Assembly: GCA_016758965.1 (NCBI GenBank)
Contig: JAEPRB010000141.1
Location: 1 to 64,000 of the forward strand
Direction: 5' to 3'
Origin: Circinella minor
Taxonomy: Eukaryota; Mucoromycota; Mucoromycetes; Mucorales; Lichtheimiaceae
DNA length: 64,000 nt
The position numbers were made by a program, and so were the translations under genes. Of this stretch, positions 1 to 64,000 are shown in pieces. How positions within the stretch are numbered: position 1 is the stretch's first letter; every line of letters begins with the position of its first letter. The notes under the pieces were generated by a model. It did no database searches, was not told the origin of the DNA, and was given only the letters and a program-made list of their open reading frames with translations.

Positions 1-58
1 TATATGAAAATGGATAATGGATAATGATATAAGTGTAATAATAATAAAGAAAATATAT

Positions 59-61
<3 letters not shown>

Positions 62-110
<49 letters not shown>

Positions 111-111
111 T

Positions 112-146
<35 letters not shown>
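62..146. repeat. Poly-T tract, about 85 bp
   Basis: An almost pure T run interrupted only by two G residues at 110 and 112. It lies just beyond the 3' end of the kinesin-like gene. Read from the minus strand it is a poly-A run about 60 bp after the stop codon. Runs this long are prone to replication slippage and assembly error, which matters because the neighbouring gene seems to lack its C-terminal half. Confidence 0.95.
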
Positions 147-148
<2 letters not shown>

Positions 149-207
149 ATAAATAAAATGTAGCAATTTTAAAATTTATTATTAATACGTGACAATATAA
201 TTTATTA

Positions 208-1605
208 TTAAAAAGATGTCATGGGTAGTTTCTTCTTTTGCTTAATAGAATCATGATTCGTCCGAGATTCCAGCTCTCGAACTTTTTCTTTTAATCGTTG
301 ATGAACTTGTTCTTCCTCAGTCACTTTTCTATTAAAATCTTCTTTGATTTTCTTGGCATTGTCTCGATCTGATGTCAATTGTGTTATTATTCGTTCACGT
401 TCCAAAAGAATATCATCCGCTTTCTAGTAATAATGAATATATATATATATATAAATCAATGATATCAATCCAGTTATTACATTTATTCATTATTAAATTT
501 CCATTCCTTTTATTATCTATAGTCCTTTGCATATTCATTCTTACCTCAAGTTTTAATTTGAAAGCTCGAATTTGTTCTTTTATTTCAACAAATTGTGAAG
601 ATGAATCAGCTACTATTTTCTAAATATTTAAATAAATCATTTTAGTTTATAGAAAAAAAAAATAATACTTTATGTATATATATATATTCAAATGATTATG
701 AATTTACCTTTAATTTATTAGTTTTATCAGTTTCTTCATCAGCTAACTTTTCAGCTTCATCCATCTTTCTTTTTGTATCACTAAGTTCTAATTCCAATGA
801 AGCTATTTTCCGTTTATAGATTAAATTATTGTCTTCCAATTCTTGTGCATGAATTCGTTGTTGAGCTTTTAAGTTTTCTAATTCTTGAACATTTTTTCGT
901 TCTACTGCCTAATTTATTTTAAATGAAAATGTTTTTTTTTATATATATATTTTGTATTTTGTATTTTTTTTTTTTTTACCTGTAAATCAGCCTTTGCTTC
1001 AGCTATTCGTTGAATCACTTCTTTAATCTCAATTTCTTTTTCTTCAGCTGTACTTGTAAGTCCTTCTCGATAGACTTCTAACTTTCCAACTTTATCAAAA
1101 GAAAAACAATTTGGTTATCAGTCTCTTTCAATATTATTATACAAATTTTTTAACAAAAGGTACATACTTTGATCGCGATCTTTTTTCAATTGCTCTTCCA
1201 TATCTTGCATTCGTCCCTGAAAAATAATATAAATCAACATACTATAATTTTAATATACTAGAAGGAATTGCTTCAAAAAAGAGTAAAGCATATCACGTTG
1301 AATTTATAAAATCATATAGCTTTGCTTACTCGAATGTCCCATGTAGGTCGTTTCTTTTTTCCACTGGTAGTTGTTGAAGTTGAAGATATACTTGAAGTAG
1401 ACGAAGTAGATTTTCGTTTTAATGGTGGTTTTGACAAAGATGTTGAAGAAGAGGATTGATTGGAACGTATTGCAGCTGCACGAGCAGCCGTAGCTTTTGT
1501 TGTTGCAATAGTTGGACCTCTTCCATCTGTTCGTGGTCGCCTTACTCTATTTGTTGTTGTTGTTGTTGTAGGTGTTTTACGTTTACTGGATTCACTCGTC
1601 GTCAT
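208..1605 (-). CDS. Kinesin-14-like tail and stalk protein lacking the motor domain
   Basis: Six exons join in frame: 1605-1330, 1216-1168, 1089-980, 908-708, 619-545 and 423-208, giving about 308 residues. Residues 1-85 are basic and Ser/Thr-rich, like the microtubule-binding tail of C-terminal-motor kinesins. The next residues (TWDIRGRMQDMEEQLK) resemble the KIFC1/KlpA junction 'WDLKGxLxD', and the rest is a continuous coiled coil. In kinesin-14 the stalk ends in a neck (LH..VQELKGNIRVFCRVRP) that leads into the motor. Here the neck-like stretch QRLKEKVRELE is followed by about 19 residues and a stop at 208-210. No P-loop or motor motif is visible in the remaining 207 bp. It could be a headless kinesin-14 partner, a truncated gene, or an unrelated coiled-coil protein. 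The gene is divergent from SPT5. The gene model is firm; the family is moderately sure. Confidence 0.7.
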
Positions 1606-1617
1606 AATTTAAATCGT

Positions 1618-1650
<33 letters not shown>

Positions 1651-2148
1651 GAAGGGAGTTTCCCGACACGCTTTATTATTATTTTTTTGTGTTCCCAATA
1701 AAAATACAGGCGCGTTTTTCAAATCCTCAATTTTTCGCGCATGCTTTATCTTCCCTGAATAATAATAATATATTTTTATATTCATTTTTTAAAGTCTGTA
1801 TTATAATAGTATTTTAATATCAATAATAATTGATTAATCAGAATTTTATTTCTATAAGTAAAAAACATAAGGTACCCAATATGAAAAAAAAAGAATCATA
1901 TCCCAATCGATTCATCACCTATTTTTGCTTGAAAAAGCATTGAACTACACCAATCACGATCGAAATCCCTTCACCCCGAAAAGCAATGTATATAAAGCTC
2001 TTTCCAAAAAAAAAAATTCACGGTCACAATAACTCAATAGAGGTTAAAGTTCCCAAATTTGATATTCCTTTTTTTTTTTTGCTCTCTTTTGCCTTTTGAT
2101 ATATAACTTATCTTTGCCCTTTTTTTTTTTTTTTCTTTTTTGTCTACC
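1606..2148. promoter_or_regulatory. Shared divergent promoter region, kinesin-like gene and SPT5
   Basis: These 543 bp separate two start codons facing away from each other. The region holds a 29-bp poly-A at about 1622-1650. Two G1/S-type (MBF/E2F-like) motifs follow: TTTTTCGCGC at 1731-1740, and GGCGCGTTTTT at about 1709-1719 (an opposite-strand MCB/E2F-like core). C/T-rich tracts lie just before the SPT5 start. That the motifs are functional is inference; only the sequence matches are seen. Confidence 0.5.
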
Positions 2149-5100
2149 ATGCGCAACCCAAAAACATCAGAATACATTGAAGATATGGACGAAGAAGACG
2201 ATGTTCCCTATGACGAAGAAGAAGAAGTAGAGGAAAATGACGACGATGTAGACGAAGAAGAAGACGAAGACGATGATCCTGTAAATGTCATATATATATA
2301 TATATATATATATATGTAAATTGAGATAAAAAAAAAACATTGAAGCTAATAATATTTATATAATAATAACATTATAGCGTCCACGAAAACGTACAGCTAA
2401 TCCCTTCATTGACGAAATGGCTTTGGTCGATGAAGACGAAGAGGAAGAAGAGGAAGAAGAAGATTATGGACGTGAAGGTAAATTAATCTTATTATTACCT
2501 AATTACTAGTAAAAAAAAACAATTATGAATAAAAATACAATACATATATTTGAAAGAAACGCTTATTTAAAATGAGAATATATATAACTTCTTATAGATG
2601 GATTTATCGATGAAGAACCAGAAGAAGTTCCATCTGATGCTTCTATGCAAAGACGTCATTTGGATCTTGATCGTCGACGTCGTGAAATGGAAGGCATGGA
2701 CGATGAGCAAGTAGCAGCTTTCTATGCACAAAAATATGGTGGAAGACGTCCACAAACATTTAAATCTTCTGAAGAAGTACCACAACAATTATTGTTACCA
2801 AGTGTAAACGATCCTAATTTATGGATGGTTAAATGCAAGGTAAATAAATAGTAGACTTTTAAAGTTTTTGAGAATGCTTTTTTTTAAGAGGGAGGGGGGA
2901 CTCATGTATGTACGGAAAAATGTATTTTTCATCTTCTTGCAACTTAACGACCGATAATTGATCTTCTTGGTACATATACATATTATAATAGCCTGGAAAG
3001 GAAAAGGATATCGTATTAGGTATGATGAAGCGATACTTTGATCGATTATACAGTGATGTACCATTGGATACATTTTCTTCATTTGCCCGAGAATCGTTGA
3101 AAGGATATGTTTATATTGAAGCAAGAAGACTTGCTCATGTACAACAGGTAAATATAAATATAATTACAATTATAAAGAAAAAGTACTTGTATATAAAAAG
3201 GAATAATGTAAAATTAATTTTTAAATAATAATTATAATGCTATGTTACTAGGCAATTGCAAATATACCGCATGTTTACCAAACAACGTTAATGTTGGTAC
3301 CTATTCAAGATATGGTCGATTCCATCAATGTACAAAAAAAGGCGACAGAAATACCAGTAGGTGGTTGGGTACGGGTCACTCGAGGAACATATAATGGTGA
3401 TCTTGCCAAAGTACTTGAAGTATCCGACTCTCAAGATACAGCATTAGTTAAATTGATCCCACGTTTAGCATTGGATCAAGAAGAGGATGACTATAAACTT
3501 AACAACAATAGATCTACTATTGACAACACACATGAATTAAACGCTCCTGCTGCTACTGATGATGATAATAATAAAAAACGAAAGAAACCAGCTACTGTAC
3601 GACCTCCACAACGATTGTTCAATCCGGAACGACTTAGCAAACGACATATTGCAAATTTACAAAAGAAAGGTCCATATTGGGTATTAAATAATGATAGTTT
3701 CCGTGATGGATATTTAGAAAAAAATGTCAAGGTGACATCATTACAAATCGAAGATGTGAGTCCCTCTTTGGAAGAAATAACTCGGTTTATCGGTGATTCA
3801 GTCAATGGTGAAGATGCTGATCGTGCCTTGGATTTATCAGCTGCTTCATTACAAGCTGTTAATGATGCACAAGCTACTTCTTTATTGCAACCTGGTGATC
3901 GAGTGGAAGTGATTGAAGGTGATATGATTCATAGTATCGGTACACTTGAATCTGTGAATGATGGATCAGTTCGTGTCACATTGGATATGGGTGGTTTTAA
4001 AAAGGCAGTAACGTTAGCTGCTAAACAAGTACGCAAAAAATTCACTGAAGGAGATCATGTCAAAGTGATTCATGGTTTACGTAAAGATGAAAGTGGTATG
4101 GTTGTAAAGGTAGAAGGAAATGTGATTACCATTGTTTCAGATTCTTCATTAGAAGAAGTCAAGGTATTTGGAAAAGATCTTCGTGTTGCTGCTGAAGTTA
4201 CATTGGGTAAAACCTCTATTGGCAATTATGAGTTACATGATTTGGTTCAACTTGAGTATGTGTTTTGTATTTTTTTCTTCTTCTTATATGGCTATATATG
4301 CCATTTTTTTTTTTTACGATGGATGGTATACTTGAAAGCTAATCACATATATAAATATATAGTTTCCATACAGTGGGTATAATTGTTAAGGTGGATAAAA
4401 ATACATTCAAAGTCATGACACAAAATGGAGATATTCGTACTATGTCACCTCATCAAATCACAAACAAACGTAATACTCAAAATGCTGTTGCTACTGATGC
4501 AAATGGTCATAGTATTGCTGCTGGAGATACCGTTATGGAAGTTCGTGGTGAAAGACGTACTTGTACTGTTTTACATATTTATCGACAACAAGTCTTTTTA
4601 CATTCTCGTGAAAACATGGCTAATTATGGTGTTTGGGTCGAAAATACTCGGTCTGTTGTTAGTATGTCACCTAAAGATCGACAAACGGTAAAGTTTTTTC
4701 TTTTTGTTATTATAAATTTATTAATCACATTATGAACTTATGTATTCAAACATATGAAAACTCAACCCCATACCATGCACAATCTATATTTATGTATAGC
4801 CACGTGATAATAATATGCGACAACCTCATAATGGACAAAACTTCCGCGGAGGATTCGATGGTAGAGGACGTGGTCGAGGAGGAGCAGGAGCAGGAGCAGC
4901 ACCAGGACGTGGCGGTTTCTTTGGACGTGGTCGTGGTGGTCGTGATAATTTAATATCTAAAACTGTACGTGTTACTCAAGGTCCACATAAAGGCTATGTT
5001 GGTATTGTTAAAGATGCAACAGATTCCATGGCAAGAGTTGAATTACATACCAATTCCAAAGTCATCAATGTCGATAAAGCCAAATTAGTACTTATTGGTG

Positions 5101-6459
5101 TTAAGGGAGAAACTGTTGGACCTGTTTTGGATGGTAATAGTCATCATCAACAACGACAAGATTCTTATAGTTCTCGTGCACCCATGACACCCAACAAACG
5201 TTATGGTGATGGTGGCATGACGCCAAGACATTATGCTTCTGGTTCTCAAACACCTGCTTGGAATATGAGCTCAAGAACACCTAATCCATATGCAAATAAT
5301 AGTAGTAGTGATGGGTCGAAGACACCTGCTTGGGATTTGGGTAGTAAAACTCCTAATCCATATGCTTCACGTAATAATGATGGGTCAAAAACACCCGCTT
5401 GGGATTCTGGAAGTAAAACACCTTCTTGGAAAGCTGAAACACCTCGTTGGAATTCTTCTGGCGGTCGCACACCTGGATTCAATGATTATGGAGATCGTTC
5501 ACCTACTTGGAGTGGTAGCAATAGTCGGTATGCAGATCGAGATGTTGCTCCCACACCAGCTGCTCATAATTTAGCACCAGCTACACCAGTAGTAAGTTGT
5601 TTTTTTTTCCTTTTAAAAAAGTTAACTTGTACTTCTTATTTTATGATTGTGTTTTTTTTTAATTGCTTACAAACGTTTTTTTTTTTCAATTATTTTAGGC
5701 ATCATCAAATAATGTCGCGCCTTCACCAGCACCTTTCCCACAAACTCCCGGTGCAGGCTTCCCACAAACACCATACGAAAGTGCTCCTACACCTTACGAT
5801 GGTGCTCCTACACCGGGTGCCAATCTGGCACCAGCAACACCTGCAGCACTTACAGCACCTACTCCTGCTGCACATATGTTAAGTGCGCCAACACCTGGTG
5901 GCTATATACCATCTACACCCGCTGGTTCTGTTCAACCACAAACACCATTTAGACCCACAGGTGGAGATTATGGACATATTGAAGAGCAAGGTAAAAAATG
6001 ATTAACATTATCATTTTATCATTATTATATACATATATATATATATATATATATAAATGTACTCACTTAAAAAAACGTATTGTAGCCGAAGATACATCAG
6101 ATTGGCCAATTGAAGAAATTGAGGTTAAAGTAACAAGATCAGGTGATGGTGCACAACAAGGTCAACTTGCATCGATTTTATCTGTTAATAGTTCTTCAAG
6201 GACATGTTCTGTAACATTAAACGATAGTGGATCTAGAATTGAATTACCATTTGATAATATAGAGCCTGTTCGACCTAGTAAAAAAGACCCAGTCAAAGTT
6301 TTATTGGGTCAACATCGTGGTGGTATCGGTGCATTGATTGGTGTAGATGGTCATGATGGTATTTTGAGATTAAAAGGACAAGGTACAGCATTCAAATTCG
6401 TCAGTATTAATCATGTTGGTAAATATACTGGATCCGAAATCAGTAACGGAGCAGTATAA
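2149..6459 (+). CDS. SPT5: Transcription elongation factor Spt5 (DSIF large subunit)
   Basis: Nine exons: 2149-2280, 2378-2477, 2598-2839, 2992-3147, 3252-4255, 4363-4687, 4800-5591, 5699-5990 and 6086-6459, about 1138 residues, normal for the family. Spt5 with Spt4 forms DSIF, which clamps RNA polymerase II and promotes processive elongation. The order is typical. An acidic N terminus (runs of D/E) comes first, then an NGN domain starting near NLWMVKCKPGKE, then repeated KOW segments (e.g. GGWVRVTRGTYNGDLAKV, DRVEVIEGDMIHSIGTL, DLVQL...VGIIVKV). An RGG-rich patch precedes a C-terminal repeat region with TPAWDLGSK/TPAWDSGSK units, close to the fission yeast TPAWNSGSK nonapeptide, then APTP-rich repeats and a last KOW. 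At 4256-4362 the correct acceptor is the AG at 4361-4362. The later AG at 4372-4373 would break the frame, and the upstream one restores the family spacing LVQLDxxTVG. Confidence 0.96.
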
Positions 6460-7697
6460 ACACATAAATATTCCCCCTAACCTACCTACCCAACCAAACC
6501 TCTCTACTGAATCGCATCCCTATCTCTCTCTCTCTCTCTCTCTAATACACACACCTTCTGTCTCTTTCTCTCTCACCATTATCGTCATCATCATATAATT
6601 TTTTACATTCACATTATCACACGCACACATTTCACACATATATAACTCATTATAAAAGAAAAGTTGAATGATGTTATTTTTTTTTTTACCAAACAATAAG
6701 AAACAAGTAATTTGATGTGTCTTTAATTCTATAAATGCTATACTGTTTTTCGCAACATTTTTTAAAATGCTAAAACAAAATGTTTTATAACTACCATAAA
6801 AGTCATTATATAACGTAGAGCAAGTTCACTTAGGACCTGGCAAAGCATAATAATAGCTTCAGTATTTAAACTTTTGTGTTTAAACAAAATTTTATTCTGT
6901 CATTTGTTGTTATCAGAGTATATTGCCATTAGTGTATGATAAAAATAATAACGAGTAAAATAGAAAAAAGATGTTCATGGTAGTTATACAGAAGATATTA
7001 TAGACAGTATTATCCAAGTTGTTATTTTGAAGAGGATAGTAGGAATAGAAGAAAAGAATGTAGATTAACTTAATAATATATATATTTTCAAACATCTACG
7101 TACATATCACTCTTCAGGAAACTTTAAATGACTTTATTGTTAGAAATTATAATCAAAATTTAGTTGAAGGCTAGGCTAACTGATGATAAGTTTGCTCTTG
7201 TCTGTGAATACTTTACAATGACTGCAATTGATAATCCTGTAAGCATCATTATGCATATATATGTCACAAAAAAAAAAAAAAAAGGAAACAAAGTATGGAT
7301 ACAATTGATCTGTTTTTAAACAACAGTTGTTCGTGACCATCTTTCAACATATATTGTTCCATCTGGTAGGTTTGCGTCTAAAGTTATAAGTGATAATACG
7401 TACCGTTTAAATTCAATCAGTTTATCTTCTTGAAAGGGTTATAATTGCTGTTACGCGGACTTCGGTACTTTTTTATATGTTTGGTATATAGAAATCGTTT
7501 ATTGTCATTATTTTAAATTTAATATTAATAATGAAAGCCATATATACGATAAACATAATAGCCCCAGAGTTGTCTCGAGCGATGCGAATAATGTAGCCCG
7601 TTATATTACATGTTAAACTACATTGTCTTGCTTAGGTTTCCAGGGATATATACTCAATCCATTAATACGTTAAAATTACAGGACAATCAATCTTGGA
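6460..7697. other. Intergenic region after SPT5
   Basis: About 1.2 kb of AT-rich DNA. It contains a (TC)n microsatellite at 6523-6543 in the SPT5 3' flank and a short poly-A at 7267-7283. No convincing gene is seen. The final few hundred bases may hold further decayed parts of the RAE1-like relic that follows, but I could not align them. Confidence 0.6.
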
Positions 7698-8125
7698 GGT
7701 CAATTAATTGCCACTGATAACTGGAACTCAGTCACCAGGTATTAATAAGGACTCATTTATTCTGTTGGTATTCTGGATAAATGTTATGCAATGGATATCC
7801 CGAGACCGCTCATGGTTGCTGCTTCTGAAAAGAGCATACTATATTTGTATCTTTGCGTTAAAATATTCAATAGCCATTCCAAAGCCGCCAATAACAATAA
7901 GTATATGTGAAACGAAAAAGAGCAAGAAACTGTGGGGGGGGGGATCTCCAGACAGATAGAATAATAATGTTTATATATGTATATACAGTATCTTCAACTA
8001 ATAATGTTGTATGGAGTAGAGCATGATTCCTGAAAAATCAAGCTTCATCTGCTAGATGTCTTTTAGATGGTGAATGATATGCTATTTCTTCTGCTGATGG
8101 ACGTATTAATATTTTTATAATTACA
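7698..8125 (+). pseudogene. Decayed RAE1/GLE2-like WD40 relic
   Basis: One reading frame from 7698 runs GQLIATDNWNSVTRY, two stops, then DKCYAMDIPRPLMVAASEKS. This follows the Rae1/Gle2 pattern in which a blade ending 'GxLIATGSWDKTxRYWDLR' leads to 'RCYAMDVxxPLMVVATAxRHI'. Some 200 bp on, at 8045-8125, another frame reads SARCLLDGE, a stop, then YAISSADGRINI, matching the later Rae1 segment 'CFPDGxGFAxGSxEGRVAI'. Segment order is preserved, but stops, frame changes and missing parts make it non-functional. Rae1 is an essential mRNA export and nuclear pore protein, so an intact copy is expected elsewhere. Family identification rests on recalled motifs, not on a search. Confidence 0.6.
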
Positions 8126-8464
8126 TCAAGAGATTATTCAATCATGAGTTATTACTATATTATTATTACTATTGATTTAATTTTTTTTTCAACAAGAAAG
8201 TTCAGCTATGAAATATTTTCTTTTGAGTATCCAAGATGATAAATATACTCCATATTCTGTTAATAATTCTGTAACCAGATAGCATTTTAAATAAAAAATA
8301 AAGTATAGTAATTGTCATAGACGTGAATTTAAAAGAGCAGTTCGTGTAACACCATTCAAAATTGCGTTCTTTTTCCCTCCCATTAAAAAATAACAACAAC
8401 CTGTTTCCTATAACATGATATATGTATATTTAATCTATTTACAAAAAAAAAAGCCAAATGACAA
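8126..8464. other. Intergenic, 3' flank of the T5orf172 gene
   Basis: AT-rich DNA with no gene seen. It contains the 3' untranslated region of the minus-strand gene that ends at 8465. Confidence 0.6.
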
Positions 8465-9623
8465 CTAGTCTTTCGCTGTGCTATTATTACAACTACGACA
8501 ATTATTATTGATACTAGTATCACCATTGTTGTTACTGTTTTTGTTTTTGTTATTGTTCGCCATGGCTGATACAGCCACACCATATTGGAACCATTTCAAA
8601 ATTACGGGTCGGATATGTAAATTCCATAACTCTTGATCTGTCATTTTAATTACAAATTTATTCCCTTTTTGTTCTTGCTGTTGCAACCGTGGAACCCGGA
8701 ACCATTCCCGGTGTGCCGTACCACATTCGTGACACTGAAACCCAGCAGTTGAAAATTGAGCCGAAAGTTCAAGGTGAATTAAACGTTCCACACGGTGAGA
8801 TATAGGACATTTTGGTAATGATATGAGCGAACTTGGCTGTTTTGATGGTAAATGGGGAAATAATTCTAGAATTTCAGGAGTATATTTACATCGTTGAGAT
8901 ACTTGATACATACGACGATAGGGATCAATGGCACGCCCAATCTTGAAATACGCATATCGTGAAGTAGGTACGCGTGGTCCATCTGTCAACATATAGGCAT
9001 AGATATATCCAGGTCCATCGTTTTCTGATAGCGGTTTACTCATTTCTTGTTTAATTCGTGCTCGTTTTGAGTTTTTAATATTTCGGTCTATCCATACTAT
9101 TTTGTTAAGTATATAAAGTAATATTTGTGTTTGTGAGTTTCTTTGTTCCTGTTGAAATAAACTAACAACAACAAAAAAATATATATATATAAAAATATAA
9201 AAGCAACGTACAATCCCAACCATCGAGGAGTGGGTCATCAAAACTAATATTACATTGTTGATGATTTATGATTGCCGATGTTCCAAAAGTAAGTCGGTGA
9301 TTATGACAATATAATTCACTTTCATTTGTACATAAGACGTCTGCCTTGATCCTTCGTTTACATCGTTGTCCGTCAAATCGAGTCCCACGACATTGACGCC
9401 AAACTAAAGAATCGTTTCGTGAAGGTAATGGTGTAAAATGTGTAGTAGTTGAAGAAGAAAATGCAACTGCTTGTGCTGCTAATATATACCATGGTTTTCT
9501 ATGAAATGAAATGTGCCTGGTTATCAAAGAATACATAATAATTTTTTTATGGGGCTGCTGCCAAACAATGAAAAATGAAAAATAAAACCAAGCTTTCTCT
9601 CCTGAAGTTTGTGGCGCCGCCAC
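8465..9623 (-). CDS. T5orf172 (GIY-YIG superfamily) domain protein with Cys-rich N-terminal motif
   Basis: Two exons: 9623-9212 and 9096-8465, joined in phase (GWD|LWIDRN), about 348 residues if the first ATG is used. The second exon carries GPGYIYAYMLTD, then YAYFKIGRAIDPYRRMYQ, then a conserved 'C..SHRVERLIHLEL' stretch. This is the pattern of the T5orf172/DUF1766 domain (MUG113 type), a GIY-YIG-fold family named after phage T5 Orf172. A CxxC...HREWF pattern (CHECGTAHREWF) follows, as in fungal members. Upstream of the domain, QCRGTRFDGQRCKRRI...CHNH is a Cys/His cluster that may bind zinc. The C terminus is Asn-rich. The biochemical role is unknown. The start is uncertain, because ATGs internal to the first exon would trim a poorly conserved N terminus. 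Confidence 0.75.
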
Positions 9624-10630
9624 AGTATGTTTTTAATACTAACTGTTCGGGTGAACAAAGAAAATAAAAAATGTATGCATAGCAACAGGATCTGGTTTTT
9701 GACAACGGGAAAATGTAAAGTCATGTTTTATGTATTCGTGAGCAAAAAAAAAAAAAATTGCCATTCATGGCTACTATTATTTGATTATTGTTATTTCCAC
9801 AGTTATGCATGTATATCGTAATACGTCACCATATTATGACCAACTAAAAGATAAAAAAAATGGATACCATAACGATAAGAACAATCAGTTATCTATCGCA
9901 TGGGCATCCGAGAAGAGAGGTAGCATCAACATTTTTATATACAATATTAGTGTAGTAAAAACACAATTACTACTATAAAATTGTATTACACATATTCGAC
10001 ATGTAATCAACCGTAAGTTGGTATGATAAATTATCATATATAACTTCAATACTAATAATCTCGAATTGATTAATTACTGTATAGTAGTAGAAGAAAAAGA
10101 TAGATAAAGTACTGTTGTTTACAACGCAACAGCAAAATAAAAAAAAAAGATTCATTTAAATTCTTTTTGATCAACAAAATTTTTATATTTTTTGTTTATA
10201 ATCTATTAAGCTAAATTATGATAATATCGTGTAACGCGAGACTGAAAAGGTATAGAGTAATCGCAACATGTTTGATTGAAATAATGGATTGTGCTTACAA
10301 AGAAGGAATATTTGAGAAAGACAAATTAGAAGTATCATATGGTATCAAGTATAAGAAATCGTAATTATAAAGGGTATATTCGATGAGTGATAATAATGAC
10401 GTATAAAGAGTTATGATAGAAGAGGCGGGGAAAGGAAAAGTGTAAAAAAAGGTGTAAGGGGGAATAACATCTATAGTTTAAACATTGACAATAATAATCA
10501 TGATATTATGTACAATAATGTAAAATCGTTAGCAACCAGGCTAAATTTTTTTTTTGATGATTATATAACTATTATGACGAGGACGACACTACCGGCATTG
10601 ATTGACGGGATAAAGTGATTTATATTATAT
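9624..10630. other. Intergenic region
   Basis: About 1 kb of AT-rich sequence between two minus-strand genes. It should hold the promoter of the T5orf172 gene and the 3' flank of the next gene. No further coding or RNA feature could be supported. Confidence 0.6.
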
Positions 10631-11960
10631 TCAAGTGCTGTGTTGATAACAATGATAGGGTGGAGGGGGGATATGACTATTAGCGGTCACTATTATTGTT
10701 GACAATGGTGATAATTCTTGTTGTCTACTACTACTAGTATATACAGGTGGTGGCGAAGTTATAATCACTTCTTCCATGGCGGGTGGGCCTATATCCAATA
10801 CAATATCCTGTTCTATAGATTCATATGTTGGTAATAAAACATCAGCGACTCTTTGTTGTCGTTCACCGTTGTAATTCCTGCTGGTGCATGGCTCGATACA
10901 GTTGCTAGATCGCATTTGTGTTATTTCAATTACGAGGGTAACCGCATGATTATCTAGCGCAGATTTTAAGCCGAGTGATTCTCCACTATCCGTAAGTTCG
11001 AGTCGGCGATAACTCCATCGGATCTGGTACGCTGCATCCATGATTGTCAAACTTTTTAAGCACTCTTCCAATTTGTCATGGAACTATAATACATTATATA
11101 GAAATATAAATATAATTATTATTTTAGAATGATATCTTTTTGGTGCATAAGACCAGAATTTAAATTTATTTTTCCTTCTTGAAACAAGCATCATGCACAA
11201 AAATACAAATAAATAAAAATTACAGATGTTTGGGGTATAATGAACGTTGTGGATTACTATTTACTAAAATAACAAAACAGCAATAAACAATAAACAGCGA
11301 AAATTAATAAAATATACCTGGCTTATTTTTATAAAATATAGTCCTCGTCGCCTTGTTGTCCAGTATGCAATCATAGCAGGTATAATAAGGATGCATAAAG
11401 GATACCACATGGCAATAGATAATGCACGGGCAGCAATGGCAAAAACGGCGGCTGCTATAACCAATGCTAAAGCTAGTACAAATAAATGACTGTCGAGACA
11501 AACGTGTGGAAATTCCCTTAATACTAGCCATGTAATTGTTTTCATCCGAGCTTCAAAAATATCTTTTGGGAGCTATAAATTGAGAAGATTGAAAATCAAT
11601 TCATGAAAAGGATTGATTGGTATATACTTGTTTTTTTACTTTATTTTGGATTTCAGTATATACGTATTCCAGCAAATTATAAAAAAAAATCATACAAACT
11701 GTGTTAGTTGTACATAATCTTCATATTCTTTATATACAATATTGGACGGTCGCCATCGTGGATTGACAAGAGCAAAAGCTCCCAGAACCATCATATTCAT
11801 ATATACAATTGAACAAAATGAAATAATAAGTAAAGGAACTAAGTAGAGAAAGAAAGTAAATAATGGAAGACCGGATTCAAATCAAAATTCAGATAAAAAC
11901 GCTTTTACTTCTTAGGATAAGCTTACAAAGAGCGCAGCAGTAAATGATGAATGAAGCCAT
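10631..11960 (-). CDS. Multi-pass membrane protein with C-terminal PY motifs
   Basis: Four exons: 11960-11927, 11838-11696, 11572-11318 and 11083-10631, about 294 residues. The tiny first exon starts at ATG 11960 and splices at GTAAGC to a textbook pyrimidine-rich acceptor (…CTCTACTTAG). This removes an in-frame TGA and gives one continuous hydrophobic start. There are two hydrophobic zones: residues ~2-40, and a long one in exon 3 (LFVLALALVIAAAVFAI…ILIIPAMIAYW) that could span twice. The cytosolic-looking C-terminal half has a compact region (KLEECLKSLTIMDAAYQIRW) and a Pro-rich end with PPPVY and PPPPY, preceded by LPTY. PPxY motifs bind WW domains of Rsp5/Nedd4 ubiquitin ligases. A role as an Rsp5 adaptor or cargo is therefore plausible but inferred. 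I do not recognise the family. Confidence 0.65.
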
Positions 11961-13816
11961 GTGACTTTACTAGTAGTACTAATTGTTTTATAAACATAAA
12001 TGAACATTTTTCAAATGCTGTTATAATAAAGATAAACTATTTATTTCCTTTTTCATCTTTTTTTATGGTATATATACAATATAATTTTGCATTATCTATT
12101 ATGTTATGATATGCCCTCGCATTTAAGCTGTAAGTATATACAGGCATAACATTTTTACCCTGATGCATTTCGCTAGTGATAATATAATGTGACCAAAAAA
12201 AGAAATCCAAGATGATCTGGATAAATCAAATAAAGCTTTTTATAGACTAAAGATGCAGCATTCCTTCTGCTTTCAGTATATAACACTGTGGGCTTCATAA
12301 AAAATCACCATTACTTATGCATGTACGCGAGGGGGTTCTTCCTTTCTTATTTACATGCTCCTTCTCTCTTTTTTTAAAAAAATATTATTATCTTTTATAA
12401 TGACTACTGGCAACCATTTTTAATGTTTAAGACCTTTTCATCTTTTCTTTTTTGTTTCTTTGCTTATTATACTCTTTACCAGTAACTGACATTCTTGTAC
12501 ATATTTAACCATGTACAATTTTTCGGTGCAAACCATCAAAATTGGTAAATACATACTTGGCTTGATAAGAGAAGAATGCATGAATAAACGAAATGCATAT
12601 AATCATTTTATCGCTGGATGATTTTATACGCACAATATAGATTGTTCTGGATCTTTTTTTTTTCGCTGTAATGCAGCCATATGAACCTTTCGTTTCGAAA
12701 TGAAAAGAATTGATTATTTAAACATCATAATTCGGGATGCCTATCGGTAATAACAATAAATAATAAAGTCTGGAACGCATATATTTTATAAAAAAAAAAA
12801 TCGGATACTATATGTATATTTTTTAACGTTGGATCTACAGCATTAAAATGCATTCAAACTATAAAAGATAAGCAAAAATAAACTATACATTTCATAATTA
12901 TTTACTGTTGACATAATGTAAATTAAGAATCATGTCAGCCAGTTTTCTCAGAAATATTTTTCTTCCTTTCATGCGTCTATTTTATTATAGATTCACTATT
13001 TGATAATGGTGAAGATGATAGATTATTAGGTCCATAATACCTAATACCTAATATATGTTTATAGTAGAGTACTCCTATTTTTTTCTATTATAATTCGTTA
13101 AACTTTTGGTCGTGATACGTTTCTAAAGATGGCAGCAATATTATCAAAAGAAAAGGGGAAGAAGCAAATAACAACAAGCTTATAATAAAAGTGTGAACTA
13201 TATATATAATATATCTCTTGTATAATCTTTTTTTTTTTTTACTTTTTTACTGCTTTGCTACATAGACCCCTATTTTTTTACTATTATATTTTCTGTGTTA
13301 ATTGCCCCCTAATATAAAAAATTTGAAAAACCGTGTATGGTAACAATTGTATGTCTCCATAGACATCGTATATGTATGTGTTTCTAAGCAACGAGTTTAC
13401 CCCTCTCCCTTCTTTTATATAACTAATCCCCGCTTTCAAGCTTAAAGAAAACTTGTAATCCTGGACTGATTATATTTTTTTCTTCTTTTTTTTTTTTTAC
13501 TTGTTTCCTCCTTGGCCCTCCCAACCACTCGTTTTTTTATTTTAATTATTTTTTCTATCGTTGTTTCTTTGTTTAAAAATATTACTACGTACTTTATTAC
13601 TATTACAGCTGCTATTAGTAATTTTAAGACAAAATATAAATTAGTAATAATAATACTTACCATTTGAGTCACTTCTCTTTATTATTATTTATAAGGTAGA
13701 TAAATTATTATATAATACCCCAACAATGAGATAAAGAGAAAGAAAGTGTGCGAAAATAAAAGGACATGTATATACTAAAAAAAACAATCAGAATATTCAT
13801 AGATAAAAAAAAGATT
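11961..13816. other. Intergenic region between divergent genes
   Basis: About 1.85 kb of AT-rich DNA between a minus-strand and a plus-strand start. Pyrimidine-rich runs (T-rich at 13230-13250, CT-rich near 13400-13430 and 13470-13510) precede the plus-strand gene, as before other genes in this window. No coding feature is supported. Confidence 0.6.
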
Positions 13817-15751
13817 ATGGAGTTTCCTATATGGGCTATCGTTTGTGTCGTAGCAGGTGTATTTGCATTACTTTTTACAGGCCTTGCATTCTTCCTTATA
13901 AAACGAAGACGTAAATCATCTCCTTCTACTGTAGATATTGCTCAAGATGAAAAAAAAAACTTTCAACAAAAACAGAAAAAACAAGTTACTGAACGACAAT
14001 TTGAACAAAAACAACACAATAACAAGGCAGCAGCAATACATTCCCATCAGCAGAAAATTAATAATATACAGCCATCAATACCCAACGTGACACCTCATTA
14101 TCAACCTATAAATAACCAGCAAGTAAAAGTAGTAGAAAATGAAGAAGATTTATCCGAACCCAAAACTCGAAAAATGTCTCGAACGGAACGTAAACAACAT
14201 CAGGATAATGTCAAGATTAATTTACCATTACCGCCTCCTTCTACATCATTATTTTCAGATAAGATGGAATTAAGTTCAGAGGAGGCCATGGAGTTATTTG
14301 ACAAATACATGAATATTGATAAATCGTCTGATGGAGAAAAACCAAGCTTTTATTCAAGTGTTCGGCGTAAAACAGGAACTATTCGTAGTACTGTACGACA
14401 ATCATTACGTCGTCAAAAATCAGCAAAATCAACTACTCCTTTAACCCAACTTTTTGGAGAACAACAACCATCAACACCATCTTCCGCTACATCCGCTGAA
14501 GCATATCAGAACATGATGAATGATAGACCATCGACAACGTCTTTATCATCTACCCCTCAAACACCTGATCATGTTACCTTCAAACCTCCGTCTCCTGCCA
14601 TTCCCCCTGTTGCACATCGACCACAGCAACAAGAGCAACATCATCATAATACTGACAATTATCAAGAGGAAGAAGTAAAAATTCCCCAAGCAATCGAAGC
14701 TGCTGCAGCAGCTGCTTACAGTGATGGTAAAAAGAATAATGCTAGTATGCATGCAGCACGCCGTGTCATCCGTACTGCTTCACGTAAATCTAAAACTCGA
14801 TCTATGCTTGTGAATGAAAAAGATGTGATGAAAATGTTTGCTCCTTCTAAAGTAGCAGCCGAATATCGTGACAACAATAGAAGCAATGCTGCTAATTTTG
14901 CAACTGTTTGTGAAAACCGCACTACTGGATCTGTTCGACGATTGGTGCGTGATAGTATTGTCACTGACAAAAGTGCTACAATATTTGCTGTGAGTGCTAC
15001 AACAGCTGGAAATAATAGATCAGCAGCATCAACAACAAACGCAAGAGAAATAGCAGAATGGTGGTCACCTGAAGATACCAACAAATCTCCCAAAGTCGAA
15101 ACTACTAGCAACAACAATAACAACAATGGTAAAAGTAACAGTAATAGATTGCCACCCCCACCTCGTATGCCCGGGAAATTAGTGGATGAACAAAAAGGCA
15201 ATGTAGATTCCATTCGCCGTATGCTTCAAGCTTCTATGACCGAAAGTGAATCACTGACTAGTATTGTAACAGCAACTAGAGGAAGATTCAGTAATGAAGG
15301 GTTAGAGGGGCCGGATCCAGAAGTATCATTTTCATCATCCACTGTACGTACTATGATTCCTGAAAATGATCAACAACAACAGCAACAACAGTCTTTCGGC
15401 GCTGCAGGTATTGCAGCTGAGGAGAAAATCGAAATTGATGGTACCAATTTTGCGATGTTACAACAAAATGGGCATCAAACATGGAACGGACGTACTAATC
15501 GTATATCCAATCGACCTTCTGTTCTTCCCCCTCAACAACAATCAACGGAACCATTATGCAATAGCAGTAATAATTATATGATGGATGATGATAATTATAA
15601 CAGCAAATCATTTTTTAATACAGTCAATTTGGGACGTCGTCAATCTGCTAAACGAAAGGTGACGCCATGGATGAATACAGAGGATACAAAACGAACACCT
15701 GCTCAACGTGAACGAGATTATTATTTACAATCACTCTATGATCAAGCATAG
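13817..15751 (+). CDS. Single-pass membrane protein with long basic disordered cytosolic region
   Basis: An intronless gene of 644 residues from the ATG at 13817. An upstream in-frame ATG at 13766 would add 17 residues, but the downstream start puts a clean transmembrane helix at residues ~4-28 (WAIVCVVAGVFALLFTGLAF), followed by KRRRK. That gives an N-out, C-in topology by the positive-inside rule. The rest is low-complexity, rich in Q, N, S, T and basic residues, with poly-Q and poly-N. Short related basic motifs recur: TIRSTVRQSLRRQKS, SVRRLVRDSI, SIRRMLQASM and STVRTMI. The C terminus (KRKVTPWMNTED…YYLQSLYDQA) looks conserved and structured. I do not recognise the family; it resembles membrane-anchored scaffold proteins of Mucorales. 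It is convergent with the myosin gene. Confidence 0.8.
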   Translation: MEFPIWAIVCVVAGVFALLFTGLAFFLIKRRRKSSPSTVDIAQDEKKNFQQKQKKQVTERQFEQKQHNNKAAAIHSHQQKINNIQPSIPNVTPHYQPINNQQVKVVENEEDLSEPKTRKMSRTERKQHQDNVKINLPLPPPSTSLFSDKMELSSEEAMELFDKYMNIDKSSDGEKPSFYSSVRRKTGTIRSTVRQSLRRQKSAKSTTPLTQLFGEQQPSTPSSATSAEAYQNMMNDRPSTTSLSSTPQTPDHVTFKPPSPAIPPVAHRPQQQEQHHHNTDNYQEEEVKIPQAIEAAAAAAYSDGKKNNASMHAARRVIRTASRKSKTRSMLVNEKDVMKMFAPSKVAAEYRDNNRSNAANFATVCENRTTGSVRRLVRDSIVTDKSATIFAVSATTAGNNRSAASTTNAREIAEWWSPEDTNKSPKVETTSNNNNNNGKSNSNRLPPPPRMPGKLVDEQKGNVDSIRRMLQASMTESESLTSIVTATRGRFSNEGLEGPDPEVSFSSSTVRTMIPENDQQQQQQQSFGAAGIAAEEKIEIDGTNFAMLQQNGHQTWNGRTNRISNRPSVLPPQQQSTEPLCNSSNNYMMDDDNYNSKSFFNTVNLGRRQSAKRKVTPWMNTEDTKRTPAQRERDYYLQSLYDQA

Positions 15752-16366
15752 AAAAAAAATTACCTTCTTTTATTCTTCTCTCCCTTCCCTCATCATTCTG
15801 TTCTTGTTTTTTTATTATACTACAGTAACTCAACTCTCTGTTTTTAAACAATTTTCATTATCTTTCCATTTTTTTTTTTACTTATTGTTTCGAGTTTGTT
15901 GAAATCATCTTTTATTTTTACACTGGAAAACTGATAACTCCTCTTTTTTTAATAATTATTAGTATCTTTTACATTTTATTATTATGAAAATATATAGCAT
16001 ATATATATAAAATTACTTTTTTTATTAGCCAACCCGAAGCAAAAAAAAAAAATTGCATTAAATGTCAATTCTTTACCTAATATTATTAAATATACAAACA
16101 AGGAACGTGTAAGCAAAATAATTTGAAATACGTTTTAATTTCTCTTCACGGAATTACTGTCTCCTATGCAATTGTAAAAAGTTTCAGACATTTCAACAGA
16201 TATCAACATGATAATAATCAAAAATAATAATAGTTGTTTTATATTTGTAATATGTATATTTTTTGTACAAAGAAGTAATAACAATGACAAGATTGTGGTG
16301 ATGGTATTTACGAAGCAGAACAATAGTTAAATTTATATTTATATATGTAGGTATTATTATTTTTAC
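15752..16366. other. Convergent 3' flanks
   Basis: About 615 bp between the stop codons of the basic membrane protein and of myosin V. It is T- and A-rich and no gene is seen. Both transcripts must end here. Confidence 0.6.
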
Positions 16367-19300
16367 TTATGTTGATGCTAATGGTGATTGACCTTGTTGT
16401 TGTTGTTGAACAAGAACAGTCAATGCTCGTACATGTTCGACCTTGATCTAAATAATATGATAAACATTAATAAAAATGAATTTATGAATGTCCCAATAAT
16501 TTGGTACATGTAAGAAATTTAAATAAGATATGCTTTTTCTTACCCAAGAAGGAATATAAGTTTGGAGTTGTGTTTGACGTGGGACAGGAATTTCAAACGG
16601 ATTAGCAGTATCATCAATTGGAACAGAATCCAATAACAAGACGTCAGCAGTATCTCCAGTAACAACATGGGATGCAACTGCTTTTAGAATAGCAGGTTTA
16701 ATCGGGTCCTATATAGCAAAAAATAAATCCATAATAAATCAAAGATGAATAATCAAAAAATGTATATAACGCAGAACAAAACAAATCGAACTTGAAATTT
16801 TTTTGCTAATTTACCTCATAGTCAGCTACGTGGTAATTAGAAATGAGTTTTTGAACTTGTGTAGGTGATAAAATCCAGCACACATCATAGATATTTTCAA
16901 TATCTTCAACAGATGATTTTTTAAATTGAAGCATCTTTGTGGTTTGCATCAAATGTTCTAATTGAAGACTTCCTTCAGGGATATCATGACTGTTACACCA
17001 TTCTTCAAGTCGTGTAATGTTATATTGAATTTGCATGGCTATATATACATATGCATATGTGTCAGTTCTAATTTTTCTTTGTTACCAATATAATTCGTCC
17101 CCTTCTTTCCTGTTCTTCTGCCTTCTTTTTTTATGCAAATATATATATAAACATACCTCGCTTCCATGAAGAAAAGTTCTTACGCATCAATAGGTCATTG
17201 AAACCATGCACACCAATCATCTTGAGCAACTCTGTAAGTACTTGAGTAGCTACCGAAGATTCAATATAATAGCATTTCATAGTTCTCCAGACTTTATTCA
17301 AGAAGTTAAGTAGATCATCCATCGAATAAGCAGGTTGAGATGATCCAGTCAATAGCTTGTTGAAGAATCGACCCGATTCAGTAGTAATAAAACCAGGAAG
17401 AGATTGACTTTCGATCATAGCAGGTACAATCATTTTACTTAAACGACGTTTCATTTCTTTCATCCATGCATGGAAAATATTATCTTCCAAGCATTGCATT
17501 TCAAATTTCACAGTAGCAATTAATTTTTCAAAATCTTGCCAGCCAGTACCTTGATCATTTTGGAAAGCTTGCTGTTCAAGTTCAGGTTCAGTTGTGCATA
17601 CCATGGATAAAAGTTCATGAACATTTGTGATCCAGAATGCACATGGTGTAACTGCTTCTTCACCAGTACAGCTCTATAGACACACACATATATATAGATA
17701 GATATTTGGTTAAGAGACCCACAAATCTTCTTTTTTTTGTTGCTATTGTTGCTATGAACTCGTTTTTTATATATATCCCGAGTAACCCTAATCATATTCA
17801 TTTTTTCTTATTACCAGACATCGTTTTTGAATCGTATCCATGATTGTGAAGAGAAGACGTTCAGATTCTTGAATATATTGTTTTCTCCACATTTCCGTCA
17901 CACACATACTGATCATATGTGCAGGGAAAAAAATTTCTTTTCTTGAAGGAGGATTCTGCATGCTTGGTAATGGCATCTTAAGTTCCTTGATGAGGCCTTC
18001 AGTGATTTCTGCTAATAATTTCTCTTCATCACGTATAATGTTGTGAATCTAAAATACATTCTTTTTTGATTAATGATTTGGGTACAATATCATACCAGTC
18101 GCTAAATATTAATTATTTTACCTCTTCATCAGGATCTTCAACTACACTACCAGGAATAATCCGGTTGCCCTTGGGACCAAAAATGTTACTATACTGATCA
18201 ATAGATGTAGGACGTGGATTCTTCAAACGAAGTTTATCAACCGGCTTGTTCATAGTGGGAGCATCCAAACTATTACGACGTGCCTTTCTTCCTCGGGCAG
18301 GTGAGTGACTACGTTGACGAACATCATCCTTGAAACCATTGACGTCCAGTGGTTTAGAAGGCGATACACTACGGAGACGATCAGGGGCGGGAGACAAACT
18401 TCGCAAATTATTCGATGATGAACCACGACGTAAACCATTACCACGCATAGCTTGGGTTAATTGAGCTTTTAAAGCAGCGATTTGACTCTTCAATTCTGTC
18501 ACTTCACTTTCATCTGCTACACGTTCATTGGCCACTTCCAAATCTTTGTGCAATCTCTCATTCTGTTTACGGACAGAAGCTAATTCGTCGTTCACACTTG
18601 AAATTTCCATATCCCTGCTCTTGAGTTTTTCCAACATTTCTTGGTAGTTTTTGGAGAGTTGTTCTTTTTCGCTAGCAAGCGTATCCCATTGTGCTTGAGG
18701 AACAGTAGGCTCTTTTAATTTCTCTTGGTACGATTGTGATTTCTTTTCCATTTTTTGGTATTTTTCCATCCATGTTCTGATTTCACCTTCCAATTGAGTT
18801 GTTTTGTCATTCATGACTTTCTTTTCTCCCTTAAGTGAAGTGATAGTTTGGGTAAGTTCGACAACAGTATTTTCTAACTTATAAGATACTTCTTTGAAGT
18901 GGTTGACAGATCGTGCTTCAGTACGTAAGATCATCAATTGTTTGCGGCTGGCACGACGACGAACACATGATTGTAAATGAATAATAAAATCGCGCTGGGT
19001 ATTATATTGTTTGCGAGCAAACCTATTATAGTTTTAATAAAATGGTGGGGGGGGAGAGGAGGTAAGCTTAACAAACACAACATACACGTATATATCTATA
19101 TGGATCCAATATATAAGAAAAAAAATACATACCATCCTCGTACAAGTCGTTGAATTTGAGTAGCAGCATGAGATCTACGAGCAAATATCAATTTTTGACG
19201 GGCTTGATAAGTTCGAATTGCTGATTGAAGATGTACAATAAATTGTTGTTTTTGAATATAGGCTTTGCGGGCAGAGAAGCGACGCCATTGAGTCTGGATT

Positions 19301-22300
19301 TGAATAGCCGCCTTTTGTTCTCGAAGTGTCTGAAGTTGGGCAGCAGCTGTTTTTTGTCGTGCAACACATTGAAGTCGAAGTGCCAATTCTTTCATATGAA
19401 CATATCGTGAGCGATAAATGAAACGACGCACATTCTTCTGTAATAGTGTCGCGCTTGCATTGAACTTGTCTGCACGAAGTTTTTCCATATATGCAAGCTA
19501 ATATATTAACCATATAAATAAATAAAAGGATATTCGTTCAGTATCTCAATCACTCTTTTCTTTTCACCAAATAACAACAAAAAAAAAAAAACAGCAATTT
19601 TCTTTTTTACCTGTCCAGCACGGAAAAAAATCTTGGTAGTACCAATTTGATACTGTGCTTCATCCGTAATAGAGTTATTAAGAATAACTTTGGTAAGACC
19701 TCGTAAATCATCCGTAGCCCAATTTTTGGACGGTACCAATGCATAATAACGTTCTGCAAATTCTTCAAATGTCCAACGGGATGGATAACCAGCACAACTA
19801 ATACGAATTGTTTCTAGAACACCACAGGCTCGGAGTTGAGACAAGACCATACTGGGCTCAAATTCCCAAGCAATCTTGGCCTCATTTGGTTTAATGCATC
19901 GGATATAATGAACGTTTGTGTCACCAATTGTATCCATCAATTGAATAAGTGATAACTTGAAAATAGATCCAAGAGTGGGTTTTCTTGCAATCATACTCAT
20001 ACGTTTACTTTTTTCGGGCTATATATTATTAATTTATTATATCCACATTAGTGACCATCCATCCGGATACTTCCTTTTCCTTTATACATATTTTCTTCAT
20101 ATTAATAACCCATTATATTTTCTTCTTTACCGTTGGGGTTGGGTTATTAGCAGCTGCTCGATCCATAACTTCTTTTAAAAACTCAAACTCTGAACCCTGT
20201 AACAAAGCCATATGTTCATCAGGCACAGTATCCTTGTTTTTGTCCAAGAAGTTCTCGGCTTCATATTGTACATCATGTGCATAATGTGCCACAGTGAATG
20301 CACTATTGGAAAACCGTGGCTTCTTGAAAAATTGTTTATAATCTGGTTTTTCAAAGTTATCGTATAATTTTTGACAAAATCCTTGGTCTGAACCAGCTGG
20401 AAGACGTGATTCCTAATGGTGTATATAAAAACCCCCAACCCCAAACAATAATGAGCATCCCTTCATTTTTTTATACTTCAATATTATATCGCGCAATCGT
20501 GAGAAATGAATATACATACCTCGTCAAGAAGAGATAAAATACCAAGTTTTCCTTCGATAAGATCGATACATTTTTGATTATCACTAAACTCAATAAATGT
20601 CCAATTGATTTCTTCACGGACATATTCTTCTTGTTCCAATTTAAATACATGTTGATTAAACTATACAGGTATATTGTTAAATTTAATTTAATATATGCGT
20701 TTATAAACAGCAGAAAGAAAAAAAATATAAGTTACCTGTTGCTGTAACTTTTCATTGGCATAATTAATGCAAAACTGCTCAAAAGAATTCTTTTTAAAAT
20801 GTTCAAAACCATAAATATCCAAAACTCCGATAAATGTGCGAATATTTTCTGGGTCAGGGGATGACAAGCTGTCATTAATGACACCCACAAGCCAGTCAAA
20901 GAGGTTGGCATAAACATATTTTGCAACAGAGTCCTTGACTACAATAGCTTGTGCTGGATTCAAGTTGGTGACAATTTTTTCGGATCGTGTCACAATTTGT
21001 TTACGTACAATCCATTTACGAAATTCAGCCGTTTTGATTCCCAATAATTTTGTAGCAATATTTAACGCTTCATCTGTTTCTGCCAACATGGCATCACCAC
21101 GACCCGTGATTTGTATGTTACCAATATGTAAGAGTGCTGATAAAAGACGGAAGATTTGCCATTGTAATTGAAGGGACAAACCGACAGTGGAAAGTGCACG
21201 TTGTGTTAATTCAAATTCAAGTATATCGTCCACACCGGGTATCACGCCTGTGCCGCTTTGATTTAGGTAATGAAATGTGGTATAATCTCCAAGATGAAAT
21301 TCTTTTCGTTCAGAATTGGGTGCACCAGCGCACAACTAGGATAATCATAATAACAATAAATAATGCGCCATGTGATACACACAAGGAGAAAATGGATTAA
21401 CGAATAAGTATAAATAAAAACGATCGATATGTAGCCGACATTTACACTATAAACAATGAAATATATAGATGGATCTATTTAGATTAATTTTTTTTACCTG
21501 GTAAAAAATATGATAATTTCGTTCCGTAGTTGGTTGAAAAATAAGTCGAGAACGCTCAAGTAAGTAAGTTCGTATTTTAGCACCAATAATATTATTTCCA
21601 CTATCAAACTGAATCTCAATGTATTTGCCGAAGCGGGAGCTATTGTCGTTTCGAGTCGTTTTTGCGTTACCAAAAGCTTCCATGATAGGATTGGTTGCAA
21701 GGATTTGTTCTTCTACCTCGGTCATACCTCCTTCTTTCTTTTTCTTTCCAACTGATTCTTGATCATCTGCTGTGGCAAAGTATCTCATAATAAATTTTGC
21801 ACTCACTGTTTTACCAGCACCACTATAGAAGTACTCATATTAATGAAGTTGTGAATGCTGTGTATATGTATACATACATATGTTGTTTTACTCCTTCTCT
21901 CACTCCCTCCCTCTTTCTCTCTCAACAATTTCTTTGTGTATCAAATGCTTTACCTTTCCCCTGAGACAACAATCGTTTGATTCATCTGTTCCCGAATCAT
22001 GCAGCGATATGCATCTTCTGCAATTGCAAACAAATGTGGTTCAAGCTCACCCCGCCTTCGTCCTGCGTATTGCTGTACAACATCCGAATCATAAAGAGAA
22101 ACTCGGTCAAATGGATTCACAGCAATTAATACAATACCAGAATAAGTATAGATAAGGTGTTGCATATATCGTGTACGGATTGTGTTGAGAACTAAACCGA
22201 GGCGTTTATACAATAGTCATGTGTTATATAATTTTATGAATATGGTTTTTTTCTCTAATCATCAAATTATTTTTTTCTCTTTGGTTACCTGCAGGTTCAT

Positions 22301-22753
22301 TAAGATAACTTAGATTGGTAAGATCATCTGTATACTCCATTTTGGGTGGATTACGTAGTGGGGGAAGGTTAGAACCATCCGATTTCTCTATATCTGTAAG
22401 TTTACACTCGAAAACATGTTCCTATAATATTTTGTTAGTTAACTTTTTGTCTCTATGCAACATATGAATATGTATATGAGCGCACTCTTTTTTTTCCTTT
22501 TCTTCTTTTTTTTTTTTTTTTTTGCTTGCCCACTGCGCCGAGAAAAAGCCTTAGATTATATATATCTGTTTTGGCAATTTACCTTGTCTTCTTCATTATC
22601 GTCTTCAAAAACTAGGCGAACATTTCCGTCGTCTGTAATGGTGTTGGAAACACAAGTAACGGAGATCCAACAAGCATCGGTATTGACGGGTAACCACGCT
22701 TGTGTTCCTTTTGTATATACTTGGGCAGCCTGAAGAGCCTTTTCAGTTGCCAT
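16367..22753 (-). CDS. MYO2: Class V myosin heavy chain
   Basis: Fifteen exons: 22753-22583, 22421-22289, 22191-21954, 21822-21498, 21335-20736, 20660-20520, 20412-20131, 20018-19611, 19497-19133, 19022-18122, 18048-17815, 17673-17157, 17038-16815, 16708-16544 and 16447-16367. The total is about 1594 residues, close to yeast Myo2. This actin motor moves vesicles and organelles to growing tips. The motor carries the P-loop GESGAGKT (about residues 179-186, split by an intron), switch [11 protein letters not shown] (about 239) and the switch II region [16 protein letters not shown]. Six IQ motifs for light chains follow (e.g. [30 protein letters not shown]), then a coiled coil, a basic Ser-rich linker, and a C-terminal cargo-binding DIL domain ending near residue 1590. 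The start [20 protein letters not shown] matches the family N terminus before the SH3-like domain. All splice junctions keep frame. Confidence 0.97.
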
Positions 22754-25247
22754 TGTTATATATTTTTTTAGAAGAATAAATTATATACAACGTAAGTAAA
22801 AAATAAAAAATAAAAAGAAAACGAGAGTTTAAAAAAAGACACGCGTGACGAAAAAAGAGCTTATGTTGAGAACTATCTGTTGTGTCAGTTTTATTTTTTC
22901 GATTCCGAAAAAAGCACATCAAAGGGCTTGCTCTCCGCTTTTTTTCTTGATCTCGGCCCTTTTTTTTTGTTACACTTCATGAAAGTTTGAGCGGAAATAC
23001 CTGTTACACATAGTCCGTCACCGGACCGCGGTGAATTTTTATATTAATTTAATAATATACCACTACCCATATGGTTTATAGCCGTTTATTAGAGAAGCTT
23101 TTAATTTAATTTCCATGACAAAAAATGAAATTATGAAACAGTTACATTGAAGAAGAGATAAAGTAATTATTGTATTGCTAGATATTAACAACAAAGCTAC
23201 TTGTATATTAATGTGTGTTCAAGTGGTACATAAAAGAGATTTCATTTCCCTAGTTATATAGACTGTTCAACATAAATGTGCAACGTAACACTTTTTTTTC
23301 GTTTCCTTCAAACCAGTAGAAGTTATATGCACAAATATAATCATTGGGAGTGTATGAAGATCTCAACCCACACATGTGAAGTATATAAACTTGTCGATAC
23401 GCATATACTCCTCATGTTTCAACCCTACTTCTTCAGTATCATAGTCAAATGTTTGAAAAGTATCAGGACTGTTTTATTAATTTAAGGAGGCTAAAATCAA
23501 GGGTATCATGTTGTACAAGAATATGCTTGTATTGTTGCTTGGATTACTGCTATGTACTATTAGCACAAGCTATAAACATGCAAGTTTTCATTTCGAATAC
23601 AAGGCTGTTTGGACTAACCCTGATGCTACTAAAAACTCATGAAGCGATATTCAGACAGCAATAAAAGCCTATATTTAAATATTTTTGATGCATTTACGTA
23701 AGAAAGGGATACTGTGTTATTAATTGTAGTGTTTTATATATATACAGTCCATACGTAGCTGCAGAAAAGAAAAGAGACAGCTGAATGATGAAGTGAACCA
23801 AAACTTCTGCTTTTATATCTATGAATGAGTAGAGCTGTTTTTTTTTCTGTATAATCGCCATTATGTAATTCATCATTCAGTACAATAACACAACAGTGAA
23901 GCTAGGCCTCATACAATACATATAATATAAAGCTTCACATTATTCAGTATGGAACCCTTTGTGACTTACATAGACAATGCATAATTGCTGTTTTTAAACT
24001 GTATCAAAAGGCACTAGCTTATTCATATATATAAGCATTGACAAAATGAGAAGCTTTAACACCTTCAGTTTAGTATAAGAAAATAGTCACTCAATATCAA
24101 AAGATAATGAAGATGCACTGCAAGAAAAATAAATATAAAGTAAAAGTAAAAAGTATGTTAATGTCATATTATTAGGGTTTATGATCATTGATTACTATCA
24201 TTAACGATGAACTCTCGAGTATAGGAAAAGATTTCTGTGTACTTTAAATATATTCTCAACCTTGAAGAATGCTAATAAAGGTCTAAAAGAAGGATTAAGA
24301 ATATTCAGTCACCTTGTTGGAAAGGGAGAGCTTCATCTTTTTTAACTCACATGGTCTTAGAAGGTATCGCTAGGCCTTATTAGTATTTATGCAGATTCCA
24401 GATGGCCGTATATACTATAACTACTTTTTCGGGCAGTAATTAAAAGTTTTGGTATTTCAATGAAACGTGTTTGAGTGGTGGATTATACTAAGGTATTTCT
24501 ATTGTAAACTTGATATTTTCTATTGTAAAAACTCACGGCATTGTGTAGTCCCATAAGGGGTGTACATTATTTCTCTATTTAATATATTAACATCCGATTG
24601 TTAAGTGCAAACTCCAATATCATAAAAGTTGAAGGTACGTATTGTATTTATCAGTATATAAAGGTGAAATGAAAAAAGGGGCAAATGGGGTTCCTTCAAC
24701 AGGTACAATTTTTGGATTGGAGAGTGCAATTCTATTCTTATTCTTATTTACTATTATTTGTAAATTCTTATCCTTTTTCAATTATTTTTGTGATGAATAA
24801 ATTAAATAAACGCCTTTGTTGGAAATGAAAAAGTATATGTATTAAAGATTCGAAGAAGAGTCATTGTTTGATACTTTTTTTTGTTAACCTGATATTGTGT
24901 AACGTCTCACTTTAACTAAATACGCACGAAAAATTGGGGCATAAATAGCAAATTGAAAAGCCAATAGATCTGGGTAGATGAAAGAAATTACATATATTAT
25001 GTAGTTATTAGGTTGTATGTACACGCAAAACTGTGGAATAATTTGCTAGATAATTCATTAAGCAAATGACATATACAGCTTTATATTGCAAGAATATGTT
25101 AATTATATCAAGAATTGAAGCGGGAGAAAGAAAACGCGCCACACATAAAAAAGAATGGAAGAGTTGAAAACTGAGCTTTTCCTTTTGAATCTATTTCTTT
25201 TCACCGCATATTCTTTTATTGTTTTATATTTATAAAAGAAAATCATT
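22754..25247. other. Intergenic region between divergent genes
   Basis: About 2.5 kb of AT-rich DNA upstream of both the myosin V gene and the small Cys-rich protein gene. The first 300 bp (myosin promoter) are less AT-rich and include a CCGCGG core at about 23027. The remainder shows no convincing gene, RNA or repeat. Confidence 0.6.
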
Positions 25248-25831
25248 ATGCTTCACTACTTATTACTTTTGTTAACTTTCTTTATATCACAAAGTCAAGC
25301 AGCCAATCCCATTTTATTTTGTAAATGCTTTTGTGGATCAAATAGTACCATTTTTGAACTACCTATGGTGGATCCAAAACCTTGTGCAAACTGTACAAAA
25401 CAGTTTTGTTTGGATAATGTAGAAGATGGCATGTGTGATGGTATTGCCGATGAAACTTGTCCTAGTAACGACTTTCGTACAAATTGTTTTGGTATGAGAA
25501 TAATAATAAAAAATCAAAAAAAAAGTATTTATTAGTTAGGAAAATACTTATTGTTATTGTTATATATTAGCCCGTGACTCGGTTAAGGACGAATCGATTG
25601 TCTTTTTATTTCTTATATTGACAGTGGGGTTACTCATTTCAGCTGCAGTAAAACCTCATTTTCAACGATGGCGTGAGGTAACTTATAAAATAATATAGGA
25701 AGAAAAATTGTGGAGACATTTGTTGTCAAGATAATGTGATTGTGATACTAAAAAAAGTGTAACATATATAATTTATGAAGGAACGGCGAATCAGAAACGA
25801 TTACACACCAGTTGCAAGTCAGGAACGATAG
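25248..25831 (+). CDS. Small Cys-rich type I membrane protein
   Basis: Three exons: 25248-25491, 25571-25677 and 25781-25831, about 133 residues. A signal peptide (LLLLLTFFISQSQA) precedes a short lumenal or extracellular domain with nine cysteines (CKCFC, CANC, FCLD, MCDG, ETC, NCF). A transmembrane helix (IVFLFLILTVGLLISAAV) and a short basic tail ending DYTPVASQER follow. The CKCxC…PCxxCTKQFC pattern recurs in uncharacterised fungal membrane proteins, as I recall them. No enzyme motif is seen. Paired cysteines suggest disulphides in the secretory pathway. The function is unknown. Confidence 0.8.
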
Positions 25832-26172
25832 ATGTACGGGCTAATAGCAGATAACCAATAATGTTAGAAAAGATACTTACTTCTATATTGTATATATTTA
25901 TAAATTTTCATAAAGTCCAGAAAAATTATGGAAACAGTTTGTGTGTAATAATAATTATAAAAATTACTATCTTAGTAAAATAGATATCGGATTATTGTAT
26001 ATTACGAATTATTGGGTGCAAAAAGTACTATATTTGTATATGATGAACTGAGCAACAAAAAAAAATCGATAAATACATGCTTTTTTTTTATTTACAAAAA
26101 GTCAATGAATGATAGTTTCTATTACATGTTATGATTAAAAAGGTATTTAAAGTACATTTTCTTTTAATAAAA
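25832..26172. other. Convergent 3' flanks
   Basis: About 340 bp, AT-rich, between the stops of the Cys-rich protein gene and the NOP4-like gene. Nothing else is seen. Confidence 0.6.
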
Positions 26173-29000
26173 TTATTGATCGCCAGATCTTCCACCTCTG
26201 AATCCACCACGGCCTCGACCCCTGGGTCCGTCTCTGGATCCGCCTCTGAATCCACCTCTGCTGTCCCCACGGAAACCGCCACGGGATCCACCTCTGAATC
26301 CACCGCGAGATCCACCTCTGCTCTCACCACGGAATCCGCCACGAGATCCGCCTCGGAATCCGCCGCGAGATCCACCTCTGCTTTCACCACGGAAACCATC
26401 ACGAGATTCACCTCGGAATCCGCCGCGCGATCCACCTCTGCTTTCACCACGGAAACCATCACGAGATTCACCTCGGAATCCGCCGCGGGATCCACCTCTG
26501 CTTTCACCACGGAAACCGCCACGAGATCCGCCTCTGAATCCGCGCGATCCACCTCTACTTTCGCCACGACCGCCACGACCTCCACCGCGAGATCCACCTC
26601 GGAATCCGCCACGAGATTCGCCACGGTCCTGGTTTCTTCCTGATGAATTGAATTTGTTATCCTTGTCGCTTTTATCTTCTTTTTCACCTGATGATGACTT
26701 TACTGATAATCGTGTAGCAGCTCTTTCAGCGGCTCTTCCTTTTCGTTTCTCAACAACATCCTTGTTCTCGATGGAAAATTCCACAATTAGTCGTCGTTTA
26801 CTATCTTCGCCTTCGAATAATTCTGGGTTATTGTTGAGGTATCGTAATGCAGCCAATGCATGTGAATGCGTCATATATTCCAAGAAACCATAACCTTTAC
26901 TACGCAACTTTTGAGTGGCACTATCGACACGATCTTTGCTTCGAACAATTTTTGCTTGCTTGATACGTGGTAAGAAATGCCAACCTTCTTCCTTTTCTTC
27001 AGCTGTCAAATCTGTTCGCAAACGTCTTTTTACTTCTTCCTTGAATTTTGTGATACATTCACGACCCAATTTTCGTAATCCAACATCATCGATAGAAATA
27101 GGCAAGTTACGAATAGATAAACGTGTTTTACTGACAAATAATGCAGGATCACTATTCAAAAGTCGTTTGCGCATAGCAAATGCCATTTGTCGTTTCTGTA
27201 ATTCAGCTGGTGTCATATGGGCAGCAGCCGGTGTATCGGGAAATACGACACCTTCATGCATCAAGTACAAGTGACGTGTATCTTCTTTACGCCGGATCGC
27301 AGCTTTTTCTTCTTTTAATTTGGATGCTTCACCTCGTTGAACAGCGCGAGTGACATCCAAAACACGACCATCCAATGTAAACTTTAATCCCAAACCACTA
27401 CCAGAATCAGGAGTCAAGATACTGTCATAAACAAGACCCTTTTTCTTCTTTTCACGCTTGGACATGAGAACGTCAGCATCGTCTTCGTCTTCATCAGCAT
27501 CACGAATTGACATCTTTCTAAAGTCTTCAGCTTCTGCCAAAATTTTATCTGCATCTTCCTTGTTTCTCATCAACACAAAACCATTGCCACGCGACAAGCC
27601 AGAACCTTTGTTCTTGGTAATACGAGCATATACAACAGGGCCCCATTGCTTGAAACTAAAATTCGAATAGAAATATATGTATACGTCAGAACCATTATAT
27701 ACTATGTTTCACTTTGAAATAGATTAGACATATTCAATATGTATCAGCTTACAGTTCCTTAAGATCTTGTTCAGTAGATTCAAATAATAAATTACGGACA
27801 AATAAAGTGGCACCTTCAGATGCATCAGGAAGTCGTTTCTTTTCTGGCTTGGTTTCTTTTTGTTCAACTTCTTCCATCTCTACATCTTCGTCAGCATCTT
27901 CCATTTCTTCATCAGATCTTTCTTCGCCATCTTCGCTATCGACTTGAGCAAAATTGATTTTCTCGTCAATTTCATCGACTTCTGAATCATCATCGTCGTT
28001 ATCGTCTTCTTCGTCATCATTATCACTGGATTCTGATTCATCCTCATCCTCATCACCTTCATCATCATCTTCATCGTTGCTACTGTCACTGGATGAATCG
28101 TCATCATCTGATTCTTCACTGCTGCTACTGCTGCTGGAATCACCGGAATCACTTGATGCGTCTTCTTTTTTTTCTGCTTCCTCGGTATTAGCTTCAGTTT
28201 GCTCTACTTGATTGAATCGATCCTTAGATAGCGACCAATCAACAGCAATCGTACGACCGTGATGTTCTGAAGCGTTTAATTTAGCAATTGCCTATATCAT
28301 TCAAAAGTGTTAGTATCATCATTAACGAAATATCAGTCCCTATTATTCCTCCCCCGTGATTATTACTCACAGTTTCAGCATTTTTAACATTCTTAAATTG
28401 AACAAATGCAAAACCACGAAGAGGACCACCGGGAAACTTGCGAGGTAATCGCACTTCTGTTACTTGACCATATTTGCCAAAAATTCCTTCCAAATCCTTT
28501 TCATCATATTTCCAGGGTAAGTTACGAACAATTAAACGAGCTGCCTTGTTAATACCTGTCTTATTAATTCGCGGGCGTTTTGTTTCTTGTTCTTTTTGTT
28601 CTTTTTGTTCTTCAGTTTGATCAGAAGGTGCAGATCGTTTTCCCCCAATGGATTTACGTTGAGCAAATTCCATTGTTAATGGTCGTTTACCCTTGAACTT
28701 GACAGTTTTTAACTTTTCCAAAGCTTCTTTGGCATCTTCAGGAACAGCAAAATGAACATAACCAACACCTTTATTACGAAAAGCAGAATCGTCTTCTTTG
28801 AGTTTGCCTTTGGATTTATCGGCAACGACAAAACAGTTACGAACAGGACCAATTTCACTAAAAAATTCTTCGAGATCTTTACTGGTCGCTGTTGGTGGGA
28901 TCTTTCCAACAAATAAGGTGGAAATAGCCGTAGAAGAGGCAGGAGTTTTTACTGTCTTTGTTGGAGCAGGAGTGTCTATTGTCGTTTCGTTTTCGGCCAT
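26173..29000 (-). CDS. NOP4: Nop4/RBM28-like nucleolar RNA-binding protein with RGG tail
   Basis: Three exons: 29000-28371, 28291-27753 and 27655-26173, about 883 residues. The family acts in 60S ribosomal subunit assembly in the nucleolus. Four RRM-type domains are visible by their RNP motifs. They are LFVGKIPP…VGYVHF (near residue 30), LIVRNLPW…RGFAFVQF (~165), [11 protein letters not shown]…SRGNGFVLM (~370) and RLSIRNLPI…SKGYGFLEY (~550). A long Asp/Glu/Ser acidic block lies between RRM2 and RRM3, as in Nop4. The C-terminal ~125 residues are a GAR domain of [12 protein letters not shown] units coded by a 60-bp tandem repeat. Such a long GAR tail is not something I associate with Nop4. The opposite strand of this repeat is open for 170 codons of Ser/Thr-rich sequence, a by-product of the repeat. 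Confidence 0.9.
26210..26620. repeat. 60-bp tandem repeat coding the RGG tail
   Basis: The GC-richer stretch repeats with a period of 60 bp (20 codons). The copies starting near 26341, 26401 and 26461 are nearly identical, differing at a few positions. Flanking copies are more diverged. The high similarity suggests recent slippage or unequal exchange. Confidence 0.85.
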
Positions 29001-30659
29001 GGTCAATCCAGCACAAAAAAAAATTAAGAGTGAATATAAAAAATAAAAAACTTCTTGTTGAAGGGGTGGTAACTTTAAATCCGCATAAAGGATTGGGATT
29101 CAATATCAAAATTATTGGGAAATGGTGGCTTGGTTTTGAATTGATATTTTCCTCTGCTTTAGTTGCATAAAAATTCAAAATTCATATGAGCTCTGAGTAA
29201 ACTAAACAATCATATCTCATTCTCTCTCTCTCTCTCTCTCTCTCACTGTATATATGTATACATAGAGATACATTTATTGATCGTCAATTTATAGTTATTT
29301 GAATCCTATTTGTCCGACAAAATATGCATAAGTTGCATATTAGCATCCGATGTATTTGGTCGCCTTGGGTACGTATTGCTAACACGACCTTTGTCGCGAT
29401 AAAAATATTAAAAGAGATTTATATAGGTTATTAGCGTAAAGTACTTTAGCAATATTATATGTGCTCTAAAGAGAAGTGTATAATTAAATTGATTATACTG
29501 TAATTGTACTTCCTAAGATGTATCTTTTAAAATATTAATATAATTATTTGTAGTTGTGTCGCATAAATCTATTTGGTATACATCCTAAAAAGAATGAAAA
29601 AAATGTAATAAATTGCATATTTCCTAGAATAGTAGAACGGTTACCATATCAACAACACTCTTCGAATTTTTATAGCATTTGTGGCATTATTATTGTGGAA
29701 CCATGAAAATCCAAGCCTCTCTAAGCCTACCATATAAAGTAATACATTTATATAAACAGTCGGGCGGACCATGATTATTTACGGATACTTACTGTTGTCA
29801 ATAAAAGGTATTGTTATTTTAGCATGGATAAAAGTAAGAAAAAAAAACGAGGAGCAAAAAAAAAAAGATCTCATTGTTTAATGATAATAATAATAATAAA
29901 ATAATATGCAGATCCTGTTTTTTGAGCTTTTGTAGACATATTTTATTATTATAATAATTATTTTAGGAGACTCATGATATGATTATAATTTTTGACATTT
30001 TTGAATTAATTATAACTAACTATCTTTTTCTTGTTGTTTAGGCTGAGAAAATAAACATTTTCAGGCACACACTTACTTTATTATAGAATTGTAGGTGAAA
30101 AAAAAAATTATAAAAAAAGAAACAAAAAATAATTTACTTTTCTTAGTTTCTCGTACGACATTACAAGATCATCGTGTAAAACAATTCTGGGCTTTCTTTT
30201 AATAGTAGTCGTTTCAATTATTACAAATAATAATGATAATCCTAAAAAGAATATTATTTCACTCGATCTCCTTTCGCTAATAATAAAGATCCATCGATCA
30301 ATTTCCAAGCCAAAAAAAAAAAAAAGAAAATCGGATGTAAAATATGTTTTTAATATCGAAAAGAAAGGAGAAGTGGGGCGTTCTTTTTCTTCTTTTGCAT
30401 ATGTTATGGTTGGATATTAATATAAAGTTCTACAAATTAGAAAACGAGGAGCAGGAAACTAATTATATTCGGCAGCAAGGTGCTGAGAAAGTAGCGGGAA
30501 AGGGAGTTTATGTAGTTCGGATTACTTTCCATTATTATTATTGAGAATAATAATATCTTTTTTTTTTTACTCTTTTCTCTCTCTCTTTCCTTTTTTTTTT
30601 ATTCTCCATATAATATACCTCTTTTATTTTTTTATTTTTACCCCGTTCGTTGTTGAGCA
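29001..30659. other. Intergenic region between divergent genes
   Basis: About 1.66 kb upstream of the NOP4-like and TBC genes. It contains a (TC)12 microsatellite at about 29221-29244 and CT-rich tracts at 30560-30650 just before the TBC gene start. No gene is seen. Confidence 0.6.
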
Positions 30660-33491
30660 ATGAGTACTTCCATCATCGCACCTACTCCATTAAGTCACGA
30701 TGAATTTTCATCCGTTTCATTAAATAATAATAATAATAAAGAAGATAATGATAAGAATACAGCTACTCACAACGGTAATGACTTGGAAACTGATTCACTT
30801 AGTTCCCAAGGATACACTACTTCTGACACCACAGACGAAATGACACGTTCTGAAGATAATACCCGTATTTCACAAGATACTGTCAAAGAAGGTAAATATA
30901 ATGAGGCTCAGTGCATAAAAAAGGGAGTGTTGCCTAACACAACAAAATCATATACAGTATCAGAAGACCCACAACCACAAAATCAACAACCAAGACGAAA
31001 AAGTGTCGCAACAACAGTTAGTAGCAATAAAACTCGTGAAACGGATAGCTTTATTAGTACCAATAGCGGAACAAGTAGTAGTAGTGATGATGATGACCAA
31101 GAAGAACATCAATCTTTTACACCAGTAGGAGAAGAAGAAGATGATTATGAATACGATCCACCGACAACAAGCACTACGTTGAATGACAGCTTATTCAATG
31201 AAATATCTTTGCAAGATGCTGCTGATAAGAAACAAGAACAAGAAGTACAGCAGAAAGAAGAACCAACACCAGCTGGTGCTATAACAACAAATGATACCAT
31301 TATTCCACCAATGACTACGACTATTATGACTACGACTACTACCCCTATCATCAAGAAGGAACTAAAATCCACCAGTTCACCTTTACAACCAGTTAACACT
31401 CAAGAAGTGACAACGACGAAAACATCAACATTAGAAACGGTACCAGAAAAAGACCCATTACCAATCACTACTAAACATCCTCAACCCCAAAAACCCGAAC
31501 CAATAAATACTTCCAAAAGTGGATTATTTGGTTTATGGTCAACGATAAAAAGTGCAGGACGCCGGCCGTCTGACCCACAACAAGATACCCCACTGGTTGT
31601 TGAACATCGTACTACCTTATCCGCTGAAGAACGGCAAAAAAGAGTTTTACAACGTCGAAGTGTGTCACAACCTATGCTTGGACAAGAGAATGCTATTTTG
31701 CGACAAATGGAACAATTAAATGTAGAAAATACAAACGATCCTAAAGTTCGCATGTTGACTAGTATGAAACGAAAGTCGATTCGACAAAGTCTTGTGAATC
31801 AAAACAAAAATGTTCGAGATAATTTTGATTGGGGTAAAAACAAAAAAAAAAAAAAGACAAAAGAACGAATTAGTATATATATATAAAGTAGACAAATTGT
31901 GAAACTCAATGCAAAATATTATATATGATAATTATGGTAGATTTTTGGGCTGGTTTATTATGTGATTATGAACAAACAAGGAGAAGTAGAAAATTCTTAC
32001 TTCATAATGTCGAATTAGGTATCCCACCTTCCATTCGTGGTATGGTTTGGCAAATGCTTTCAGAATCCAAGAACCATGAATTACAAAGCAAGTACATTGA
32101 ACTATTAAACACGCCGAGCGCTTATGAAAAAATGATTCAGCGAGATCTCGCACGGACTTTCCCTGGTCATAAGTTTTTCAAAGAACGGGATGGGGTTGGT
32201 CAAGAAGGTCTTTATAATGTCGTTCGAGCTTATAGTGTTCATGACCAAGAAGTTGGTTATTGTCAAGGCTTAGCATTTGTTGTTGGACCTTTATTACTTA
32301 ATGTAAGGAGAATAAATGAATGAATGTATTTTGATATCATAGTTGTAATCCAACGCATAGACTAATAATAAACGTTTTTCGTTCTATTCTCCAAATCATA
32401 ATAACTATTATAATAACTTAGATGCCAGATGATGAAGCGTTTTGTGTCTTGGTGAAACTTATGGATAATTATGGATTACGAGGTCATTTTACACCGGATA
32501 TGGAGGGACTTCATTTACGATTATATCAATTTGATGCTCTTGTTGAAGAATATTTACCTCATGTTGCACGACATTTACAACAGCAAGGTATTGGGTCGAC
32601 AATGTATGCATCACAATGGTTCATGACATTATTTGCATATAAATTTCCACTTGAACTGGTATTCCGCATCTACGATTTAATTTTGACGGAAGGAGTTCGG
32701 TCTATATTCCAATTTGCTATTGCTGTACTTAAACGAAATGAAACTGCCATTCTGGGTTTAGACTTTGAACATTTGCTCAACTTTTTAAAAAATGGGTTAT
32801 TTGAAGAATATAAGGTAAAAGTTACAAAAAAAAAAAAAAAGAATGTTTGGAATATATGCATGCATTGTGTTGTGTAATCATAAAATCTTAAATGAAACTC
32901 AAAAAGATAATAATTAATTAAAACATATGTACTTATTTCTTTATCTATCATTAGGATGACGATCGACAGTTAGTTGCCGATGCATGTTCATTCGATATCA
33001 CCGTAAAGCGACTCCTTCAATTGGAAAAGGAACATAAGCAACAACAAGCCAAAGAAGTAGCAGATGCACGAACATTAGAACAACTACAAAAGAGCAATAT
33101 TGAACTGCGTGATCAAGTCAAACATCTTGAAACAACTTCAACCACTGTAGAACAAGAACGTAAAGATATATGTGTCCAATTGAGCAAGAGTCAAGCTGAC
33201 TTATCCCATGCTTATGATGAACAATCTTCACTTAATGATTTAGTTGGATTATTGCGTGATGAAGTTAAGCTATTACCCCGTAGAATCGAACTACAGTGTG
33301 GTGGATCCGAATTCGAAGAATTATGTACAGAAAATGCTAAACTAGTGGAAAAGAATTCTGTTTTGGAAGATCATTTAGCAAACCTTGAAACATTAGTGAT
33401 TGATATAAAAATGCGATATGCTCAAAGCGAAAATGAACGAGGAGAGTTACAACAAAAACTAAATGAAATGAAAAGATTAATGGGGATGTAA
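30660..33491 (+). CDS. GYP5: TBC-domain Rab GTPase-activating protein (Gyp5/EVI5 type)
   Basis: Four exons: 30660-31833, 31941-32302, 32422-32814 and 32955-33491, about 821 residues. Residues 1-390 are low-complexity (Asn, Thr, Ser, acidic) with a basic patch before the TBC domain. The TBC domain (about 395-645) shows the motifs of the family. They are IPPSIRGMVWQ, the IxxDxxR motif IQRDLAR with the arginine finger at about R463, and YCQG with the glutamine finger at about Q500. Both catalytic residues are present, so activity is expected. A C-terminal coiled coil (about 650-815) follows, as in Gyp5, Gyl1 and EVI5. Gyp5 acts on Ypt1 in ER-Golgi and polarised traffic; the exact Rab here is inferred. 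A poly-A run follows the stop. Confidence 0.9.
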
Positions 33492-35394
33492 AGCCCCCAA
33501 AAAAAAAAAAAAAAAAAAAAATTAAATTGAAAATAATCTCTTTTATTTTTTGTAATAATATAATTATTCTATTTGTAGATTTTTTTATTTATTTTCCCCC
33601 AATTTGTCGTAACTTTAACATTATCTATATATTCCCCTACTCCTTCTGGACCTACATCCTCATTTTTTTTTTAATTTATCAATATTCTCCTTCGATACGC
33701 ATAAATACTACCAGATATATCTTTTTTGAACGTGAGAGTCAACTCACACAACATTTACATAATAACTTTTATACTACATATGATCATTTATTCCTCATTA
33801 TTTCTCCTCGTTCTTCATTTTGTTTTAATTAAATTAAATACTGCTACTTGGTTTTCATTCTTCTATATCTTTATTTACAACGGATTATGGTGTTGGAAAT
33901 AGCTTATTACATTATTTATATTAATAGTTCTGTATACGTAGTACGTAAAATATACTGTTTCCAAAAAGTAATGAGTGTACTATCTAGCTGAATCCATGAA
34001 CAGCTACGTATGAACTTGATGACTAGTTTAGGTGACATATCCTGTCATAAAAAGGTAATGGAAAAAGCAACATGTGTCACGTATAATAAACATTATAAAA
34101 GATGTACGTAGCTTCTACGTAGATATTCAATTTTATACGTAACGACTCTACATGCTACTATAAACATAGATATAATATGGCATGAAAATAAAATAATACA
34201 AGTACAGCCAGCTGATTACGTACAAATTAAAAATTATTCAAATCTGATAATAATATCCATCAATAAAGCAACTACAATTTCATAACAAAATCAGTATCAA
34301 TTGAAAATAAAGAATAGTGCTAGACTATAGGGAATGGAGAATTTTGGACTAGTATTAACTCTTAGGTTGTGTATAGGACTACTATACGTATGGAAAAGGA
34401 AGAGTACGTAACTTTAAAGAAGACGAAAAAGCCACGTTTCTTCAAAGTAACATTCTATATGATACTATAACACGTCGATATCCATCAATTAGTTAATTTG
34501 TATATCCGTCATTCATAATATATATATATATATATATCTGCTATAGAGTATGATACTGATCTTATAAAAAGCTTTGTTAATCTACTTATAAATACGTAAA
34601 CAAAAGTCTTTTTTTTTTTTTTACAAAAAGATGGGCTTATTTTAATATATGATAGCACGTCTGATTAAAACAAATACCAAAATTAAAAATTGCTTTACGT
34701 TCTAGTTGACAGAAAGCATATATTTTTGCTGTCAGAACCAAAAAAAAAAAAAAAAAAGAAAAAAGGTCCTGTACTACTAATCAAAATTCAAATTGACTTC
34801 TAAACATAAAAGTGCTACCACTACTCTTTTTTTTTTCCATATTGCAAGTTGATATTATTGTATCTGCTTGAATTTTTTCTTTAAAAAAAATAAGGCGAGA
34901 TTGTTATTGCCATTATTATTATTTTAATCCTTTAACACTATAAAAAAAATTGAAGTGGTGATGATGAAAGTAGTATTTGACGAGGAATACAATAATGTGG
35001 AATGGATAGTAGTTATCACCTTTGTTTTTATGTGTTTATATAATAATAAGCCGTCTATTTGTCATCCTTTGTGGTTTATATCAGAAACAAAAAAGAAAGA
35101 ATATATGCAGAGAAATATTTGATTTCTTTCTTTATATGTACTCCTGGATAACCAAGGAATGGTATTTCCGTTAGAGATCACACAGATAATGTGACAAGAG
35201 GTGGTATATTATTGCTTTTTATGCAATGTTTACACGGACATTATCGATTCCTTCTTAAACCTGAGCGTTATGATTGCAACCTTTATTGATTAATGTATAA
35301 AATGGCGCACAGGCTTTGTTTTCCACTTTATCTGTTGCATCTCGTTTTTTTTTTACTCTCTTACGCTACTTTTTCTTTCTTCTTCATAATTATA
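33492..35394. other. Intergenic region rich in TACGTA motifs
   Basis: About 1.9 kb of AT-rich DNA without a supported gene. The half from 33930 to 34450 is dotted with TACGTA/ACGTAC motifs. One is a perfect hairpin, ACGTAG-CTT-CTACGT, near 34105-34119. An (AT)n run lies near 34518-34540, poly-T near 34608-34622 and poly-A near 34740-34757. Confidence 0.55.
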
Positions 35395-37560
35395 ATGTTC
35401 AGAAGGATACATTCATCCAGTCGTACGAAAACGTGGGCTCTTCGTGCATTATTTCTTATTGTTTTGCTCAGATTGGGGTTTTTTACATTCTCGAATACTG
35501 TGACAAACCAGGTTTATGTATATTATTTGTTGTTATGATGTAGAGTTATAATACAATCTTATGCAAAATTATAGAGAAAAGGTAATTGTGGATATATATT
35601 TACATGCATACGTATTTTTATATATTATGTAGAAAAATGCTGAATGAGTAAAATGTTCTTCTTCTACTTCTACTTCTTCGCTTCCTCTTCCTCCTCCTTT
35701 TCCACTATCCTCACCACCAATTCCTACTGAAGCTCGCCTTGAGAACGTATTAGTTCAAAACAATCAACCACTTCGTCAACCAAATACTTACATGCCAGGT
35801 CAGTATTTATGAAAATAAAATATTCTAGCATCACCACATAAAGAAAGGGAGCGGAGAATGACAAACAGAGATAAAAAATGAGCATCTTATTTTGATCACT
35901 CTGAGTTGGATAAAGATTATGTACGTTGAAATTTATAAGCAATAATCATAGTACAACATGACTCGGGATCCAGGTATCTCGATTTAATTGCACCAACTGC
36001 CGATCAAATTGTAATGCGTTTGAAGAATAAAAAGCTTGAGTACGGAACAGGGCTCGTATGTGAAATTGGTGTGGTAAATATCATATCTATTTATATTCTT
36101 GCTAGTATTTTCTATTATGTCAATACATTTTATCATGATGAAGAAATTTAGTTTATTTGAAAAAGTCAACTTCGTCTTCATCAATCTCTCTTTGTTCTCT
36201 GTACATATAAATGTTGGTAACAATTGAATATAGATCAACACCAGGTTTGATACGTTAGTGGCTTCTGAAAAGCATTATAGTGGCCTCCATGGACATTATA
36301 TGCGCGAATATCGTATTTATTCTTTAATGGAATGGATTTTACGAGTACGTACATTGTCGTGATACTAACCATAAAACACCGCTTGCGATGGTTGACGCAG
36401 GTATGCATTGAGTAATAAATATGATTTTGCCTATAACTCATTCCTGTCGTGGTTATTTATATGCTTCAATGTGACATTTATTTTATTATATATATATATA
36501 TATATATAGGTTCCAATCATGGTCTGTTTTCATTGCTAGCAGCTGCTAGAGGTGCTCGTGTTGTTACATTTGAACCTCAGCTAATTTACAAAGTATGTGG
36601 TTGCTTTCTTATTACAACTGTTATTCATTGAGGGCATAATACTTAAATTTCATTGAATACGTATCATACATAATCAGGTTCCATCGGATTGAATACACGA
36701 CTCACCAGCGTAGCCAACCGCATTCGAGTACTAGCTCCCCATTGCCATTCTAAACAAGTATCGCAAACTCTCTATGGGTCAATACGAGAAAGGAGATGGT
36801 GACATTGGCCAATTAGACTTTGCCAGCAAGAATACTATAGCAAACACCCAAGCTGTTCGCTTGGATGATATGCCCTCGTTTGATTCATTATTTTATGATG
36901 ATAATAACTACAAAACGTTAATTAATAATCCCAAGAAATAGATGCTAATTATGCTAACAGTCTTGAAGTATGTAATGCTGGTGCACATCAAACAACGATC
37001 GAGGGAGCTTTAACCCTACGTCATTTTCTCAAGATTGATGTTGAAGGTTTTGAACTTTGTGCTTTGGGATCTGCTTCCAAACTTTTCGAATTGGGCCTTA
37101 TTAAAAATTTGATTATGGAATTCGGCCCTCCGAACCCGCGCCGATGGGAACGCACGGTTGATACCAGCGACATTACCAATGGACAAAAGCGCGCTGTGAC
37201 AACAGTTCATATGCTCGTTATTTGATGCATCGCGCTTTGAATGAATGGAAAATGGATATTTATTTATTGCCTGCATTTGGTTGGGGCAAAACTGTGCAAT
37301 GGGTGTATAATCGTAATATCGATTATCGTGAAAATTCAACATTACCACTTACTAATTTATCAGAATTAACACCAAATCAGCATAAGGTGGTTCATCATCT
37401 CAAGTACTGGGACTTTGATAGTATGCCCATGGAAGATGATGAATTTGAATTGGAAATGGGAGGGAAGAAGCAGCTTGTTACTAAAGTTATTCCTTTACAT
37501 GAAAGTGAAGTGGATGACTATATGAGTGATTTAGAATCAATTGGTGAAATACATGTTTGA
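35395..37560 (+). pseudogene. Broken FkbM-type methyltransferase gene
   Basis: The order of a membrane-anchored FkbM-family (SAM-dependent) methyltransferase is kept but not one frame. From 35395 a type II anchor is read (RALFLIVLLRLGFFTF). Exon-like pieces follow with good splice signals: PLRQPNTYMPGQYLDL, FDTLVASEKHYSGLHG and MVDAGSNHGLFSLLAAARG (the SAM-binding motif I), then ARVVTFEPQ. Later pieces are GDIGQLDFAS, AVRLDDMPS, FLKIDVEGFELCALG (the conserved DVEGxE) and a C-terminal end at 37222-37560. Between them the frame is lost in at least three places: near 36340 (WILR to the next exon), near 36780-36800 and near 36940 (stop after NNPKK). It is lost again near 37195, where TGA/TTGA interrupt. 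Introns do not rescue these. The breaks look like small indels, so decay is recent. Confidence 0.75.
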
Positions 37561-38047
37561 TTTGCAAAGCGTGATAGTAATCAGAATGTTTTGAAAAAAC
37601 TTAAATTGTAAAATTATTTGGATTCATTTTTTACTTTCGTTTTTGCTCTCAAAGTTTACTATATATGCTCCTCCTCCTTCTTCTATATTTTAAGCATTTT
37701 TCTTGTTTCTCACTCTATTATTACCTACACATACTTTCCTTTTTACAATTATCTGTTACGTAATGCAAACGTAATTAATAAATAGTTCAAATGTAATTAC
37801 TCGCGTGTTCTTGTTTTTTAATACTGTGGATTAACCAGAAATCTTTTTTTATGTACGCATTACTTTATTACTATTATTATCAACAAGTGAATGTACTATT
37901 GGCTTTAACACTTTTACTCGTAGCATTTTCTACAAGTGCTGGTTTTTTAACTTCAATTCTCCATTGTTAACCATTTCACAGCCTAAAAACTTCCATTATT
38001 TTTTGAACAGCAGAAACAGTACTGAGCTCTAAGGACTGAGTTCAATG

Positions 38048-38233
38048 TTCGTCAAGCCTTACATATCGGTAAGTTACTCTAGTACCGCATCTGATACAGC
38101 AAAAGAAAATATATGGAAGAGTAAGGAGCTCATAAAGTTGATTACTCGCTGAATGATACATGATTCTAAAGAATGGGATATAGCATTTGCTGCTGGTGAA
38201 TTTTTTTTGTCGAGCAGCATTATCAGTATGTAA
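38048..38233 (+). pseudogene. Unassigned coding relic
   Basis: One frame of 61 codons has a single TGA and reads, in part, NIWKSKELIKLIT, the stop, then MIHDSKEWDIAFAAGEFFL. It ends at a good donor (GTAAGT). The helical, protein-like composition contrasts with the flanks. I do not recognise the family. Confidence 0.35.
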
Positions 38234-38760
38234 GTGCAACCTTTTTATTTATAACCTTACAGTATCTATGATACAGGAGTTGAGATATGACATGGTCGAG
38301 GAATAGTAATTATTAATCATTAGATATGGTAGCTTTATGAGACTGTTCTAGTAACTCGAAATCGCAATACAAAATTTTCAGTCTGCCCATATTGAAGTTG
38401 AGAACCCAATTCGCATAAATAGATCAATAATAATAAATGATCAATGTTTAGTTCTTTTCCTCTCACCATCTTTTTTTTCTACGCAGTAAACTGTCTTTAG
38501 ATTTCTTACATACGTACTCTACTTATAGTTCAATATCCAATAACAAACACATTTCATCAAATGATGCGTGAATACGACCAAAGATGTATATAGGTTATGG
38601 AATTCAGCACTTGTTTGTCAATGAGTAAATGTAGTGAGAGTAGGTCGGTACTGTGATTTTTCAAAATGACTGTTTAAATACAAAAGTAATTTCATCTTTG
38701 ATATACTACAAATAAAATTTGAAGCGTTTCTCTACAAACAATGTCAGGGATTGAATTTGT

Positions 38761-38883
38761 GAGAATCCTGATCGTATTTTTGGATAGAACATCGGTGGTG
38801 ATATTCACATAAACAAATGCGGTGTTAAGATTGTTGATTTGATTGAGCAGCGTATTTCACTGGCAAAAGTGTTATTATTGTAA
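38761..38883 (+). pseudogene. Unassigned coding relic
   Basis: A 41-codon frame with one TAG reads ENPDRIFG, the stop, then NIGGDIHINKCGVKIVD and LIEQRISLAK. The composition is clearly protein-like. It may belong with the relic at 38.1 kb. The family is not recognised. Confidence 0.35.
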
Positions 38884-39953
38884 TAATTGCTTTGGTTTAT
38901 ATACATTGATAATAATTCTTGATTTCGTAGTTGGTTTTCTTTTATTACGTTACGTACCGCAAATATAATAGAACAACTATGAATTTATTTCATTGTGAAT
39001 GCCAATATAGTACTTAACAAGATAGATCGAAAATAAAAAGTTAAAATCATGATGTATTTATCTTCATTCTAAAACAGTAATATGTAAACTATAATAGTAT
39101 ACAAACGCTTTTTATTTTTATTTTTATATTGGTTAGATGGAATGGTGGTGAATAATCAACATGTATTGCTTCACCTACCTCATACGTAGTATTGTAAATA
39201 CTGATGTTTTTGAGCTTCGTTGAATTAAGACCTAGTACTTGATGTATAAGAGGTGTTGACAGCAGATATGATCATATTGCAATCGTTGCTCGTCATTGTG
39301 AACCATACCATCAGTGAGTGTCCCTCTGACCCTTACAACTTGAACGTATACGTATGTAATTTGCGAGTCGATCGTTAACGAGGAAAAGATAGTCAATATC
39401 ATTTACAAAGGGTAAATGCAAAATATTATCTTTTGAGTATAACAGCAAGCGATCAACAATTTCGTTTGATTTTTTCGTCCTTATTTCTGTATACTGTATC
39501 AAAAGTAGGCACTTCGTTCTATCCCATCAGTTTTATACATTCCTAAGACATCCTTTGTCTTTGCCGCATTTCTTGTGGATTTTATCACCAAAAAGATAAT
39601 CTTGAGTTGAAGTGGGAAGATAATCAATTACCAACTTGGTGGTGTGTATTTTGCTTTGATTCACTTAATGGTTTTATCATAGGTAATGTCATGTAATTAT
39701 GAGAGAATAAACTAATTTTCAAGATATGCTGTTACAAAAAAGAATTCACCACATTTCTAATTTTTTTTATTGTTACACTGATTGGGGCTGAAGCCAATAA
39801 ACCTTTCCAAATATATTATCTTTTTTGCTAAATAAATTTGGGCACAGCAAGATAAGCTTTTCTTTCTTCCACAACTTCATCGTTTTTTTTTTTTTTTTTA
39901 GAAAAATAAAAATCATACCACAACGGCCACGTATCGGTATTTTGAAATCAATA

Positions 39954-42078
39954 ATGACAGCAGCAGCGAAACAGGAGCTGAGGCTATTTGACAAATTACC
40001 TTTTGATATTTTGATTAATATATTCTCATATTTCACTAAAACGGACTGTTTACAATGTATGGGAGTATGTAAAGCCTGGTACAATAATGTCCCTGGATAC
40101 ACAGAAAACGTATGGACAGAGGTGGAAATTTGCAGATATAACACTGGTATTTTGAAAAAAAGTTTATGGCTCCATTTTATTGGCAAACATGTCAAAAAAA
40201 TTTCGTTTCAAGAATTTCGAAAACAAAAAGAACTTTACAGAATATTACAAAAACTTGTTGATTACGGCTGTGATAATTTTCAGTATTTAGGTAAATGTCT
40301 ACTACTGTTTCTACTACCAGTACATTACACTCAATCCGATATGGAAGGGGAAGGGAGGGGAAACGATGAATATTTATGTCAACTCTACGATTATCAAAAA
40401 AAAAAAATGTATAGAATTTTCATATTGTGCTACTTCCAAACAAGAAATATTTTTACCACTATTATCCAAATTGACAAGGAATGTATCCGAGATCAATATA
40501 ACGAATCATGAAACCAATATTGCCTTTCTATCGTTAATAAAATCATGCCCAAAACTTATCCGGTTCAACTTTATGGATGCTGATTTTATTGCTTATACTA
40601 GCCACGGATTATACGATAGAGAACCTCCCGTTCTGGTAAAATACGATCATGATAATCAAAATGGTCCTCGTCTTATCCTTCCCCAACAGCAACAACTTGA
40701 AACACCTCCATTTCACAACTTAATCGATATGAACTTTATTGGTACTCTATTAGCAGCAAGCCGTTTACTACCTATCCTACAAAAATGCCCTTCTTTGGAA
40801 TATCTTTCTTTTACAAGAAAAACAAATTACAACATTCCTGGAAAAGAGGATTATACATCAAAGATTATTGATTTCAGTACATGCTTTTCTTGGTGTCCTA
40901 ATCTCAAATATTTGGATATTAATAATGATTATGTTAAGTTAGGATCAAGGAAGTTAAAAGAGCACTACATTGATAAATTCAAGAAAGAAATGATAGAATC
41001 ATCTGCAGCGACAAAAGTAGCAGTAGTAACAACAACGGCAAAAGAAACTAATGACAGACAAGAAACAAGCCATCTTCAATATCTCAAAGTATTTGAAACA
41101 TATACTTTTGGTGCCCAAGACATAAAGCACGTTTTATTACAAAACAGACATTCGTTAAAACACCTTGTTGTCGCAAATGATCTCCACAGTATACCAACAA
41201 TCGATACCCATACAACAATACCTTACAACATAGACTGGACGTTTGTATTCCCTGTCTTTTCGGCACCCAATTTACGTTCATTAATCCTTGATTCTATTCT
41301 ATATAGCCAGTGTGGTCCCTTATTAACAATGATTCAACAATGTCCATCTTTGGAAGTTGTCGCTTTATTCAACAACAATCACGCATACAGCATATCACTC
41401 AATTTGTCTAGACTTCTCCTTCCATTAAAACATTTAAAATGTTTGGAGCTTGCTAATTTCACATTGGATTTTGATACTAATGCTGATGACCATGATAACA
41501 ACGACAATAGCAACCCGGCACCGCTCTTCGAACAATTGACAACACGTGGATCAAAACTGGAAACAATCATTTTGAACGATAACATCCTCAATATTACGGA
41601 CAAGTTTTTGATAGCAGCAGCATATATCCCTACATTAAAACATATTCAATTGACACTCGATCCAGAAAACTACAATGACCGGAATATATGCTTATTCAGT
41701 GATTTACTCAATAAGTCAAAAAGTATTCAATCTATAAATCTTCGTGGTATGCGCGCGTTGCCCCGAGAATTTCTTTGTTCACTTGGTGATTTACCTTTTC
41801 TGGAGGAAATAAGCTTTGATACTGACAATGGAAGAAATGAAGGAACGGTTCCTAGCTATGTGGGTATGCCGGTAGATAGGTCAGGGCTTTTCCAGATGCT
41901 GCATAAAAGCATAAGTTTGAAAAATATACTTATTGCAAGCGAGGAAATGTTACGGGATGAAGAATCGGATCTTCATAGTGCACTAATTAAAGAAAAATTA
42001 TTACATGTTAAATATGAGATGACGAAATATTCTTCCATGTTTAAACTACTACTGAATTGCAGTCTCACGGCTATATAG
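39954..42078 (+). CDS. F-box protein with leucine-rich repeats
   Basis: Two exons: 39954-40290 and 40415-42078, about 666 residues. The N terminus holds an F-box (FDKLPFDILINIFSYFTKTDC…CKAWYN, about residues 12-50), the Skp1-binding part of an SCF ubiquitin ligase. The remainder has irregular LRR-like units (e.g. CPSLEYLSFTRK, CPNLKYLDINND, LKHLKCLELANF, SIQSINLRGM). This is the layout of the large F-box/LRR families of Mucorales. The second exon begins at an AG close after a poly-A run, and frame continuity supports it. The substrate is unknown. Confidence 0.85.
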
Positions 42079-43511
42079 AAGTAGATAATCTTTAACTAGA
42101 TAAATTTATACGTATTTATATAATACGTATATAATAAAAGGATATTACTACTAATGTTACTATTACCATTATACTTCTGGACACCATAGCCTATTTTGGT
42201 GCAATTGCTGAGTGTTAGTGTATGATACTACTGTATACCAAATTTCTGTATAAATATACCAATGCTCTATTTACAATGGTATAATATGGTATAGTTAAGT
42301 CCACTAGTAAAGAATATAATATAGGCTACTATATTTGTATTTACTATTGAAAAAATAGTATCATTAAATTTATATATTGATAATGGTATCAAGATATATT
42401 TAATAATAGTAAAGCTCGGAAACAGCACTGTCAGTAACGACACTGATAATGATAATTACAATAATCCCTGGGTGGAGAACCATGAAACAAATTTATTTGT
42501 TGATCATCCCTATTGTCTTGACATATTTAATTATTATTGATAAGGTTTCATCGTCATAATTACCAAAGTCAATAAATGTAAATGTGGCGATATCTCTATT
42601 TTTAGAAATCATGACAACGCACAAATTTGGTTATACCCATGAGGTGTAACCTCATAATAGTGAAGTCCTCCCCCCCACCTGAATATTGCACCCTTTCTTG
42701 ACAGATTCTACCTTAGTAAGCAATTCCCCCACACACTTCTTTTCCTTATATCGTATCAACTAACATGTAAATAATGATAAGAAGCTAAAAGCTCTTACGG
42801 CATGGTGAAGTATGTACGTATGTACGGTAAATAATAGTTTTTATGGCAATAATCTGTTACCATAGTACTGATGCTGAGTTTGACTGCAAAGACCTTTTAC
42901 TTTATGACAACAAATCACCAATTCACACTATAGATTACCATGTATAAAAAAAATGCTATGTGCCACATGAGTCTCAAAAATATATGTTGCAACGTGTTAG
43001 TAAAATAAATAACTAAAAGCCTTTCCTTTACTTTTTTACTAATATATAAATTAATAAAAATTTATAAATCATTTGGATGTCAAAATTATTATATTGCGTT
43101 TTGTATCACCAAGCTAAGGCGTTTCTTAAAAATAATTACAGTAAGCTCAGTTCTATATTGTATGTGTATCATAAAAAAAGGTCTTTATTCGAATTACAAT
43201 ATGTCGTATGTGAGTATGATTGATTAATTTTATTTGGGGGTAAAAGAAGATAGGATGTAAAATAAATGATCAAGTGTTAATATAGGTAACCAACAGAGAG
43301 TTATATTTATAATTTAGACTTAAGATATTCATGTGCATGTTCTTACTTTTCCCATTCACACCATCGTACAACCAAAGGTGATACCAACGCAAAAAATAAA
43401 ATAAAAAATAAAGCCAGCTTGTTAATTCACCCACGGACCTCTTCTTTTTGTTTTTTTTTTCTTGGCTGAACTCTCTTTTTTTTCTCACAAACATATATAC
43501 ATATATATTTC
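42079..43511. other. Intergenic region
   Basis: About 1.4 kb of AT-rich DNA with short C-rich patches near 42668-42680 and CT-rich sequence just before the next gene. No gene is seen. Confidence 0.6.
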
Positions 43512-45402
43512 ATGTCGTTATCTGCAACTTCGGGTGAAATATCTCGACCAGTCGATACTAATTATGTGGACGAAGGCATTCAAGAGTTGCAAAAAATGAT
43601 CACCAATGTCAGACGATCAGTTATGTGGCAAAACTCTCGAGAATCATTAACTCTCATGGTAGCTTGGTGGATTTTATGTTTACAGTTTTGGCTAATTATC
43701 ATTTATATTGTTCCATTACTACCACTTTTATGGGCTGCACGTAGTTGGTCCACTGAACAACCCGCTCAACCTTCCCAAAAAACAAAATTATCGGACGATA
43801 CTTTTTCAAAACAACAACCGCCACAACCATCCTTCATTATTCACTCTGCTACGTTAGTTGAACACTACTTTAGCAAAGGGGTGGATTATTTAACATGGTC
43901 TAAGGATCCATTAAGAACACGTCGTGCATTCATCACTTTAGTCTATGCATATATTTTTTGGGTCACAGGTCATCAAGTGGCTGATACACGCCATATCTTC
44001 CTTATAATTGGAACGGTCGGTATTACTTGGCAAAGTCCTTGGGTGATCCAATTACGTCAAAATCCTCGATATGCAGTCATTCGTTCAGTGATTACAGCTT
44101 TCTTTTTTGGTCCGTTACAGCAAATTCAAGAAAATAATATCATGGTTCGTGCTGCAACTTATCAAAACCAATTTGCAGAGGCAGATAAACGTGCGGCTGA
44201 TGATGCGACTTTTACTTTTGTGTTATATGAAAATCAGGTACGTTCAAACAAAAAAGGATAAGAAAAAGAGAATAAATAAAATAATTTAAGGGGGAGTGGG
44301 TTTCAGGTGAGAAATTGAGAAGAAGGACAAAAGAAATTATGCAATCGCAAAAGTGACGAAGCAAGAAATGACAAATTTAGTAATAATTCGGGTGGCGGAT
44401 GGTTGTGTATTATATATGTATATACCTTTTTAGCGTGCATGGCCACTTGGACAATGGGAATCAAAAACATTACCTGTCGAACGTGCACCATGGACCGATG
44501 ACGCAAATGAACCCGTACCTGCTAAACATACATTTGTTTTACCAAAACCTGTTAATCGAACCATCAATGATCCTTCTCGACCTTTAACAGCTTATCACAA
44601 GACTTGGTGTTGGTCATGGCTTGATCCAGAATGGCGTTTGGATTTCTCAACTCGACAAGTGGACGAACTTGGATGGGAATATGGAACAATGGCATGGACA
44701 TTATTTGATCGTCAGCCGAAAAAAGGATGGATGTCAACACGTCGTCGTCGCTGGACTCGTCGAGCTCGTGTGGAATATCATGTTGAAGTAAAAGCTACCA
44801 CTACTTCAATTAATTCGTTAGTTCCTGTTCACAATAATGTTGATATAAACACGTCGACAACTAAGATTAATACTGCGTTACCTCCATTACCAAAGGTAGC
44901 ATCACCAACATCAACTTCTGTACCTACACCACAAGCTGCTGCTGCTGCTACTACTACTGCTACTACTACTGCTACTACAACAACAACTGATAGTACCACC
45001 AGTACAAGCACAACGAAAAATACTAGTCCACCTCAATCGCCTACTATTCAATCCTCATTCCATGAATCTGTATCATTTATAAGTCCACCCACCAGCCCTC
45101 GATCAAGTATTTATACATTCGATTTCTCATCAGCCTCAAGACGGGAATCATTCAGCGCTACCCCTCCCACACCCCGACTCAGTCAATCAACTGTCACAGT
45201 AAATGGTAACCATTATCCAGATAAGGAAGAAATGCGCCGACGTCGGGGAAATAGTATAAGTGTACGATCAACAGGACTTACTTCAACTGTCTTGGAAGAA
45301 CGAAATCGATTATCAACACAATCTTTAAGAAAACCATCAAAGGATTCAAAGAAACCTCAACCACGTCGTGAAGCAGTATGGAAAAGTATTGTTCGAACGT
45401 AA
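43512..45402 (+). CDS. Pex23/Pex30-family peroxisomal or ER membrane peroxin with DysF domain (paralogue A)
   Basis: Two exons: 43512-44237 and 44434-45402, about 564 residues. The N-terminal half has hydrophobic segments (SLTLMVAWWILCLQFWLIII; ITLVYAYIFWVTGH; FLIIGTVGITWQSPW; VIRSVITAFFFGPL). After FVLYENQ|RAWPLGQWESKTLPVERAPW comes the DysF signature. It is completed by WCWSWLDPEWRLD, DELGWEYGTMAW and the basic RRRRWTRRARV. These proteins shape ER subdomains that give rise to peroxisomes and regulate peroxisome size and number. The C terminus is Thr/Ser-rich, ending RREAVWKSIVRT. The single intron sits right after YENQ, exactly as in paralogue B. Confidence 0.85.
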
Positions 45403-46579
45403 AATTCTTAATTGTTAGTTTTGATTTTTTTTTCATGTATGCTCTCTTTTTCTCTCTCTATCTTTTCATGTGAACTGTCATTATACTATTATCATTATCA
45501 TTATCATTAATTATTATTACTATATTCCCCAAAATCAATTTAGCATCATTTTATCCTTCTTTTTTTTTTCAAAATAAAAAATAAGTCAACCCCAACTCAA
45601 TATTTACAATTCTCATGGATAAAAAAAAACAATAAAGTATCTGTATTTGTCGAGTTTGTTTTATTGTTTTATTTAGTGGGCTTTCTTTGGGAGATTGAAT
45701 ATGGGAATAAATTGATTCATACAACTTAGAAACGGTGTTGTTATAGAACTATGATACTAATGTATGATATACAGTATGAATGGATATGACTATATAATTT
45801 CTTTTCTATTTTTTGATTCAAGCGGACGTAATGAAATTGGATACTTTATATGACTGCATGAAAAAGATATGAAAAAGTCGAAGGAGACACAGAAGTCGGG
45901 CTGGGACACATATATAATGTAATGGGAAAATAGATATGTAAGCACTGACGGGTGAATTTTCGGAAAAGAAAATACATTATTAATGATCAACAGAATTGAG
46001 TTGTGGGGAAAGGGAGATGTAGCATGAAAAATTACATTTAATATTATTCTTATATTATAATATGCTAATCAAGTAAGATATAAAATATATGTTTTTGTTT
46101 GTCATTTGATGGCATCCATGGCAACTGTACCATCCTTTTTTCTTTTTTTTTTTTAAAAAAGAAGAAGTATTTGCTATGAGACATCTTAATAAACAAGTGA
46201 AACCAAGAACCAAGTGACAAGATAACATTCAATTAAATTAAATAATATTTTATTCCATAGTTTCCAATGAGTTACCCAAACCAAAGGATAAATAACTACT
46301 GTCATCCAATTTGCTTCGGGATATTCTTTCGCTTTATGGTACAGTAAGTGAGGTTACTCACGCGGGCTATGAATACCCCGCATGTGCTGGAACTTAGTCA
46401 GCGATTTTCAAAGGAGCTTAACATGCGTATGATGTTCCTAGAGAAATAAAAAAGGAACTTCTGCTTTCTTTTTCGTCTTTTCTTTTTTTTTTTTTTTGTT
46501 ATTATTATTATTATTGATACTTGTACAGTCTTTTTCTTTTTCCATACAATAACTCATTTTTTTCTTTTATACATACACA
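45403..46579. other. Intergenic region
   Basis: About 1.2 kb between peroxin A and the nitronate monooxygenase gene. Mostly AT-rich, with a conspicuous GC-richer pocket at 46310-46440 containing two adjacent hairpins (listed separately). A poly-T plus (TTA)n tract lies at 46480-46520 before the next gene. Confidence 0.6.
46348..46381 (+). other. Two adjacent perfect hairpins
   Basis: GTGAG-GTTA-CTCAC at 46348-46361 is followed immediately by GCGGG-(10 nt)-CCCGC at 46362-46381, in a local GC-rich island about 200 bp upstream of the nitronate monooxygenase start. This could be a structured leader, a small RNA or a cruciform. It does not fit a tRNA cloverleaf. Confidence 0.45.
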
Positions 46580-47927
<1,348 letters not shown>

Positions 47928-48453
47928 ACTACTATTTATTGTTAAATTATATATAAAGTTGGAAATTATGAATGATAAACGAATGTTCTGATTGATGTAT
48001 AAAGTCATTATTATTATTATTATTATTTTTTGGTTCTTTCGAGCATATGCATATATAAATATATATATTTGCTATTCTATAAATAAAATCATCATCACTT
48101 ATATCACAAAAGAATGTTATACAGTACGTATTTAAAAATATTTCTATTGCACAATAAAGTCAATCCTTTAGGTATTATTGGATTTATTAATTCTCTTATA
48201 TATATACATTTGTAAATATTATTTATATACCTACTTTTCTCAATTCATATAACAAGTAAGAACATGATACGTACATACAAAAAAAGTATTAGTAGTACAG
48301 TAGTGGTATTTTTTATTATTATTATTTCATATAATATGTTACTGTTATAGCTTTTTAATAAAAGTTTTAATAATTAAATAATAGTTAATAGGAAGAAAAA
48401 AAAGTATATATGTATATATATTATAATATTTATAAAGTCAATTTTGTTAGTTA
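47928..48453. other. Convergent 3' flanks
   Basis: About 525 bp, very AT-rich, with a (TTA)n run near 48007-48030 and (TA)n near 48410-48425. It separates the nitronate monooxygenase stop from the stop of peroxin B. Nothing else is seen. Confidence 0.6.
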
Positions 48454-50074
48454 TTATTGTTGTTTAGTACCATTATTCACACGAGCAATACTTCGCCATA
48501 CAGATTCACGCCTGCTAGGTTGTTCTGCATTTGCTGTTGAAGAAGATTTTGATATATTGTTGGAAGATCCACTAGACCATAGTTTCTTTTTCAATGATGT
48601 TGTACTTGCTATATTTGTATTAGAAGTATTTGTTGTTGTAGAATGATGACTAATAATACTATCATTATCATGTTGATCAGTAAAAGATGACGTTGAAAAA
48701 CGAACAGAAGACGTTAACTTTTTACCACGTGACATGAAGGAGGGATTAGGTGATGGGGGACTCTTCATGGGTGATAATTGTTGGTTTCGTGGAGAAGCTG
48801 TGTCGATACGTGGTGGTGGTGATCGTAAAGTAGTAGGTGATGTAACGAGATTACCATTATAATCCATGTGGTTTCTCATTATTACTGTGGGTGATGTTGG
48901 TGCTCCATTGGTTAATGCTGCAGTACGTGCCCATCGTCGATAACGGGTTGACATCCAACCTTTTGGATGGCGGTCAAAGACAGACCATAATAAAGTACCA
49001 TAAGTCCATCCAAGAGCATCTGTTTCTGTTTTTGATGCAAGTCTCCATTCTCTATCCGTCCATGTCCAAGTCCAAGCACCAGATTGGGTTTGAATTGTTT
49101 CAGGCAATTGAAATTCAGTTTTAGGTACCAAGGACTTTTTGGCAGGATCAGTCCATGGTGCTCGATCAAGAAATGGAATTGTAGCCGCACGCCAACCTGT
49201 CAAAGGCCATGATCTCTATAATAATAATTATAACGAAATAAAAAAAATAACATAAGCGTGTTGTTGTTTTTCTTGTAAAATTACTATTATTTTCTGTTTT
49301 TACCTGATTTTCATACATGACAAATTCAAATACAGAAGTAGAAGCATGGTGTTGCATTTTATCTCGTTGAAAATCTTCTACACGTTGTGTCATAGAACGT
49401 CTGCGGGCCAAACGATCTTCTTTAGATAATATTGATGATTGTGTCGATAATGTATCGGATGATGCTGAAGATAAAGAAGAAGATTCCAATGGACCGATAA
49501 ATATACCCATAAATAACGAATGTAAAAATGTTGTAGGTAATACTCGTCGAACGATCTTCATCCATGGACTTTGCCATATTAAGAAAACTGTTCCAACCAC
49601 CGAAGCAACCTGTTGTGTAGTGAACCGTTGATGAATAATCACCCAACTGATATATATATAAATGAATATCAATAAAGATTGTCGACGATCCTTGTATTGC
49701 CATAGTTTCTCCATCAATTCAACTCCACGTAATGTTTCCAATGCTTGTTGTAATCGAATTTCTTCTTGTTTGTGTTCCCGAAATCCACTTAGATAGTGCA
49801 GTAAAGTGATCATAATTAAAGGGAATATATATATAGATATAAAATAAAATTGCCAACATATAGCCCACCAAATGACTAATAAATAAAATGAATTTTGAAT
49901 GGAAGAAGAACGCCATGTAGCTGCCTTTAAGACATAGTTGACAATGCGTGGTAAAAGTACTATACGTGCTAAGCAACGTAACGAAATGACTTGGTCATTA
50001 TGTGGAGGTGATTGTGCTTGTTGTTGTTTTTGAGATAATGATTGTGATTTTGTTATATGCCCATTTGCTTGCAT
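48454..50074 (-). CDS. Pex23/Pex30-family peroxin with DysF domain (paralogue B)
   Basis: Two exons: 50074-49304 and 49215-48454, about 510 residues from the ATG at 50074. Further upstream in-frame sequence is a hydrophobic, low-complexity 5' leader that looks non-coding. The layout equals paralogue A: membrane segments (YLLVIWWAICWQFYFISIYI; LLIFIYIYISWVI; WQSPWMKIVRR; LFMGIFIGPL) and the DysF pair. FVMYENQ|RSWPLTGW with RAPWTD opens the latter, and WTWTWTDREWRL, DALGWTYGTLLW and STRYRRWARTA follow. The C terminus ends RRESVWRSIARV. The intron position is identical to paralogue A, showing common descent. The orientation is opposite, tail-to-tail, with the nitronate monooxygenase gene between them. 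Confidence 0.85.
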
Positions 50075-50511
50075 TGAGTTATATTTAAAAAGAAAGTAGA
50101 AAAGAAGGAAGAAGAACAATATAAGTCCGTGCTTAAACAAATAATAATAATAAAAAAAAGTGTGGTGAGAGTTCTGGTTGTTGGTGTAACAGACCATAAA
50201 AACTACTTATTATAAAGACAGCTTTTTCATTAGTTTATATGGCAAATATTCACGCGCTTTTTTTTTTTGTACAACTGTTTTGGCATATGAGAAAGCTATG
50301 AAAGAATCTTCTATTGTCTAGATTTATAATCATTTGTTTTTTGTTTTCTGGTACATACAATAACGATGATATTTAATGTGAATACTCCACATTTTATATA
50401 TTTATTTCCAATTAAAGATTGTATAGTATTACACTATTATCCTTTTTCCATAATCTTGCATGTTATATATCAACACAAATAATCAAATAAACTATTTATT
50501 AATAATATCTT
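50075..50511. other. Intergenic: promoter of peroxin B and 3' flank of VPS34
   Basis: About 440 bp, AT-rich, with a poly-A/T run near 50259-50268. No gene is seen. Confidence 0.6.
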
Positions 50512-53500
50512 TTAACTTCTCCAATACTGAGCCCATTTATGTACAGTTTCCATAATTTGTGGGAAAAGTGCATTTACACTTTCAGAAATAAGACTTTGGA
50601 AATAGGCAATTGCTGCTTCTTCTGATAAATCCAATCGAAACTTTTCTTGTACTTTAATAACTGCTTTATCAGGTTCAATCTTGATATCAGGTACATTGGC
50701 ATCCACCATTAAAGCAAACAAATTAAGAATAAGGTTAGCGTTTCGTCTGAGTGTTGTAAATGCTGTATAACAATATTGTCGAAATTTGCTATAATGACGT
50801 GAATTAGCCCCACCCATAGCTTCAATCATTTCTTTACATAGCTTCATGGGTGGTGGGAATGGTTTTGGATCACGACCCAAAATAAATCCAAAATCAACAT
50901 GGAATAAGTGTCCTATATAATATAATATAACAATAAGTTCATATAGCTTATGTCAATGTAAAAGACGAAGATAACAGAGTAAGAAAGGAAAAGTGGCTCT
51001 TACCGTCAGGAGAAAGTAAAAGATTATCTAAATGTCGATCACCTACGCCTAATAAATAAGTAATAACACAATAACCAGCTTATAAATAGCTTTGGATTAG
51101 TGAATTTTGCCGTGTACAGCAATAGATTTATCTTTTCTCATTGTTTAGAACTTACCACAACTTCGAATATAAGTTTCCATGACTTGAGGATCAACACCTG
51201 ATACATTTTCAGGTCCATCATCTGGATGATGTTGTTTCAAAAATTCAACAATACTATTTTGATATTCATTTAATACTGCTGCCAATGGTTTGGATGGTAT
51301 AAATTGAACTAATCCTTGTTCTGGTCCTGTAGCCAATACTTTATAAGGTGTTAATTTCAAGTCAAGATTTTCTTTACGCAGTAATTTATCCATCAACGTA
51401 ATAATCTGAATTACAAGTTGATCTTGTCGTAAATCATCTCCAGTTTTGAAAATAACCTAAAAACATATAAATTATATAATTTAAATCATCTATAATAGCC
51501 TTCCCTCCACACAAAGCACACACAGACACACACACAAACAGATAAATTTATCTTTTCCCTCTTAACTTACCGGATACTCTGTCTGGTCTTGACAAATGAA
51601 TGTTAATCTTAATGGTTGTAAATTACTATTAAAAATACCGGATTTTGCTGAATAAAAAAAAATATATATTAGCTTTTTTATAGCCTTATGGATTGCTTTG
51701 AAATGAATATTTAAGTTAAAAAACAAATATTTACAAGGATTAATTCCGCATACTGTTTTAGTTGGATCAAGAGGTAAAGGAAGATTAGGTATATTGGATA
51801 ACATTCCTTTAGGATCTGATAATATTGCACGTAATTTATCAACCTATATCAAAAATTGAAACGGATTTTTTTGTTAATATTGTATTACATAACACATATT
51901 TATACCAAAAAAGAAAGCATGATAATAACCTTTTTGGCTCGAACATCTTTCAAGGCTTTAATTTCATCAGATAAATCAGAAAGTGTTTGCATTAATTCTC
52001 CTTGTTGTCGAAGTATATCACGTCGTTTATGACCATTAGGTACCTGTTATTATTATTTTATATTTATAAAATTTGATGTATCATTTTTATGTAGACATTT
52101 AATATCATCATTTAAAAAAATTAGTAATTGTTTTCAAAATATATAAACAAAATGTATATATGTTACCTCGAGTATTGCTTTGAAATAATGGTACGCTACT
52201 TTAGCATACATTTTACCAACTACTTTATCCTCACATTCAACCATTAAATACCAATGGAAATAATTGCCAAGAATAGGGTTTCGAATAGCACGATCAATTA
52301 AAAATTGTACAAGTGAAGAGTCATAGGTTTGAGGACCTTTATCCACTAAATGTTCAAATTTGAGAGCTTGAACAAGTTGAAGTAGATATAATAACAAGTC
52401 CTGTAGATCAAATATGAGTAAGCGTACAGAAAATAAATAGAAAAATCACGCATTATCGTAGTATTTAATGTATGAGTGCCATACATACAACAATAATTGT
52501 ATAATAAGTACTTACATCATCATCTGCTTTTCGTAATTGATTGACAGCATAAGATCGTACAGAACGATTACTGAATTCTTTACCTAATAATTCAAGAGCA
52601 TCATCTACATCAATATCAACCCAAAGAGGTAACAAGTCAACGGCTTGACGCACTTCAGTGGGATCTGTCCATACAACACATTTGAGAAACTTTGTAAGTG
52701 CCTAAATTGGAGGAAAGAATATAAGTATAAAAATGTTATCTATATCATCCATTTTTTTTCTGTTCATTAATCCACGATAATAAATGACACATTTTTTTGA
52801 AAAATAGATGTTACCCTTTTATCTCGAGTAAGATAAAATCTGAACTTCCAAACAAGATCTTTTTCTTCTGTTGTTAATGTTTGTGTTGGTGGATAAGACA
52901 TGATATTCTAGAAAAATAAATGCATCCGGTCAATTGTTATATAATTTTTTAAAAGATAGAAAAAAAAATGTATACAGGTTAAAAGAAAAACTTACATTTA
53001 ATTCATCACGGATCTTTGGGTTGGGTTTCAAATCACGATCCAAAGGTCCGTTTCTATGGCTACGAACTAAACGACGATGTTTTGCTTCTACTGGATTATC
53101 ACGAACAATATCAAGATCAAGAGCAAGGGAATAATTCTGTGGGTTATCAGTAGGATGGGTATTAATTGATTGTACTTGATCCGTGGTATCACTGTACATG
53201 GGTTGATTCATAGCGTTTGCAATAGCAGCATTTGTTTGACTGGATGGTTGTTGTGGATTGGATAGTGCTGTTGCTACACTTGGAAGTGCATATTCCTAAA
53301 ATGATCACAATTAAATTCTTTTTATCAGTATTTTTTTTTGACAAAAATAGTAATGATTATTTTAAATACCATTTCTCCAAATACAACAGGAAAATCAAAT
53401 TTAGGAAGATCAACATAAAGTGCCATTTCAGTTGCTTTTTCTGCTGCTTTCTACATATATAATTAGACTTAATATTTCCCTTCCTTCCTTCTTCGTGTAT

Positions 53501-54724
53501 TTCTATTCCGTTAATCCTTTATTGCTTACTGCATGAATTTGTTCGATTTTTCTAAATGCTAATTTATCTAACCATTCAACAGGTCGTATATCTCCACAGT
53601 CATACCGTTTTACTAGCTATTACATACATTATTCAACTTTTTTTAATAAATAGATCCATAAATAACATATTTCCCTATCACACACATATCTTCGAATACA
53701 TATTTATAAACAAATAAAAAAAAGTTTCACCTTTTCTAATTTTTCCATATCATCATCCATTTTAATTTTACTTGGAGTTGTTGTATTCACTCGGCCATCT
53801 GCTTCTTTTCCAGTCCAAATATGTAACTTCTGTTTTCCTCGACGTAAAGTACTTAATAAATTCATCCATCATCAAAAAATAAAAAGTTAACAAAAAGGAA
53901 CTCTATACGAGAAAAAAAAAGGATCATCTCGCTTCCTTCATTTTATAATGCACAATTAAAAACAAAAATTAAAATTACTTACAAGTGTTTTCCAAATAAT
54001 TCTAATGTTGTACCACCAACAGGCACAGGTTTTCTTGGACCTACAATATCCCATACAGTTATAGCACATTGAGCTGAAGATGGTAAATCACAATATTTTA
54101 TTGGTAAAGTCAACCATTCATTCCAACTAATAATAATAAATAGTTGTATATCAGTTCCAATGCGCATTTTATGGGGGGAAAACCCCATTATTATCAGTTA
54201 AAATATCATCCTCCCTCTCCCAAAAAAAGGTAGATACGTTACGAATAATGATTTGTAAATGCCTTATAGCTTGTGCGAACTGGTACTGTCAAAGGTTTAT
54301 TATCACCATATAATTGAACTGTTACATAAAAATCAGAGTTGGGGCTAGAAGAGTTGTTGTCAAAAAGTCGGTTCAGTGTCACGTCAGTATTCTTTTTCTT
54401 CTTCAAGATCGCACCTAATCAATCTTTTTTTTTCCTGTACAACTTTGTAAAAAAGTGATTGAATAAGAGTACCTTTCAGAAATATCTCGTTCATTGGTCC
54501 ATTGTTTTCGATCGTATGACCCTTCAAGAGTAGCACTTGATGGTGTATGTTTTTATAAAAAAAAAAGGTACATACGTGAATATAAATATAATATAAATGG
54601 TTATTGAATAAAAACCAAATTAGACAATTTGAGTGGTTTATTATGATAGTTAAATTTTGATAAATTACATTCGAATGGATACTGGTAGTTGAACGTCTTT
54701 GCTTAAACAATATGAAAAATCCAT
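50512..54724 (-). CDS. VPS34: Class III phosphatidylinositol 3-kinase Vps34
   Basis: Seventeen exons: 54724-54669, 54535-54473, 54344-54243, 54126-53983, 53851-53731, 53616-53530, 53450-53370, 53295-52996, 52907-52815, 52701-52516, 52400-52167, 52043-51930, 51843-51735, 51647-51571, 51456-51156, 51048-51004 and 50912-50512. All are in phase, giving about 837 residues (yeast Vps34 875). The enzyme makes PI3P for endosomal sorting and autophagy, in complex with Vps15. An N-terminal C2 domain ([23 protein letters not shown]…[11 protein letters not shown]) is followed by the helical PIK region ([19 protein letters not shown]). The kinase domain has [15 protein letters not shown], the catalytic loop [12 protein letters not shown] and the activation DFG in HVDFGFILG. 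The C-terminal helix ends HKWAQYWRS, the conserved membrane-binding tail. Confidence 0.96.
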
Positions 54725-55660
54725 GGTCGTATATTTTTATATGTAGCATGAAAAAAGAGGAGAGCGGAAAACGCAGCAACTAAAGCAGAGTTTGAAAAAA
54801 TAAGGCAAGTTGGGGATCACAGGGAGTCGGGTCTGAAGTGCCTGGGCCCAAAAATTAGCGAATCAATTTTCGAGATAGTCTCTGAAACAATGTGAGACAA
54901 CCTATCAAATTCTGAGATAGTCTCTTTTGTACTACGCGAAAAAGCGCATGCTTTTCATACTCCTCTCTTTTTGCATGACAATTGATAATGTCAAAATAAA
55001 AAGGCTCCTGTCACTTTATTTCTTTTTCCTTTTGTTTTTTACTTTTTTTAACAAAAAAGAATACCGGAAGCCCATTTAGATTTAAGACCAAGCCAAAAGA
55101 AAGAAAAAAGGGTGGTGTTAATCCAGACGGTGGGAGACATAAAAAGCAAGTAGCAGGCCAAACATTCCTAAATTTTGGATCAACTCTAACCATCCATTGA
55201 TCATCAAGAAACGAGTAATTCCACTTTTAACATGGTTCGTTAAAAAAAAATTAATAAATATCGTGATCAAACAGTAGAAGGTGATAGTATTGATTATGTA
55301 TAGGCCCCAATTATCATTGAGTATTTTGAGAAGTTACAAAATCGTATTGTTGAGGATGGCAAGTAAGGACCACGAGAATATAGTCAAAAGCATAGTACGT
55401 ATCTCTCAGAATTAACCACATAAGCAAGAGATGAAAATTATTGCCAGCGATATACTTTTATAAATAGGCGTGTATAAAAAAGTATTTAAAAACATAATCA
55501 TAATTTGGAAAAAGAATCAATGTGTGATCAGTAAAGAAGATTGTTTATTTACAGCTATATACAGTAGGTATATTATACAAATATTATTTACAAAAGGACT
55601 ACAGTACTATAAAGTATTAAAAATACTTGTATCGTGGCAAAGAAGACCTGACTATTATAA
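54725..55660. other. Intergenic: VPS34 promoter and BRCT gene 3' flank
   Basis: About 935 bp. The VPS34 side (54740-55200) is less AT-rich and holds a repeated palindrome (listed separately). Around 55256-55420 a plus-strand frame with two stops reads KYRDQTVEGDSIDYV, stop, APIIIEYFEKLQNRIVEDGK, stop, GPREYSQKHSTYLSELT. This looks like a decayed coding segment of unknown family. Confidence 0.45.
54872..54925. promoter_or_regulatory. Two copies of palindromic GAGATAGTCTC upstream of VPS34
   Basis: GAGATAGTCTCT occurs at 54872-54883 and again at 54914-54925, start-to-start distance 42 bp (about four helical turns). Each copy is an inverted repeat, GAGA-TAG-TCTC. They lie about 150-200 bp upstream of the VPS34 start codon. 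Paired palindromes at helical spacing suggest a dimeric DNA-binding protein. The factor is unknown. Confidence 0.45.
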
Positions 55661-57812
55661 CTATTCTACTACGAATTGATCCAGTTGCTTCATACTTTGT
55701 CGTAATGATGTTATAATAACCACATCCTTGTTATAGACTCTGTAACCCATTCTACGTAATCGAGATTTTTCAACTTGATTGATCGGATCTATAATCACTA
55801 AATTACAAGAGTTGGAGTGATCCAATTCTTTAATCTTCTTCATCATCTAAGAATACCCCCAACAATAACAACTGGATATTAGATTTGACTTGATGTAGAC
55901 TAGTGAAAATCTTATTTCACATTATATTTCTACTTACTTGACCTCCAGCTGATCTTACAATCTGTTCCAAGGTGATTCTTTCGCTGTTTGATCCTAAAAA
56001 ATAAATTTTATAACCTTGAAATAAAGTTCCTGTTTTGCTTGGTGGATCAGTTGCTTGTCGACCTTTACGAGCTTCTTCAAGGCTATCTCGAAGATTAAAC
56101 ATTTGTTCTCTTTCGACTATTTCATCAACGAGAGGGAATTCATCGGGGTCCAATAACTTCCCATCTTTAATTGATGCATCCAGCCATTTTTTTGTTGTAA
56201 TCTTCAATCCCAAGTTGACGGCAGATAAAAATTTGACTGTTCGTAATATATTTCCATTTGTAATAAGATGAGTGGCCTTGTATACATCTTCAGTTAAGGT
56301 AACATTTAATTTCTGAATTTCCTATGAACGTATATCAAGAAGCCAGTGAGCTTATCCGTGATCAAAATATAATACATCTACACTATATATATGTGTATGT
56401 GTGTATTCTTGGGGGCAGTTGACCTTTTTTATACCAGTAAGACTTTCGGTAAAGCCTGTGAACAACAAGGTAGCTGCTTTTGATCTTTTGCTTCGTCTTG
56501 CTTTAAAAGATGATGGTAATGATGGATTATTGATACCAACAGAAAGAGATGCTAATAAAGTGGCAGAAGTTACAGTAGATGAATTAATATTAGAGCTTTC
56601 TGTTGATGTAGTAGCGGTAACGGCTTTTGTTGTCGTTCCGGTCGCTGTAGCAGTTGTAGCAGTTGTAGCAGTTGTTGTAGGTGTAGCAGCTGTTGTAGTT
56701 GTTATTGCTGATAATGGTTGTCCTTCAGGAATATGTCCTTTTTGACGTGTGGGTTGTCTTATTTGAATCTTTTTATTATTGCTGGTATCAGAAGTCGATA
56801 TTGTTAATTTGGTATATTCTCGAATGTATTTGTTGGATACTAAATTCTTCCAATTCTTTTTAGAATGTTCAACGCATTTTGGTGATTTTTCATTTTTTTT
56901 GTACCAGCGGTTAATTATTGTTGTGTCAATAGCCGCAGGAGAAATTTGTGTTTCTTGAAAATTAATGTACTTCTCCCGACATGGTTGATGAATAATCCAG
57001 TTGTTGAAACAATCTTCCAAAAACTTGTAATTCACTACGCATACATTCATGTTAATTGCTCGTCTATACTGGTCGCTTTGATTACTATTATCGTAATATC
57101 ATATATTGGTAAAAAAAAAAAAAAAACGAGAGTTACATTATGGTACAATCAGCCCCCTTATAATATTTATTTCTATTACCTTTTGAAGATGGCATAATCG
57201 ACTTCAGGACAAATAAAAGGACAAAACACAAAGCCAATCGCATATCCAATATACTTTACATATTGACGTTCCATCCCCAAAAATTCTTCGACACTAAAGG
57301 TCTATAAATACTATATTATTTATTGTATTCACATATCCTCTTCTGTATGTACCAATTGTTATTTTTTAGAGAAAACTTACTTTATTATGTGAGCCTGGTA
57401 CTGCACCAATTGGTAAAGGATAGTCCATAATGGTCATAGTTGGATCGTGGAACTTTTCTCGATAGCTGGTATTGATAAGCCATTGTTTATTTGCAACATA
57501 CTTATTATGCAATCCAGCCAAGCGATACTCATCTTGAGAACGGTTTTCAACAACTGCAATTGTCACATTGTTTTTCTCATATTTTGTTGTTATTTTTGCT
57601 CCAGCATTCAGTATATGACTTAAGGCTTCTTCTTCTGTTTTCGTCAATGAAGACTTCATAGTAGATGATAAAAATAAAACATGATTTTTCATGTATTGTG
57701 CTTTGGGCTGAACATTGATGATTTTGATAAACTTTGAACTATCGTGAAACTGTGAACCTTGCAAAGGATATATCGGTGGGTTACCGACTGGGTCATAAAG
57801 ATCGATTGTCAT
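55661..57812 (-). CDS. Multi-BRCT domain protein (Brc1/Rtt107/PTIP-like)
   Basis: Five exons: 57812-57381, 57301-57180, 57063-56424, 56321-55938 and 55846-55661, about 587 residues. BRCT domains bind phosphopeptides such as gamma-H2A at DNA damage. The N-terminal part has a BRCT-like unit (KNHVLFLSST…ILNAGAKIT…NKQWLINTSYRE, about 38-125) and a second one split by introns (YVKYIGYAIG…VCVVNYKFLEDCFNNW). A linker very rich in Thr/Ala and basic residues follows. A C-terminal tandem pair comes last: LLFTGFTESLTGIKK…ATHLIT…GLKITTKKWLDASIKDG and FQGYKIYFLGSN…IVRSAGGQ. The donor of the third intron is GTCAAC, weaker than usual, but it restores the BRCT core (GIKKEIQKLNVTLTEDV). Order and tandem C-terminal BRCTs point to the Brc1/Rtt107/PTIP group. 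The gene is head-to-head with the Fanzor-type gene. Confidence 0.8.
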
Positions 57813-58147
57813 CTTTATATGTACAACAGAAAAAGGTAAAGAAAAGCTAAAGTCAAAATAATGAGGAAAGAAAATTAAATATCAGTTGATGAATATTGAT
57901 CCCATTAATACGTACTTATTTATTTCTCATAAAAAATATACTATATATAATATATTAATGTTCTTTATATTGTGCCTCTATGTAATAATGATTTTTTATT
58001 GGCTCAAAAATGATAAAAATCTGTGTTTGAGATCCATCTATCAGTTTTTAGTTTTATTCTTGACAATAATCCTATCGTATATTCTACACTTTTCTTCTTT
58101 ATTCTTTTTTTTTTACATCTTTTTATATTATCGTTAAATTATAAAAT
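57813..58147. promoter_or_regulatory. Shared divergent promoter, BRCT gene and Fanzor-type gene
   Basis: Only 335 bp separate the two start codons. The sequence is AT-rich with T-rich tracts before the plus-strand start (58081-58130). No obvious inverted terminal repeat or target-site duplication could be recognised by eye. Confidence 0.5.
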
Positions 58148-61100
58148 ATGGCTAGAACGTTTGAAGTTGGATATGATCCTATGGCTGTTGATGATCCAGC
58201 TAACAAGAAAGTTACCCCGAATGTGACGATTAATATGAGCCAAGGTAATTTAAAAGAAAAAAATGGGCTTTTTTTTTTGCTCTTGATAAAATCATCACTT
58301 TGGGTGAAAGACAGTGCATCTTATAAATAAAATTATACATATTACTAGATTATTTGAACCTAGCTATAAATCCTCAAGCTGCATGTACGTTAGAAAGTTC
58401 CCCAGATGATGACTATATTATATATGAGCGAGTTTATCAAGCAGCACGAGGAAAGCCTATCGGTCCTGGCTCAAATAATAAAGCAATCAAATGGTTGAAA
58501 GAACATTACTTAGAGCTGTCTAAAGAAGAAACCAATAATAATGCCGCCCATATTTGCAAAATCATAAATAATATAACAATGGAAAATCGTGCGGTACAAA
58601 TTTGTTTTAGTAACGGTACTTCAAGAACTATCAAAGGCCTCCTTGCTCTTGTTGGATTGGCACATTTTTATCAAGTAAAAATTTTTTTATTCTCTACAAA
58701 AAAAAAGCCAATTGTTATAACCCCATCCGCCCATTATTCTGTCATTGGCGTGTTACACAGCATTGATTTACAATATAATACCAGTATTTACATGCCACTA
58801 CAACTCACTGATCGACAATTTGTTCGCCCCGATGTACCATCAAGACCTACATCACCATCAACATCACCATCATTATCATTGACCCGCGCAGCTCATTTTC
58901 GAGAAGAAGGTGAAAGAAAACCAAAAAAGTCATCACGTGGATCTCTAAATGTCTCCAAGGATGAATTGTTAGACATTATTTTAAATCATATGTAAGCTTT
59001 CTTTTTACTTATAACTCATATGTACCTTTTTTTCTCCGACTTGTACTAATGATATAACTACATATATATATATATATATATATAAACCCGATAGCGATTA
59101 CTCTGTAAAATTATGTTATCACGATAATGTGATTAGTGGAAGAATGACAAATGAGGATTTAAAAAAACAACGCCCATCACTCAGTAGTAGTCGACTGCCT
59201 GGTCATTTTTGGGATGATTTAGCAAAATATTTTATAAGTAATCATGGTGTCAATCCAACCATTGATGGTAACGCTGTTAGAAATCGATCGTTGTTTCTCA
59301 ATTATAGATGGTCTGATATTTGGGAAGAAGAACTTAAAAAAATCATTGATCGTGCACCTGTCTCGATCTTGGAATCGATGGATGTTGATTACACTATAAT
59401 TTTGCCAAGCCCTAGTGAGCAACAACATGACGTAAATGAAACTTTTGAAGCAGTAAGTTACGTTTTAAATCGATAAACCATATGTTTCTTTTTGGAAAAC
59501 ATGAATAAAGAAACCAACCAGCTAATATACATATATGATATATTTATTAGTTGGATGAAGATGGCAGCACAGCATTGGGAACTGACTCCCAAGAAGGAGA
59601 GTTAACTGAATCTGAAGAGTTATCTGGAAAAGATAATAATAATAATGATAATAAAGAACAAGAACAGGATAACGAAGATTTTGAAATGATTGTAGATGAC
59701 GCTTGTATTTTCAGGACTTAAAAGATGAACAGGTAATTTCTTTCTTTCCCACGCTCATATTAAACAATCAAATTTAAATGATTTGTATCAAATAACCAAG
59801 TATTATAATTTTTCACTGACCTAGATTATACGAAATGCAATTATATCAGAGAAGCTAGTAAAAGAAAAAGTTTTTAAAACCGTTTGTACTTCTCTACACC
59901 ATGCTCTCCGTGAAGATATCAGTTATACTTTTTTCTGTACTCGCTTGGAACAACAACAAAGAAAATGTTCCAAAGAAATATCAAAAATATTTGAAATTAG
60001 TAGCGAATTAACTATGATGGTATGTTTATATGATTTTACAGTTCTTAACCTAAAATAATGCATCTTTTTCAAAATCCTTTATTATAATTACTTATTCCAT
60101 CTTCTTCTCCAATACCCTTTACTCCACTTTTTTTTATACAAACAAGCTCGTCCAAGGAGAATTAGCAAGAATATACGGTGACACAAATGGAACAGTCGAA
60201 TTCAAAGTGGAATCATGGATCCCTTCAAAATTCAACAAAGCACAAGATAATCAATCTTATAGCGTTTGGATACCGAACTCCTTGATTGTGAAAAAGTTCC
60301 AAAAATCCAAATGCTTATCATACGACTATTTCTCCCAGGCTTCTACAGTAGTACTAGGCAGAAAAAACTCCAAGAATAAATCAAAGTATGTATTATAATT
60401 TTTAAGCAACTAGTTGATCTTACTAAAGAGGATCGTACGGATTATTAATTATATATATTGTTCGATTTTTCGTATAGTGAATGGATAGCTACTATGGAAA
60501 AAATTAAAGAACGTGTTTCAGTTCCCGATATTGAAAATTTTGTACATAATCAACCCTTTAAGGATGCTTTAGTCAATACCACCACTGCTATAACAAATAT
60601 GTGGTCACGAAAGAGATTAACCCATGATCTTAGAGTTTTGATCCGTGTATTATTAAGAGTACGGCTTCGTCCTGAAAAGTTTTCACGATATATCGAATAT
60701 CGCACATCAAAAAAGAAGGCAAAGAATGATGGTGACAATGATGATGCAAAGAGTAAAAACGATCAAGACTCAAGTAACGTGAAGAATGATCGAACTTGGT
60801 ATTCCAAAAATAAGTTCATCTGTGATGAACTTGGTGAAAAACTCCAATCAACAGATCCAAACAAGCAAGCAATTGCAATGAAGTTATTCCAAAGATTAGT
60901 TGTGAGTAATAACCCAACAGATAATACATCAACAACTGTTTCTGTCAGTAACATTGACCAAGGTGATGATCTGGAAGATATTGAAGATCTTGATTTTGAC
61001 GACGATGATGAAGACGAGCAGGAACATACCAACCTTCTTGTCAAAAGCGATGAAAACAACAGTTCATCATCACCAAAAGCAACAGAGTTACAAAATGAAA

Positions 61101-63391
61101 AAAAAGAGTCTACATCCAGAACGATCCGAAGTTTAGTAGCCGTTGTCACCACCCTGGTAAAGTCTTCCGATACCGGGCATGAAATCGAGGCATCTGATGT
61201 CAAGAAATTAGTATATTCTTCAAGTACTATTGGTGACCATGAACTAGCTGCAGCAGCTGAAGTTATCAATCTGTTGCGACCTTATGTACCCAAATCATCC
61301 AAAGGTCAGGACCCTGACTGTAGCATGTTCACATTAGCACCTCTTGCATTTATTACCATCACAGTCTTGCGCGCTGTCGGTTTACCAAAACAGGCATGGG
61401 AAATGAGTCATAAAGCAGAAGATGTGATTGCTTTACCATTGTCGGCGAGAGCCTTGTATGAACTATTTTCTAATTATTATACAATTTACCACCGTGACGA
61501 GACCCCAATCACATCACACGCAGAAGCAGGAAAAAATCAAAAGGAAACGATTGGTGGTTTTTTCGATATACAAATAATTGACAAAATATGCAAAAAGCAC
61601 CATTTACAACCTTTATGGTCTATGAAGTTTGTCAATCGCTATACAATTCAATGGCTCAGTTACAAGGTAATTTCATCCTCAAACGCAGCGTCACCTACAC
61701 AGTCAACAGATACAAAGCGACGACAACAAAAAAAATCATTAAATGATAATGAAAAAGAGCAACTTCAGGAAGAAATTAGTAAAGTTAAAACAGAAGTTAA
61801 TGATCTGAGAAAGGAGCTGAAGCCTGCCAACAAGAATCATGCAGAAGCATGTAAAGAACGCATGACACGTCGTGTGGCGCATAATAATAGCTGGAAACGT
61901 ATCAAGAGTTTACGTGCCGCTGGCGTACTTCCTGATACAGAACTTTTTGAGATTAAAGAAACCCAATGGAATGCTGTAAAAGATAGTAAGAAGAAGGCTG
62001 ACGAATGTCGTGATGAAGCGTATAAAGTCAGTAATGAATTACGTTGCAAGAATTCACAATTATATCAACTGGAAAAGCAGCTGCATGGTCAATCATTACC
62101 ACCACTAAAACCTCTTGTTGTAAGTAACTTTTATAATTCAATATTTATATGTTTTGTTTCCAAGTGATATTGTTTAATAATATGATACATGTCTGTGCTT
62201 ATTATCATTTAGGACAAATCATTATTAAAGGAATTTGATCTCCATGATCCCAAAACATTTATATCTTCAAGTGATCCTGGGTTGGTTGTTACTACTTGTA
62301 CAATAGGAACGACATCTAAGCAGTACTTGGATGTTATAAATAACTATAAAAACTTGTATACGTTGTTGGAATGTGAAGATACAAGTTATGAAATGGATAT
62401 TGATGCAGAAGAAGAAGGAAATATGGATGTACCAGGATCTTCCAATATTATCGTAGCACCAAGTCAATCGTCAATATTATCTCCTGCGTCATCATCAGCA
62501 TCATTGTTGTCATTACCTTACTTACTAAAGCGTGTGACTAATAACACCCCGCAAAGCATGGATAGTAAAACCCTGTCAAAAAAAAATAGATGGAAACGAG
62601 AGCGTAAAAAGAGGAAAAAAGAGGAAATAAGCCGTGACAGCTTAAATCGTGACCAAAAAACCAGAAGTTTGCTAGATAAATTAGCCCATAAAAAGCTTGT
62701 TGCCAAGATACGACGTGAAATGGTGAACGGGGTTAAGAATGCCAAGGTGATTCATAGTTTTGGTGCTTGGAAGCTAAGGTATATTATTGTTTATCTTGCT
62801 GTACTATATAATAATTATGTACACAATCACTTATTAAAGAAAAATTATATCTTTTAGGAATTCTCCAATAAAAGGGCACAGAAGAAGAAGTAGTAAGAAA
62901 GTTCAAGCCGCAGCAAAACAATGTGAACATGATAAAGTAATTGAAGTCGACGAGTACCTCAGTTCCACTGTCTGCCCATACTGTTTTCAAAGGCTATCCA
63001 ATCACATATATCGAAGAAATGACAAATTGGTCAAGGTTAATGGTGCCAAAACTTGTAACAATCCTCATTGTCCAAGTCGTACTACCAATAGTACAACTAT
63101 GACTCGCGATGCTATTGGGGCGTTTAATATTGGCTTAATTACCATCTCATCTCTTCTCTCGACTACCGGAGAACCCATATTCCCTTTCTCCCGTACAAGC
63201 TCAAAAAATATCAAGTACACAAGACAAGATCTTGACAATATTTTCAATACTGCTATGCCTCCGAGTGGTAATTATTGCTCTTTTTAATTAGTGTTTATGT
63301 ATCATAAATGATAAAAGCAAACTAATATAATTTTTATCATATAGACGGATCAGTACAGCACCGACACGAAGTCCGACTGGGAAGTAACTAG
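58148..63391 (+). CDS. Large Fanzor/TnpB-type RNA-guided nuclease-like protein
   Basis: Eleven coding blocks: 58148-58244, 58349-58991, 59095-59452, 59551-59732 (contains a frame problem), 59825-60019, 60147-60385, 60478-62119, 62213-62778, 62858-63267 and 63345-63391. With the 59.7-kb block read as two exons this gives about 1451 residues. The C-terminal third carries a split RuvC nuclease. RuvC-I is SSSDPGLVVTTC (Asp about 1132), and a candidate RuvC-II strand is VIHSFGAWKLR. VIEVDEYLSSTVCPYC follows, with a zinc ribbon of two Cys pairs (CPYC … CNNPHC) and RuvC-III TRDAIGAFNIG (Asp about 1384). This is the OrfB/TnpB C-terminal layout found in eukaryotic Fanzor proteins, which cut DNA guided by an omega-RNA. 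The ~1100 residues before it have acidic and coiled-coil parts (about 61720-62090) and a basic NLS-like KKNRWKRERKKRKK. Their fold is not recognised. The ending PPSDGSVQHRHEVRLGSN assumes the last intron is spliced; unspliced, the stop is at 63287. Confidence 0.75.
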
Positions 63392-63792
63392 GTGAGACAC
63401 GATTTTTTTTTACTTTTATTATTCACTTTCTTCGTTTACTAAAGCCCAGATATTTTATTATAGCCCACAGGGACAGAAGAATTTAAATGACGAAATTTTA
63501 GAAAAGATAATTTTCTTTATTCATTTTGAGGATATTCATAAGATAAAAAACTAATAATAGTAATAATAATAATAATAAAATAAATGATGATAAGACTGAT
63601 AAGTTTATATAATAATATTAACCAGAAGAAAGAATGTTGATATTTGTTGTTGTTTACTCAAGTGAATAAAATTTGAGTGATATGATGACTACGTATACAC
63701 AATATTGAAAATGAGACATCTCATTCAGTTTACATATGCTAAATGCTGTGGAAACAAAAAATATGCTATATATCAATATGTCATTATCAAAC
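63392..63792. other. 3' flank of the Fanzor-type gene
   Basis: About 400 bp, AT-rich, with a (TAA)n run at 63555-63580. It separates convergent stops. If an omega-RNA is made as in TnpB and Fanzor loci, it would be expected around the gene 3' end into this region. No structure is obvious by eye. Confidence 0.5.
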
Positions 63793-64000
63793 TTACCATG
63801 TCTTAAAAACATCTTCTAATCTCGTCATAGCGTTATCGTTATCGTTGTTGTTGTTCTTTATGATAAAAGTAAACCATTTAGCAAAACTTTCAATAAAGAA
63901 TTTACTACTAAATGTGCGATAATAATCGAGCGGGTAATTATCATGATCTCTCGAATAATTTATCGACTTAAATTTTGTTTTTCCAATGTCCAAAGTGAGT
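63793..64000 (-). CDS. C-terminal end of an unidentified gene (partial)
   Basis: An open frame enters from beyond the right edge and stops at 63793-63795. It encodes about 68 residues, including DNYPLDYYRTFSSKFFIESF and AKWFTFIIKNNNN, then an Asn/Asp run and a final RLEDVFKTW. Composition is protein-like, but too little is present to name a family or decide whether this is one exon. Confidence 0.35.
   Translation of the reverse strand, partial: LTLDIGKTKFKSINYSRDHDNYPLDYYRTFSSKFFIESFAKWFTFIIKNNNNDNDNAMTRLEDVFKTW

Follow-up and report, generated by a model that had tools for sequence, protein, structure and literature searches.

A probable non-autonomous transposon of Circinella minor carrying a Fanzor1 gene and a BRCT gene

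Fanzors are relatives of the CRISPR nucleases. A Fanzor-like gene with many introns, lying close to a BRCT gene in a fungal chromosome, raises the question of whether the pair represents settled host genes or the contents of a mobile element and, in the latter case, what the two genes may have to do with each other. The window analysed here is a stretch of 64,000 nucleotides from C. minor (GCA_016758965.1, contig JAEPRB010000141.1, positions 1-64,000 of the forward strand); its locus is designated C141, and loci on other contigs of the genome are named likewise. Coordinates are collected in Table 1.

The identity of the nuclease gene was assessed from its motifs and by profile comparison. The published Fanzor pattern, D-X(125,275)-[TS][TS]-X-X-C4 ribbon-X(5,50)-RD (Bao and Jurka 2013, PMC3627910), is matched by the window protein (D1132, 202 residues, SS, C4 ribbon, 11 residues, R1383-D1384) and by none of 2000 whole-protein shuffles, the ribbon spacings having been set by us; the TnpB/Fanzor order of aspartate, zinc ribbon and RD given in the initial annotation is thus borne out. 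A profile (A3) was built from the window protein and four same-genome relatives, out of 12 other places matched, with no canonical Fanzors; the near-copies, broken or weak matches C147, C377, C16, C1, C104, C204, C93 and C102 were left out. Against the whole PDB, this profile recognised only SpuFz1 of Spizellomyces punctatus (8gkh, E = 2.7e-6) and PpFz1 of Parasitella parasitica (9cf0, E = 0.0047) at E < 0.01, the other two listed chains having E-values of 0.58 and 1.3. When the canonical C441 protein was added (profile A2), Cas12f was matched as well (E = 0.002). E1332 and the third aspartate, D1384, are aligned with their SpuFz1 counterparts through profile A3; D1132 was assigned by motif only and is also present in the C5 relative. 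Like SpuFz1 and PpFz1, the window protein combines RuvC motifs, including a rearranged Glu, with a C4 ribbon and RD, and it differs from them in having about 550 more N-terminal residues, with no Pfam match there, and in being recognised by profile only: a single-sequence PDB search did not recognise it. Pfam PF07282 alone gave E = 0.032, under its cut-off. An NCBIfam search returned nothing useful, a protein search for wider Fanzor relatives found only two Circinella proteins, one of them the window gene itself, and an AlphaFold2 model of P0001 from a two-row alignment reached a pLDDT of 38.8. From the profile matches and the aligned catalytic residues, the gene is a Fanzor1 and its product a predicted nuclease, in agreement with the Fanzor-type assignment made earlier.

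The start codon (58148), stop (63391), nine introns and length of about 1450 residues proposed for this gene also hold, the introns being of GT-AG type and 77-127 nt long. What had been missed is a loss of frame near 59.71 kb: splicing the ten exons in their present form yields stops. The C. umbellata relative P0002 reads straight through the affected stretch, so that a real 23-nt intron at this place is rejected, and in exon 4 the sole gap column between the window and copy C377 falls within it, in the window row. The NCBI record INT45_000655 (P0001) covers only the last 882 residues of the product. The window copy of the Fanzor is probably dead.

Table 1. Features of the C141 element and its immediate surroundings in the window
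Feature	Position	Strand	Remarks
Target site duplication, left copy	54818..54825	.	CACAGGGA; GAT directly before it completes a GWTCA motif
Mobile element, whole	54826..63465	.	8640 bp; left and right ends common to other copies; flanks diverge sharply
Left terminal repeat	54826..54847	+	Aligned in register with its right counterpart (GGC...CTGGGC); first bases here GTC
Relic, 5' part of DUF6729-type transposase gene	55264..55398	+	88% identical to C124:118679-118545
BRCT gene	55661..57812	-	5 exons, 594 aa, frame open
BRCT exons	57381-57812, 57180-57301, 56424-57084, 55938-56321, 55661-55846	-	
Fanzor1 gene	58148..63391	+	10 exons separated by GT-AG introns; product of 1451 aa if read across the frame loss near 59.71 kb
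Frame-loss stretch of Fanzor1	59692..59714	+	Relative to C. umbellata P0002 and copy C377
Codon of RuvC-I aspartate D1132	62273..62275	+	SSSDPG
Codon of rearranged RuvC-II glutamate E1332	62952..62954	+	VDEYLSST; aligns with SpuFz1 E541
C4 zinc ribbon	62973..63071	+	CPYC...CNNPHC
Codon of RuvC-III aspartate D1384	63108..63110	+	RDAIGAFNIG; aligns with SpuFz1 D606
Right terminal repeat	63444..63465	+	GCCCAGATATTTTATTATAGCC
Target site duplication, right copy	63466..63473	.	CACAGGGA

The repeated unit to which the gene belongs extends from 54826 to 63465, far past the gene start of the initial annotation. It is bounded by degenerate terminal repeats of 22 bp and a perfect 8-bp target site duplication. 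Its left end is found at eight other places in the C. minor genome (C41 and C36 were not counted, because their matches begin 17-18 bases inside) and its right end at four. The 8-bp duplication is present in both copies that have their two ends on a single contig, C141 (CACAGGGA) and C16 (CAAACGCC). In addition, C256 on its left flank and C178 on its right flank have CAACTTGT in common; both are contig ends, and the two look like halves of one element copy. At its right end C178 shows 96% identity to the window, and C256 in its left part 86-91%; if they do form one copy it is therefore a mosaic, like C16, whose two segments show 97 and 89% identity.

The shared terminal sequences, present in register, fit a DNA transposon of the DUF6729 family. 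C124, which encodes DUF6729 and DNA_pol_A_exo1, has the same left end as the C141 element (85-86% identity over 431 bp for C124 and C485) and a homologous 22-bp repeat at its right end. The protein with DUF6729 and the 3'-5' exonuclease is the presumptive transposase of these elements. Its only trace in the C141 element is the relic, whose counterpart in C124 lies in an ORF that runs on into the DUF6729 match; the C141 element is therefore filed as a non-autonomous derivative, and no intact transposase could be tied to this copy. C124 is the sole DUF6729 copy with both ends read, and different 8-mers occur at its ends, with no duplication found. Among the matches listed, C124 and C485 contain neither Fanzor nor BRCT and encode the presumptive transposase instead.

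The BRCT gene lies within the same element. Its start codon (57812) is 335 bp from that of the Fanzor, exactly as had been described; its description as a host neighbour is rejected, since the host Rtt107/PTIP-type gene resides on contig C153. The element protein is a shortened relative of the latter, with Pfam matches all above cut-off (BRCT, 4.5e-15; RTT107_BRCT_5, 8.5e-14; BRCT_2, 1.6e-13; PTCB-BRCT, 1.9e-7) and with MDC1, PTIP, Brc1 and Mdb1 among its kin. It is colinear with P0004, the main alignment starting at residue 224 of P0004. As in the Rtt107/Brc1/PTIP/MDC1 scaffolds, a tandem C-terminal BRCT is present. Two differences set the element protein apart from the Rtt107/PTIP-type host protein: the first ~220 residues are missing, and with them the host ortholog's complete set of N-terminal BRCT domains, and its gene is borne by a transposon. 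It keeps the LFTG and RTVK positions known from MDC1, which we take to be the phosphate-binding residues of BRCT domains of this type; the K position is occupied by N in the C117 protein. The latter is about equally near to both types (71% to the host type, 73% to that of the window).

The Fanzor family is represented in its own genome by at least 56 exon-sized matches on 17 contigs, including that of the window, many of them with stops; the element is multi-copy and several copies have decayed. The two genes adjoin each other at four loci (C141, C16, C256 and C117). It is quite possible, and a serious alternative to any joint function, that the BRCT gene is a chance passenger, a piece of host DNA once picked up. 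Its copies in C16, C36, C256 and C505 contain stops, and some copies have only one of the genes: C377 has a Fanzor without BRCT, C36 a BRCT without Fanzor, and C5 a Fanzor with no BRCT within the stretch read. The ratio of nonsynonymous to synonymous transitions at G/C sites is below 1 in all seven comparisons (0.41 and 0.67 for the Fanzor, 0.36-0.72 for BRCT), which is only a moderate reduction, and at A/T sites it rises for BRCT to as much as 1.18 (C16) and 1.41 (C117). On the other hand, the BRCT frame in the window is open over 594 codons in five exons, and the pair is still adjacent in C117, where the BRCT part has no stop and the Fanzor part, at only 46% identity, marks a strongly diverged pair. 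An element-type BRCT protein also occurs in C. umbellata (P0003; 82% identical to that of the window versus 63% to the host type).

Domestication or long residence, namely a stable single-copy Fanzor beside a host repair gene, had been favoured on the basis of the many introns and the BRCT neighbour, and the C. umbellata Fanzor relative, 92% identical over the 552 residues compared, could be cited in its favour. We consider it very unlikely and reject it: the family is multi-copy with broken members, the window gene has lost its frame, the ends with their still perfect duplication are those of a mobile element, and the BRCT gene belongs to the element itself. The same introns are found in C377, indicating that they move with the element as DNA; between C141 and C377 introns (90.0% identical) and exons (89.2%) are equally alike, so that C377 at least shows no constraint. 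That the repeated unit is a product of segmental duplication or ectopic recombination, as the unequal segment identities of C16 and of C256/C178 might suggest, is scarcely credible and is rejected, as the borders of the copies fall at identical bases, the 8-bp duplications around them differ from copy to copy, and one end is common to the DUF6729 elements as well.

The locus is thus probably a non-autonomous transposon derived from DUF6729 elements, in which two divergent cargo genes, one for a Fanzor1 and one for a BRCT protein, would have taken the place of most of the DUF6729 gene, with putative roles as nuclease and BRCT reader. The observations behind this reading are the ends with their duplications, a left end in common with the DUF6729 elements, homologous right repeats and the relic, and also the linkage of the two genes, the homology to Fanzor1 proteins in which catalytic residues align, and the relationship of the BRCT gene to a gene of the host. 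Fanzor1 elements of Mucorales have been described (ROr-4, PBl-3, MCi-4 and MCi-2), and several known Mucorales Fanzor carriers have no transposase (PMC3627910). As in MCi-2, a constant 3' Fanzor part is combined with changing 5' parts in C141 and C377; what sets the C141 element apart from those elements is its 8-bp duplication, together with ends that resemble the ones of DUF6729 elements. The text of Bao and Jurka 2013 (PMC3627910) makes no mention of BRCT, and we found no printed report of a Fanzor-BRCT pair in the literature.

The insertion sites were compared among copies. GWTCA occurs at all four sites of BRCT-carrying copies and at none of five others with the same left end, including C124 and C485; from this confinement it is a candidate TAM. 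At the right end no structured RNA stands out (fold-energy z-scores of +1.15 and 0.28 for the window and 0.38 for C377), Rfam gave one match far under its gathering score (E = 0.86), and covariation is next to none (term -0.58). Conservation at the right end gave no pointer to an omega-RNA, since the introns are about as similar.

By analogy with TnpB and Fanzor biology, an omega-RNA derived from the element's right end would direct the nuclease to cut the empty site left by excision, or an unoccupied sister or allele; repair templated by the element-bearing copy would then restore or spread the element. More tentatively still, the BRCT protein might bind phosphorylated H2A at that break and favour repair by copying. 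Such a two-part homing device, in which a captured host gamma-H2A reader biases repair after the Fanzor cut towards recopying the element and the BRCT carriers insert only at GWTCA because it is the TAM, is in our view a rather doubtful proposal. Judged by its coding content, the element may combine a DNA cutter with a reader of broken DNA. A Fanzor partner drawn from the break-repair machinery of the host would offer a concrete hypothesis of how a Fanzor is used, namely to cut and then to steer repair; the element is defined, several copies are available for study, and their insertion sites supply a testable TAM.

The BRCT gene and the Fanzor gene are carried divergently within one mobile element, whose limits are marked by shared ends and an 8-bp duplication. 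The Fanzor protein gives at least 56 exon-sized matches in its own genome, distributed over 17 contigs including that of the window (C141), many of them with stops, and pairwise comparison shows that homology between copies continues past the Fanzor gene. Contig C16 follows the window at 97% identity from position 54828 to 57918, a stretch that takes in the BRCT gene, then skips to 62805-63467 at 89%. The left end is common to eight other places in the genome (C16, C256, C505, C124, C485, C197, C359 and C167), all eight matches beginning at the identical base or three bases before it, and the right end is common to C377, C178, C16 and C215. Left and right ends are inverted repeats of each other, degenerate but in register, with the pattern GGC, 13 bases, CTGGGC. 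Both copies with the two ends on one contig are flanked by a perfect 8-bp duplication (CACAGGGA in the window, CAAACGCC in C16). CAACTTGT borders both C256 on the left and C178 on the right, each at a place where the contig breaks off, so these two are probably the halves of one copy; against this, identity to the window is 96% for C178 and 86-91% for C256, so that a single copy would be a mosaic, like C16. Such unevenness between left and right (97/89% in C16, 86-91/96% in C256 with C178) resembles the outcome of recombination or conversion between copies. A Fanzor-only copy (C377:20365-21796) has a transporter-like ORF, identified by eye, upstream in place of BRCT, resembling the MCi-2 family of Mucor, in which, according to the portion consulted of PMC3627910, the 3' parts are constant and the 5' parts vary. 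Judged by eye, the genes at 3252-50952 of the window look like ordinary host genes (Spt5-like, myosin, RRM proteins, TBC, F-box, nitronate monooxygenase).

Features of the mobile element in the window
Feature	Position	Strand	Basis
Whole mobile element	54826-63465		shared ends and 8-bp duplication
Relic of DUF6729-type gene	55264-55398		homology to the C124/C485 gene
BRCT gene	55661-57812	-	
Fanzor gene	58148-63391	+	

Ends shared with DUF6729 elements, together with a relic of their gene, indicate that the window element is a non-autonomous derivative with new cargo. Its left 431 bp are common to C124 (86%) and C485 (85%), and a further 135 bp beyond them are shared at 88% and 87%, respectively; in both contigs the shared stretch leads into a gene (97% identical between the two), whose product in C124 contains DUF6729 and a 3'-5' exonuclease domain. 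The C124 element (L070, 113000-119600) is a DNA element with both domains in a single protein; a recognisable target site duplication was not found at its ends. Nine further DUF6729-family right ends finish between bases 548 and 561 of a 601-base query, and four of the five inspected contain GCCCAGAYATGTCACAYGGGCC, the last bases deviating in the fifth. In register, the right ends of the Fanzor elements in C141, C377 and C178 read GCCCAGAYATTTTATTWTAGCC, from which C16 deviates at the first base and C215 at more. The transposase-like DUF6729 protein, with at least 71 matches in the C. minor genome, is inferred from the element context to be the transposase.

The intron-rich Fanzor gene proposed in the initial annotation is present, with nine introns, all GT-AG and 77-127 nt long. 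Joined unaltered, the exons produce stops from exon 4 onward, unless 23 nt are omitted. Either the window copy alone has lost its frame here or the assembly is in error, since the frame of the 1434-residue C. umbellata relative P0002 (92% identical across the 552 residues compared) is continuous there in the protein comparison, and the sole gap column between exon 4 of the window and that of C377 falls in the same stretch, in the window row. The C. minor NCBI record, INT45_000655, comprises only the final 882 residues. Pfam gave no match in the N-terminal ~550 residues; these nevertheless belong to the family, because parts of them match loci on C30, C129 and C44 in the own-genome search.

The motif order previously noted was also recovered: after D1132 come 202 residues, SS, the C4 ribbon, a further 11 residues and finally RD. 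This pattern, whose order was taken from the consulted part of Bao and Jurka (PMC3627910) and whose ribbon spacings were our own setting, occurred in none of 2000 shuffles of the protein. Pfam PF07282 remained under its cut-off (E 0.032), and P0002 as a single sequence found no Fanzor match in the PDB. A profile of the window C-terminus and four diverged same-genome C-termini, without any canonical Fanzor, retrieved Spizellomyces Fanzor1 (2.7e-6) and Parasitella Fanzor1 (0.0047) from the PDB, the next chain standing at E 0.58, which upholds the assignment to Fanzor-type nucleases. Adding the canonical C441 protein changed these values to 5.5e-11 and 5.6e-7 and brought in Cas12f chains at 0.002. 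The Glu of VDEYLSST and the Asp of RDAIGAFN align to residues of Spizellomyces punctatus Fanzor1 that are 65 apart, as counted on the printed alignment; E541 and D606 of that protein, numbered as in the consulted part of PMC10432273, are likewise 65 apart. Fold prediction reached a pLDDT of 38.8, and homology suggests a RuvC fold. The C441 sequence (L001, 846-1250, minus strand) is the C-terminus of a different, canonical-looking Fanzor1, over the PF07282 cut-off (E 2.9e-9). A diverged relative at C5:224952-227216 (L020/L024; 32-47% identity) has matched exons without stops, keeps the catalytic residues and adjoins a ribosomal-protein-like ORF (by eye); it may represent an intact lineage.

The window BRCT gene is split into five exons whose joined frame stays open for 594 codons, and four BRCT-family Pfam matches, RTT107_BRCT_5 among them, are over cut-off. 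Its nearest solved chains are MDC1, PTIP, Brc1 and Mdb1, all readers of phosphorylated H2A. The window protein keeps the phosphate-binding LFTG and RTVK positions of MDC1; C117 has N for K. A host gene of the same type lies at C153:27297-30844 and is the ortholog of C. umbellata P0004, to which the element protein is 28% identical over residues 224-476 and 63% over residues 689-895. Over the C-terminal part, the C. minor and C. umbellata host genes share 97% identity, whereas the window protein shares 78% with the host type; C. umbellata P0003 is closer to the window type (82%) than to the host type (63%), and C117 is about equidistant (73% and 71%). Given these identities, the element-type BRCT probably predates the split of C. 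minor and C. umbellata.

BRCT matches occur on 10 contigs, among them C10, C13, the host gene on C153, a weak match on C41, and C505, which stops within the BRCT gene; the neighbourhoods read are those of C141, C16, C256, C117 and C36. Fanzor sequence adjoins BRCT in C141, C16, C256 and C117. In C117 both genes are truncated (identity to the window 78% and 74% for BRCT, 46% for Fanzor), and because this pair is so strongly diverged, the two genes have probably been paired for a long time. Evidence the other way comes from a C36 BRCT without an adjoining Fanzor match, the C377 Fanzor without BRCT, and the C5 Fanzor with no BRCT within the stretch read. For Fanzor, two comparisons gave ratios of nonsynonymous to synonymous transitions of 0.41 and 0.67 at G/C sites and of 0.60-0.72 at A/T sites; for BRCT, five comparisons gave 0.36-0.72 and 0.74-1.41, respectively. 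These values are compatible with constraint followed by decay, without proving it; introns and exons of the C377 Fanzor are equally diverged.

GWTCA is the insertion site of every BRCT-carrying copy whose left flank could be read, four in all (C141, with the flank at window 54818-54825, C16, C256 and C505); where a duplication is seen, it opens with the CA of this motif. The five remaining copies that share this left end (C124, C485, C197, C167 and C359) all lie at other sites. When quartets of 13-base sites were drawn at random from the window, 82 of 200000 had at least four invariant columns, as these four sites do, a post hoc figure, GWTCA having been chosen after it was seen. Since a TAM is expected at the insertion position of the element, GWTCA is predicted as a candidate TAM of the nuclease. 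Alternatively, it may reflect a target preference of the transposase. Against the motif, the right flanks of the Fanzor copies C377 and C215, the only flanks comparable, start without CA. No omega-RNA signal was seen at the right end by fold energy, covariation or Rfam.

Literature searches, with most subscription journals outside their reach, found no publication on DUF6729 under the domain name, on Fanzor with BRCT, TnpB with BRCT or a transposon with a captured host BRCT gene, or on Fanzor in Mucoromycota under that heading. Mucorales Fanzor1 transposons as such have been known since 2013 (PMC3627910, consulted in part), and neither Fanzor nor TnpB is mentioned in the portion consulted of PMC12818731, whose subject is a BRCT protein of Rhizopus.

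The element demonstrated here, with its ends, duplications, cargo and homologies, can be placed in a model of excision, cutting and repair drawn from the consulted part of work on TnpB and Fanzor (PMC10432273). The nuclease would cut the site after excision, or the empty sister or allele, and repair from the filled copy would restore the element. By further extension, the BRCT protein may go to phosphorylated H2A at the break.
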